From Kryptolebias marmoratus (taxonomy: Eukaryota > Chordata > Actinopteri > Cyprinodontiformes > Rivulidae): a stretch of 64,000 nucleotides of DNA. The first letter of the stretch is position 1, and each line of letters begins with the position of its first letter. The position numbers and the translations under genes are program-made. The DNA is taken from assembly GCF_001649575.2 (NCBI RefSeq), contig NC_051441.1:14861415-14925414 (forward strand), given 5' to 3'. Positions 1 through 64,000 of the stretch are shown in pieces. The notes under the pieces are model-generated. The model made no database searches and was not told the origin of the DNA. It worked only from the letters and a program-made list of their open reading frames with translations.

Positions 1-152
1 TCATGATAAACATGCAGGGTTTTACAAAATAAAATACATTTGCAATTTGCAAACTCCTCATGTCTAGAGTGGAACAGTAATTGTCATGTTTAGGTTTAGT
101 CCCTGCAAATGCGTAATAAATGTTTTTGTTTTTCTTGACCTTTCTCTTGTAG

Positions 153-816
153 AACACCTCACAGATATTCCCCCCAACCAGCGGCGGTGCTGAGAAAATG
201 TGCGCCGACCTCGGTCTACCTCTGTTAGGCAGGGTGCCTTTAGACCCGCGGATCGCCCGGAGCTGTGACGAGGGCAGGTCTTTCCTCTGTGAAGTGCCCG
301 ACTCCCCTGCAGCCAAAGCCTACCAAACTATTGTGCAAAGTGAGTCCATTTTCAAAGTTTATTTGTGGTTTATTACATAATGTTGTGGACCATGTTCTCT
401 AAGGAAGTTGGGCGCAAACACAGCCATATTCCTTTTTCTAGTTAATCCCCTTTACGATTTTTTTTGATGACTTTATTGTTTAGTTTGCCCATATCCTGAT
501 TAAATGGAATGAAAGAAGAAGCATTTACTTTACAAATAGGAAGCAGTCATCTAAAGAGGAAGAAGAAGAGTTGGATCCAACTTGTAAAAAAAAAACAAAA
601 AACAAACATCTTTCAGTCTGATATCAAGCCAATGAAATAAAATGTGCTTTGATTCTCTGATCATTTAAAGGAAATACACATGCAGAAATCATAACAGAAA
701 TAAATTGTCGTTCATAAAATTTAAGCACAGCTGTCCTGTTTTCTTTTTTTTTTTCTCTGCCAGGTATCCAGGACTACTGTTCAAACAGAGCGACAGAGGT
801 GCAGCGCGCAACCTGA
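153..816 (+). CDS. nubp1: NUBP1 C-terminal coding exons (partial gene)
   Basis: These are the last two coding exons of NUBP1, a cytosolic P-loop ATPase that acts with NUBP2 as scaffold for cytosolic Fe-S cluster assembly. Exon 153-339 follows a pyrimidine-rich acceptor. It reads [16 protein letters not shown] and then [10 protein letters not shown], the conserved end of the Mrp/NBP35 ATPase domain. It ends one base into a codon at a gtgagt donor. Exon 764-816 follows cag, completes a Ser codon, continues I-Q-D-Y-C and stops at TGA 814-816. The exons give about 79 residues of a protein usually near 320. The Walker A region and N-terminal cysteines lie left of the window. The last 11 residues (after D-Y-C) look divergent from mammals. 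Family and exon assignments are secure by similarity to known vertebrate NUBP1; the neighbouring CIITA supports the locus. Confidence 0.93.
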
Positions 817-1469
817 CCCCCTCCCCCAACATCCTTTAGGTATCTGAGAAAACCGAGACGAGGGCGTGGTAGAAAACTGAATCAAAAACACGCATAAGAA
901 AGTTCAAGGTGTCAAAATCAGTTTTAAGGTTTTTCAGAACAAAACGAGTCATAAAGCAGCTTTGATTTGTGAGTTGAAGAGTTGAAATGACAGGCCTTTT
1001 TGTGTATTTTTTTATGTTTTCAGTGTAGGAATGGAGCTCTGTGGCAACAGAAACTGGTAATTATCAGAAGAATAATTATCTGGATCTCAATTATCTGATC
1101 ATTCCTCATTTAAAAGGAGCAGGCTGCTGGACACAAGCTACGTTTTTAGTCTCAAAAGTGATTTGCTTCGTTAGTGAATCACAAGGTTTGAAACAAATCC
1201 AGCTCGGTGTGGGGAGAAAGGAACTTGGATTTCATAATTACATGTCATACAAAGTTTACTCTTTTCATATCATTTCCAGTCTCCTGCTTGTGAAATGTTT
1301 CTTTTTTTTTTTTTTTTACAAATCTGCATTTAGTAAAAGTAAGTTGGCTGTTCTTGATTTGAAATAAATATATCAGCAACAACATAATATTTTCCTAGGT
1401 TTTATTATTGTATTTTTGATTCTTTAATGAACAGCTTATTGACATATTTGAATGTAATCTAATTGACAA

Positions 1470-1475
1470 AATAAA
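1470..1475 (+). terminator. nubp1: Candidate NUBP1 poly(A) signal
   Basis: A canonical AATAAA lies about 650 bases after the NUBP1 stop and is followed by a TG/T-rich stretch (tgtgataagcttctggtttt), as expected of a cleavage region. An earlier AATAAA near 1363 is an alternative. Which is used cannot be told from sequence alone. Confidence 0.5.
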
Positions 1476-2069
1476 AGACCAATCAAATGTGATAAGCTTC
1501 TGGTTTTTATTTTATTTATTTATTTGTCTGTTTAGACACTTGGAGTTAATTAAGATACAACTGTTGAAAGTGTGAAAAACACTCATCTATAAGTGGAACA
1601 TTTGCACTAACGCTGAGAGTCACACCGGGTCTTTTTTATGTGTTTATTTATTTATTTGTTGTTGACAGCCAGTGTTGGCGTGTGTGTGTGTGTGTCTAAG
1701 AACACAATATAAACCCATTTCCTTCAGGGTTCTTGGAAAAACACATGTGAAACTTCGTCTGTACCCTGCTAAAATCACAAAACAACAGTAGCTGCAGTCG
1801 CAGCTCTGACGCAGACTGTGTGACCCTGATTAAAGCCCTGAATAAACATACACACCCCTGTAAGCAACACTGCGTGTGTCAAACATGTTCGAGGAGTTTC
1901 TGAACCCTAAAAATGCTCAAGAAATTTGTTGAAAATTGACCCTTTCACCTATGTTTTGCAATAGTATCTGTAAACTACAGCTTAAAGTAGTTTTACTGTG
2001 TTTAGAGTATTTATTTCTCCATGTTTACATTTGTATCAGTGAAAAATGGGACAAAATTAAAAGCCTGGC

Positions 2070-2365
2070 ATTTCTTGAAGGAATCCACATCGCTCACAGC
2101 CTTTCGTGTCAGAGTGTTGAAGTAAGATGGTCTTATTTTGAGAAAAGATGGATTTATATCTGTTTTAAACAAGAGCTTGTAAGACCAGTCAGCAGCTGAA
2201 GTATGTGTTGACCCTCAGCTACCACCACATCAAACTTTAGCTTAATATTTGTACATTTGTAAAAGTTCCAGCCTTTTGTGTCGATTACCAGCAACGGCCA
2301 TCTTGATTTGCGGTGGCTCCAAAAGTTAATCAGCTGTAGTTGGTCGTCTGATGGTTTCTCTCTGA
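2070..2365 (-). repeat. Dispersed repeat family A, copy 1
   Basis: On the minus strand this reads like the other family A copies: ctacagctgattaacttttg, then caagatggccg, then gtggtagctgaggg, ending near the cttcaagaaat boundary. It is strongly diverged. The family class is unknown; it is a non-coding interspersed repeat. Confidence 0.6.
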
Positions 2366-3339
2366 GAGACAAATGCATGCCCACACACTCACAGAGGTGT
2401 GTTAATTAAACATTTCAAGTGGATGAAAATCATACAGGATGACTCACTAAGGCGAATTGAATGAAACACCCAGGAGGTGCTCAATCTTGCTAAACTAGAA
2501 GCAGGACTGACAAAATTAGTTTTATGGTTCTGATACGGTCTGTGTTATAACACTACAAAACTTTTTTTTTTTGATCGTTTTCATTGGCATGCCTGTAGGA
2601 TTCAGATGCTTTTCTGCCTTTCAAACACCAAACCCGTATGAACACCATTTAAAACAGCCGGTGTAGTGGTTAACCTTGCAGCCTACGGACTGTATTGTGC
2701 TGCAGGTATGCTTTCTTGTCAAATGAGCGGAGCGTATTTTAGCAGGCGTGCCATGCCAAGAGTCCTTAAAACGAGACGCCATGGTGGCATGTACTATTTA
2801 GCCAAACCAGTTTCCAGTACTTTTTATTTTTTATGCGTTCAGGTTTCAGGTGTCACCCTTTCGCATATTTGCAAAGAATCTGTCTGGCAACCGGAGGAGT
2901 AAATCTTCTTTCTGTTTATTTATATTCATCTTCAGATAAATATGATTTACCTTTATGTATGTCTATTAAATGCAATGCCTTTTACAACGAGATATGTCGG
3001 GTTTTATTTAGGGAAGTGTAACATTTTGCTTAGATCCTGTTATGCTGTGAAAAGGTCCCTAACTGAGTGAGATTACGTCAAATCGATGTCTCTGTCTTTG
3101 TGTCGAGCCAATATGAACAGTTAAACTGGTGGCTTTAGACAGTCTGTGACTTGAAATAATTGTTTTATTAAATTTACAGTGCTTGGTGGGAAGCTGCACC
3201 CAAGGGCATGAGTTAGTCCTCAAAATACAAAAGCAAAGGCTATCAGACGAACAGAAATGCTAATAAATACTGCGTGTGTGTATTAATTCGGTGTTTTTGT
3301 ATTAATATAAAACAGAATTAATGTCTCTTTGTAGATTGT

Positions 3340-3601
3340 CTCCATGTACAAACATAAAACTTCACTTCCTATTATGACTATTAATCATGAGAATGTCGTC
3401 GCCGCCTCCCCTCTTTTTTACATACAGTCCCACAGTTTTTAAACCAGACCTCCCATGTAGCCACAAAAACGCCTCCCACGTCGAAAAAGAACGCCTTCTG
3501 GTCAAGATCAGTGTCCCTTTAATATATATATGAAATTCAATCATGTTGGTGAGACGGTGTCTCTCAAACAGGAGCGTGATGCGTTGGGAGCAGCCGTCAC
3601 T
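3340..3601 (+). promoter_or_regulatory. ciita: Putative CIITA promoter (type I-like) and 5' UTR
   Basis: This is the stretch immediately upstream of the CARD-bearing first exon. It holds a TATA-like run (aatatatatat, about 3520-3529) placed to start transcription near 3550. Further upstream, at 3360-3370, is cttcacttcct, whose complement aggaagtgaag is one base from the Ets-IRF composite element GGAANNGAAA bound by PU.1 with IRF4/IRF8. The mammalian dendritic-cell promoter pI of CIITA is known to depend on PU.1 and IRF8, so the match fits the exon it precedes. Promoter activity is inferred. Confidence 0.45.
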
Positions 3602-4919
3602 ATGGCTCAGTTCTCGGAGGTGTTAGAGCAGGTGCAGTCTGTTCGGACCTGGGCTTCTCCTGCCGAGGTCCAGGCTCTGCTGGACGGGCTGGTGGAGGAC
3701 GGGATCATCTCGGAGTCGTACGGGAAGAGCTTAAGGCTGCACCAGCTCCATGATGGGATTGTGCCTGATCTAGTTTGCAGGGAAGCTGCGAGTAAACTGG
3801 GACGTGATGAGCTGGATGGGACATTTGACCTGCAGTACCTCAACGAAGGGCAAGTGAATCCATTGTGGACAGATGGATCAGAATCTGCCGTCAGTGCCCA
3901 CAAGCTGGAAGACTTTAATTTTGTCTCTTCAACGGATGAACCTATCACAAAGTCCTGGTCACCAAAGAGACCACTATATGAACATGTTATCCACAGAAAG
4001 AGCCCCAAACCATTGCAGGAGTTTCTGGGAGGTGAACCAATGGACGAGCTCTACCTGAATCAAGAAGTCTTTTCGACACCGACAGCAAATGACTTCCACT
4101 ATAGACTCAAATTGAGTGATAAAAAAGCCGAACTGCTGAGCAGTACAGAACCAGTGCAGAAGCCTGTAAGTGATAGTGAAAGTGTGAATAGGGGAAATTT
4201 GGGAAACGAGGAGTGGTTAGAGCAGATAGAAAAAGCAGCAAGGCTGGCCATCCCTCTAGAGGAGGACAGAGGACGACAAATGTTGCAGGCAATGGTTCCT
4301 TTTAATGCAGCTTGCTCTTCAACCAGTGACATCATGGTGTTAGGCCGTGAAGCCCACTACCCAGATTGGGATACTGAGGAGGAAATTGAGCTTGCAGCAG
4401 CTTGCAGGATGCTTGATGCAAGCACTGGGGACTCAGAGTTTTCAGAGACCTTTTCAACAGATGGAGTCGAACTAGCAGGGTTGTGTTTTTCAACACTGGA
4501 TGTGGCTGAACTCAACATTGATCGTTTTAAACTTACTGGAGCAGCCGGGAGTGTTTCACCTGCTGGAGCTTGTGCAGGCGCAGGAACAGACAACGGCACT
4601 TTCATGCTAGAGGGCCACTCGGATGTTTTCTGGCAGGATAGCAAGACAGTAGACATAATGGATAACCTGTTCGGTTTAACAGGCGAATATTGTGGATCAA
4701 ATTCTTCAATACCAAAACCTACTTTTAGGTGTCTGCTTTCTTCTGGGGCTTCTCAGGATTCCAAAACGGTTGGGCAAGATGAATCTTTTTACTCAAGCAG
4801 ATGTTTTAGCTTGACAGAGGAGTTTATTAGTGATCGAGAAGATGATTTTAGGATTAGAACGACAACATGCCCCAGCAATGGAGTGATAGAAATCCTTGAG
4901 AGTATGGATTTACACTGTG
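3602..4919 (+). CDS. ciita: CIITA exon 1: CARD-like segment plus long acidic/Ser-rich extension
   Basis: This single exon encodes about 439 residues. The ATG at 3602 has A at -3 and G at +4, and I prefer it to an in-frame ATG at 3530 that abuts the TATA-like run. Residues 1-80 contain E-V-Q-A-L-L-D-G-L-V-E-D-G-I-I-S, which resembles the CARD-like domain of the mammalian promoter-I isoform of CIITA. Residues ~90-430 are low-complexity, rich in Ser, Asp and Glu, and include D-T-E-E-E-I-E-L. The exon ends E-S-M-D-L-H-C at a gtaagt donor after one base. This phase fits exon 2 at 14040 exactly (G+AT = Asp). In mammals the CARD exon is short and the acidic part lies on later exons, so the long fused exon is unusual. 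Splicing over 9.1 kb to exon 2 is inferred from phase, not from transcripts. Confidence 0.75.
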
Positions 4920-7900
4920 GTAAGTTTGTTTACAATCATCTTATGTCCACTTTGAAATTCATATCTGGTTTAAATTAATCCCAGATTGCTCATCTGATGT
5001 GTCTCCCGGTAGTAGGCGTTCTGTGTTGGCCAACATGTTGTAAAGTATGCACTGATGTAAACTCTTCTGGAACAAAAAACAACCAAGAACATGAGATAAT
5101 TTGCCAAATTTTGCATGTTTCGCATTCTAAAAATAACCAGCCTGCAGTTCAGTATCAGTCTGACACAGGTTTTCTATTTATTTCCTGCTATTTTTTTGTG
5201 TTCTCCCTTCTTTTACTTTCCATAATTCTGCGTTTTCGAGAAATGTCAGGTTTCATGTCAAAGCATGGATTTAGTTTATATGGGTGTTGCTCAGGAACTG
5301 CCTTTCTAGGTACTTTCCCTCCCCCCCACCCTACCCCCTTGTTTTCATGCAACCGAAAGTCTGCCTTGCAGTCTGCCAGATTATTTGATTAACCCTTCGT
5401 GGTGAAGTGTGGTGATTTACTTTCAGTTTGACTTTACTTTCAGTTTTACAGTGGTGGGTTGTTTTAGCCTAAAGGTAGGGTGGTCTTCATCCAGTCAGAA
5501 GATTTGATGTTTGGTGAGAGTTTTTAACTCAGCAGAGAACTCAATGTGTCCTAATGCTTATTTTCAAGCATTAAGATTTATGGCTTTATGTCCAAGCTCG
5601 ACCAGTGATACCTCTTTAAAAGTCCTGGCAACATCAGCTGCTCCAGGAAACCGCTCTGTACACACCTGTCGATTTTTTTTTTTCAAAATGTTTTTTTTTC
5701 TACAACAAAGAGCAAAGAAAAGTCAAAGATGTTTTCCAACAAACAGCTGCATAATCAGCTTGAGTTTGGTGGTGCAGTGGGAGTGGCAGTGTATGTGGTT
5801 TATCAAACTGGTGAGCAGGTAGAGCAGGTACTTTCCACACAATAAATAAAACCCTCCACTGTTTGTAGCACACCGGTGCGCACGCAGGGAATGTTTTCGT
5901 CATTTGCTGTAACCAAGGGTTGGATCACGAAACAGGGAAGCATCTCTCTGGAATGTCAGTTAGATCAATGTCACACGCTGGCACCAAATACAAAGTAGAT
6001 CCATAGTGCCAGTAACAAATTTATTTTTAGATAGCTGTGTTTTGTTAGCAGTATTTTTGCACTATTGTCAACACAAATATGAGTGGACCAAATGTGTCAA
6101 AATCTAAGGAATTAAAGGGATAGTCTAGTCAACTTTGAAGTGATGTTCTAATAGTTATCAATAGTTAGTACCTTATCAGGCGTGACGTCGGTCACAGAGC
6201 ACTGAGTATGAAGAAAGAGGCAACAGTCTTTGTCCCGGCTAGGCTAATGGCTAGCCAAATAGGTGTCCATTTTTTCAGTTTTTCAGGCTTATAAAACAAA
6301 CCTTTCTCAAAAACGGTGTACTGATGTCAAAGAACGCTACATTAGCTAGTATTAAACTTTTGCATGACACTGTTTGTTGAGTTTGTCGCTGTTTTCTCAA
6401 TAGAAAAACACCCATGGCACTACACAAACGTACATGTACCAAAACTACTGAATAGGTCAGTCGGCCTGATCAGTGCATCTAGTCAAATATACTCCTGATA
6501 ACTCCAGGAAGTTGACTGGACTATGTCTTTAAGTGCAAATCTGCTTCAAAATGAGTCAGGCAGTGAGATGAATCCTTCATGCATTATTTTAAAGTGAGAT
6601 AAAATTGGTGAAAAAAAATGATTAAAAGACAATTATTTGTGTTATTTCATGTAGGCTTGTTTGTTGATAGATGGATATCTTGGTTTATAATGGACATTGT
6701 GGCTCAAGAGGAAGAGTGGTTCAATCCCAGCATCCACCACTAAAAGTCAAAGTGTCCTTGGGCATGACACTGAACGGCGTGTAAGCCCCAGTCTGGGAAA
6801 AGTGCTTCGAGTGGCAGTAAGACGAAAAAAATGCCTTGTCTTTTCTGTTTGAAGCTGCAACTTCTCCCCATGCATGTGTGGGTTTTCTCCAGATACTCCA
6901 GTTTCTGCCCACAGACCAAACACACACACACATGTGTGAGGGTTTGTTTGTGTTTTTGTTTTCCTTGTGTGTTACTGTGTTGACCCTTTAAGGACCGGCA
7001 ACCTGTCCAGGGTGTGACCCCACCTCCTGTCCTGTGACCATTGGAGACAGAGATCATGCGCATGACAGGGTCAGAAATCTGCCTCAGTCTGGTCACGCCA
7101 CTCTGCCACCATTTTACATCTTATCCATGTTCAGTGGCGTTACAAAGAGTTGGCACTGCCTCGCAGAGTTTAGATTGTTGAACCAGCACCAAAAACAAAG
7201 ACAATACAGGTCTGATGCAGCTGAGTGTGCAAACAGGTTTAGCAAAAATTTGGGTTACGCGCCATTCAGTGGTGGATGGACATCATTGTCGAAGTACATT
7301 ATGACAAATGATGGGCTGAATGGTGCATTAGGCAAGAGTCGGTGTAACTGCAGAGTTTTAGCCAACATTTGATAGAAGAAAATAAACGTGTTATTTTTGT
7401 TTAGCTCTGCGATGTCGGTTCGTCCAACCTGATGAGACTATCGCTTGCATTCTGAATGAAACCTACTCTCAGCTGTGCCCTCATTGTAGACGACAACATG
7501 AGCTCTAGGTGAAGTACTAAAACAATTTAAAACATGCACAAAACGTCAACAGAACAAAAAAAAACTTCTACCGTTTGGACAAACGTGTCCGTTTACAACC
7601 AGAAACTCCACTTGACTTTTCATATTTAAAACGTTATCACAAATCCAAGCATTTAGCGGTAGAAAAGAAACTAACAAACAAAAACAAAAATAAAAAAAAT
7701 AAAACCTGTATAGAAAGTGACAAAACTTTGAAAGTTTGCTCCCAAAGCTCAAGTGTTCTCCAAACAACTGGAGTTATATACAGTAGATCACAGGTGTCAA
7801 ACTCCATTCCTCGGGGGTCGCTCTCCTGCACGTTTTAGACGTGTTTTTGCTTTAAAACACCTGGTTTAAATGGATGACTTGTTGCCATGATCCTGGAGAA

Positions 7901-10900
7901 CTTGATGATTTGGTGAGGAGCTAATCAAACCATTTGAATCAGGTGTGTTGGAGCAGAAAAACCTAAAACCTCCAGGACAGCGGAGCCTCGAGGCCTGGAG
8001 TTTAACACTCCCGCAGGAGATCATGAGCTTTGTCAAGCCTACTTTTTGTATTGCAACAGTTTTTTTTAACTATATATTTAAAATAAATTATGCTCATTAC
8101 ACATCCAAAGCTTTTATTAAACAGGAAAATGAATTCAGATGTAAAATAAAACTTAAAAACTCTTAGTTGTTCTTGTTTTGATTATTAGTTTTTTGTGTGT
8201 GCTTGGTTTGTTTTCTGGTGTCCCAGGTGCTCGAGTATTAGCTTTATTTATTTTGTTTCTTATGTGTGTTTTGTTTTGCTATAGTTTTTTTTAACATTGT
8301 ATGTATAGAAAGAAGCTGCTTATTACGCTTTTTATAACAAATCCGATGACAGGAGAAACAGTTCATCTGCAAATTATTCAGGTAAAAAAATGAAAAAAAA
8401 AAAAGGAAACTCTCATTAAGACTTAGTTCTTGTAAGATGAGCTCCCAATCAACACTGTCTCAGTCTGTTAGAGTAACAGTTATAGAATAATTTCCATTTC
8501 AGCTTTAGTTTCACACTGTCCAATCATTTTCAACTTTTGTAAGCTAAATTTATGAACGGCTGCCAACTACAACATGTTTGTTTGCCTATGGAAACAGCCA
8601 AAGTGACTGAAAGGAGGTCAACGATATTGTTAGTGTTTGTTTGCGTTTAGCAGCAGACTCACTCTTGTATTTCCACTTAAACATGTTCTCTGTACTGCCA
8701 GCTAAGTCTTTTGTTTACAATGAGTGCATACCCGCAATTTAGAATGGAATATCAGTATATCTGGAAAACTACTGGAGTAAACTCTTCCAAACTGCATCAT
8801 TTCATAGAGGTCAGGATAACCTTTTTATAGTTGATTTCATAGTTTTCAATTATTGCCTTTAAACTAGGAGGCTATTAATTAATATGTTTTGTTTAATAAG
8901 TACTATTTGAGGAAATTCTCCCCGCGGTTTATGAACAAAGGCTTAAAACCCAAAGTAAGTTTTGGCTCTAGGAGTGAATGTTGACCTTACGGCACAAACC
9001 AGACCCGCTGTTTGGCATCTGAGGCAAAGTGAAAGCAAAATGCAGACAGAGTGTTTGGAGGAGCTTGTTGGGCGCACGGACTGCACGCTGATGCAGGTTA
9101 TCTGAGGGGAACATATTTTCTGCTTTTTTTTTTCACCTGGCTTTTTGTTGCCTTTGTCACATAACGGAGCGCAAAAATCAGGAAGCTGCGCAAAGCTGAG
9201 CATCACCCGACAGGTAAGCAATATTCTTCGGAGCCAAGTGCGCAGACAGGGATTATGGTGGGGGTTGGGGATTCCCCTCTGTCCACCTTTGTTTTAAATG
9301 AATCCCGTAGTTAAGCAATTTGGGTCAAAATTTTATTATAACTGAATCAATTCGGAACAGTTTCATGCGTCGCTGGATGATCCACAGACAAAAACCTGAT
9401 TAGTTTCCAAAAATGATTTTGCTTTGCCAACTTTAAATTAGTTTAATCAACTACCCGACTTGATTTTCTTTAATAGGTCGCGTATTTAGTTATTTTGTGT
9501 GTTGCACTGGCTTACAGTAGAATCTTTCAGCCATAATGAGACGGATGAGCTCCATTACGCATGAGCGCAGCACCAAAATGGTGCAGGGGGGAAACAGAGG
9601 GGCGTGCCACTGTCATGGTGGCAGTTAGTCTGATGGAGTTTTAGGGGTAATTACAAAACACTGAGGTGATTTATCTACTACCAAGTCAACTTGAAACCGT
9701 GCATTATGAGGTGGCCAGATATGGACACATGAGTGAGTGTGACTTTTATAAACATCCGTGTTCAGCTCTGGCAGGTGTCATTTGTTGTTTGCAGTCTTTC
9801 GTTTATGTTTTTTTTTTATTATTTGAGAAGTGTTTTAGATTAGAACAGTGTTCAACAAAAAATATATTCGTGGTTCTGTGTGTTTAGGTTTAGGGTAGGG
9901 GTCTACAACATGTGGCTCAGGGGCCACGTGTGCCTGTTTGGTCCCTCTGCAGGAGCTCTTTATAGCTTTGACCAAAAATAAGTTGGAAATGAATACTATT
10001 TATGTTCTTAACCACAAATGAGAGGGCTGATTTCAGTCCTTTTTTGGTGCAATGTCATATAAATGTAAATAGAATTTTCTGTGATATTTATACTGCAAAG
10101 AATGTAACAAACTGATCAGTTTAAGCTAGAAGCCTGTTAGCCACTTCACTGATTTAACTTTCCACACAAGAGTGATTTTTCTCTGAAATTCACTGGAAAG
10201 TAAAAATGTGTTTACACAGCTGAGGTGAGCCGCTGAGGGGTCGAAAACAGAGTGCAGTTCTTCACATGTAGTTCTGTTACAAGTCATCAAAATACAAATA
10301 CTTACCTTTAATAAAAAAAAATAGCAAAAGCTGAAGTAAAATTAAGGTCTCTGTCGGCAAAGGCGGAGAGATATTTTTGCCCGTGCGTGTTTGTTTGTCT
10401 CTGCCGTTAGCAAAATATCTCAAGAATCACAGAGTAAATATTAATGACAGACAGATGAATGTTTTGGAGTCGAGGGGGCCGCCACAGCTAATCAACATGA
10501 GCCAACACAAAAAATGGCGACACCTCAGTGAATTTTACAAACACTGAGCTGAAGTTTAGTGTGGTAGTAGCTGAGAGTCATCCGTGGCACATACTCCAAG
10601 TGTTGACCAATCATGGAAGATTATGCAAGCTATGACAATATTGCACGAGGTTTCACTTATTATTTTGAGGGTTTGACCAAAGAATGCTGCAACTCCGTCA
10701 TTTCTCAACACAACATGATGTAGTGTAAAACTACAGCATGAAAGGCAGTGGGCGATATGCATTCCTTCAATGAATACAGGGTTTTTACTCTTTCAGTCAT
10801 CATGAGTGGGTGGGAAAAATCTAATCAAAGTCTGACCTTTACAACCCACTTTTGCAGAGATGTATCATAGTGTAAAAAAAAAAAAAAAAAAAAAAAAAGA

Positions 10901-13900
10901 GGAAAATGTTTTTAAAGACATCAGCTGACACAGTTTATGTAAATTTGGGATATCCAAAGCTTCTACTGCCCTACATCCAATCATTTTTTTGGTTAATTTT
11001 GTGCTCAGTAAGGCTGATAGGAGAAAGTCTGCTCTCTTGATGAGTATCCCTACCCATAAGGCATTTGGGTTGTTACAAATATTCAACATCTTACCTGTTG
11101 TAGATAGCTTTGTGAGCATTTTCAGTTTGGACAAATCAAATTTTAAGTCTGATGGGATCTACGAGCTAACAGCTAATTTGAGCAGCAACAAAACCAAAAT
11201 GGATTGCTGCCAGCTTCACACAAGTCCAATCTCAAGACCTTCACGGTGGTTGAGGAAAAGATTATTTTATAAATGTTTGCACAGTCTTTAGGACATTCTG
11301 GTTTTCAACGAGATGGACATAGAAAACTTTACATCTATTTTGGGAATGATATTTGTGGTAATATTATGGTTTGGGCTTGTTTCACAGGATCTGAATCATA
11401 AGGGGTTGGCTATCATTGATTGGACAATTGATTTTGACTTACACCAGAGATTTCAAAGCAAAAATATCAAGAAATCTTTCTTAAAACTAAAACATTGGGG
11501 GAAGAAATGTGATATAGCTGCAAGATAAAAACCCAAAGCACAGAAATAAAAAAACCTTGTTGAAACAATTAAGTCAAAATTCTTACCTTAATTTAGCACA
11601 AAATGTTGTGGAGGGGTCTGATGGTGGTTGTTTACATGGGAAAAACCCATAAACATCTCAGAGTTTCAGTTTACTTGTCTAAAATTTAGTTTAAAAAAAA
11701 CTTTTGTCTTGATGTGCAGAACAGTTTTCAGTTTCAGTCCTAAAAACAAAGGATTGTAAATTATTCATGAATATTTTCCCAAAGAGTTAAGTGGCCAAAT
11801 TAATTATTTGTCGTATTTGTGCATCTGAATTCTGTATCCATTCTTTAAACCTGAAAATGTACTAACACCACTGTAAGATTTAAGATCGGCTGTGCAGTTC
11901 AGTAAAGGTGATGAGGTACCTCGGTGAAAAAGTGATGAAAACTGTCAGAGTTAACTATCCCTGAACTGTTGTATCACTTTCGGTGTTGTGTTTACTTTGC
12001 CGTTCAGAGGACTTGACTCAGCCTCATTAGATTTATCTACCTGGATTATTGACCATCCATCAGGACACGTGTTAACTTTAGTTTCCCCATTTAGAGCTAC
12101 CCATCGACTCCTCACCAATAACAAATCCTAACACAACACCTGCTGCACAAAGACACAAATGCTACTGCTCATCTCTCCACGATTAGCCCAACGTGACTCT
12201 TATTTCAGAATGCTGCGTGCTCTGTTTTCCTAGCTTCGGACTCTGACTTGATGAAACAAAAGCATGGGTGTGTTTTGGCTTTACAAAGGCTGCAGCCTGA
12301 AGCCACAACTAAAAGGATGCACCTGAATCCCCTTTTAGTTTTCCTTTGCAGTTATTTATCCTTTTATTTATTAATTTATACACATCCTGTCAACAATTTA
12401 CAGAAATGGTTACACAGCACCATTATATCAAGTATTTCTGTTTAATTTATGACCAAACATTGAACGTGTTACCCTCATCAGAGAGACATATTTATTGAAA
12501 ACAAGTTGTCTGAAAGTCAGGGCACGTGTTAAGATAATTCTACATTAGATCAAAGACAGAGCGATGAGAATGATCACCATGTTTTTGGTCTGTTTGTCCA
12601 CATGAAAGTATGAATACAATTTGCAAAACAAATGTGGCTCACAGTTTGTAGGTAGTTTCAGTTTGACATTGCCAAAGGCTGGGAATAAACAGGCGCATTA
12701 AGCCTGAAACCAGGAGATATATTTTGTTTGTTTGTTTATTTTCAATGCTGTAATTGTACTGGAAAGCACAGAAATTGTTCATGTTTTAACAACAAAACCC
12801 ATCTTTTGTTGGCCATTACCTGATTCCTTTATGTTTTTCTGTCCTGTTTTCTTCTGAAAAAACAACGTTCCAAAACTACTTTACATTTCCCTTTAGATAA
12901 TAAATATATAATGAAAGAAATTGATGATTCTCTTGTGGTGTGTTTAAGTGTTACTGGAGATTACTAGGCCTTATTTCCTGACGAACAATACTGTTGTGCA
13001 TTCTGATTGTTCTTGACATGATGAAATGATATCATCTTCCAGATGGCTGGAGGGTAAATGTCTTGTGGGTGGGATGTGAGGAATTTCCCACAATACTTTC
13101 ATTTCTCTAATAAAATCGACTCTACGGAGGGTAGTGTGATCCTAATGCAGTTACCTGATTAAGAAAGGATGCAGCTTTTTCTAGTAAACAGTGGCGAAGA
13201 TGGAAGGAGGAATTCCCATTCGCTTTAGTCTCCTGAGGCAGTGCATCCATCTCGAGGGAAGATGTTGATGTGTGAAGGAAAGGGTTTTGCCCAGTCTTTT
13301 AGTTTTCTAAAATTCACAATCAACTCTTTAAATTTGCTTGTGGATTGCTGCCTCCACACCAGTTCGCTAACTATTCCACTCCTGTCCTGTCGGTTATTTT
13401 AATGTCACTGCCGATGAGACGGACTCCTGTTGCATCATCATCAAAAAAATGAATGAGTTTATCTGTACAATATTTAGCTGCACGGTCCCATGTGAGCAGA
13501 GTAAAGAAACAAAGAACAAAGGCCCGAGCACACACCCTTGAGGAGCTCAAAGATGAAGCGTGGGGTCTTACTGCCAACATGAACTGTCTGTTTTCTTTCT
13601 GATAGGAAGTCTGAAATCCTTTTATAGTGAGGTTTTCAGTCAGGTGGCTCATCTTAAAGCTTTCTGTGCCATGGTGGAAGTTGGCAAGATTGACTTCCTG
13701 TAACCTTCTTTGTTTCAGCTGCAAAAACTCTCAAAGTGCCTCTGTGTTGTACAGATAACGTTGTACAATGGCAAAATGATTCAGAGGATTACATTTGACC
13801 CTGATTCAGCCATTAAGTGCACTAAGAGAGCAATAAGACTGGCAGAAATACTGAAACTTAGGGTGAGACATTGAGCAATGTTTGATTAAAAAACCACCAT

Positions 13901-16900
13901 GAATGACTGGCATATCTTAACCTGTTGGCTAATCAGTGACCAAGCAACTTTGGTGTAGTTTGTACTGGTTAGTATCACTTGTCATCCTGTGTTTACAGTC
14001 CCTGTTCTGTTTTTGTCCCCGTGTTTTGTTTGTTATCAGATGCCAAGATGCAGGAGTTTGACCAGGATTCCTTTATCTCTGACCTATTACCAGGTTTGTG
14101 CTGTTGCATCTTATTAAAGATTTCTAAGAGATTTTCTGTGAAGTGGGGAAACATTACACCTATAAAAATGCCATGAGTTACATTCGGTTTATCATACCAC
14201 AAGTTGATATCTTACAAAAAAAACAGTACTGTATGCCATTGGCTCAAACATGAATTGTGTCCCCTGTTTACGTATGGAAAACGATGTGCTGTCTAGTAGT
14301 AATGCCAACAAAACACATGAATCTGGTGAATGGTGCCTCATTGACACAGTCAATCAATTGGCATTCTGAAGTATACATTTAGCACTGGAAAGTATTGTTT
14401 TTTTAGCGCAAACAACATTGTTTTTCTAACCTTAACCTACAAAATTTGATTCCTAAACCTAGCCAAGTTGGGGGGTTTTCTGTCTAAAAAACAACCAAGA
14501 AACTGGTTAAAGGAGAAAAAAATATATTTATGACTGAAAACAAATAAGTAAAAAGAAAAAACTGTTTTATAGTGTCAGTGTATTACAACTGACCCAGCAC
14601 CTATGATGACTTTGTGGCTTGTTACATCAAAACTTTATGAAGCTGTGTGTTGAACAGGTTTGTATGAGTTGTTTTTTTGCACACACAACCTGTATGGTCC
14701 AGAGCACTGTGCAAAGGTTCTAAACCACTCCTAGTTTCTTTATACAGTGTCTACCAAATGTTTTTTGATCTCTGTAAATGCTCTTGATTGATAGTTCTTC
14801 AGACTTTCTTGAGCTTTTTTAAAGTTTTTCATTGGCCTTTGGCTGCTTTTTCACTTGTTTTCTGTCAAGTTCTTGTAGCTGACCGCCACAGCATATTGTA
14901 TGATTTGCTAACGTGTCTGTTAGTCGACACAAATTTGGTTCATCCTTTTTGTGCCTGTGCAATCGGAGATAGGTGTCTTAACAAAATTAAAGCTTTTTTT
15001 TTTTTAAATGATAAGGTAATAGACTGGTAATGAGTGAAAATGCAGCCAATGTCCAAAGAAAGTTTTTAAAAACCCTCCAGAAAGCCTGAAGAGATATTGA
15101 TGAAGACCTCTTTAAAAAGCCGCAACCAAGACATCCCTCGTCCAAGGAATGAGGGCTGACTCAAATCTTTTGTGCTGCACTTTGAATTAGAAGACTGGTT
15201 GGAAAAGAAATAGGTTCACAGAGCTAGAGAAACCTGTTCTGCTTCTTTACCAAACGTACAGATGTTTTTTTTACAGGTAGCAAAACAAACAAACCTCAAA
15301 ATGTATCTAAAACCTACCCCAGTAAATAAAATAATAACAAAATTAGTATGCTTGTTCAATAACCAGTTGATAATGTGACATGAATAGAAAAACAAACAAT
15401 CAAATCTGTGAATATCTTGCAAAGTGATGTCTGTTTTTTGTGTTTCAGAGGATCTAACTGAATACTTGAATGATGAATGCTTCGGTAAGTTGTAATTAAA
15501 TCTCTGAAGAAATGTGTTCACTGTTAAGAAAGAAAGGTTTATGAGATGACGTGCATTAGCAAACTTACACTTATGCAAATTAGTGTGCTGTCTAATCACC
15601 TCTTTGGCACTTCTTACCTAGATCCAGAAGAGTTCTCCAAATATTTCAAGTCTGGTTGTTTGGAAGACATCATCAACGATAGTAAGACTCTTTTCTTGCT
15701 CGTCAAACATTTTCTTAAATATTTTTGTCATCAAGCTCTACCAGCGAGTATTCTGTTGACTGTTTCTTTGCGTGTTTCTGGTCACAGTTTAACCCAAATC
15801 TAGACAATGTTCAGAAAAAAGTCCAGTTTGCAGCCATTCTTTTTCACATCGGTACAGAAACACATGACAGTCAACTATTTCTAGTTTCTCCGTCTGCCAG
15901 ATGCTTCACAGGCTCTTTTACTTCCTCTTTTATGTGCCGCAGGTGAGACTCCGCTGCCGTCTGAGGTGTCACTCATCCAGCACGAGCAGCCACAGACAAT
16001 CAAACTACCGAAGCATAAAAGAAAGAGGCCGAGAGGTAAAAGCCCAGTCCTGTAATGGAGACTTTAAGTTTGGGTTTCCAGCCCAAACAAACATGCTGTA
16101 AAGAAAGTCATCAGTTATGCGTACTCGTTGTCCTCCCCAGTTTCTCAGCGCTCCAAGAAGAATCCAACATTGAAAAGGCTAAAAGTAACAGGTAACACAT
16201 TTGTACATTTTTAAATGTGACTATTAAAGGAAAATGTATCTTTAAAGAGATTGTCTGGTCTTTTTTGAAGTAAAGTTCTGACAAATAATTGATGACTGAT
16301 GTCATGGCTGATAAGGTACTAACTATTGATAACTATTAGAACATCACTTCAGAAATGACCAGACTATCCCTTTAAATGTTCACAGAGGAAAACAAATTAC
16401 TTCTACACTCCACTGGTGGTTATAAACCTTTTTTATAATGCTTAACTGCAGTCCCATTTATCATATTTACGGCCAATCATGACATTCCAGAGTCCAGGTT
16501 TTAGTATCAATTTATTACTCAAGTTACTGGACAGTAGCCATATTTTTTATTTGTTGTCATTATTCCTTTATCTTTTTGTTTAGCAGTTTGATAACAAGTA
16601 TTTTCCCCCTCTGATTTGGTCTCCCAGTTAATCTCAGATCTCATAACGCTTTTATAGCAGTTCATGCAAATACTAATTTAAAAATGTATCATTTATAAAC
16701 CGCTGTCAGTTTAGTATTACAGGGTTACTTACATAGAAATAATTTGTCATTTGCAATCGCAAATAGCGATAGTGGCAGGTAGCTGTAGCACTTTTGGTCC
16801 AGCCTGCTGCAAATATAAGAATATTTCTTCCAGAATAACCATGTAAACAAAAAAAAAACTGAACAAAGACAAGACTAAGCGCAAAGACAAAACAGAAAAA

Positions 16901-19900
16901 ACAACGAAACAACAACAACCCCCAAATCCTGCCACAAACTTGCCATTAGCTCATCATTCTGGTCAGATTTAAAGTCTGTTTATCTAAACTAATGTTGTTA
17001 AAAGAGCTATATCACTTTAAATGACTGAAACCCATTTTTTGCCCTTAAAATAACACGTTCCGACTCAATTCAGTAGAGGAAAAAGCTCTGCTTGAAGGAT
17101 CAGTTTTCATCTCTTGTGATGAAACAGAAATACTGAGCTTCCTTTGTGACCAGATGGCTCACTACAGTTTTCTGTTGATTCTTGTTTTTTGTAGAGCAAC
17201 CAGTCAGCCAAGAGACGAATGGTGAACCAACGAGCACTCCAGGTGAGTTTTGGTCATTTGTATTGAAAGCTGATGGCATTTTATTGAGTTGGTCATGCTT
17301 GATTTAGTTCCTTTGTTGGTTTAAAATATGGACCAAAAAAACACAAAAACGAACAAAAAAAAAAACCATAGGAAGTGTTATTTCGGAGAATAAGATTAGT
17401 TATCACTGTGATGAATCAGAAGAGGAACTATCACCTCAAGGAGGAGATTTTCAACATTATTTTGGTGCACGCAGTCGTTCACTTTAAAACTTTTGTTGGC
17501 ATTTGCTTCCATTACAATTATCTGCTCTTGATCTTTTAACAGGCCGATGCGTAGCTGCAGCACAAAAACAAATGAGGCATGTTAAATATGATTGAAACGC
17601 ATTAAACAGTATTTACATTGTTTTATGCCTGCACTGAGAACATTAGCGCCCTTTGTTTTCCCTCCTTCCCGATACAAGGAGCCGGTTTGAAAAAAGTATT
17701 AAGGAAGTTGTCTCTGGTTTCGTTGCTGATGCAGAATGCGTGCCAACTCCAACTCCAACTCCAGAGCCAGTGAGAGACCTCCCCACCACCCCTCCACTGT
17801 TTAAGGTCTACCCTTCCTCGCCGGGCGCTCCCATTCCCATCCGGCTCATCACCCTCCCAGACAACTCTGGATACCAGGTGGTCCAGCTGTCCTCTTCGCC
17901 TCCCCCTCTCATTAGGCTTCCGCTCCCCAACATGACAGCTACTCCCACATACATCTTAGGTGAGTTGTATGCAAGAAAAAAAAAAGAAACAGATCAGGAA
18001 ACTCAAGAGAGAGAAAAAACAAGCTAATTAGGTTCATGGTGTTGTGTTTCAGTTGTGGCTAAAAGGTGTTGAGCTTTTCTAAAGGATAAATATACCTAAA
18101 TGCTGCTGTGATCAGCACCCACAGATGTAGGGCATAACATTTTGCTGTATCATGATTCAACATGCATGCTTACGCTCTCAGTGCTCATCAGTGTTACAGA
18201 TTGTTGGCTGTTGTACAGAAATATATATTTTGGGGAGGAATTACAAAACAACTAGACAAAATTCTTCAGTCATTCACCATTTAAATACATAATTAAGAAA
18301 GTATTATTAAAAATGTAGCTAATAATTTTATTTGACCATGTCCAAATAATTGGCCATGTCAATTTATTTATCAAAACTACATTTATGGCATTTCAGTGCA
18401 TCAGAATTTCATCTAAGATTCATCATGTGTCACATGACAAGCTTTATTCTCCCTTTGCAACCGCTTTCCAGTGTCTTTCAAATTTCTAACATCTTGCTTC
18501 GTGGGACACCACCTTGACATTGGAGGTCCCTCAGGACTCAACCCTTGGACTCCATTTTTTTAATGCTTAATGCTATTTTTCTACATAAATATATAAAATG
18601 TCTGACTTTTTTGAAGTCAATTAATTGCAAACAGTGTTTTACACAGTTTGAGTGCAGTTTTTATCTGTAACCAGAGGAAGCTCCTAAAATGATTTGATCT
18701 GAATCAAACACTTCTTCCAGATCACACCTGTCTTTACCTTTTTATTGATATTGCATGGTGCTCATGTGCATTTCTATTTAGTTGTATTAAATGTAGTCTG
18801 TGACATATCACAGTTTAATTCTTGTACATGTTCTTTTATCTTGTAGCTAATTTAGTTCCTGCCACCCCACCACCCTGTAAACGCCAAGTGCCTCCACTCT
18901 CTCCGGGTGAGTTTTAGATCTTCTTAAACTCAAATGGTAATGGATCTGTGGTAAAGGTTCTCCTACAGGCTCTGTGTTCTTCACCCCTTAAATGTATTTA
19001 TTTTTCCTCTTGTGTTTGCAGTGAATGGTGCTGTAGCGCCTGTCGTGATGAGTTCTTTCCCAACCGGTTCCCTGTCAGACATGACCAGCAAAGCCGCGTC
19101 CCCTCCTCCATCCCCCAGTAATGGTAGGCATCACCATTTTTGTCATTCCATCGTCCATGAGGGTATCTGTAGTCCTACCACTATGTGAAAAACTGTGATT
19201 TGTTGATTTTCAGAGTTGTCCCCTTGTAAGGAATCACCAAAGTGTCCCACTGTGGTTGAAATTCCACGTAAGTCCCTGGAAGCTTCATGATTACTTTTTT
19301 TCCCCAGTTTATTCCCAATTTTTTTTCAAATTTCAATTCCTTTTTGTGAACACGCAGTCTGGCATTTGCTTGTTTCTGTCCTTCAGAGGGTGTAAAGGAC
19401 TATATTCAGCGGTACAAGGCACACATGGCTGAAAACTGCCAGGCTATGGAGGCAGGTCTGGTCCTGAGCACTCATTACGTAGACGTGCAGATGAGTAGGA
19501 GAGAGATTATTCGCTCAGGAAAAAACACAAACAAAAGTCTGGACAAAGATCTTATCATCACTGGAGACTTGGATCGCCAAGAAAGCTTCGTAGAACAGGT
19601 AAGAGTGTCACCGTGATGGGATTTGGTTTCAAAAAGACAAGACAAAACAATCACCATCTGCAAATCCTGGCAAAAATAATGCAAAATAATTCAAAATGAA
19701 CAGTTCTGGCATTGTAAATTAACATATTTGTTTTCCTACTTGGATTTTTTTAGATTGAGCAGATCAAAAAGGAGGGGGGCTTTTTATTGTTGTTGTTTAT
19801 CATTCTAAATCCAGTGCCTAAATAAATATAAATGTGCAAATTATGGTGCAGAGAACAAGCCCCAAAACAAGTGCTGACGATTTAAAAAAGGGGATTTCAC

Positions 19901-22900
19901 ACAATGGTGGCAAAACATGTTGACTGTTTCCACGCAGCTGTTCTTAAACTCTGAAACAAGTACTAACTAATCAAGGAAGTTGCAAAGGGGGAAACATAGG
20001 AAGGTGGATTAAGGAAAACATCAAGGGCAGAAAACTAAAAATCATTAAGGCCTAGAAATGAGAAATGTACAACAGAGGACATAAAAAACAAGAAGAAATA
20101 AAAGTCAGTGCTCGTGAGAAACTGGTACTCAAATATACAAACAAATGTTTAAAAAAAAAGGGTACATTGGAAGCAGTCATGGACCGATTAAATGAACAAG
20201 ACTTTTGTTTTTGAGTCATGTATCTTGAATATAAAAGGAGGTGATGCAGGAACTTGTTTTGGTGCAGGTCTGGTAAAAAAAAAAACCTGAAAACTTGTTT
20301 TTCATAGTTGCCAAAGATAAGATAAGATGTAGTTCAATGATGATGCAGTGAGTTTTTGTCCATGATCATACGCTTCACCAGTGCAGTTAGGACTTTTCCT
20401 CTTAACTCCATGACACAGACAGCAAACAGTTCAGATGTGTTAGAAACTTTATTGTGGAAAATGGAAACTAAAGGTGTATTTTGCAGGTCGGATCTGTTGG
20501 CTTCAAGGAATTAAAAATGTTCTAAAACCTCAAGTTGGTTCAATAAAATACTGATTGTTTTATGTTTCTTGATATCGTTTGTATGTAATTAATTCTATAT
20601 ATTTTCCAAAACATTTGATAAAAAGTCCAACAGATTTGGTTATTTTTCAGTGTGTATCTGTCTGGGGGGGAACTGCTTCCTAAACTGTACAACTTGTCCA
20701 TCCTTTCCAGATCTTCCCAAGCCTAAATGGAGACAAGCATAACAAACGGTACATTATGTTGTTTGGAAAAGCGGGCATGGGAAAAACCACGCTGATCAAG
20801 AAGTTGTGTCTTGACTGGTCTAAAGACAGCATCCCTCAGTTTGACTTTGTCTTCTTATTAGACGGCAAGAAGCTCACTTTAACAGAGCCTGCCTATAGCC
20901 TTCAGACACTCCTGCTCAGCCTTTCCTCCTTTGCGCCACCCTACACAGACCCCGGGGAAGTCTACAGTCAAATCCTTGCAGCCCCTAAACGTGTGCTTAT
21001 CATTTTTGATGGGTTTGATGAGTTGCGGGACTACGAAATGCTGCTCCAGACTCTGGAAAAAGACTTGGTAACGTCGCTGCAGAGAAACGGCAAGGCGCAG
21101 AGCTTCACGGTAAAGCAGCTGTTTTCGGCCATCCTTCAGAGGGTCTTACTTCCAGGGTGCACTCTTCTGCTCGCCACTCGGCCAAGGGGCAACGCCAGTC
21201 AGTTACTGCGGCGCACAGACAGCCTCCTGGAGGTGTGCGGCTTCAGTCCAACAAATGTGGAAATGTACTTGTCGAAGTACTTCACTGATCCTACGCTCAG
21301 GGAATCTGCTGTGGACTGCCTAAGAGCTAGCAGCTATCTACAACTCCTCTGCTGGAACCCTGGGCTCTGCCACTTGGTGTGCACGGTTCTAGAGCAGTCC
21401 AAAAGTTCTGATGCCTTACCAAGAACTCTAACCGGGCTCTGCCATCAAGTGCTGTGCCTAAAACTGGAAAAAGACAGAGGAAGCACACAGATGCCTGGTG
21501 AAACTCAAGAGCAATCTGTGCAAGAAGCCCTAACAGAAATCTCAAACAATTCTCAAGTGAGGAAGGGTCGTAAAAACAATCAGACAAAGTCCAGAAGTGC
21601 GCGCCAGAGTGCCCTTCGCTCCCGGAGAGCCAAGAAAGCAAAAGGACAAGAGAAAGAGCGAGATGAAGTGGACGAGGAGAATGTTTTTGAGGACAATGAC
21701 AGAAAAGGAGACAAAGAGTTGCTGTCCCAGCTGAGCTCTTTGGCCTGGGAGGGAGTCAAATCCAACTCCTCGATCATTCCCGCAGAAAAAGCCGTGTCTG
21801 CCAAACTCAAGGCATTCGGCTTTAGGACGGGGCTGCTGCTCGCTCATCGCCTGAGAACGACTGTCGCAGGAGATGATGGGGAGGGAGGAGGACAAGATGA
21901 CAATAATGAGGAAGGAGAAAGTAAAGAAAACGGAGGAGACGTTAACCTCGTTGATAATTGTGACGACGGCATCTTGTTGTGGGCCAACCCTTTCCTGCAG
22001 AGTTACATCGCTGCCGTCCATTTGTCTTTATCAAGGTAAAGAGAACTTGTTTGTAAAAAAATAAATAACAAAACTAACAAAAGATTAAAAAAGAAAATGC
22101 TCCATGCAGCCCTTGATTCAGAAAGAGAAACCTTTTCTCATCAGCCAGTGTTGTTAGACTTAAAACAAGAGCATATCTTTTACATCTCCCTTTTTTTCCA
22201 GCTTTCACTTTCAGTATTGTTTCTGCTTTTTCCTGACCAACTCTTCTGCTATTTTCCCCCAGGACTGTCCCCGATCGTTCCTTTCTCCAGACTCTCCCTT
22301 TCCAGACGACTGTCAAAGGCCGTCGGAAGCCTAAAAGGGAGGAGCTCGAGCTCACCCAGCGCTTTGCCGTCGGCCTGTTGTTCTACAACAGGACAGAACT
22401 CCAGAGGCTCATTTCATACAAAGAGACTGTTGTCAGAGACATGTTGGTCAGCAAGCAGGCATTAGCGACAAAACACTTGGAAGGTCTTTCGATCAGTGAG
22501 CTGAGCCCAGCTCAGGTCCTGGAGGCCTGCAACTATGTGTATGAAGCCCAATTTACGCCCAAAGGGGGCGGAGAAAATCCTGCCAGCCGGATGTTGACGC
22601 ATCTGGCAGCCAATCTGCCAGAATTCCTGACATTTTGTGGAGTTTCCCTCAGCCCACCAGATGTGTTCACCGTGCAGAATGTTCTCGAGCAGGGTGGAGC
22701 TGAAGGTAGAAGTTTCTGTTTGGATCTGGAGGACTCTGGGATACAGATCTGTGGACTTAGGGCTTTGATGAGCCTCAACAACATCAACACATACAGGTAA
22801 AATTCAGTTTGGGTTTGGTATCAAAACTGTCCAGTAATACCAATTTTATTAAGGTTCATCTGAGTTTGATTATTGGACATATTCATATTCCAAATCAATG

Positions 22901-25900
22901 TGAAAAAGTAAGCAATTAAAAATTTAAAAGATAGCATTGGGTTTTTTTGTTGTTTGTTTGTTTGTTGTTGTTTTTCTGGAGCCCTTGTAACAGGTACAAC
23001 TGTATATTTATATTTACTATTTGTGATCATTAGCTTGCCCAGCTCATTAGCTCACTAGTTGTAGAACTGAAAATATTTCCAAGCACCACAAATATCTTCA
23101 GTGTGTAAATAAACTCGTTTACTGAAAACATCCTGGTTGTTTCAACCTGATCAGATGTTTCCAGCCCCTGACGGTTCTTCTGAATCTATTCTCGTCAACC
23201 AAATGTGCATTCTTGCACAGTTGACAGTGAAAACATGTGTACTATGCAGCGAAATTGGAAGTATGAGGGTTGCGGTGTTGGCTTAGCATATTTTGCATAC
23301 AATGTTGCGCCACAGACAGACGACAGTGAAACAGTGAAAACATGTATAGTATGCAGTGAAATTGGAAGTGAAGTATGAGGGTTGTGGTGTTGACGTAGCA
23401 TATTTTACATACAAACAACAACCTACAGAGTTAAGAAATTCGGCCACTGTAGAAGTGTGGAAAACTTTGGTTCCTCTCATGGACACTTGAGATTGGCTTA
23501 AAAGACACTCCAATGCCTACAGACCACCAACTTATAACCTGGTAAAATAAAATGCATAGGCTGATTTGAAGGCTTTTTTGCTATGATAACCACGGTATGT
23601 AAAGTAAAACTGACAGCAATGTTGAAGTCAGTTTTTTTTAGATTGAAGACATCTTAGCATGGCAGTAATTCATTTTAGTCTTGTCACTCCAGCCAGAATT
23701 AAACTCTAGTTCTCCAAACTGAAGTAATTCAAAGAGCTATCTACAACATGTAAGATATTAACTCTTCATAGCCTGTTCACAGAACCCCACTTCAAAAGTT
23801 TCAGTCACTTAGTTCAGCTTTGCATGTGCATGTGATGCTTTTAAGTGCATATTTATGTTTTTAAAGCAGTTGGCAGTCAAAGACAGAGCTTTTAACGCAG
23901 GTTTTGGGCTAGAAGTTCCATTTAATCAGATCACTGATTAAAAGGAAGAGCCTTCCTGGTATGTTGGGCTCCATGAATGTTGCATAAAAGACCGTAAACA
24001 AACAATTTTTGGTGTGCGCCTTAGGGCGTGCATTGCTGATGTCATCACCCTTTGGGAGCAGCTGGAGCAGAGCGACGAAGGAGAACTCCTGCTGGGAGCA
24101 GTGTCCAAGTTCAAGATCCACCCTCTGAAAGCCACACAGGTCTGCCACATCGAGCATCTGGAAAAGCTGGTGAACATTCACGTGCACAAGAGGCTATCGG
24201 AGAGGTGAGAGTCGGATTAGTGCACGTTCAGATTTGTTTCGCGCCGTTTTAGTTCTTCGTATGGGTTTGTTGACGTGAGTCTTGTGCTCGTTTGCAGCTC
24301 AAGCCAATCAGAATCCATCCTGGCAGAGGGGGTACCAGCAGTCAAAGAGCTGTACAAGCTGGAGTTTGAGTGAGTAACTCTAAAATTAGATTTTACATTA
24401 TGTAAAAAGAGGGCAAAGAACTTTGTTTAAACTGGTTATTATTTGTTTAATTCCTATGAGAAATGCCATTGTTGTAATATATATGTTTCATATGCATTAT
24501 AGATCATACAAAGTAAATAAAGTACAGATGGAGGGGTTTTTTTTTTTTTTCAATAAGCTGCCACTAGAGGACCAGATCGTGATCACATCTCTTCCTGCAG
24601 GCTTGGTCCAGAAAACGGTCCCTTGGCGCTCCCCAAGCTGTGGGACCTTCTGCCGGGCCTACAAAACCTGCAGCACCTCGAGTGAGAACAAACCGCTTCC
24701 TTTCTAGTGTTTCTCCAAATGCAAAAAACGTCTGAGTTCGTGAGCTCATTTCTGACGGCTTCTTCCTCGCTCTTCCTTCAGCCTAGAGAAGAGTAAGATC
24801 GGGAACAAAGGAGCAGAGAAGCTGGCGAATGCGTTGGTCTCACTCAACTGTCTGGAGATACTAAAGTGAGTACACGCTGATCTCTTCCTCATCTTATTTG
24901 TGTCTGTTTGAAAACATAAAAACTGAGTTTGTTAGTTTTTGTGTGAAATTTTGTGTGTGTGTTAAACCAAAGTGTTTGCTCCTTGTTTGTAGTCTGTCTC
25001 AGAATTGCATAGGAGACGAAGGGGTGAAGAAACTGGCTCTCTCACTGAAGGACCTGCCCAAGCTGCACTGTTTAAGGTTTGGATTCTACATCACACACAC
25101 ACACACTTGTGCCTACACAACATCTATAAATGGCATCTTACTTCAAAACCGCCTAATTTCACTTCCCTCTTTGGCTTCTCCAGCCTTTACAGTAATGTGA
25201 TTTCTGACGAAGGGGCAGAGAGTTTGGCAGCAGTCCTCCCACACATGGCATCTCTAACCGAGCTCGAGTGAGTTTGTGACACTTTTTTTCTAAATCTCCT
25301 TTTAAGTCGTCCTGTTTGCGTCCCAGCAACAACTGTTAATGTTAGAAACATGACCGTGCAACCCCAATTCAGAAAAAGTCGGGATGTTGTGTAAAATGTA
25401 AATTAAAACAGAATGAATTGATGTGCAAACCTCATAAAGCCATATTTTAGTCACAAAAAAAGTACTCTTTTTTTTTTTAGTTTAAACATTTGATATGCTT
25501 ACTGTGTCCCATTGTGAATAAATTATGAATTGGGGTTGTACTTTCAGATTTTGCTAATTTGAGCTTCAAGGACGTTTCATTCAACCTTAAACGCAACAAA
25601 CACGCGCTTCAGTCGAGGAATCACAAGCTTGTGTTCCTGTGGTCTTATCTGGGGTTTTACGAGGCTGATGTGTACAGTTCTGTATTTCCTGTTGCACACT
25701 TTTCACGTTGTTTCTTCCTAAATCTCCCCAACAGTGTTAAATATAACAAGATGACGGACGTCGGCGCTCAGAGCCTCGGAGCCAGTTTGAGAAGCTGTCA
25801 AAAGATTAAGACATTAAGGTGAACTGTCTTGTCGAGCAACATGATGATCAATTTTTAACCACTTTTATGGTCTGCCAACATGAACGTCAATTGACCGCAT

Positions 25901-26389
25901 AATTGCCTGTATCTGTGCAAGGGTGTGTTTGATTTGTTTCTTTGCGAAATAGCTGACGAACCACTGGATGGATTCAAATGACAATCCCAAAAGAAACATC
26001 GTTGAATGTTCATCTACAACTGATTAACTTTTGGGGTCGGCTTCATTCAAGATGGCCGCCACAGATTATCGACCTTAGCAAACACGAAAATGGCTGCAAC
26101 TTGCTCATTTTTACAGATATTGAGCTAAACTTTGGTGAGGTGATAGCCGAGAATCATCCCCAACACATACTCAGAACACGAACAGATCGAGCAAGATTTC
26201 AGTTTAAAACGCTGACATGCAAGTCATCGGGCGATATGCATTTCTTCAAGGCTTGTTTCAGTATTTTACGGAGTTTTTGTTTTTGTAACTGGGTTCATCT
26301 CGTTTCGCTGCAGGATGTGGAACCAGTGTATTCCATACGGAGTGTTTGAGAGACTTCAGCAGCAGGACAGCCGCATCCTTTGGCACTAA
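3602..26389 (+). CDS. ciita: CIITA, MHC class II transactivator (NLR family), 22-exon model
   Basis: CIITA is the non-DNA-binding coactivator that docks on the RFX/NF-Y/CREB enhanceosome and switches on MHC class II genes. Coding exons: 3602-4919, 14040-14093, 15449-15484, 15622-15681, 15943-16035, 16141-16191, 17195-17242, 17735-17959, 18847-18906, 19022-19123, 19214-19267, 19387-19598, 20711-22035, 22263-22796, 24025-24204, 24298-24369, 24601-24681, 24782-24865, 24993-25076, 25184-25267, 25735-25818, 26314-26389. All junctions are GT-AG. Exons 1-11 end in phase 1, exon 12 in phase 0, and exons 13-21 in phase 2. The sum is 4917 nt, or 1638 residues. A start at Met 14048 would give 1196 residues, close to the mammalian 1130. 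Domain order is CARD-like, acidic, basic NLS-like, Pro/Ser/Thr, NACHT, LRR. The C-terminal LRR wording (for example L-Q-Q-Q-D-S-R-I) closely matches mammalian CIITA, so identity is firm. Confidence 0.93.
6113..6534. mobile_element. TTAA-flanked foldback element (MITE), long copy
   Basis: The left end ttaaagggatagtctagtca and the right end (reverse complement) ttaaagacatagtccagtca are inverted repeats. Both ends carry TTAA, the target used by piggyBac-type elements. No transposase was seen, so this would be a non-autonomous copy. Superfamily assignment is tentative. Confidence 0.6.
6690..7065 (+). repeat. Composite common fish repeat remnant
   Basis: The left part (ggctcaagaggaagagtggt, then gtgtccttgggcatgacact) and the right part (gtgggttttctccagatact, then cggcaacctgtccagggtgt) resemble two phrases that recur in fish repeats. 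It may be SINE-derived or LINE-derived. Non-coding. Confidence 0.5.
7794..8009. mobile_element. Palindromic fish MITE
   Basis: The left arm gtgtcaaactccattcctcg and the right arm, read in reverse (gtgttaaactccaggcctcg), form long imperfect inverted repeats. The inner part carries caggtgtgttggagcagaaa, familiar from a very common teleost MITE. No coding capacity. No clear target-site duplication was found. Confidence 0.65.
9000..9213 (+). promoter_or_regulatory. ciita: Candidate internal CIITA promoter / alternative first exon
   Basis: The sequence caaagtgaaagc at 9025-9036 matches an ISRE/IRF-type element (GAAANNGAAA family), followed by caaaatgc. A consensus donor, cag|gtaagc, stands at 9213/9214. 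An mRNA starting between them would splice to exon 2 (14040) and could initiate at Met 14048, giving a 1196-residue protein without the CARD segment. The first ATG after the ISRE (9039) opens only a short frame that ends before the donor. Mammalian promoter IV responds to interferon-gamma through a GAS, an E-box and an IRF element; no convincing GAS was seen here. This is a hypothesis from motif and position. Confidence 0.3.
10340..10775 (+). repeat. Dispersed repeat family A, copy 2
   Basis: This is the fullest copy in the window. It runs from a gttagcaaaatatctcaaga start, through ggccgccacagctaatcaac and gtggtagtagctgagagtca, to the end motif gggcgatatgcattccttca. It lies in CIITA intron 1. 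Confidence 0.7.
10874..10898. repeat. Poly(A) tract
   Basis: A 25-base A run in CIITA intron 1, between dispersed repeats A (copy 2) and B (copy 1). It could be a retroelement tail. Confidence 0.95.
11035..11240 (-). repeat. Dispersed repeat family B, copy 1
   Basis: The minus strand carries agctatctacaacaggtaag followed by an AT-rich stretch. This is the core shared with the other family B copies. In CIITA intron 1. Confidence 0.55.
13080..13730 (-). mobile_element. Degenerate LINE reverse-transcriptase fragment
   Basis: On the minus strand an open stretch at 13724-13371 reads like the palm of a non-LTR reverse transcriptase. It has a Q-x-x-x-A-V-R-P-H-A-S-S-L-S-S-S segment where R-V-G-x-x-x-S-S-x-L-x-x-x-x-G is usual. 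I-H-F-F-D-D-D-A-T-G-V stands in the place of the F-A-D-D box. Continuing leftwards are K-E-L-I-V-N-F-R-K-like residues. The catalytic A-D-D is altered and frames break, so it is inactive. Rex/L2-like clade is a guess. Confidence 0.6.
14040..16191 (+). CDS. ciita: CIITA exons 2-6: acidic activation domain and basic NLS-like segment
   Basis: Exons 14040-14093, 15449-15484, 15622-15681, 15943-16035 and 16141-16191 are all phase 1 and encode about 98 residues (440-537 of the long form). The first three give alternating acidic and aromatic residues (E-F-D-Q-D-S-F-I-S-D-L-L-P, E-Y-L-N-D-E-C-F, E-E-F-S-K-Y-F). This is the character of the CIITA N-terminal activation domain, which contacts CBP/p300 and general factors. 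Exon 5 ends K-H-K-R-K-R-P-R and exon 6 contains S-K-K-N-P-T-L-K-R-L-K, together a plausible bipartite nuclear localisation signal, corresponding to the K-R-P region of mammalian CIITA. Met 14048 is the first in-frame start available to transcripts lacking exon 1. Exon lengths (54, 36, 60, 93, 51) are all multiples of three, so single-exon skipping would keep frame. Confidence 0.85.
16242..16375. mobile_element. TTAA-flanked foldback element (MITE), short copy
   Basis: Left end ttaaagagattgtctggtc pairs with right end gaccagactatccctttaa. The ends resemble the 6113-6534 element, and both ends carry TTAA. It shares inner sequence (gataaggtactaactattga) with the reverse strand of that element. 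It lies in CIITA intron 6, 50 bases after the exon 6 donor. Confidence 0.65.
17195..19267 (+). CDS. ciita: CIITA exons 7-11: Pro/Ser/Thr-rich region
   Basis: Exons 17195-17242, 17735-17959, 18847-18906, 19022-19123 and 19214-19267 encode about 163 residues (538-700). They are rich in Pro, Ser and Thr, with repeated T-P and P-P-P motifs such as P-T-P-T-P-T-P-E-P in exon 8. This corresponds to the PST domain that follows the acidic domain in mammalian CIITA and is needed for full transactivation. All five exons are symmetrical phase 1 and multiples of three (48, 225, 60, 102, 54), so alternative splicing could tune the length of this region without a frameshift. An upstream portion near 17653-17734 reads open but lies before a good cag acceptor and is treated as intron. 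Confidence 0.85.
18460..18720 (+). mobile_element. Possible LINE fragment in CIITA intron 8
   Basis: The phrase ggaggtccctcaggactcaa followed by cccttggactccattttttt resembles the V-P-Q-G-S-x-L-G-P-L-L-F block of a non-LTR reverse transcriptase in a decayed state. Short and degenerate; low certainty. Confidence 0.35.
19387..19598 (+). CDS. ciita: CIITA exon 12: linker before NACHT
   Basis: The exon starts after ttcag, completes a Gln codon and runs V-K-D-Y-I-Q-R-Y-K to E-S-F-V-E-Q at a gtaaga donor. It encodes about 71 residues (701-771) and resolves the phase from 1 to 0. It corresponds to the mammalian segment containing E-Q-F-Y-R-S-L immediately before the nucleotide-binding domain. The helix-rich, charged composition fits the fold that precedes NACHT in NLR proteins. 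Confidence 0.85.
19599..20710 (+). other. ciita: CIITA intron 12
   Basis: A 1.1 kb non-coding stretch before the NACHT exon. I saw no recognisable element or exon. Confidence 0.6.
20711..22035 (+). CDS. ciita: CIITA exon 13: NACHT nucleotide-binding domain
   Basis: This exon encodes about 442 residues (772-1213). Walker A is G-K-A-G-M-G-K-T-T (nt 20765-20791) and Walker B is V-L-I-I-F-D-G-F-D-E-L (about 20993-21025), the normal NACHT forms. Next come L-L-L-A-T-R-P-R-G (sensor-1 like), C-G-F-S-P-T-N-V-E-M-Y (winged-helix start) and L-T-G-L-C-H-Q-V-L-C. CIITA is known to bind GTP through this domain for nuclear import and self-association. Two low-complexity insertions stand out: a basic-then-acidic stretch at about 21550-21715 (R-S-R-R-A-K-K-A-K-G then D-E-V-D-E-E-N) and an acidic stretch at about 21868-21966 (G-D-D-G-E-G-G-G-Q-D-D-N-N-E-E-G). 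Both sit after the core NACHT and are absent from my recollection of mammalian CIITA. Confidence 0.92.
22263..22796 (+). CDS. ciita: CIITA exon 14: NACHT-associated helical region
   Basis: The exon begins after ttttcccccag, completes Arg (AG+G), and continues R-R-K-P-K-R-E-E-L-E-L, then F-A-V-G-L-L-F-Y-N-R-T, and on to L-D-L-E-D-S-G-I-Q-I-C-G-L. These match the order of mammalian CIITA motifs (R-K-K-R-P-Y, F-L-A-G-L-I-F-Q and L-D-L-R-S-T-G-I-C-P). About 178 residues. It is separated from exon 13 by only 227 bases. As I recall, one large exon covers this whole region in mammals, so the short intron is probably lineage-specific. Confidence 0.9.
22797..24024 (+). other. ciita: CIITA intron 14
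   Basis: A 1.2 kb intron. It contains a local duplication near 23219-23412 (two copies of a unit with gtgaaaacatgt, atgcagtgaaattggaagt and gttgtggtgttg) and dispersed repeat B copy 2. No coding content. Confidence 0.6.
23690..23815 (+). repeat. Dispersed repeat family B, copy 2
   Basis: Contains tcaaagagctatctacaaca, then taagatattaactcttcata and agaaccccacttcaaaag. In CIITA intron 14. Confidence 0.65.
24025..24369 (+). CDS. ciita: CIITA exons 15-16: pre-LRR region
   Basis: Exon 24025-24204 reads R-A-C-I-A-D-V-I-T-L-W-E-Q-L-E, then F-K-I-H-P-L-K-A and L-E-K-L-V-N. It is collinear with mammalian R-A-A-L-S-D-T-V-A-L-W-E-S-L and E-P-F-K-A-K. Exon 24298-24369 reads S-S-S-Q-S-E-S-I-L-A-E-G-V-P-A-V-K-E-L-Y-K, corresponding to the mammalian S-S-S-E-D and L-P-A-V-R-D-L-K-K stretch. 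Both end in phase 2 at gtgaga/gtgagt donors. Confidence 0.9.
24601..25818 (+). CDS. ciita: CIITA exons 17-21: leucine-rich repeats
   Basis: Exons 24601-24681 (81 nt), 24782-24865, 24993-25076, 25184-25267 and 25735-25818 (84 nt each) each encode one 27-28 residue leucine-rich repeat of ribonuclease-inhibitor type. Examples are K-I-G-N-K-G-A-E-K-L-A, N-C-I-G-D-E-G-V-K-K-L-A, N-V-I-S-D-E-G-A-E-S-L-A and N-K-M-T-D-V-G-A-Q-S-L-G. All are bounded by phase 2 introns, the one-repeat-one-exon pattern of NLR genes. The repeats are needed for nuclear localisation and self-association in mammals. The exon 19 donor (ag|gtttgg) is weaker than the others. A MITE lies in the intron between exons 20 and 21. 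Confidence 0.93.
25358..25540. mobile_element. MITE with CCCCAATTC terminal inverted repeats
   Basis: Left end tgcaaccccaattc pairs with right end gaattggggttgta, and the inner sequence gttgtgtaaaatgtaaatta matches a widespread teleost element as I recall it. It sits in the intron between CIITA LRR exons 20 and 21. Confidence 0.7.
25915..26262 (+). repeat. Dispersed repeat family A, copy 3
   Basis: Contains ctacaactgattaacttttg, aagatggccgccacagatta, gtgatagccgagaatcatcc and the end motif gggcgatatgcatttcttca. It lies in the last CIITA intron, less than 60 bases before the final exon. Confidence 0.7.
26314..26389 (+). CDS. ciita: CIITA exon 22: C terminus and stop
   Basis: After cag the exon completes Arg and reads M-W-N-Q-C-I-P-Y-G-V-F-E-R-L-Q-Q-Q-D-S-R, then I-L-W-H, with TAA at 26387-26389. 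The mammalian C terminus has the same M-W-x-x-x-I-P-x and L-Q-Q-Q-D-S-R-I pattern. The intron before it (25819-26313) contains a copy of the dispersed repeat described at 25915-26262. Confidence 0.93.
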
Positions 26390-27110
26390 AAGGTCTTTTC
26401 TACTTTGGAACGAACTTTTCATCATGTGTCTGACGCATTTGTGTGAACACTACACATTAAGTGCTCTAAACCTCGTAAAAACGAACAAAAAAAAGGACAC
26501 GAACAAAGAGAATTTGCACTACAAGAATCAATTGCTGCTTTCCTCATCAGATGACTCTGGCCTCATTCTGCCTGTGCTTTCAAGGATCCAAACCTCACAG
26601 ACCTGCTGTATGTGTGTGTGTGTTGTGTTATACAAACGTACCAAGCAACTTTGCACATTTATTTTTTTAGAACTGATTTTTATGGTCAGTTCTTCTTGTG
26701 GATAATGTATAAAAACTAGTGTTGTTTTTCACAAGTCTGAACTTCCTGTTTGTTACGAATGATACATTTCTCATCATCTGATGCTTTTCATACAAGCACA
26801 TATTTTTTTTGTTTTTGTTTCCACTACATCATTGGTTTAATAAAATAAAAAAAAAGTCTTTTCACTTCCTCCGCAGTGGCTTTCTGTTCCTTGTTTTCAT
26901 ACAGACTAACCTTTCAAAGTATTTTGGTGCTTGTAGTTCTCAGTTAAATGTGTTACTCATGTCTCCTGCTGAAGCATTAAACCCAAAGCAGTCATTGTAT
27001 GCTGATATGTCTGAATCAAATGTTACTGGGGTCACTATTTACCAATGTTGATGATGCTAAATACCTCTTCTGGAAGGAAATTGAATGAATAAAATCAGAA
27101 TCTTTAATAA
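26390..27110 (+). terminator. ciita: CIITA 3' UTR with poly(A) signals
   Basis: Non-coding sequence follows the CIITA stop. AATAAA occurs at 26839-26844, followed by an A-run and T-rich sequence, and again at 27088-27093. Either could end the transcript. No other feature was seen. Confidence 0.55.
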
Positions 27111-27194
27111 CTGGTCCCATTGAAGTTTGGATTCTCCTTCACTTAAACACAACCCTTGAATGCAGTTACTCAGTTTTAAACCATTTTTGTTAGT

Positions 27195-27415
27195 TTCTCT
27201 TCTTGCCTAAAGGAATCAATCAGATCTTTCAAAGTGGGGTTCCTTGTAAATGTTATGAACCGTCAGTATCTTACCTGCTGTACATAGTTCTTTGAATGAC
27301 ATGGGTTTGGAGAAATAGTTTAAAGCTGACAGAATTGACGAGCTTAACAGCCAGCTGTAGCCGAGGTCAAAGTGGATTTTAAACAACTCCAATCTCAAAA
27401 AAATCCAAACCATTT
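27195..27415 (-). repeat. Dispersed repeat family B, copy 3
   Basis: The minus strand reads tcaaagaactatgtacagca, ggtaagatactgacggttca and ggaaccccactttgaaagat. In the CIITA-DEXI spacer. Confidence 0.6.
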
Positions 27416-28084
27416 ATGAACCTCCGCATTTCTGTTACTTTTACGATATTGATTATTTCAGCATAAAATATAATTAAATCCCTCCTGGAGGTGCCTCAGG
27501 CTGCACAGGAAGTGCTACAGCTAGCTATTGCCTCTATTTGAGCTAATAATAAAAAAACAGATTTCTGTGTAAATAACTATGTGATGAGAGACTGACATAT
27601 GTAATAGCATACACATGAACTTTTCGAGAGTGGAGGTGTTTCACGAGTGCTGCAATCCACTTTGGTCTTGGCCGCGCTCAGACGAGCGTTACATCAGTCT
27701 GCTCAGAACCCATGCATTTCATTTGTACTTGGGACTTGGATTTTCTGAAATCAGTAAAAGAAGATAGATCATAAACCAACTTGAACCTCGCACACCCAGT
27801 AGTCACATTTGAAATGAGATTTCTGAGCAGCCTCACCTTTTAAATTCCAATGTCTGCCTCGTGCATGAAAAGCTGTGAGATAAACTATTTTTACTTTTGT
27901 TAGTTTCGTATCTCAGTCACACACAGCACTGTACCGCCACTATTAGTGAACATGTTGCTAAAACTGTTTAAATGAAAATAAATCACTTTTTATAGACCTG
28001 TATCGCCAACGGTTGCTAGCCTGGTTACTAAGCAAAACAGTTAACAAATCCTGCTGGTTTTCAGACATGCTACAGGAACACAGA

Positions 28085-28250
28085 TAAATTGGGTCTGACA
28101 TCGTTCCCCAGATTGAAATTCTCACTTCTGAAGTAAACTGAACACAACATAATCTGTCATTTATGAGGTTTAAAAAGCTATCTGCAGCAGGTAAAATATT
28201 AGTTGTTTATAACCTTTCTACAAAAGCCCACATCTAAAGGTCTGAACCAT
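28085..28250 (+). repeat. Dispersed repeat family B, copy 4
   Basis: Contains aaaaagctatctgcagcagg, taaaatattagttgtttata and cccacatctaaaggtctgaa. Near the candidate DEXI 3' end. Confidence 0.55.
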
Positions 28251-28415
28251 CTTTTTAACTAACTGTAAGCTTATCTATATATCGTGTGTTCGTCTTACAA
28301 GTATCTTAATTTTGCTCCACGACTCATCGACTCCCCCTGGTGGCTAAAAAGTGGCACGACAACAACAGTGACGATGTGATCATTAATGAGGCTGAAAGTT
28401 GTCATTCAGTCAAAG

Positions 28416-30717
28416 TTTATTAAATGCAGATCAGAAAGTTAGACAGACACAATCTGTGGCTAAGATGTGAGATGTGGAGGGATGACACAAGTGTTGGACA
28501 CAGTTTGTTGATGATCACAAAGGCTGTGAAAATGACTGCTGTGTTTATTCTAATCATTACAAACATGCAAATCAATATTGAAATGACGCAACTTTGGAGA
28601 TTTTTTTTTTTTTTGAGCTTTCGAGAAGAGTCACTGAAGCATAAACTACGAAACTGACCGTGATGGACTCAACCAGGTGAGCTACTGTAACACACCTGTT
28701 TCTACATTTTAGATTTCACTATTTTTAAACAAACATTAAGTGATATGCAAATTATCTACATTTTATACAATACCCCCAGAAAAGGATCTGATGAAATACT
28801 TTTGAACAGTACTAGTCAGCTCTCCATTGAACAGCTTAAGTTGTGAGCTGTAATACAAAATGTATGTTTAGTAGAATAACAAAAAAATATAAAACTATGC
28901 ACTGTCTAATCAGTAATTATATTACTTTTTGATCAATTTCTGTACAAATACAATTTACAATACTTACTAACTAGCGGTATCCTGAGCTTTCATTTTGCGT
29001 AATCAGAGTTTTTATTTTATCATGCCAAAATACTCGTTTAAGCAGAAATTTCAACATTTGTACAAAATATTGCTTTACGGCAGCTTGAGTCCAAAGAAAA
29101 GAGAGAATCTGCTTCAAATTACTGATTTAAATCTATCAAAACTTTGAAAAAACAGTTCTGCATTAGGATGTATTGTAACTGTACACATCCATATTCTTGA
29201 CTACAGTAAGATATTTAGTTTCCGTTCCACGGTGCAGCTGTGGATAAGTGGCTGGCTACGTTTAGGTTGTCATTTCAGCTGAGCAGGCAGCAAATGAAAA
29301 CCTGAACATGACTGAGAAATGCTGATGAGGTGCCGTGCGGCAAAAAGGATTTGTCCAGGCAATGAAATTCAGTCAGAAACATGCATGTGTAAATACTCAG
29401 AGTCTGGATTTAAAACCATCACAACGTCAACTTTGCATATTGTTTGTAGCAGGAGGAAAATACTGGTTCTTTCAAAATGAATGTTCAGTTTTTAGCTGGG
29501 CTGTTATCACTCCTCCTCGATCTGCAGCATGTACAGTACATTCAAAACCTATAAAACGTCTAAAATTATCCCTTTCCAGTCCTCCCCAAAACGGTAAAGC
29601 CTGTTTTTACAATCAAAGGTTGAAAATCATCTCATTAATATCTGATCGCCCCTTTGCTTTGCTCTAGTTTATTATTATTGCTGCTGTGACCATACACTTT
29701 TTTAAATGACTTCTAAGTTTGTAACATAAAAAAAACAATTTTGCCAACCTCTTAAAGAAAAACAATCTCATGCACCAAATCTCTCGCAGTCATTAAACAC
29801 GACTCAACAGAAGACGAAGAAATCTCATGCACGTCTTTTGAGGTTTCCTATAGGGATTTGCCATTTTAATGAACGTCAAGAAAATAAGCTTTACTTTAAA
29901 CAAACTGCACAATATTGAAACGTAGCCAGTATTTTAAAAAACTGAACCACAAAGAGGACACAAAAGAAGGATTATTTTCCATCCTGCAGCTCCACAGCAT
30001 ATCTTTGGTGATATTACGCCTTGCCAGTGTAAGCAGAATTACTTAATTTACACTCCTCAGAGAGTCGCACGTCCCTGATGCTGAAACTCAATATGGAGAA
30101 CCTCAAAAGACACATTCTGATTGAAGATTGATGAGTGAGCTTGCAAAGCAGCTGTGGATTCTTTGTTGGAAATTAAAAAGTACAAAACAAGGTGTCGTTG
30201 TCAGAGTGATCAAGTATGCAACATGCCTACAGGGAGATGTAGGTCTCCTGGTAACTTGCCAGTTCTTCCTAAATGTTTCATGACACTGTAATGGAAGTGA
30301 CAAGTTCCCATAAGTCGGCTCATTGTTGCCGTAACCGCCAGGTCCTGCGTGGCCTGGAAAGACACCGGGCAGCTGGATCCTAACACTGCAGGTGGTGAGA
30401 CACACGATCTTCTTCTCAGACAAAAGGACTGACTGTTCAACTCCACTTGCAGCACATGTTGCTTCCCTTTGCTGCGACCAAAATGAGGGTCAGTAGTGCG
30501 AATGATGAGGTGGAAAGTCCTCCTTCTGTTGCTGATCATGTGGGGTTGAATCTCTTCCTTGGGTCACCTTTCTTTAAGCTGGCACAACCTGGAGACAGAG
30601 ACACACGTGTAATTGAGATAAAGACGTAATCAGTGTGGCTCCAAACTTGAGTTTAAACAGAAAAAAATACTTACTTTTTCCTCTGATGTATCATCTGGCC
30701 CAGTCTGCTCCGTGTTG
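28416..30717 (-). other. dexi: Probable DEXI 3' UTR
   Basis: The 2.3 kb downstream of the DEXI stop (minus strand) carries no recognisable exon or repeat. AATAAA on the minus strand occurs at 29668-29673, 29011-29016 and 28416-28421. The last is followed by a T/G-containing stretch and would give a long 3' UTR. Short open frames on the minus strand near 30103-30539 show no recognisable protein and are treated as non-coding. Confidence 0.4.
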
Positions 30718-31870
<1,153 letters not shown>

Positions 31871-34135
31871 ATGTTCGGTCGGTCACGGAGCTGGGTTGGA
31901 GGACAAGGAAAAACGAAAAACATCCACTCCTTGGATCATTTGAAGTGAGTAGTTAGCACCTAGGCTAATATTAGCCTCTTATTGGTAACCAGTTAAACAC
32001 GACGTTTACATTAGCTCGGTTAATAACGGTTAGAAAACACTGCATTAACAGATATGTTGATTGTTAAGGTAACAGTGAACTTGTAGTTTTAATATTTCTG
32101 TAATACCTGGTAAGATGCGATGCTAGCTAGCGTGTTACGTTGACAGTAGTCGGGGCGCTTAAACAATAACAATGTCATTCACTAATAAATATCAGCTATT
32201 TAGCTTCTGGGCACTAATACCTTTAGAGTCCTTACATGTGTTTTCACTTATTCTGGAGAATAAGACCACGAAGAAGGTTGAACATTAGGTGAAAGTGTTC
32301 TGCTTTAGGGTTTACGCAGTGTCTAAGGTCCCACTACAACAGGTGCCTCAAATTAAGACTGATTAAATGTCAGTCAAACTTAGTCTACAGGTGTTGAATG
32401 TAATGTTGGTAGAGATTTCTCATAACCCAGGTACATTCTAAATTACATTAGCCTTGTATCTAGAGCTTTGCTGACTATACTTGTACTGCTGTGTTTGCAT
32501 ATATTAAAAAATGTTTTATTTCGTCTCTCATACGTACCTTTTTCATAAATCAGATATATGTACCACATTCTGACCAAAAACACCACGGTGACGGACCACA
32601 ACAGAAACCTTCTAGTGGAGACCATCCGCACCATCACGGAGATCCTCATCTGGGGGGACCAGAATGACAGCTCTGTGTTTGAGTAAGTCCCAATCAGTGG
32701 TTGCATGATCAGTCCATCAGATGCAGCCATAAAACTCCAGATGTGCACCCTTGTATGGAAAGCAAATCAACATCTGTCCTTTATACCTAATTTTATTTTT
32801 TTTTTAATCCCTCTAGTTATGGCATTGCTCATTCTTCATTGATGCAGTTGATGATATGCAGCAGAAAACTTGGGCTTTAAAGTATTTAGCTAGAATTTCC
32901 TTGTAATTTCTGGCTGTATAAATAATGAGTTATGATGAATACAACATGTCCACAGCTAAGTCGAGGACTTTTAAGCTATTCATTTTAACCACTAGCCTCC
33001 AGATCGTTTCAAAAGGCAGATCTTCTTTGAACAAATAGGTTTATGGATAAGTTTGTCACAAGCTAAGGTTGTTGTTTCTCTGCACATGTGTATGTCATCA
33101 GCTTTTTCCTGGAGAAGAACATGTTTGTCTTCTTCTTGAACATCCTGCGTCAGAAGTCTGGTCGCTATGTCTGTGTTCAGCTCCTCCAGACCCTCAACAT
33201 ACTGTTTGAAAACATCAGCCATGAGACTTCCTTGTGTAAGTAATGGTACTAATTTATGGGTTGTTGGTGTCATTTTGAACATTGTAAACAAAAAAACAGA
33301 TTGCAAGTTTGTGTTTTTGTTGTTGGTTTTATCAGAGTGTTACAAAATTCTACATGTTGCAAGCAGCAGATTTGATGTAATCTTACCTTTTAGTATTATG
33401 AGTTTTTTGTTTTATTTATTTTAATAAAGTGCAGTGTGTATTTGATAAAAGTCGGCCTTGCTGATAACAGGTTTGTTACAATCATTTAAAATGGTTTTTT
33501 TTTTCTCTTTGACCTCATTTCTTATTTTCAGATGATCGTTAATTCTGTCCTTCCAGGTTTTAATAAGTTCAGCAGTTCTTTACGTAATTTTTAGCAAATC
33601 TTTTCTTTTTGTAACCCGATGCAGAGCAATAATTTCAGTCTTCTGAAATGAGGCAGCATCTTCACCTCAACCACAGGATGTGTGTGTTTGGTTGTTCAGG
33701 AAATCAGAAGCTGCTCTCTGTATCAGATAGGCTTAAAAAAATTTGTTGTCAGCTGAAACATAATGATCTCTACAAAACCTTTCTGTCAGAAGGTTTCTGC
33801 CTGTTTTAGTAATCTCTCTTTTCTTTAGCAATCTCTTCAATTGTTCACTGCACAGGAGCTCATGGTGCATTTTGTTTACTTGCTTCTTGACAAACTCATC
33901 AGATATATGTATTGTTTAACTCCCGACTGAGTGGGCCCTTCAGATACTCGGCAGGACTCCTTTGTCATTTTTTTGAAACGCAGTTAGTGAAACAGTTCAG
34001 TGAATGTGGTGGTGTGTGTGCCAGTAGAGTGTGGGTGCTGTAAGAACATCAGGTTTAAATGTGAATCATAAAATATTTTTAAAGGACTCTCTTCTTTGCT
34101 GCAGTTAGTCTTTTCCTGAATCTGAGAAGCTTTTG

Positions 34136-34187
<52 letters not shown>

Positions 34188-36216
34188 AGAAAGACGTTAA
34201 TCTGATAAGAGCTGCTGAGAGAAACCATCCACTCAGCCTGAGCTCTTAACTCACCAAATGATTGGATGTCAGTTTAAAAAAGAAGAACTAAGTCTAAAAT
34301 GTAAAATGTTGTTTCACTTAAGTTATTCTGATCAAGTAACACTGTTTTGGTTGACTTTATGTTCTCATTTGTTTACAGATTATCTGTTGTCGAACAACCA
34401 CGTCAACTCGATCATCGTGCACAAATTCGACTTCTCGGACGAAGAGATCATGGCTTACTACATTTCCTTCCTCAAGACCCTGTCACTCAAGCTTAACAAC
34501 CACACTGTGCACTTTTTCTACAACGAGGTGAGGCCACAGAGAGATCACTGGTACATGAGAGAAAATACAGAAAGACGCAATGGTGAAATAAATAAGTTAT
34601 GAGCTTTACCTGAAAGTATTAAGAACTTTCACAGTAAGATCAGCTGGAAATAAAAAAAATACTTCAACTAAGTTTTTTTTTCACAAATATAGTTTGAAGT
34701 TGCACAAAGCTGTCAGTTTGTGTAGTAGATTTCCTTTACTGATTAGTTAGTTTTATTAAAATATCTAGTTAATAGTTCTTGCACTTTGTTAACCTTTTTT
34801 GATTGTGTCCCTTTTCTAATGTGCTGCACATTCCTGTGAAGGTTGGCTGATTTTTGCCTATTTAACAGACAATTCTGCAAGAAGCATCTTTCTCTTTAAC
34901 CCTTAATGCAAACATTTCAGTTATCGTTGGTAAAAATAATGAAGATCCACTTAATTTACAAGACATTTTCTCCTCAGCTGTGTTTAGGAGATACAGTTTT
35001 AATTTAGAAAATCCTGGTTGTGTTTTGTTTGGATATGTGGTAATCATTGATAAACCGAAAGGATCCTGACCGCTTTCACAGTTAATGTTGTAACTTTCCA
35101 GTTGTTCAGCTTCATCTTTGTATTTGTCTGTGTGCACCGGGGAAAGTTATTGGTGTAATGTCAATGGTAGCTGTGCTCCTGAAGCCAAAACCACACCCAG
35201 TTTAAAAGATGTGAAAGTATTTTTATGTATGAGGAGGACCTGTTTTTTGTACAGTGCAATATTGACAGTATATGCACAACACTGTAGTATTTTTAAAATG
35301 ATTTTTAACATTATTCTATGTACACAAACAACTAAAGTAAAAGCTTTTACTTTAACAAAAGCTTTTAAAAATTTACAGAACCCTGTAATTAACTTTTTTT
35401 TCCCCCCACTATTATTTTATAAGAAAATAATTTGCAGTAAAATTAGAATTTTAAGCTTATTTTCCTCTAGATGGCGCCATTGGATTGCTGTTGTCTTTTC
35501 CTGTTTTAAACTTAAGTCACATTTTTATTTTTTTTAGAGATGAATTACAAGTTCTTGGTTTGGGTTTGGTTTCAGGTTCAAATTTCTTCATTTGCTGTGA
35601 CTTCAGGATGGTTTTTAAACCTCCACGTGATTCGTTGGAGGTCTCAGTAACTGAGGAAATGTGAGGAGGAGGATCAGGCACAGAGAGAGAGGGCTTGTTT
35701 GTTAATTAGCAGCTTGAGCTGTATTATTACATGTTAGGCATTAATAAAGTAACCTTTTTGGTCAATATGTTTCAGTTACAGACTTTTAAATTTTAGCTTC
35801 TAAAAGATAACTCCGTTTGTAGTTTAATGCCCATAAAAATCATTTTGTGTATTTCTTTTTCACCTAAAAACATCCATCCCTTTTTTTCTTGTTTTAAATA
35901 TTACCTGGATTTTTAACATTTTTAGGACATTTTTATTACTCGAGGAATGGAAGTATTTGGATTTTACTTTTACTAAATGTTAAGCAAATATAGGACTGTC
36001 CAACATTTCTGTCCAGCTGCTTCCTTTCTCTCTCTGTTGTCACTTGCGGCCTGAGTTCGGCGGTTCAATGCCTTGCTCACCGGCGCCTCCTCTCTGTCTC
36101 CTACACACAGCACACTAATGACTTTGCCCTGTACACCGAAGCCATTAAGTTTTTCAACCACCCAGAAAGCATGGTCCGCATTGCAGTCCGCACCATCACG
36201 CTCAACGTCTACAAAG
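31871..36216 (+). CDS. clec16a: CLEC16A exons 1-5: N terminus and FPL domain
   Basis: Exons 31871-31944, 32554-32682, 33102-33235, 34379-34527 and 36111-36216. Exon 2 reads [12 protein letters not shown] and [12 protein letters not shown]. Exon 3 reads [16 protein letters not shown]. Exon 4 reads [17 protein letters not shown]. Exon 5 reads [15 protein letters not shown]. Together they form the FPL domain (about residues 48-200), the most conserved part, shared with plant and insect homologues. Intron 4 (34528-36110) and intron 5 (36217-37989) are non-coding apart from a short transposon-like frame at 36622-36804. Confidence 0.96.
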
Positions 36217-39200
36217 GTGAGTGCCGCCGCGCACAAGCATGGGCACACGCAAACCGCACACACGCTCCTGAACTGCTTACCGCCTCTTTTTGTGCTTCCT
36301 TCTTTTTTCTGCTTATTATCCTTCTGCATGACTAACAGGTAACAAGTATGCAGCCTGTTAGATTTTATTTTAGCCTTTGATGTTGTGTTTTTTTGTATTT
36401 TGTGATTTATTGTAACCAGCTGATTTTGATAGAGTTCAGATTCTTCAGCCAGAACATCTGGTCCTTGTGAGAAATCTAGTTAATATGTGCTAAAAGATGA
36501 TTAGATGCATAAAATGAACTTCTAGTATCCAGCAAATCCATCTTAAAGCATAAAAGCTGTCAAGGTACGGCTATTGACAGATATTGAGTGAGTAAAATAA
36601 TCCGGTTGGTGGGGGAGAACAATGGCACTGAAATCGACTGATAAATCGCAGCATATAAATCTCTCTTCCTCTGAAAAGAAACAACGATTAAAAGCTGTAA
36701 GGACAAGAGTCGACAGAAGCAGAGTCGTTGTGACTGAGGAAATCAAGCAGTGGAGGGCGTTAAAGCAAACCTCGTGTGCAAATGCCAAACTTTTGATTGC
36801 CTAATTCAGTTGTAAACAGAAGTGATGAATATTTGTTTTTTTTAACTCATTTTTTACAAAAGCCTTGATGAGTTTAAGTTGAATTAACCTGAAATCATTT
36901 AATGATATAGAAATTGTGTTAGAAGCATGAAAGGTCAGCTATCATGGCTTTAAGAAGCAGAATTCTGTTAAAGTAGAACAACTCGTCCCTGAACTGGGAA
37001 CTTTGCATGACAATAAGAAGATAAAAATCTGAATAGCTAAACTATGCTAAATATTTCTACAGTAACGATAAGTCAAAATAGATTAGAATTAGTGTTTACA
37101 TCAAGATATAATGGGGCTCAGTCTGCAGGAGACAAACTGGATTTCCTACTTTCATTTTTGGAGAACTTTTATTTTAAAAACTCAAACATTTCTCCTTCAT
37201 TGTACATTTTAGGACAAGTTTTTACAGCATAGTCGGTTTCAGTAAATGTGAGTGTTAGCTCAGACTTTCTTCTATAGCTAAACTAACTATAATGCATTTT
37301 TTTTGTGTAGGGATTGTGTTGCTTTCCTGGTCATAGGCTATGATATAAAAAAAAAAGTTTGTCAAGCAAGGAAGTTCCAGTTTATTGCAGCAACTCTGAC
37401 AGATTTATTTGTTTTGTTCCCCTTCACTGTCTCAGAACTGTCATGCTATCATTTAGAGCATCAGTGTCACAAGTGGCCATCTAACCCATTGCATTAATAC
37501 TTGCTTTGAACACTTACTAGTTAGTTTTAAGACTTTTGAAATCCTATGACACTAAAAATGAGTGAATATATTGCAGTGAAGGCTCCTGTTGCTTCATGAT
37601 GTTGAACTTTGTATCTGATTGATGCTTCCTACTGATTCCTTGTTCATGCACTGCAACAAATGACAACCTGGAAAACGGTTTTATTCAGCAGCGAGGCTAA
37701 TTTATGTTGATTCATGCCGAGTTTCTGCTTACACGCGACACGGTTTAAAAGAAAAACAAAAAAACACACTGACGTTGAAACTCCTTTTCCAAGTGTGCCA
37801 TTGTTTGCAGTTTTTTGTCAAGATGCCTGCGTGACCCTTCCCAACGTCCACCCCTCCCCCTCCACAGCCGCTCCCTTTACTCACATTAACCCTGTGTCTG
37901 TTTCCCCCCCTCTCCAACCACTCCTCCTCCTCTTCCTCTTCTTGTCTCTCCTCCTCCTCCTTCTACGCGCCCCATCTGCCTAACTACAGTTTCATGTAAG
38001 TTGGTTCCATTCATTCAGTCTTTTTCTGTGGGCTGGGTATCTAAGCAACGTGTTGAGTTTCTGTTCACACGCAGCATTCACAAAAAGATGGCGCAGCTCT
38101 AAAAGATGCGTTCATTGGCTGTAGATTTGTTCTGTGGCTTTGATTGATTTAGCTCAAATCTGAAGCCCTCTTCAGCCCTTGCTTGTTGTTACCCAGCCCC
38201 GCCTCTTCTTAATGGTGTAATTGTTGTAAATATCTGGATATGTGTATTCTTGTAAATCATTGTTCATGTTATCACTTACCTGCATACATGCAGAGAAAAA
38301 CCTGCATGCCACTGCAATTATTTTCTTCACCTAATTTATTTGGCATGCATTAATTTAGCTGAGCTCCTCTGGTGATGAGTTTGATTGTTTCAGTCTTTAT
38401 TACCATTATTTAGTTTGTGATCCCTCTCTGTTAGTCCTTTGATTCAGCTTTTTATACACTTAGTTTGTAGAGACCACAGATAGTACCCACACTGTTGTTT
38501 AGTGAAGGCTAATAGTGTTTTTCAGACACCAAGAGTGGACTACAGAGTCACTTCTGTCTGATATTTTAGGATTTTGTATTTTTGTATTGTTTTCGGACTT
38601 CTGATCATTTAGATCCTTACAAATATATTCGTTTATCAGATTTCTCTGTGTGAAAGCAAGTAAAGCTTTAAACCGGGATTGCACTGTATTATTAGTATGT
38701 AAGTTTTTGATAAAGAAAACACTAAAAAAATTGTTCACTATAACCATTATCACCACCAGTTAGAACACCAAATTTAAGTCAAATTCTGCATCCTGACCTT
38801 AAACACGTGTTTTTGTTTTTTCACATTTATATTACTTCCCTACACCTGCAAACACTCTTATGTCTGAAATATATATTTCTGTGTTTATATCATAATGATT
38901 AGACAGGTTATTCTTTTGAAAAGTGACTTATTTTGTTTGCTTTTTGTTTAGAATGGTTTTGTCATGTTAAGTTGCCACATTTGGGATTTTTTTTCCAGGG
39001 GTCACACGGTGTGTGTACAGATGAGTAACTCTGTGTATGTGTAGAAAAATTACTTTTATGAATGTCTTTGGTAACAATTCCCATCTCTTGACCCCCCTGG
39101 TCTTCTTTCCAGTGGATAACCAGCACATGCTACACTACATTCGAGACAAAACGGCGGTCCCGTATTTCAGTAACTTGGTCTGGTTTATCGGCAGCCATGT

Positions 39201-42200
39201 CATCGAACTGGACAAGTGTGTGCAGACGGATGAAGAGTAAGTCCTCTGAGTCCTCCTCACTGTAGCCTCTAGGGGGCAATGTTGTCTTAGGTTTATAAAC
39301 TTCACCCTGCTGATTATTAATAAATACACAATTTGCATTGCGGTAACTACATTTTTATTTTTATTGCCAGCAGCCAAAAGGGCTTTGAACAACTAGATAG
39401 ATTTTAATGAACCTTTGAGGAGGAAAAAAAACCTTTTGGATGTACTACTACATTTGAAAAATGTTTGGAGTCATTCAAATTCAAGATGGTCACCACTGCT
39501 AATCAACATTAGCCAACACAAAAATGGTTATGACTCAATTTTACAGGTTTTGAACTGTAGCTGAAAGTTATGCACAGCATTCTGTGAACTCGATATCACA
39601 GGAGATTACATAAAATATGCATTACTTAAAAACTGCTTTAAAGATTGCTAGTCCTTTTTAATTGTAAATAAAATTTTGACCAGATATAAATGTAACTATT
39701 TTTTTAATCCATATCAGTGTTTGTCTCTTTGCCTCTGACTTCTGTGTTTCAGGCATAAGAACAGAGGAAAGTTGAGTGACCTGGTAGCAGAGCACCTTGA
39801 CCATCTGCACTACCTGAACGACATCCTCATCATCAACTGTGAATTCCTGAACGACGTGTTAACCGATCACCTCCTCAATCGTCTCTTTCTGCCCCTCTAT
39901 GTCTACTCTCTGGTCATTCCTGAGACGGTACGTTACCCTCTTAAACACTCGTGAACAACTTGGTTTATGCTGATTATTCACAGATTCAAAGTGGGGTGGG
40001 CTTGGGTTGTGTTTTTACAATCATTTTATTTTACATACTGTGTGTTTTTACCTAAACTAATACCTAAAGAGCGTGTCAAACTGTGCATCAGTGTACTGGT
40101 TTGTCTTCTGTACCTTCTCTGTTTCTTATTGTGTGTTATATTCCCTCAAATTACTCATTTTAACAGAGGAAATAGTCCAAGAACAAGGTTGTTTTAGAAA
40201 TGACACAATCTGACTGACACTTTACTTTTAAATGCTTTTTTTTTGGTCTGGCCTTAGGTAATTACAGTAAGTTACTAATCTCAGAGTTTTCAAACTTCCT
40301 CAAGATGACAGAAGTCTCATAGTGAAACATTGATTTTCATTTAAGTTACTTAATTTTAGATCTTTACAGGAGCTCAAATCTAGAGTGATGTGTTCATGTG
40401 CAGAAGTTGAGGTCTGACCTCTATTCAACTTTATTACCTTTTTTCCAATGCCGTTATACACAGAAACTTCAGAAATTATAGTGACTATGATCAATAAATG
40501 TATTTAAAGAAACATCCACCTATTTGTTTCCAGCTACTTATTTCTGCTCGGGTCTCAGAGGTAACAGGTCAGGGAGTGAAGCCCAGACATCTCTCCAGCT
40601 CCTCTTCCCAGACCGGGGAGAGGATATTTATCATCCTTTCAGCAGGTTCTGGGTCTTCCACATTGTCTCCTCCCAGAAGGATGTGCCCAAAACCCCTCCA
40701 AGGAGATGCGTATGGTGTAGATTCTCAGTCACCCAGGACATGGTGATCACTGCTGTTAAAAGCTTTGAACTCTGCTCATTTTAGTTTGGATTTAATTCGC
40801 TCCTCCAATGAGAAGTGAACCACCTCAGCTGACTCTTTTTGATGCGGAGGATCAGCGGCTCTACTCCGAGCTCCTCCTGGATGACCGAGCTACTCACACC
40901 GTCTTTAAGGCTGAGCCCTGCCACCCTACAGAGGAAACTCATTTTAGCTGTTTGTATGCAGGATCTCATATTTTCTGTCCCAATCATCACAGGGTGAGGG
41001 TCAGAACGTAGAAGAACCACAAAACTCACCCTCATTACTACAACTTAAGCCCCAGTCCATCAGTCCATCTCCCGCTCCATCCTGCTGTCACTTGTAAACA
41101 AGACTCCCTGATACTTGAACTCTGTTTGAGGCAGAAACTCTCCATAAAACTGATGGGAGTTCACCGCCCTTTTCTGGTCAAGAACCTGACTCGAATCGAG
41201 TTTCTTTTGCAAAACAGTAACCGCAAGTTGTTGTGCAAGCTGATAATAGTCAATTCATTTAATCATGAGATGTTCTCAAAACCACAAAAATAATTCTCAA
41301 ATAGTATCCTCATGTTTCGTCTTATTTACAATGTTCTGTTCCTTTTTTATTTATTTTTTAGTCTGAAGAGCGGAGGATCAGCCCTCAGGTTTCCCTCTAT
41401 CTGCTGTCTCAGGTAAGCAACACACACACACACACACACACACACACTCCATACCACCATCAGCAATCACCAGAGTATGGCAGTATTTATGTTTTATTAT
41501 GTGTTTTTAAGTCTGCTGAACCTGTAGGCTCTGTTTTATTGAAAAGTTGTTTTTTATCTCATTAATTCTTTTAAAACAAAAGAGGCAAATTACTTCCATA
41601 ACCTGCCTGAAAGTGTGATTTAAGGAGTCAAATGTACAAACATTATCAGTTTAGTTTAAATGGGAACAGATTGTTCTGTGTCTGTATTATGGGCCTTGTC
41701 ACTTTTAAAGTGTATCTAGTCTAGTGTCTTTTAAGTAGACTAAATAATAATCTAAATTTGACCCTAAAAAAAGAACAGTTGTAAGTTTTCAGATGTTTTT
41801 TTTTCTTTAGATTTTTCTCTACTGTAGTTTTTAAAGATCATTAAGATTTATGTCTTTATAGTTTTTTGGAACATGTGTGGTTATGGTTTTTGTTGGCTGT
41901 GTGTGGATTGTTTAGGGGAGGAGAAACATTTTGAATCCTGTCTTTGCGTGTGTCTTTTTCAGGTGTTTCTAATTATCCACTATCAGCCTCTGGTCAACGC
42001 CCTCGCAGATGTTATTCTCAATGGAGACCTTTCAGTCTTCAGTTCCCAGTCAGACATGCAAAGTTCACACAAAAACACGGTATGTCTACATGTAAACACA
42101 CACACACGCACTACCTTCTGTTTGTTTCAGCTGTTCCCTTTTCAGGGGCCGCCACAGTGAGTCATCCTCCTCCATCTGACTCTGTCTTCTGTGTCCTCCG

Positions 42201-45200
42201 TCCTCACTCCAACTCCCTCCATGTCCTCTCTAACTGCATCCAGATATCTTCTCTTTGTCCCATTACCAATATACCTCCCTGTCCTTTTAACCTGTGCTGT
42301 ACCTCTGATGACCTCATTCCTAATCCTGTCCATCCTCGTCTCTCCCAAGGAGAACCTCAACATCTTCAGCTCTGCCATTTCCTGTTTTGTCTCCTGTTTT
42401 TTTTTGCCAGTCCCACTGTCTCCAAACCATACAACGCTAAATATAACCAGAAAAGTCCCTACTTTTTATTTAGATGTTTTCTTTTTTTTTTTCTTCAAAT
42501 GAGCACACTGTAGTATGCAAACTAGGCCCATGGTAATGTTTTACGTAGCTCTAACAAACATTTGACTCACAGATGTGCTCAGTGATGTATGCTGTGACAT
42601 AAAGTGACACTAAAAGTGAAGCAAACACACTTGGAGTACACTGCTCGAACAACAAAGTGCACACCCACGCATGCAACCACACGGACACGCACACATAAAC
42701 ATACACACACAGTTCCAGAGGTGTGTGTGTGTGTGGGTGGTTATGAGATGGCTGGGCCTTTGGTTTTCTCCATGATTCACCCACATCAAGGCAAAAAAGC
42801 AAATGATCTAACATCGTTTCTCCTCTTTCTAGATTTTAACTTGTTTCTTTGTCCATCTTCCTTCTTTAGGGTTTGATTAGAACAGTTTTTAAATTCTTGC
42901 TTTTATTTATGTTTGTTTATATAACTTCCCCTCTTTTCATTTTATCTTCTCTACAGTCTCCCCCTGTCTGTCCCCCGTCTTTCCCCATCTCCTTCCCCTC
43001 ACCTGTTACTTCTCTCTCTCTCTCTCCCCTTTTTTTTTCTTATCTTCTTGATTCAGTTTCTCTTCCCTCTTTGCCCCTCCCTCTACTAAAGTTTTGACCA
43101 TCTGTTTGTACTGGCAGGTGGGTGTGCTGAGTTAGTGAGCGTTTCTGAGAACCCTTGCGGTTCTTCTTTGTGCTCCATCTGTCTGTCTGTGCGTGTGCGT
43201 GTGTGTGTGTATCTGTTGTAAGAAGCTTCCTACCTTTTCAGTGAATGTGACTTGAGGCATGATGTTTTAACACTTCTGGTATACCACAACAGGAGACAGC
43301 CATACCAGCAAACGTGTTTCTACAGTGTGTGGAAGATGAACAAATCGGTGTTTCCAACCTGCTAAATCCACTGAAAGGGTTTTAAAGTTATAATTTTAAA
43401 AAAGATGATAAGAATAATTTATTATATTGACTTAACCAAATCTACTTGTCTGTTAGTTTCTGAGAAATGTTACACCGAATCGCTTATAGGTGTCAAACAA
43501 CTTGAGCAACTTTAAATAATCCTGTGTAATTCCATGTAACCTGCACAGATGTCTGTTGCAGTGCAATTTTTTTTTTGTATTCAAGAGCACCTTGAACATC
43601 TGTGCTGTGAGAAAGTTCTCATTTTTAAGGAATAGCTTTTAGCAGTTCCGAAAGCACTTTATTTCTTTTTTAATGTAACTTTTTAATGTAACTTTCAGGT
43701 TGTGAATGTTTATTATCTCTGCCACATCAGATGTATGTGTTGTTGTTTGATTTCTTGTAGATGAAAAGGAGGCAGATCAGGAACGAGCTCTGTTTTTTTG
43801 CAGGTGGTAAAATGGCACTTCCTGTTTGTCTATGATGTGGCAGGAAATTAGGTCACATGGTGGAACACCTAACCCAGATCTCTTTCCTGGAAGAAGTGTT
43901 TTTTTTCTCCTCTTTTTTTTCTTTTGCTTTTTGTAGCTCCTTTTTTTTTTTTTTTTGGGGGGGGGGGGTTTTCTTCTTGCAAATGCACCAGTTAGAAACA
44001 TAATGCCGGTATTTGCATATTACAAAGCACAAGCACCTGTTTCAGAGAACATTTATATGTAAAAGTAAATGTTTTCACCTGCAGTGGGTGGCCTAATTGA
44101 AAGTGCTGTCGAGTGTGTGTTTGTGTAGGGCATGCTCCCTGACCTCCATTAATTTCTCAGCAGCGGCTGAGACTGAGCGGTTTACCAGAACATTGTCAGC
44201 TAGCAGGTGCGACGCACAGAGATACTAGTTTGTAGTTTGTGTCTGACAGCGTGCTCTGTGTTTTTAGCAACAGCAGCTATAGTACGATTGAGCTTCCAGC
44301 CTAATAGTTAACTAAAAAAACCTATCACCTATTTTTTTTTTTTTTAGGAGCTGGTGTTTTAGGCTTTATTTATTTTCAAGGTAAAAGTCTAAAATAGACC
44401 TTACTTGATCTGAAACACCATTTTAATCTTGTATTTTGTTGTCATGCACAGGCCTAATAATGGATTCCTCTGTGAATTGAGCAGGCCGAATTAAAATCAA
44501 GTTGCTTTTTATTATAATTTGTAGGAGACCACTTTTCCTCTTACGAGAACACTAAAGTGAAAGAAGAATACAAAGGATGGGGGGAGGAGATGAAAGCAAG
44601 AAAGAAAACACGGTTATTTTAAAAAGCACACCAACACAGCCTCACTTTTGTTTTCAATTGATGTGGGGAGGGGTTGCTGAGAAACCGTCTCTGGGGTTGT
44701 TCTGGACACCGACCTGAAGATGGTTGGTAGAGCTCGGGTTTCAGACTCCGTTCGTGAGTTTTGATGTGTACACAGTCTGTTCCCATCTGGTCACGTGTGG
44801 TTTTCTGTCATAGTTTGTGTTGGCGCAAGATTGAATGAAATCGGGCCACCTAGTTTCAGTGTTCGTCTCAGTCTGTTGTAAGAAAGTCGAACCTTTTCAA
44901 GAAATGCAACCTCTCCGATGAAAACGATACTGGATTTTATATGGCTTCTGTAGCAGCAAACTCTAGTCCTGATATATTACCCTTATCTATTCATCTGTTA
45001 TTTTCTTGATAGGTCTGTTTTCTTTAAAAAGATGCCCATTTTGACTCAATTTCAAGGTCTTGTTTTTCCCTACCAACTGTTTTTTGTTATTAAAAGTTGA
45101 AATTTGATTTTAAGAACAAAAACATCAACAAAGCTGTTTCATTAATAATGCTGCTGTTTGTTTGATAACAATCCAAAAAATATAACCTGATCTACTACCT

Positions 45201-48200
45201 TTTTATACGTCTTGTAAGTACTGATTTGAATAAGGAATAACATTTTTTTTTTAAAAGTCTGACACCTTCAGTTTTTGCTGATCTTACATTTTACCAGATG
45301 TGTGCAGGTCGCGTCTCAGATTAGGCCGCATGTTCTGTAAAATGTTGCTCGCCTCATCTCAGCTGTTTGTGGTTCCCACTCGGCTTGTTATAGCTCATTA
45401 CGGTCGAGTGTTTAAACAACCTCAGTTTAACCCAAATCTTGCCTCAGTCCAGTAAGTCATAGCACTCAATATGGAAACTGAACATGAGGGTGGGGGGAGG
45501 GGGGGACCAAACAAATTGTAACTAACAAGAAGTTCTGCAACCTGCTGCTTACAAATTTGTGTGAGCTGATTCTTGTTTGAGGTGTAATAAACCAAGCTGT
45601 GTTACAGGTTTATAGTTCAGATTTGCGAAATAACTCTGTGTCGTCATATATCATTTGTGTTTTCATGCTGAGCTAATCTTAACTTTTACGTCTTCAGCCA
45701 AATGTTCTGACTTCACACCAATCTTGTTATAAATAATCTCTTTTTAGTTCCTTTCTGAGTCATTTTGAGCATTTTAATTTGACTGGTAGCTAATTATTAG
45801 AATTTGCAGAAGTAGTAGTAGTAGTTACCGTCACAGTTATTTAGTCTGACTGTAAGTCAGTGTTGTCATCAGTGCTCAGCTTCTTATCATTTACCAGCTG
45901 TTTCCTGGAGGGTTTGGTGTGTGTGTGGTAAGATTTTGACAACTATCTCTGAATTGTGGGTTGCTTATAGTTGCTGGATTTACGGAAATGGTCGTGCATG
46001 TAGTTTTGCATCAGCTGGTCATTTTTCCCATGTTCTGTGCAAGAATACATCAAGGAGGAAGTGGTTTGTTCTTAACGGACTTTGATCAGCATCGACAGTC
46101 AGAAACATTTACGAGAACTGATTAGCGTGTAGAGGTTTTTGTTGCCTTTTTTATTTTTTTTGTCCTGGTATATGTTGGTTTTTTTTTTTTTTTTTTTTTT
46201 TTTTGCATGTACGTTTGTCCTTATAAGGTTTGGTTAACTTACTGTCTAGAAACAGGAAAGTTAGTCACTTCTTAGAAAGGAAACCATAATCATCCGACCA
46301 TTTTTCTTCTCACTTCCATCTAGTGCCTGGTTTGCATATTCGGCACATACTGTGATCTGCAGTTATGTATTATAAGTCACTGCTGCAGAACAAAACAGCC
46401 ATTTGCTGTTTTTTTTTGTTGTTGTTTTTGAAAGCACAAGATGACATTTGAGTTCATCATTGAGTAAAAAAAAGAAAATAATAAATCATTTTAACATCAT
46501 TAATTTCTGTCTTTTGTCCCCTTTGCTCTTCTGTCCACCTTGTTTGTTTGTTTTTTTTACCACAGCATGTCAGCGCAGGAGGAGTCCGCCGGTTCATCAA
46601 ACCTCCTGAGTCTCTGGAGCGATCCCTGGAGATGTCCCGGCACCGAGGCCGAAAGAGAACACAAAAAAGGCCAAACTATAAAAACCTGGGGGAGGAAGAT
46701 GACGAAAGAGCAGGGGAAGGTGGCAGCAGTGGCGGAGGGGAGCTGGAGGAGGGCTGGGATGATGACGGCGTCAGAGGAGGAGAGAGGGAGAAGGGAAAAG
46801 GTACAGAGGGAATAGGAGGAGGAAGTGGGAGTTCTAAGGGAAGCAGAGCGAGTGGGGAGATGGCGGAAGGTGAGTGTGTGTCTCGTTAGACGCAGCGGTA
46901 CAGGACTTTGTTTGAGTGTTGTTTACACCCATCAGTCAAATTTGTGGTCTCATGAACATTGCTTTCCAAGTGGTCACTGCAGCAGCAGCAGCACTCATCT
47001 GCAAACAAAAGAGCTAAAATCTTAAAATGCACGAATCAGTCGGCTGGTTATCAGAATCTGGGTTTTTTTTTTGGCTTGACGGGTGTCCAACTGATCTGAA
47101 ACTTAAAAATCAGTATTTTTTTTTGTTTTTTGTTCATTTGTTTGTGTTGTCCTAGTCTGTAAACACACTATAATTGATGGTTAAATCACACCAGCAATAA
47201 CCTGCCCTTCATGCAGAAGTTTTAACTGAGTGAAGAAGACTCAAAGTTAGCTATTTATAATATCTGCAACATGTTTAAAAGTTCTTTAAAAAGTCAGTGG
47301 CAGTGCAGGAGGCGCACAATACTACTAAAAAACAAAAAGTATTTACTCTAGAGGTTTGTCTGCAGCTCATTTAACTGCACAGTAACATATGGGTTTATAT
47401 TTTGTAGTTAGATACCAGCTGCCACGTTACCAGGTGATCTATTTTGCATAGATCTGAAACCTAAGTCAGTTTATTTTCTTTTTTTTTTTTTTCAAATATT
47501 ATGTTGGACACTGCTGCAATTTATTTTAAATTCAGACAAAAACAGATTGTCTTGTGATGTGAAAAAAAAACTATAAAAAATGTTAAGTCTCTCATAGTCT
47601 TAGTAAAATAGCCTTTATTCATGAACCTAAAGGATATTATTTGTACATTTCCAGTGACAGACAGAAGGCCTTTTCACAAAGTCAGTCTTTAAAGATACCT
47701 GTAGCCGTTTGGTTTTGTGATGCTGGCTCATTTGGTGATTAACAAAGGAAATGTGAAGCGTAACTCAGCAATGTTGATGTGGTTGTAAAACCTGTGTTGT
47801 CATCAGTACGTCACATGTCGAGCGGCTCACCCTTGGTGGTTCAGAGGTTTAAAAGTGGTGGGTTGACTTCAACCAGGAAACATTTTTATTATGAACACAT
47901 AGTCAAATGTTCAAGCAGAAACTACAAAAAGTATTTTTTCTTCTAGAGAAAAATTGGTATTGGCAGGTCAGAGCTTCACAAAAAACCTGAAATCTGAATC
48001 AGCCTAAAAAACTGACTGGTGCATCTCTAATAAAAACACAACATGGCTTCATTTTTATGAACAGCAATGTTTTAAATTGCACACGTGCTTAGCTTTGCTT
48101 TTCATTTGAGCGAATAATTGAGCAATAACACGACTGTCTCTTGAATGCATCTGCTGCTGAAATGTTTCTATTCAGCATCTTTATTAGCAGAAACCAAAAA

Positions 48201-51200
48201 AAATGGCAACAAAAAGACCCATTCTGGATTCATTTGTTTACATTAGGCCTCCTTGTTTTGCATCAGCTGCCCACCTATCACACATCCCCTCAGTGACAGA
48301 CCATCCATCCTGTGCTCCTCACCTCTCCGCCTTTTTCCCACTGCTCCTCTGACTGTGTGTGTGTGTTCTGACACAGCATCTGTTGTGACCATTTCACTCA
48401 TCTGGACTGATGCCTTCTTTGCTCTGACCAAATAGACCAGTCTCTTTATGGGAATTATTTTATTACTGCCTCCTAAGGCCAAAGGAACATGCTGCAGCTG
48501 TTTTTAAGTGGGCATAGTGGGCTGAATAACAGAGTAACAAAGTAGTTTCAAAATGACATGTTCCTAGAAGGCTGGAAAAACACCTACAGAATTTAGCAAG
48601 CTGGTAGGAGCAGCTCTGAGATTACAAACTTTTATTAAAGAATCGACTGTAATAGCTGAAGTGGGTGAACGTTTTAATGTCACTTAGCAATAGCTGTTCT
48701 CTGTACAGTAAAAGGGACCCATTTGACATTTTTGTTGCCTCCGTTTATTCATTTTGTACCATAAAAAGAAGGTATCACTTCAGATTATACAATCCTATTT
48801 TAGCCGTTTCTGTGAGTGTGCTGAAAGATGTTTGTAAAAATTATGGACCGGAGGAGAGATGGCGTCCACGCCTTTTGAACATTTTTAATTAGAAAATGTG
48901 TGTGTGCACAGAAATCGAGATGGTGGTGATGGAGAAGTGTAAATTGTCCAAGCTGACAGAACAGAACATCACCGACGAGGAGAAGACGGCAGCCGCCACC
49001 CGTACACACACACAAAGAAGCAGGTAAATTCCCACACACTCGCGTGCAAAAGCTGAAAAGAAGGAAGTATCTGTAGAGTAACGTTTTACTTTCTCCACAG
49101 ACCGTTTTTGGACATGGTGTACAACGCCCTTGATTGTAATAATGATGACTACCACGCCCTGTTTGTCCTTTGTCTGCTTTATGCCGTTTCACACAGCAAA
49201 GGTTGGCAGCTCCGTGTTAACGATATCGTCTCACATCACTTTAAACCCAACTTTTACTTTAATGAATTATTTAGGCATACATTTGCATTGTTTTTTAATG
49301 GGAAACTTTAGTTCAAAATATGAATTTTCAACACACAAATCACCTGCTGAAACGGATCAACTCCTTATAAGTTACACAAATATTTTAATAAAGTTTATAT
49401 TTGTTAATGACCAGCTTTTGCTTCACAAATCAGGCTCGTGATTGATGAGTTTTCTGTGTCTCCCTTTCTAAAAGTCCAGAAAAACCTCCATTCGTTTTGC
49501 CTCTAATATTGAATCGGGCCTTTCGTGGTTAAATTTGATTTTAGGTGTAAACCGTGATCTTCTGGAGCGTCTGCAGCTGCCCGTTCCAGACCAGGAGAGG
49601 AACTCTTACAGCGTGGTTCTCGTCGAAAGACTGATCAGAATTATGAACCAGGCAGCACAGCCAGGTAACACACACACACACACACCTTCAAATATCCTTT
49701 GTTGTCTTGAGCATTATAGTTAATAATACAAAGTTCTTCTTCAGCTGGATTCCAGTTGTGCATGTCTGCGTTTAGTCAAATAAACTACAAAGTTATCATG
49801 TAATAACTAGTTGATTTTGATGTTGAAATATTGTCACATTGTGAAGCTAAACAATAGAGCAGAGACACAAATAACTAAACACATTTTACTAGAAGATGTA
49901 CAGAAGTGAATGTAATTACAGAAGTGTGAGATACTGAATGAGCCCAACTGATCCTATCGGTGCAGGTTCAGATAAACTTTTTTTTTTTAAAACTACAGTA
50001 ACTCATGCACATTTTTTGTACATTTCTGTTGTATTTATCCAGACACTAAAGTGCGCCTGGCCACCCTCGAGCTGAGCTGCCTTCTGTTAAAGCAGTCGGT
50101 GTTATCTGGAAACTGCTGTATAATCAAAGATGTCCATCTGGCCTGCTTAGAGGTAAAACACAAATATTACTATGCGACTGTCTGGCTCATCCTGTCAAAA
50201 TGTCACATGCAACACTTGTGTCAAAGAATTCCAGAGAGCGAAGAAACGGGCTAAACCAGATGTTGTTCTAATCATCGGAGCCCAACATGCTTATTCCATA
50301 AATCTTCACTTCCTTAGAACATGAGCTACAAGGTTTCTCTGGAAGAGACGACTTCTGGTTATGAGTCAATGTGCTCTTTTTCTTTGGAGAATGTTATCTG
50401 ACCTTTTCATCTCTTTTGGCACTCAGCCCAAACTTCTCATTAACTCATTGTCTCCTCTGTATCTCCTCTTTATTATTTTCTTTTTTTTTTCTTCAACTGA
50501 GTTTTTTTTGTTGATATTCATCATTCTGGGAAATATTTCATTTGTTTTTTTGCCACTTCAGAGTAACCCTCATTTCCTGCTATTTCCTTTCATTCTTAAC
50601 AAGATTTTCAAAGGTTTGCATATCTAATAAATTGTCTCAAAATAAACTTTGTGAGCAATCTCTGGAGTTTTAAAGGAAATTTCAGCCATGTGTTAATCAT
50701 TTAAAACCACCGTTTACCAGCAGGTTGTTGTTTTTTTTTTCTTTTTTTCTGGTATCAGGAACTTCCCAAAGTTTTACACTGGAATACTAAAAAAAGATGA
50801 TTTAATTGAGTACTGAAGAAGTAATGTTGGAGGGTTTCCTATGTTGCTCAGTTAATGCAGAACATGGCTTTTAGGTAAGTCATAATAATGATATTATTCT
50901 TTAAAGTCTGTGGAAACACAGCTAAGTTCACTCTCTGCCCTACAGCTGGAATTACTTGTGCTGCTTCTTATGTTACTAATATCTGACAGTAAATCAGGTC
51001 AGATTAGTATTTACTCTGTCTTCTTCACTTCCCTGTAAGAAAAAGTGACGAGGCTTATCAAAACTTTTATCCTGAACTCATTTTGTCGTCCGCACCACTT
51101 CTCTGGCCTGCTCTCAGGTTGGAGCGTGTTTATTGGTTTAATGACGAGCTGTTCCAGGAGTCAGTTCGCAGTCACAAGGATGCAAGACGTTCATTTTTGC

Positions 51201-54200
51201 TCACACCTTTTCGTAGTCTCAGAACTCTGGAGAAAACCCCTCCTGCTGCAGGACACGGGGTTGTTACCCAATCAAAGTGAACACGACGATATCAAGCTTG
51301 GCGGAGATGTGCGGTCATGAGTTCACAAGTGATGAGGAGGAGGTGAATCCCGTTCCAGCGCTTTTCCGCATCCAAGCACGTCCACAAACTTCTAACCAAT
51401 CACACAACACTTGGCTCAAACCGCTGTGAGAAAAGGTTCGGTCAGGGCTTTGTGTCGAGAAGCAGCGGACGAAGCTGCTACGGGAACAAAATGAAGCAGT
51501 TTTTGTCACACAACCACGTGAATAAGAGCAGATTTTGTGACTTCTCGTGGATGCTTTAGCATTCATCCTTTGAAAGTTCTTATAATTTATAAATAAAGCA
51601 ACAAAAATAAAATGAATTAAATTTCTAGTTGGCTTCATATGAATATTAAACTGTAATGTACTGATTAGAATGTAACTAAAATGCAACCCGACTCATGTTA
51701 ATCAGATCCAGTAAGAGGAATTTGAGTTTAATTGGAGTGTATTTCTTGTCTGCCTTGATTTACCTTGTTTGTTTTCCTCTGTATGCTGCCTGGAGATGAC
51801 GTCGTGCGAGTTCAACAAAACAAATTAACTCAATAGTTGATGCTATGTCAGTTTCTCTGTAGGCGCGAGCCAGTGTTTCTAGGAACGACAATCAGAAATG
51901 CACATGAAGCATTAGCTTTTCTCAGGAAGGCTTTAAAAGCCCGGCGGTCTATTTTAGTGCTGCTGCGATTCCAGAGCAAGCAACATGTCAAGTTGCACTC
52001 CGTCATCTTGGAATTCAAGGGAAATCCTCGCACAGTTGAAGGAAGAGTGCAATGAATCGTTCCATGAATGAGCAGTCTGACAGCAAACCTGACATTTTAG
52101 AATCTCTGCTTGTTTTCCTGAAACAAAGGAGCTGATAAAATAGATGTCTCTTCACAGACTGACACAAGCCGATTGTTTTTCCTACACTTTTATAAAGAGG
52201 TGTTGATTTCTATGAGTCTGAAAACTGAATGAATGTTTCAGAGTGTCTTGTTTTTGTTTGCAGGGCGCTCGAGAAGAAAGTTTGCATTTACTGCGAACAT
52301 TCTACAAGGTAAATATGAACAGGAACTCAGCTTATCAAATCTGTGAAGTAAATTTATCTTCTAAACTCCAACTACACACACCTCCCTCCACACAAACAGT
52401 TTATAAAGCAATTTGAAAGGGCAGCAAACAGCTGAAAACAAGTTAATATTGGCTAACATGGTATACTTTTGCAAAACATTTCACGTTTCTTTATTTCTAA
52501 TTTGTCTTGCACAATAGGATAGCAGCTCTTATACAAAACCTCATCCTGTTTGGGGTGAAACTCACGGAGGCAAGTGACAGCCGGATAGTTCTGCAGTAAT
52601 TTAGAGAGAATTGGCTAAAAAAAAAAACAGGATCAAAGTAAGCAATGAGCAGTTTTCGTTTTACATCCAGTTTTTCCAGAACACCGTTTCATAACAAAAC
52701 CTTTCAGAAGTTACTGTAATTCTGGTTCGTCGGACCCTTGAAAGTGAAAGTAACCTTTCCACCCCAGTAAAAAAAAAACAAAAACAGCGGTCCTATTGTT
52801 GTGTGTGCAAGACGGTACATGCAGACTTTTCCTTTTGTTGAATTTCAGAATTTCAGGTAAACGCCAGTGTGCATTTTTTAACAGTTACGTGAAATGCTTT
52901 CAGTGCAGTTGATGCTTTCTGTTTTGCTTTGAATCTCTGTGGATATCACTTTTGGTATCTGTCACAGAAGTTGATTTTGGCGTCCGATGGAGTTCTCCTT
53001 TAACATTTAAAATTAAAGACCTAGAATTCCTTGAAGGAATGCATATCGCCTGCTACAGTCTTACGATGAGAAATGACCGAGTTGTCGCCTTTTTAATCAA
53101 ATCTTGAAAATAAAGTTATGCACGATCTCAGCCATAACGTGAATTGTCATGTCAGTATGTTGTTAACAAGTCTAATATTGCCCGTTTAAAGAAAGATCAT
53201 TTGCTGAATTGCTATTCTAAGCTGAAGAGTCGAGTTTTAATGAGTTTTTATGGGATATAATTGCCTTTTTCTTGTCTACCTGTTAAAAATTGTTTTTTTT
53301 TTAAAGATTTGCACATCTAAAAACCAGTAAAGCAGTATAGAGGTGTCAAATTAAAATAGTCCTTTTATTAATTATTATCATTATTTATTTCTGGTCATTA
53401 GACAGTGTCTGAAAGTGAAACAGACTTGGTGGGAATCATGAATATGTGGGAAATTTTTGTGTGTACACTAAGAATGAGTTCATCCTGTTCATTTAACCAG
53501 AAGTTTACAAAATAAACAACAGATCCTCCCCAGATCAGAGCTGCATGTTCAAACAACTTTGCCTTTTTTATTCGCCATGTTCTGTTTCAGGTCATAACAG
53601 TTTTATTTATTTTATTTTAATTTTTTTTACTGACGTACGTCACTTAATGTGTTCCAACTCCCACAGTTAAATGGACGATGAATCATATTGCAGATTATCA
53701 TGTTGTGCTAGTATTATGTTTCGTAGAAAAGGGGTCTTTCATAGTTTCATTTTTACAAAGAAGTACTCAAAGTCTCGAGGTTTATTGAGTGCAGCATTGG
53801 TGCAGAAATATGAGCGCAGATGGGACACGCAGAAAGAGATCCTTTTCCTGGGAGGGTTTTTACTTCCAGTTGCTGTTTTTACTTTGCTTATGAATACAAA
53901 TGACAAGGATTGTTTTTTATGACAGTAAGATGAAATCTGACTGCCACTGCAAATCAGTGTTTTGAGTTCTCGTACATTTTCCTCAAACAAGATAAGTTGT
54001 TTATTCTAAAACTGTTCCAAACTTTTTAGTACTAAGTTTAAGAAGATGTCTTCTAATCTTTCCCATTTATATGCTGTTATTAAAACGCACATATAGCCAC
54101 CGTAAGGTTATTAAACTAAAAATCCTGGCATAAATAATAAATCGGTCATCAACACAACAGGCCTTCAAATATGACACTTTTGGTGTTCCATCTTTGCAAA

Positions 54201-55377
54201 GAGTACCAAAGAGAAAAAATCTTTGAATCACAAAAACACAACTACATACATCTACGAACTAAAATTAACACCATTAATAACAGATGAAACGAGTGTGGTT
54301 GTTTCATCTTTTCCACACGTTGTTTTTAAACCAACTTCCATTTTTATTTCTCTGACAGGGTGAAGAAATCTTTCTGGACATGTTTGAAGATGAATACAGA
54401 AGCATGACGGTTGGTTATTGATGTATTCATTTATTTTAGTCTGTGCTATACTGGACTGCATGATATTAGGAAAACAGTTTTTGTAATAAAATTGTGATCG
54501 CTATCAATTAGAGTAAACACTTTTTTTTCCACTCCTCTCTTTAAGTTCTATCATCACAACACTATATGTTTAACATATATTGTGTTGTGATATATATGTT
54601 TTAACATTTTGGTTAAAGTTGAAACCTTATTCTCCTTCATGGAAACATTGCTGTGGGTGTTATTGTGTGGCTCATTGTTGTGTGTTTAATGCAGAGTAAA
54701 CCCCTGAATGTGGAGTATCTAATGATGGATGCCTCAATCCTGCTGCCGCCCACTGGCACCCCCCTGACTGGCATTGACTTCGTTAAGAGACTGCCTTGTG
54801 GAGATGTAGAGAAAACTCGCCGGGTGTGTAAATACACACACACACACACACAACACAATCCACACAGCATTTAACAATTGATAACAGGATATGAGATTCC
54901 TAGGAAAGCAACTCTTGTGCTTTACACATGTTTCCTAGTAAAGGGAAATGAAAATAGCCCTGCAGGGTGTTTGCTACTTGTTCAGTAAATAAGAACTGAA
55001 CTTTCAGGTTACATTCTTCTGGTTTTATGTTCTGATACAAAAAACATACTACATACATGAGAGGCCTAAAGATATATAGGCCTCTCATATACAGTCTTTT
55101 CTATAAAACCTTGGGCACAGGTACTTAATTATTTCAGAAATGTTTTTACATTCATAATAGTTTACATTCTAGTAGCTCGTGTAACATAAATTGCAACCCA
55201 CATAGCTGATACAAGTCATGCATTAAATATGGAGATTTGCCAGAGTCAAAGGTATTCTGATTCTAAATAGCTGATGTTACAGCATTATTCCTTTTACTGT
55301 TGGGTGAAGATTGTCTTTTTGTACATTTGTTTAATTGCATACCTTTAGCTCATTTGTTTTAATGTAAAAACTCTCTG

Positions 55378-55429
<52 letters not shown>

Positions 55430-58400
55430 CTCCTTCATCACTCAGGCGATCCGAGTGTTCTTCATGCTGCGGTCCTTGTCCCTTCAGCTGCAGGGAGAAC
55501 CAGAGACTCAGCTCCCTCTGACCAGACCTGAAGATCTCATTAAGACCGACGATGTTTTAGATCTGAGTAAGACACACACAGACACTAAGTCAGACTAATA
55601 ATAGGAGAGGATAACCTAAATTCTTATTAGTGCATTTTAATCTAAGACAGTCAGCTGAATTAGAATTAGTGTTGCTCCCTGACAACAAGTGCCAAATGAG
55701 CTGATCTTGTAGTTTACCTCAAGTCAGCTATACCACGTGTTTGTCAAACACCAGAATTCAGTCTCTCACAGATTTTTCTCACAGATTTTTTTTTTTTTCT
55801 CTACAACCCAGAAGGGTGAGCACAGGCTCCAGCAGACCCAGATACACGCTCATGCAAACATTACCAACCACAGCAACGCAGAGCTGAGCACATAGACACA
55901 CACTCTGATAGGTTTTCTCTCACTGCGCACAGGTGTGTCGACGATTTGGAAACTTTACACGTGGTTAGCTCTGCAATGGATATCACAACTGCAACTGCAC
56001 AATAATTTGAAGCCGAAAGTGTATGCTGCTCCATATACCGAGCATAGAACCATGGCACATTAATTAACATATTTATTTTTTTGCATGTGCATGCATTCAT
56101 TTGCAATTATGTTTCTCCTGTATTATTATTTTAACAACAAAAGTGTGAATATACTACAGTTACAACCTCATCACACTCTTATGTAGTTTTGTAAAATCTG
56201 ACAAACAGTGACAGTTTTAGGTGTCATTCTGAGGTTTGTTTTTTTGTTGTTGTTTTTTTAACCTTTCAGCTCTTTATCCATTTCTGATGTTAGCTATTCA
56301 CCTGTGAAGACCTCAGCTTGGTAGATGACTGCTTTCCAGAGATTAATGAGTTGAATTTACTGTCAGTCAGTGCAGTAAAATGTGTGAAGTGATGTGCACT
56401 GAAGGTGCACTTTTGGTAATACCNCACACACACACACACACACACACTCACTCACTCACACGCTGCCGGTTGGCCTGTTCAGGCAAGAAACTTCCATTTA
56501 AAGAAAATCTCTTTGAATGGAGCAGTGGGAGGGCTGACATTGTGAACCAGACAAAGTGAAACATGAGCTTTGTCTGGTTCCTGTGCTGTTGAGAACAGTC
56601 ACGCAGGAGGTAAAACGATTTAAGATGCACTGCGATATATGAAGTGCTTAAAAGCAACCGTCCAAAACTTCCCTTAAGAGCTCAAAATAATAATAAGTAA
56701 GTCACTTAAAATCATTTTTAAGATCAAATAATCATTTGCATAAGTCAACTCTCATTCATGTCACCATGTGACCCCAAACCGACTTCTTGACCTCTTATTG
56801 AGTATGCCGGAGCCTTTAACGTTGATGAGGTGAAGCAGCAGTAGAAGCTAGAAGCATACAAGCTCACGACCACCAGTCGTGTAGCAAATGCTGGTCATTA
56901 CACCAGAAAGATCAACATTTTCCAATGTTTCCTAACAAAGTTTGGTACTCCGCTGACATTGTTTAGAATTGCTGGTCAGGGTTATAGTTTACTCCTGTTC
57001 ACGGCCGTTCAAAACCTCATTTAAAAACACTGATACCAGAAAATCTGTTTGTACACAACATGCTGTCTGGAGATAAACTGTCTCCTTGATTCTGACAAAC
57101 TGCCTTGAAGCTGTTTTTAGGAAACTGCTTTAGCACTGGAAGGACTTTGGTGGAGAAATCTTGCATGAAAATTAAAACATAAATGCTCTAATGAAAACTG
57201 CATTAGAAAAACTTCTCACGTCTCAACTTCTCACGTCTCAAGGAGGATGATGATGGAGGACTTTTTCAACTCAACAATGGAAAAAAAAACACTTATTGTT
57301 ACTGTTGTCTGGGCAGTTCTGTATCCTGACTTCAGTCGCCTTTAGACTAAGTAATAAATATAGTAACCAAACTCAAAAAAATAAAAAGATTGAACTTCAG
57401 ACAGTGAGCACACAAACCTGTGTTTTCAAAGGTGATTTTTAAAAATACATAATTGAGATTGCACAGTGGCATATTCAGTTTTTTGTTTATCAGTTGTGCT
57501 TTAATCTACTTTCAGAAGTAGATTTCACATAAATGTACTTCTGTGAAATGCGGACAGAGAAAACATCTTTGGATTCCGTGTTTTTATTTTACTCTGTACT
57601 GGTGCCCTGCACTATCTTTTACAAATGTAGATAGTTGTGGCCTTTAAATGTTATCATGTCATCTGTTGAGTCAGCTGCAGTTTCTGTTCTTTTTGGAAAC
57701 CCGTCTGGTGAACAGTGATGTAAGCCTGTGGTCTGAGGGATGGAAAAAAGCAGTGACACAGCACTGTGCTTTGTCACCAATTTGATTTTAGGATCAACCT
57801 CTTGCTGTCAGTTTTCTCCATCAGGAAATCGTAATGTTCCAATATTCACCATTGACTAGACGTGGTGGAGCAGGTATCTACAAATAAAGTTTGTGTGTTC
57901 CCCCTCGCCAAATTCTCGTTGAAAGAAACAGGCAGATCTGGATATGACAACCTTTGAAGTATTTGTTGTATTACACTTCCTGTAATACAGAGTATGTCAC
58001 TCAGAAAGATTGTAAACAATCTGTGTGGTATTTTCTGGGCTGCTTTCAACAGAAGTATGATTAAAAAAATACTTTCCACTCTTTCTTGTAAGCAAGGTGG
58101 TTAACTAAGAAAATGTTATTAGTAATAGTGAGTGGGGGAGTTTTTTTAAATTTTATTATTATTAACCCTCCAGCGTGGGCAGATTAAGACCTGCCACCTC
58201 CACCCACAAAGGTCTTTTTCTGACCATTAAGCCCCCACTGCCCACACTTCACCACATCATCCAATAACTGTTGAGTCATAGTGATTCCACATGTCTATCT
58301 GTAGGTCTTGCTGCTTTCGATATAAGAAAAATTTTGCCAAAATTTTAAAACTGGTGTCACATTGGGACATCTCTACTTGAAGGTTCTGCACTTTCCTTGG

Positions 58401-61400
58401 AGGAAAAAAGTTGTGTGGAGTTTACAAATTTAAAAAAGACCTAATAGTAATGAAATAACTTTTACACTTGCTCTGGAAATATAATTTCATTGTTTTTGTT
58501 TTCTTGTTGTTTTAAATCAGTTGAATAATAATAAACTATCCATCCATCTATCAAAACACCAATCAGGAATTTTAGTTTCTTACTTATGAAAATGTGCTTT
58601 TTAGTCAACTAGCTATGCAAAATTTGCATCATAACAATGAATGGATGTAACCCGTGGAGTCACATTTGGTTTTCTCACACTTCTGACAACTGTCCCCATT
58701 GTCTGCCTCAAACCCTGGCCGGTTCGGCAGGTGACAGTGAACAATACAAACTTGAACGTTGGCTGAAACCTTATTATAAAAACAGCTGATGTCACATCCC
58801 ACTTGGAAACAGACTTTGTTTCACTTTGTGGCCCATAAAATCAACAAACCAACTGAGAAGCACCTTTTTTAATAGCTTCCTTCTTCCTGGAGGAGGGAGA
58901 ATGTCTTTGTATGTATATGTGTGTGTGTGTATGTATATTCACACACACACACAACTACTTTCATAGTGACTTCATTGAAAGTTCTGTTGGAATGAAAATG
59001 CATTTCGTGGTTAAAAACATCACAGTTTTAATAATTCTGTATAAATTTGTTTGCTCAATGTTCCATGCTGTTGACTGAACCAGTTGAAACGACAGCGGGG
59101 GTGGTGTGGGTCTTTCCCATTTCATCAGGGAACCTAACCTGTCAAATTTCCCCTGATTACTTTGACCATTTGGTTATTAATGTCCCCTTGTCACCATCGA
59201 AAAGAAGACTGTTTTCCAACCAAAGGTACTTTTCATTGGTCTCTGCTTCAGTAGGTGGTGTTGAGGTCCTGGCAATCCCCTTTGATCTTTTAATTCGCCA
59301 CTGAAGCACATCTGCTCCACAGCTCACTGATCTGAACGGCAGCACCAAACATATTAATACCAATAGGGGGCTGTTTCGACCAGAAAATACCTCCGCTTTA
59401 CTCAAATAAGGAACTAATAAGTTTCCTGCGTATTGGTGACTGCTCAAAGTGTGATGGCAGAAAAGAAATTAAGGAAGTAAAAGCAATAAAACTGTGGGAA
59501 GGAAGCGGTTTGACAAGCTGCATGAGATCTCAGCCGTGGGTTGTAAGTCTGTTATTACTTGTTTACTCTTTGAGCCAGTCAGTGTGGGCGATATGTCAAC
59601 CAACAGCAGCAGTGTCAGATCAGGTCGATAGGTTTAGCTTTGCTAAGCTGAATCTACTCATATGAGGCTTCATCATTACTTTATGTTCATTCCAGACACG
59701 TGGGAGCAAAGAGTTATCTCTGTTCTGTTAGAGGAGGCACATCTGATGGTGTATTTGGACAGAGTTGCAATGTCTTCTTATCTACCTTCAATACGGACAC
59801 AGAATAAACACCAGTTTGTTAAAATCCATCACAGGCCAGGAAATATTCTGATCTCTAATAGTATTAAGATGCCAGATCCAGATTATGGGGTTATTGCTTT
59901 GTTTTTTGGGGGGAAGTAGCTGCTTTTGTTTCTTTTATTATAAGCGTTATAAATGTTCCCATGGGTTGTCTTTTGTTTTTGTTTTGTTTTCTCAAGAAAA
60001 TGACACACTGGTCTGAAATGCATTGAATTTCGTTTGAGGCGTAAAAGAGAAGTGTTTCTTTTCTTTCTTTCTTTTTTGTTTTGTTTTGTTTTTTTAAGCT
60101 CTGTTGTCCGATCACATGAGTGTGTGTCTGTGTGTTGTTGTCTTTCTCAGGATAATGTGTGTTGAATAAAATGTAAATCAGTCCAAAACTAGAGGTTTAA
60201 CCTATTTATTGTGGACTTTAAAAGACAGATATTCTTTTAACACTTGGAAATGTTGGTTATACGATGATATTTATTTGATATAAATAAATATGGTGTTCAT
60301 TTTTTAAAATCCAAACATCTTTGCTTAGGACTGCAAAACCTTAAATAACCAGCATTATCTTTTATGAATTTATTATTTATCTTTGTCAGTTTGGGGTAGG
60401 AGATAGTGGAGCAGTACATTTAACTATGTGCTTGTCATCTTTTTCAGATAACAGTGATCTAATCGCCTGCATGGTGGTCAGTAAAGATGGCATCCAAGCC
60501 CAGAGGTTCCTCGCTGTTGATGTGTACCAGATGAGTCTGGTTGAACCAGAAACCAAACGTCTCGGATGGGGGGTTGTCAAGTTTGCTGGCCTTTTGCAAG
60601 TAAGTGAGAAGTGTTTTTTTTTTGTTTGTTCATTTGGTTTTTTTTTCCTTTGTATTTATGTTTTGCAGCATAAATAAAAAAATACCACCTTCATCTTGGG
60701 CTTGCCCTGGCTAGCTGTTAGTTCTTTAATCCAGTCAAAAATAAACTCTATTTCTCCAAAATTAGGTCATTCAAAGAGCTATCTACAACAAGTAAGATAT
60801 TATTTGCTCGTAACCTCTCCACAGAACCTCACTTCAAGAGATCTGAATTTTCCCTTTAAAGTTTTTCTCGCGTGAAGTGCAGCTGAAGAGTCAGGAGTGG
60901 AGGGTAAAGCTAGGTTTATACTTGTCATATTGAAGAGATGAGTAAGAGTAGCCGATCACGCCGTCTCCGCCCCTGTGCACGTCGTGTCGCGGCATGTGGT
61001 CGTGCACCTCCCTATTTTTGTAACTTGGCACAGACTGTGCATTCCACGCTCTGTTCAAAATGGACAATTTATCTAAGGTGCTCTCGCTCTGTTGGCCTGT
61101 ACCGGCATTTATATGATCCCGCTATGAGAGAGCACAGACATGATCAAATGGCTCAAAACTCGTGGAACGAGGTTACTGCTGCAGCCGATAAAAAGGAGTG
61201 TTTATAGACCACAGAGCGAAGAAATATTGGTCCTACGATGGGTGAATCGCAACCAATAAAATGATCCACTGTAGCCCTCAGCAGGTCATTTTGTTGCCAG
61301 TAAAAATACCATGAATGAGGCATTATTTTCTATTATGGAAGCATACAGTTCACTTCAAATTAAAATGTCATGTATGTACTCAACATTTCATTTGAAGCGA

Positions 61401-63721
61401 ATAAATCAAAGAAAGTCAAACTGAATCCTTTCAGTTTAACCAACAGTTCTTCCTCCTGAATATGTGCAGTACTGCGAGCAGCCATGTTTGCTGTGTGACA
61501 TTAACCGTTTGTTCTCTTTTTTTTTTTTTTTTGAACTATATTTCCACTGGTTATGTAGTGTACCTCCACCTGTCTTTTCAGAGAATACTGCACCAACGTA
61601 AGCGTCTCGTAGAAACGCCTACACCGCTGCTCGGGTTCAGTCAGCAGAGTCCTGCCTGACACTCTAACTGTAACTGAGCCTTAAAGATGGCAGAGTAAAC
61701 TAATAAAGCAGAGGTTCTGCACAAACTAAACGAAGCAGAGGGGTAGATTTACATCTTTGTCACTTTTTAAACGTGATGAGAAGCTTTTGAACGTGTAACT
61801 TTTAAATAAGGGAGTGCTTTGGTTTTCAGTCCATAAATTATGCTTCAGATTTTTTAATGCTTTTATTTCTCCACACACCGACATGGATTTATTGATCTTC
61901 TGTTATTGCTCTTTGCTAAGCCCTCTGATAACTTATCTCCAACTGACATCATTGCTTAAACCCAAAACAACTTGTCTGCCTCTACATGTTTCCCATCTCA
62001 CCTTACACTCCTGCTTCACATTTGTCCTTTCTGTTTATCATCATTTCTCTTCTAATTAATTCTTAGGATTTTTCTAGTCTGTGACATTTAAATTTTATTG
62101 GAAAGAGGCCATAAAAGAGCATAAAAGAATATTTTTCTTTGGATTATGACGAGTCAAAGCACCATTAGTGATAATAATAAGTGAATCAAAGTTGGCTTGG
62201 TTTTTACATCAGTGTAGGAATTTCAGTCATTTTAAACAGTGTGGTGTTGTCAAACTGCTATTGGAAAGGTTTTACTGCAATGAGCAGTTAGTATTTATAA
62301 AAGATAATACATTTTTTATTTAATGGAAGAATGTAAAAGGTCCCATTTATGCTTCTATTGATTAAAAAAAATGCTGTATTTAGCTTTAACCTTGTTTTGT
62401 CCTTTTATTTTCCAGCTACAACCCTTTTTTTGTTTTTACTTTATTGTCTTCCAGTTTGAATTCTTAACACTCACTGTTGCTTTTCTCTCTATTCCAAAAG
62501 GACATGCAGGTGTCTGGCATCGAGGATGACAGCAGAGCTTTGAACATTGTCATTCATAAACCCAGCTCCAATCCCCACGCCAAGCCCCTGCCCATCCTGC
62601 AGGCCAACTTCATCTTCGCCGACCACATCCGCTGCATCATCGCCAAGCAGAGACTGGCCAAAGGTCGCATCCAGGCCCGACGCATGAAGATGCAGAGGAT
62701 CGCAGGTAAGGAAGACCGAACCGCAGAGAGAAATTACCGTCTTTGCGCAAATGGAGTGGCTGAAAGCTTCTGTGAATGTAATCAGTACAGTGGGTTTACC
62801 AGGAAAAAAAAAAAAAACTACCAGTAAATGAAATTCCCTTTAACTGTGCATCAGCAGGCTTCACAGAATCCCAGTCGTCTTGGATTCAATGTATCCATGA
62901 TATCAAATGGAACTCAACTTGGTTATTTATTAAATTTGGCACAAATCAAAGTTAATTTCTTAGGAACATTTTGTCTCATTCCCCTAAATAAGATGTTTTT
63001 ACCAGAAAATGTCTTTCTGCTAATTCCAAAAAGTGACTTCCTTATTTTTTCATCACTAATCTCCCCCCTCGGTTTTTCCTGGACTTCCATCATCAGTGAT
63101 AATTATCAGTGGTGTTGAAGAATCAGAAACAAAGATCTGTCCTTCTTCGATCTCTGTGAGGTGCTTTAAAATATCTTGTTCTGGAGCCTAAATCCTGAAT
63201 CTGCTGTGAAAACAAACCAGAAAATGTGGCCAAAGTTTGCCTGCACTCTAAAACTGAGGACTTTACCCATCAATAGTTTGCACTTCCTCTCAGCATGGTT
63301 TAATTCTTCAGAAATACAGAAAAGCCGGTCTCGCCGCTTCAGCAAATAGCGGAGGATGTGACCCCCTGCCAAAAAACCCACTGAATTCACAGAACGGCTT
63401 TAAATTTTTTTTTCCTTCTAAACATTAAAGCACAATCACTTCATGCCAATTGTAAATCTAATTGCAAATAAAACCAGTGAAGTTACGTTTTTCTCAGTTA
63501 GAATAGTTTTTGCAGCCTCAGATTTTTACGCTTCCATCTTGCATGTACAGCTCTGTTGGACCTGCCAGTGCAGCCCAGTGCAACCGAGGTGTTGGGTTTC
63601 GGTCAGACGGCCAACGCATCTCCCAGCGGTCTGCCTTTCCGGTTCTACGAGCAGTCGAGACGGGCGCCCAACGACCCCACGGCAAACAGATCTGTGTTTG
63701 CTTCTGTCGACAAAGTACCAG
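31871..63721 (+). CDS. clec16a: CLEC16A, endolysosomal autophagy regulator (5' 22 exons; 3' end outside window)
   Basis: Orthologue of Drosophila ema; in mammals CLEC16A acts with the E3 ligase NRDP1 in mitophagy and on endolysosomal membranes. Coding exons: 31871-31944, 32554-32682, 33102-33235, 34379-34527, 36111-36216, 37990-37995 (microexon), 39113-39236, 39753-39927, 41362-41412, 41963-42079, 46566-46869, 48912-49023, 49101-49201, 49545-49664, 50043-50152, 52264-52308, 54359-54409, 54695-54823, 55446-55566, 60448-60599, 62501-62705, 63551-63721. All junctions are GT-AG and in phase, totalling 2686 nt (895 residues). Human is 1053, so the Ser-rich C-terminal region lies to the right. The start at 31871 (A at -3) gives [11 protein letters not shown]. 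Despite its name the protein has no clear functional C-type lectin fold. Identity is certain from near-identical blocks throughout. Confidence 0.96.
34137..34184. repeat. (TA)n microsatellite
   Basis: An uninterrupted run of about 24 TA units in CLEC16A intron 3, about 195 bases before exon 4. Confidence 0.95.
36622..36804 (+). pseudogene. Short transposon-like ORF fragment
   Basis: Sixty residues containing [12 protein letters not shown] and I-K-Q-W-R-A-L-K resemble a phrase found in uncharacterised multi-copy fish proteins (A-V-R-T-R-V then R-W-R-x-L). It stands alone in CLEC16A intron 5, with no promoter or continuation seen. Probably a fragment of a mobile-element gene. Confidence 0.35.
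37990..37995 (+). CDS. clec16a: CLEC16A 6-nt microexon
   Basis: The six bases tttcat sit between a good acceptor (ctaactacag, preceded by a long CT-rich tract from about 37897) and a consensus gtaagt donor. Exon 5 ends with one base (G) and exon 7 begins TG-GAT. Joining them directly gives V-D-N-Q; including the microexon gives V-S-L-D-N-Q. I recall the mammalian protein having V-S-L-D-N at this point, which argues that the microexon is real and ancient. Two tgc/ctgc motifs just upstream of the acceptor resemble the UGC element used by SRRM4 (nSR100) in neural microexons. Tissue-specific use is inference. Confidence 0.8.
39113..42079 (+). CDS. clec16a: CLEC16A exons 7-10
   Basis: Exon 39113-39236 reads [15 protein letters not shown]. 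Exon 39753-39927 reads [14 protein letters not shown] and ends L-V-I-P-E-T at gtacgt. Exon 41362-41412 reads [16 protein letters not shown]. Exon 41963-42079 reads [14 protein letters not shown]. The segment joining exons 8 and 9 (V-I-P-E-T-S-E-E-R-R) is the most divergent part of this stretch relative to mammals. Intron 8 (39928-41361) carries a common fish repeat. Confidence 0.94.
39440..39640 (+). repeat. Dispersed repeat family A, copy 4 (partial)
   Basis: Contains caagatggtcaccactgcta, atcaacattagccaacacaa and atatgcattact near its end. It is a truncated, diverged copy in CLEC16A intron 7. Confidence 0.55.
40530..41190. repeat. Common teleost interspersed repeat, degenerate
   Basis: Contains gaagcccagacatctctcca, gcggctctactccgagctcc, tggatgaccgagctactcac and ccctacagaggaaactcatt, which I recognise as part of a very abundant teleost repeat, probably an antisense LINE portion. 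Open frames within it are broken pieces. In CLEC16A intron 8. Confidence 0.6.
41420..41447. repeat. (CA)n microsatellite
   Basis: About 14 CA units begin eight bases after the exon 9 donor of CLEC16A. Confidence 0.95.
42130..42400 (-). mobile_element. LINE ORF2 C-terminal fragment (antisense)
   Basis: The minus strand at 42378-42142 encodes [13 protein letters not shown], then [10 protein letters not shown] and E-D-R-V-R-W-R-R-M. This is the familiar C-terminal wording of a fish non-LTR retrotransposon polyprotein. A 5'-truncated copy in CLEC16A intron 10. Confidence 0.7.
43941..43968. repeat. Poly(T)-poly(G) tract
   Basis: Sixteen T followed directly by twelve G in CLEC16A intron 10. Confidence 0.95.
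46179..46204. repeat. Poly(T) tract
   Basis: A 26-base T run in CLEC16A intron 10. Confidence 0.95.
46566..49023 (+). CDS. clec16a: CLEC16A exons 11-12: linker with Gly/Glu-rich insert
   Basis: Exon 46566-46869 starts after accacag with [20 protein letters not shown], then [13 protein letters not shown] low-complexity Gly/Glu/Ser region ([14 protein letters not shown] and [12 protein letters not shown]) follows. Exon 48912-49023 reads [15 protein letters not shown] and D-E-E-K-T-A-A-A-T. The R-P-N-Y-K-N and I-E-M-V anchors match mammals; the linker between them is disordered and poorly conserved. A 2 kb intron (46870-48911) separates the exons and shows no gene. Confidence 0.93.
49101..54409 (+). 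CDS. clec16a: CLEC16A exons 13-17
   Basis: Exons 49101-49201 ([12 protein letters not shown]), 49545-49664 (L-E-R-L-Q-L-P-V-P and [12 protein letters not shown]), 50043-50152 ([14 protein letters not shown] and K-D-V-H-L-A-C-L-E), 52264-52308 ([11 protein letters not shown]) and 54359-54409 ([14 protein letters not shown]). The junctions agree with mammalian CLEC16A. The exon 13 donor (aaag|gttggc) and exon 17 donor (acg|gttggt) are non-optimal, but phase and protein similarity fix them. Confidence 0.94.
50153..54358 (+). other. clec16a: CLEC16A introns 15 and 16 around exon 16
   Basis: Apart from the 45-nt exon at 52264-52308 these 4.2 kb hold only non-coding sequence and repeat A copy 5. 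Open stretches near 51083-51280, 51837-52055 and 53671-53922 show no recognisable protein. Confidence 0.55.
53005..53135 (-). repeat. Dispersed repeat family A, copy 5 (partial)
   Basis: The minus strand reads caactcggtcatttctcat and ggcgatatgcattccttcaa, collinear with copy 2. Only the terminal part is present, in CLEC16A intron 16. Confidence 0.6.
54695..60599 (+). CDS. clec16a: CLEC16A exons 18-20
   Basis: Exon 54695-54823 reads [15 protein letters not shown]. Exon 55446-55566 reads [15 protein letters not shown]. Exon 60448-60599 reads [14 protein letters not shown] and [13 protein letters not shown]. The exon 19 acceptor follows a 47-base TG microsatellite (55379-55425) by only about 20 bases, so repeat length could affect its recognition. 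Intron 19 (55567-60447, 4.9 kb) has no coding content that I can see. Confidence 0.95.
55379..55425. repeat. (TG)n microsatellite
   Basis: About 23 TG units end about 20 bases before CLEC16A exon 19, within its acceptor tract. Confidence 0.95.
55567..60447 (+). other. clec16a: CLEC16A intron 19 (4.9 kb)
   Basis: The largest CLEC16A intron in the window. It includes the CA repeat with the N base and otherwise unremarkable sequence. No exon, RNA gene or clear transposon was recognised. Confidence 0.55.
56425..56448. repeat. (CA)n microsatellite next to an ambiguous base
   Basis: A CA run follows immediately after the only undetermined base in the window (N at 56424). This suggests an assembly or consensus uncertainty at the repeat. 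Confidence 0.9.
60735..60860 (+). repeat. Dispersed repeat family B, copy 5
   Basis: Contains ttcaaagagctatctacaac, taagatattatttgctcgta, agaacctcacttcaagagat and a ccctttaaag end. In CLEC16A intron 20, just left of a Harbinger-like remnant. Confidence 0.65.
60900..61310 (+). pseudogene. Harbinger-like remnant with MADF-type domain
   Basis: An open stretch at 60938-61207 ends with [19 protein letters not shown], then N-S-W-N-E-V. This resembles the MADF/Myb-like DNA-binding partner protein carried by PIF/Harbinger transposons. The left end, gctaggtttatacttgtcat, is typical of Harbinger termini. Upstream residues look frameshifted and no DDE nuclease is present, so it is a broken copy in CLEC16A intron 20. 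Confidence 0.55.
62501..63721 (+). CDS. clec16a: CLEC16A exons 21-22 (last exons in window)
   Basis: Exon 62501-62705 follows a short acceptor (attccaaaag) and reads [15 protein letters not shown], then [16 protein letters not shown]. Exon 63551-63721 reads [17 protein letters not shown], then L-P-F-R-F-Y-E-Q and [10 protein letters not shown], ending one base into a codon at a gtgaca donor. In mammals the next residues begin the Ser-rich C-terminal tail; that exon is not visible. A possible alternative terminal exon at 63953 is discussed as a finding. Confidence 0.94.
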
Positions 63722-64000
63722 GTGACAAACAGAGAAACGTACTGCTTTCACCTTCTCGTAGTTTCAGAATTGATCCTGGCGCTAAGATCGTAAAAGAAAA
63801 TGACTGAAATCCCTCCGTTTGTATGTAAGAACACCAAATAATTGTCCTGGCTATCAAACCAACTGGTGATCTTATCAGATTAGTGGAAACAAATCTGTGA
63901 GTTGATCTTTAGCGTCAAAGTGCAACAGTGACAATCTTGTTCCTTTCTGCAGCCGAGGCTTTTGTGTAGAAATGCATCACCTCAGATTACAGCTGAAAAG

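What the first reader, a model, noticed from the sequence alone, without database searches (positions are those of the whole stretch)
37990..37995. Six-nucleotide microexon in CLEC16A
Tttcat is flanked by ideal splice sites. It restores the V-S-L-D-N wording that I recall from mammals, while skipping gives V-D-N in frame. A very long CT tract and tgc motifs just upstream of the acceptor are hallmarks of SRRM4-dependent neural microexons. Gene predictors usually miss exons this small, and this one would add a potential phosphosite (Ser) to an autophagy regulator near the FPL domain.
Basis: partly seen in the sequence, partly recalled or inferred. Interest (0 to 1): 0.8.

Follow-up and report, generated by a model that had tools for sequence, protein, structure and literature searches.

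The report
Two-codon cassette exon in fish CLEC16A
A six-base exon that adds two amino acids to the autophagy protein CLEC16A is really present in this fish gene, but it is an exon already annotated as optional in humans and many fish; its suggested nerve-cell control is plausible from the sequence but unproven.

Summary
TTTCAT at 37990-37995 is confirmed as exon 6 of a 22-exon GT-AG model of CLEC16A (best match Kryptolebias marmoratus; the gene runs off the window). Inclusion reads NVYKVSLDNQ, skipping NVYKVDNQ, both in frame. The exon is not new: human exon 6 encodes aa 201-202, missing in isoform 2. Of 240 listed vertebrate proteins, 87 carry VSLDN, 143 the short form and 10 other spellings; human and 15 of 69 named fish species show both. 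All 120 listed invertebrate proteins (insects, one sea urchin, some unnamed) have the short length, so the insert was probably gained on the vertebrate line. The SRRM3/4 idea is plausible: the acceptor is third weakest of 21 in the gene, with the gene's strongest acceptor-side pyrimidine tract, a 120-base AG-free zone and one UGC between tract and AG, as published for eMIC exons. But UGC is not diagnostic, comparable tracts occur elsewhere in the window, and no expression data were available. Strictly neural use is doubtful: both human long isoforms were amplified from blood cells, exon 6 content not reported. The phosphosite is speculation. Verdict: real, conserved, already annotated; the neural switch is untested.

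The parts
36111..36216 (+). CLEC16A exon 5 (ends ...AAC GTC TAC AAA G; donor GTGAGT)
   Evidence: the model minus SL is identical to the first 893 residues of P0001, Kryptolebias CLEC16A
37851..37964 (+). 114-nt pyrimidine tract upstream of the microexon (positions -139 to -26)
   Evidence: segment score 50; best of the other 20 acceptors of the gene 23; 83% pyrimidine over 100 nt, highest of 21. Elsewhere in the window one + strand tract (88) and one - strand tract (59) score higher
37868..37987 (+). AG-free zone before the acceptor AG
   Evidence: AG-to-AG distance 122, rank 5 of 4016 on the + strand of the window
37886..37890 (+). branch-point-like TTAAC at -104 (candidate distant branch point)
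   Evidence: consensus match only; function inferred
37977..37979 (+). single TGC (UGC) at -13 to -11, between pyrimidine tract and acceptor AG
   Evidence: 7 of 21 acceptors of the gene have TGC in the last 20 nt, so not diagnostic alone
37990..37995 (+). six-nucleotide microexon (exon 6), TTTCAT; adds Ser-Leu between Val198 and Asp201 of the included model
37996..38001 (+). 5' splice site GTAAGT
   Evidence: own-gene matrix score 8.72, 6th strongest of 22 donors by leave-one-out
39113..39236 (+). CLEC16A exon 7 (TG GAT AAC CAG ...)

Best explanation
This is CLEC16A exon 6, a six-nucleotide cassette microexon shared by teleosts and mammals. The short splice joins exons 5 and 7 and gives NVYKVDNQ, the length also seen in insects and sea urchin. 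Inclusion inserts Ser-Leu directly after the FPL domain without changing frame. Shown: the DNA, the frame, and annotated entries of both forms in human and fish. Inferred: the exon is often skipped because it is tiny and its weak 3' splice site is separated from a long PTB-type pyrimidine tract; where SRRM3/SRRM4 (eMIC proteins) are present, most likely neurons and endocrine cells, the UGC beside the acceptor helps recruit the 3' splice-site machinery and inclusion rises. The insert then changes the surface at the FPL/CLEC16A_C junction and tunes a partner contact of this endosome/mitophagy scaffold. Roughly: real alternative exon 0.98; SRRM3/4-enhanced in neural tissue 0.55; functional effect through partner binding 0.3. 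(The 0.55 was 0.6 before the acceptor ranking was corrected.)
For: Junction reading and gene model (P0001 begins with the model minus SL, 893 residues). 87 of 240 listed vertebrate relatives have VSLDN, 143 the short form, 10 other. Fundulus heteroclitus X4 and X6 differ only by SL, and 15 of 69 named fish species show both forms (119 of the 120 entries, the unnamed P0031 left out). Human: 4 included and 5 skipped of 9 listed entries. Papers: human exon 6 = aa 201-202, missing in isoform 2 (PMC3634488, passages); a 6-bp in-frame segment is absent in V2 (PMC4519850, section 5 read). All 120 listed invertebrate relatives have the short length. Layout: third weakest of 21 acceptors, strongest pyrimidine tract and longest AG-free zone among the 21, UGC near the 3' splice site, as described for eMIC exons (PMC8797185, passages) and protrudin exon L (PMC5247714, passages).
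Against: No RNA data for any tissue. Full-length products of human V1 (RefSeq form with the 6-bp segment) and V2 (without it) were both amplified from PBMCs, so inclusion may not be neural-restricted; the section read does not report exon 6 content of the products. TGC also lies within 20 nt of 6 of the other 20 acceptors. Two other acceptors of the gene score weaker (the first comparison, kept the other sites in the matrix and so exaggerated the contrast). Pyrimidine tracts of similar or larger score occur elsewhere in the window. All 5 vertebrate entries of source 'lgn' are skip forms, and the one Kryptolebias entry listed is a skip form. No paper linking CLEC16A to microexons or SRRM4 was found.
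Confidence: 0.7

Rival explanations
1. A broadly used, roughly constant cassette exon: a weak acceptor gives a mixture of both isoforms in all tissues, with no neural programme and little functional consequence.
For: Both human long isoforms, which differ in RefSeq at the 6-bp segment, were amplified from PBMCs and are said to be expressed in blood, thymus and HEK293T (PMC3634488 passages). Many annotated models carry either form. UGC is not special to this acceptor, nor is acceptor weakness unique in the gene.
Against: Identical Ser-Leu in fish and mammals (of the 88 listed entries reading VSLDN or VSVDN, 87 are VSLDN) suggests constraint. The combination of weak acceptor, 114-nt pyrimidine tract and 122-nt AG interval stands out within the gene.
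Confidence: 0.35
2. Chance splice-site look-alike; the six bases are intronic.
For: YAG-N6-GTRAG alone is not rare (266 of 2000 shuffles; 2 sites in the window against 2.18 expected for YAGN6GTRAGT).
Against: The same two residues sit at the same junction in 87 of 240 listed vertebrate proteins, and human exon 6 is annotated there.
Confidence: 0.02

Closest known systems
Human CLEC16A exon 6 (aa 201-202; present in NM_015226/Q2KHT3-1, absent in NM_001243403/Q2KHT3-2)
   Same: Same gene, same exon number, same frame and the same two residues Ser-Leu after Val (passages)
   Different: Fish residue numbers are 199-200.
SRRM3/SRRM4 (eMIC)-dependent neural microexons, e.g. protrudin exon L
   Same: Weak 3' splice site, long pyrimidine tract, long AG-free zone, UGC between tract and exon, short in-frame length
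   Different: No tissue or factor-dependence data; single UGC; CLEC16A was not named as a target in any paper seen through the searches (main texts only, partly capped listings; supplements not searchable)

Membership tests
CLEC16A exon 6 (orthologous exon) | Located between the exons ending NVYK-V and starting DNQ, in frame, encoding Ser-Leu | tested here: met
CLEC16A exon 6 (orthologous exon) | Optional: both included and skipped products exist | tested here: met
   annotated entries of both kinds in 15 of 69 named fish species and in human; mostly predicted entries, transcript support not inspected. For K. marmoratus itself only one entry, a skip form standing for a cluster of 5 sequences, was listed (P0001)
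SRRM3/4-dependent neural microexon | Short (3-27 or 3-30 nt), frame-preserving | tested here: met
   6 nt, in frame
SRRM3/4-dependent neural microexon | Weak 3' splice site, long pyrimidine tract, long AG exclusion zone | tested here: met
   third weakest of 21 acceptors, tract and AG-free zone largest of the 21; definition from PMC8797185 passages
SRRM3/4-dependent neural microexon | UGC motif close to the 3' splice site | tested here: inconclusive
   one UGC at -13; 7 of 21 acceptors of the gene have one within 20 nt
SRRM3/4-dependent neural microexon | Higher inclusion in neural tissue and loss on SRRM3/4 depletion | not testable with these tools
   no RNA-seq collection is held
Phosphosite-bearing regulatory insert | Ser199 phosphorylated in vivo | not testable with these tools

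The most novel reading that the evidence does not exclude
CLEC16A, a human autoimmunity and neurodegeneration gene, carries a vertebrate-gained, SRRM3/4-driven two-residue switch that converts the ancestral short FPL junction into a Ser-Leu-extended neural/endocrine form with different partner binding, so that tissues affected in CLEC16A disease express different CLEC16A proteins.
Probability: 0.33. Interest if true: 0.55.

Novelty: already known. Interest (0 to 1): 0.3.

Why it matters
The exon itself is existing annotation. If its inclusion is under the neural microexon programme, constructs made from the 21-exon and the 24-exon human cDNA would differ at a second, overlooked place, and studies that compare 'V1' and 'V2' by qPCR of their 3' ends (as in PMC4519850) would not see it. 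The short invertebrate form makes a simple gain-of-microexon story that can be tested directly in zebrafish.

Tried and rejected
Considered and rejected: chance intronic look-alike (the same two residues are in orthologues). Odd junction spellings as further isoforms: KGELDN in Dicentrarchus is exactly what a 6-nt extension of exon 5 into the intron would give in this window, so it, and by analogy the gibbon KGKLDN entries, look like misplaced microexons; KAPVDN, KGSPVDN, VLLSPVDN, KVNNQ and VSVDN were left unexplained. My first claim that the acceptor is the weakest of the gene fell when each site was scored leave-one-out: it is third weakest. RBFOX motif TGCATG: 54 in the window against 43.29 expected, not informative. 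RNA structure at the exon: z -0.99. Rfam 0 matches at gathering scores, no tRNA, no sequence relative among solved structures at E up to 1, NCBIfam 0.

Led nowhere: comparison of the intron with other vertebrates was not possible because no vertebrate DNA collection is offered; genome contigs gave no relative. Of the CLEC16A splicing papers (49 found, 25 listed) I read passages of five: one states the exon 6 fact, others treat exons 11 and 22 or name CLEC16A in passing. CLEC16A with FPL domain found one paper. A multi-term search for CLEC16A regulators returned 924 papers, none of the 12 listed holding CLEC16A, and likewise the last search (10 listed of 33).

Limits: the fish and mammal queries carried Ser-Leu and the insect-like query did not, and only the best 120 hits were listed of 2124, 2276 and 2181, so included:skipped ratios are not unbiased. 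Vertebrates outside percomorph-type fish and mammals, and chordates such as lancelet, were not examined.

Full report
What is there. The window holds, on the + strand, a CLEC16A gene that starts at 31871 and runs off the end. I placed 22 exons by hand (31871-63721, 895 residues); the 21 introns between them, and the last exon's donor, follow GT-AG. Without the microexon the model is identical to the first 893 residues of P0001, listed as Kryptolebias marmoratus CLEC16A isoform X2, so the window is that fish or something very close. DEXI lies upstream on the minus strand (Pfam Dexa_ind) and a NACHT-encoding ORF further upstream; this fits the CIITA-DEXI-CLEC16A order given for human in a figure legend of PMC10179542 (passage). 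That the NACHT gene is CIITA is from recall.

The six bases. TTTCAT at 37990-37995 follows ...TCTGCCTAACTACAG and precedes GTAAGT. Exon 5 leaves one base of a codon (G); inclusion gives GTT TCA TTG GAT (V S L D) and skipping GTG GAT (V D). In the model the insert is residues 199-200. Pfam FPL ends at 196 and CLEC16A_C begins at 243, so the insert lies immediately after the FPL domain.

It is an annotated exon. A review, of which I read passages, says human CLEC16A has 24 exons, that isoform Q2KHT3-2 lacks aa 201-202 encoded by exon 6, and that FPL spans aa 51-199 (PMC3634488). Section 5 of PMC4519850 reports that V2 lacks a 6-bp and a 48-bp in-frame segment relative to V1, and that full-length V1 and V2 were amplified from PBMCs. 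In the human entries found here Ser-Leu is residues 201-202. In the fish search the 120 listed hits (of 2124) comprise 66 with VDN, 48 with VSLDN (3 of them with an extra 12-residue piece) and 6 others. In the mammal search the 120 listed (of 2276) comprise 77 short, 39 VSLDN and 4 others. Of 69 named fish species (119 of the 120 entries; the unnamed P0031 left out), 32 show the included form, 49 the short form, 15 both and 3 only odd spellings. Fundulus heteroclitus X4 and X6 differ by Ser-Leu alone. Human has both (4 included, 5 skipped of 9 listed). For K. marmoratus only one entry, a skip form, was listed.

Origin. With an insect-like query all 120 listed hits (of 2181; one sea urchin, the other named ones insects, some unnamed) have a junction of the skip length. 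The short form is therefore probably ancestral and the exon a gain on the line to bony vertebrates. Caveat: the query itself lacked the insert, and lancelet, tunicate, lamprey and shark were not seen.

Control signals. With a matrix from the gene's own sites, each site scored leave-one-out, the microexon acceptor (3.47) is third weakest of 21 (exons 12 and 8 are weaker), and its donor (8.72) is 6th strongest of 22. An earlier comparison left only exon 6 out of the matrix and so wrongly made it the weakest. The pyrimidine tract (37851-37964) scores 50 against at most 23 for the other 20 acceptors; elsewhere in the window a + strand tract scores 88 and a - strand tract 59, so such tracts are uncommon, not unique. 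The AG-to-AG distance of 122 is the largest of the 21 acceptors and ranks 5th of 4016 on the + strand of the window. The single TGC lies at -13 to -11, between tract and AG. A passage of PMC8797185 lists weak 3' splice sites, long AG exclusion zones, UGC near the 3' splice site, long pyrimidine tracts and strong branch points for eMIC exons in flies, and says mammalian targets share these, except the weak 5' splice sites and the strong downstream branch point. Passages of PMC5247714 place the functional UGC between tract and exon. A passage of PMC12626420 uses UGC plus UC repeat as the canonical layout in zebrafish. The match is good, but UGC alone is weak evidence: 7 of 21 acceptors here have it within 20 nt. 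The branch point is uncertain: TTAAC at -104 is well placed for a distant branch, whereas CTAAC at -10 is probably too close to the AG to be used (inference).

Chance. YAG-N6-GTRAG occurs in 266 of 2000 dinucleotide shuffles of the intron; together with at least 83% pyrimidine over 100 nt, a threshold set at the observed value, in 0 of 2000. No other frame-keeping candidate of 3-30 nt in the gene span reaches both of its splice scores, and none does on the reverse strand.

Mechanism. Shown: an in-frame optional exon with a conserved product. Inferred: often skipped because of its size, weak acceptor and PTB-type tract, and promoted by SRRM3/4 where these are present. The protein effect, a changed surface next to the FPL domain, is inference; no solved relative was found by sequence and the structure jobs failed. 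Against a strictly neural exon stands the amplification of both human long isoforms from blood cells, though exon 6 content was not reported there.

Literature. No held paper contains both CLEC16A and microexon. CLEC16A with micro-exon, and CLEC16A with SRRM4, gave one review in which the terms stand in unrelated passages. Two zebrafish microexon papers do not hold the word clec16a in their main text (PMC12626420; PMC12626424). Two further listings showed none with CLEC16A (12 of 924 and 10 of 33 papers listed). Supplementary tables and splicing databases could not be searched, so a genome-wide microexon list may well include it.

Verdict. Observation confirmed; the exon is already known; the neural SRRM3/4 reading is a reasonable, testable and unproven addition.

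Noticed in passing
window 37645-37680: Three Cyprinodon CLEC16A models (P0059-P0061) carry an extra 12-residue piece ending CALQQMTTWKT-V before SLDN. The window holds the near-identical sequence (HALQQMTTWKT) in the intron about 310 nt upstream of the microexon, but with no AG just before it: a conserved intronic piece or a lineage-specific cassette exon.
   Followed up: partly
window 36217-36222: Extending exon 5 by six bases gives KGELDN, exactly the junction in the Dicentrarchus model P0076; gibbon models show KGKLDN. Annotation pipelines appear to misplace the microexon there.
   Followed up: partly
P0259/P0311, P0262/P0319, P0284/P0341 (Hymenoptera), residue 160: Insect CLEC16A isoform pairs differ by a 3-residue insert NEV near the junction equivalent to exons 4/5, possibly a tandem splice site.
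   Followed up: no
window 46566-46869 (exon 11): Fundulus X5 and X4 differ by a 24-residue piece in the E/G-rich stretch corresponding to the end of exon 11 and by a 46-residue piece nearer the C-terminus; in human, competing 5' splice sites of exon 11 lie 48 nt apart (PMC10325915 passage).
   Followed up: no
window 20756-22039 (+) and 30718-31023 (-): NACHT-domain ORF and a DEXI ORF upstream of CLEC16A, consistent with the CIITA-DEXI-CLEC16A order of mammals.
   Followed up: partly
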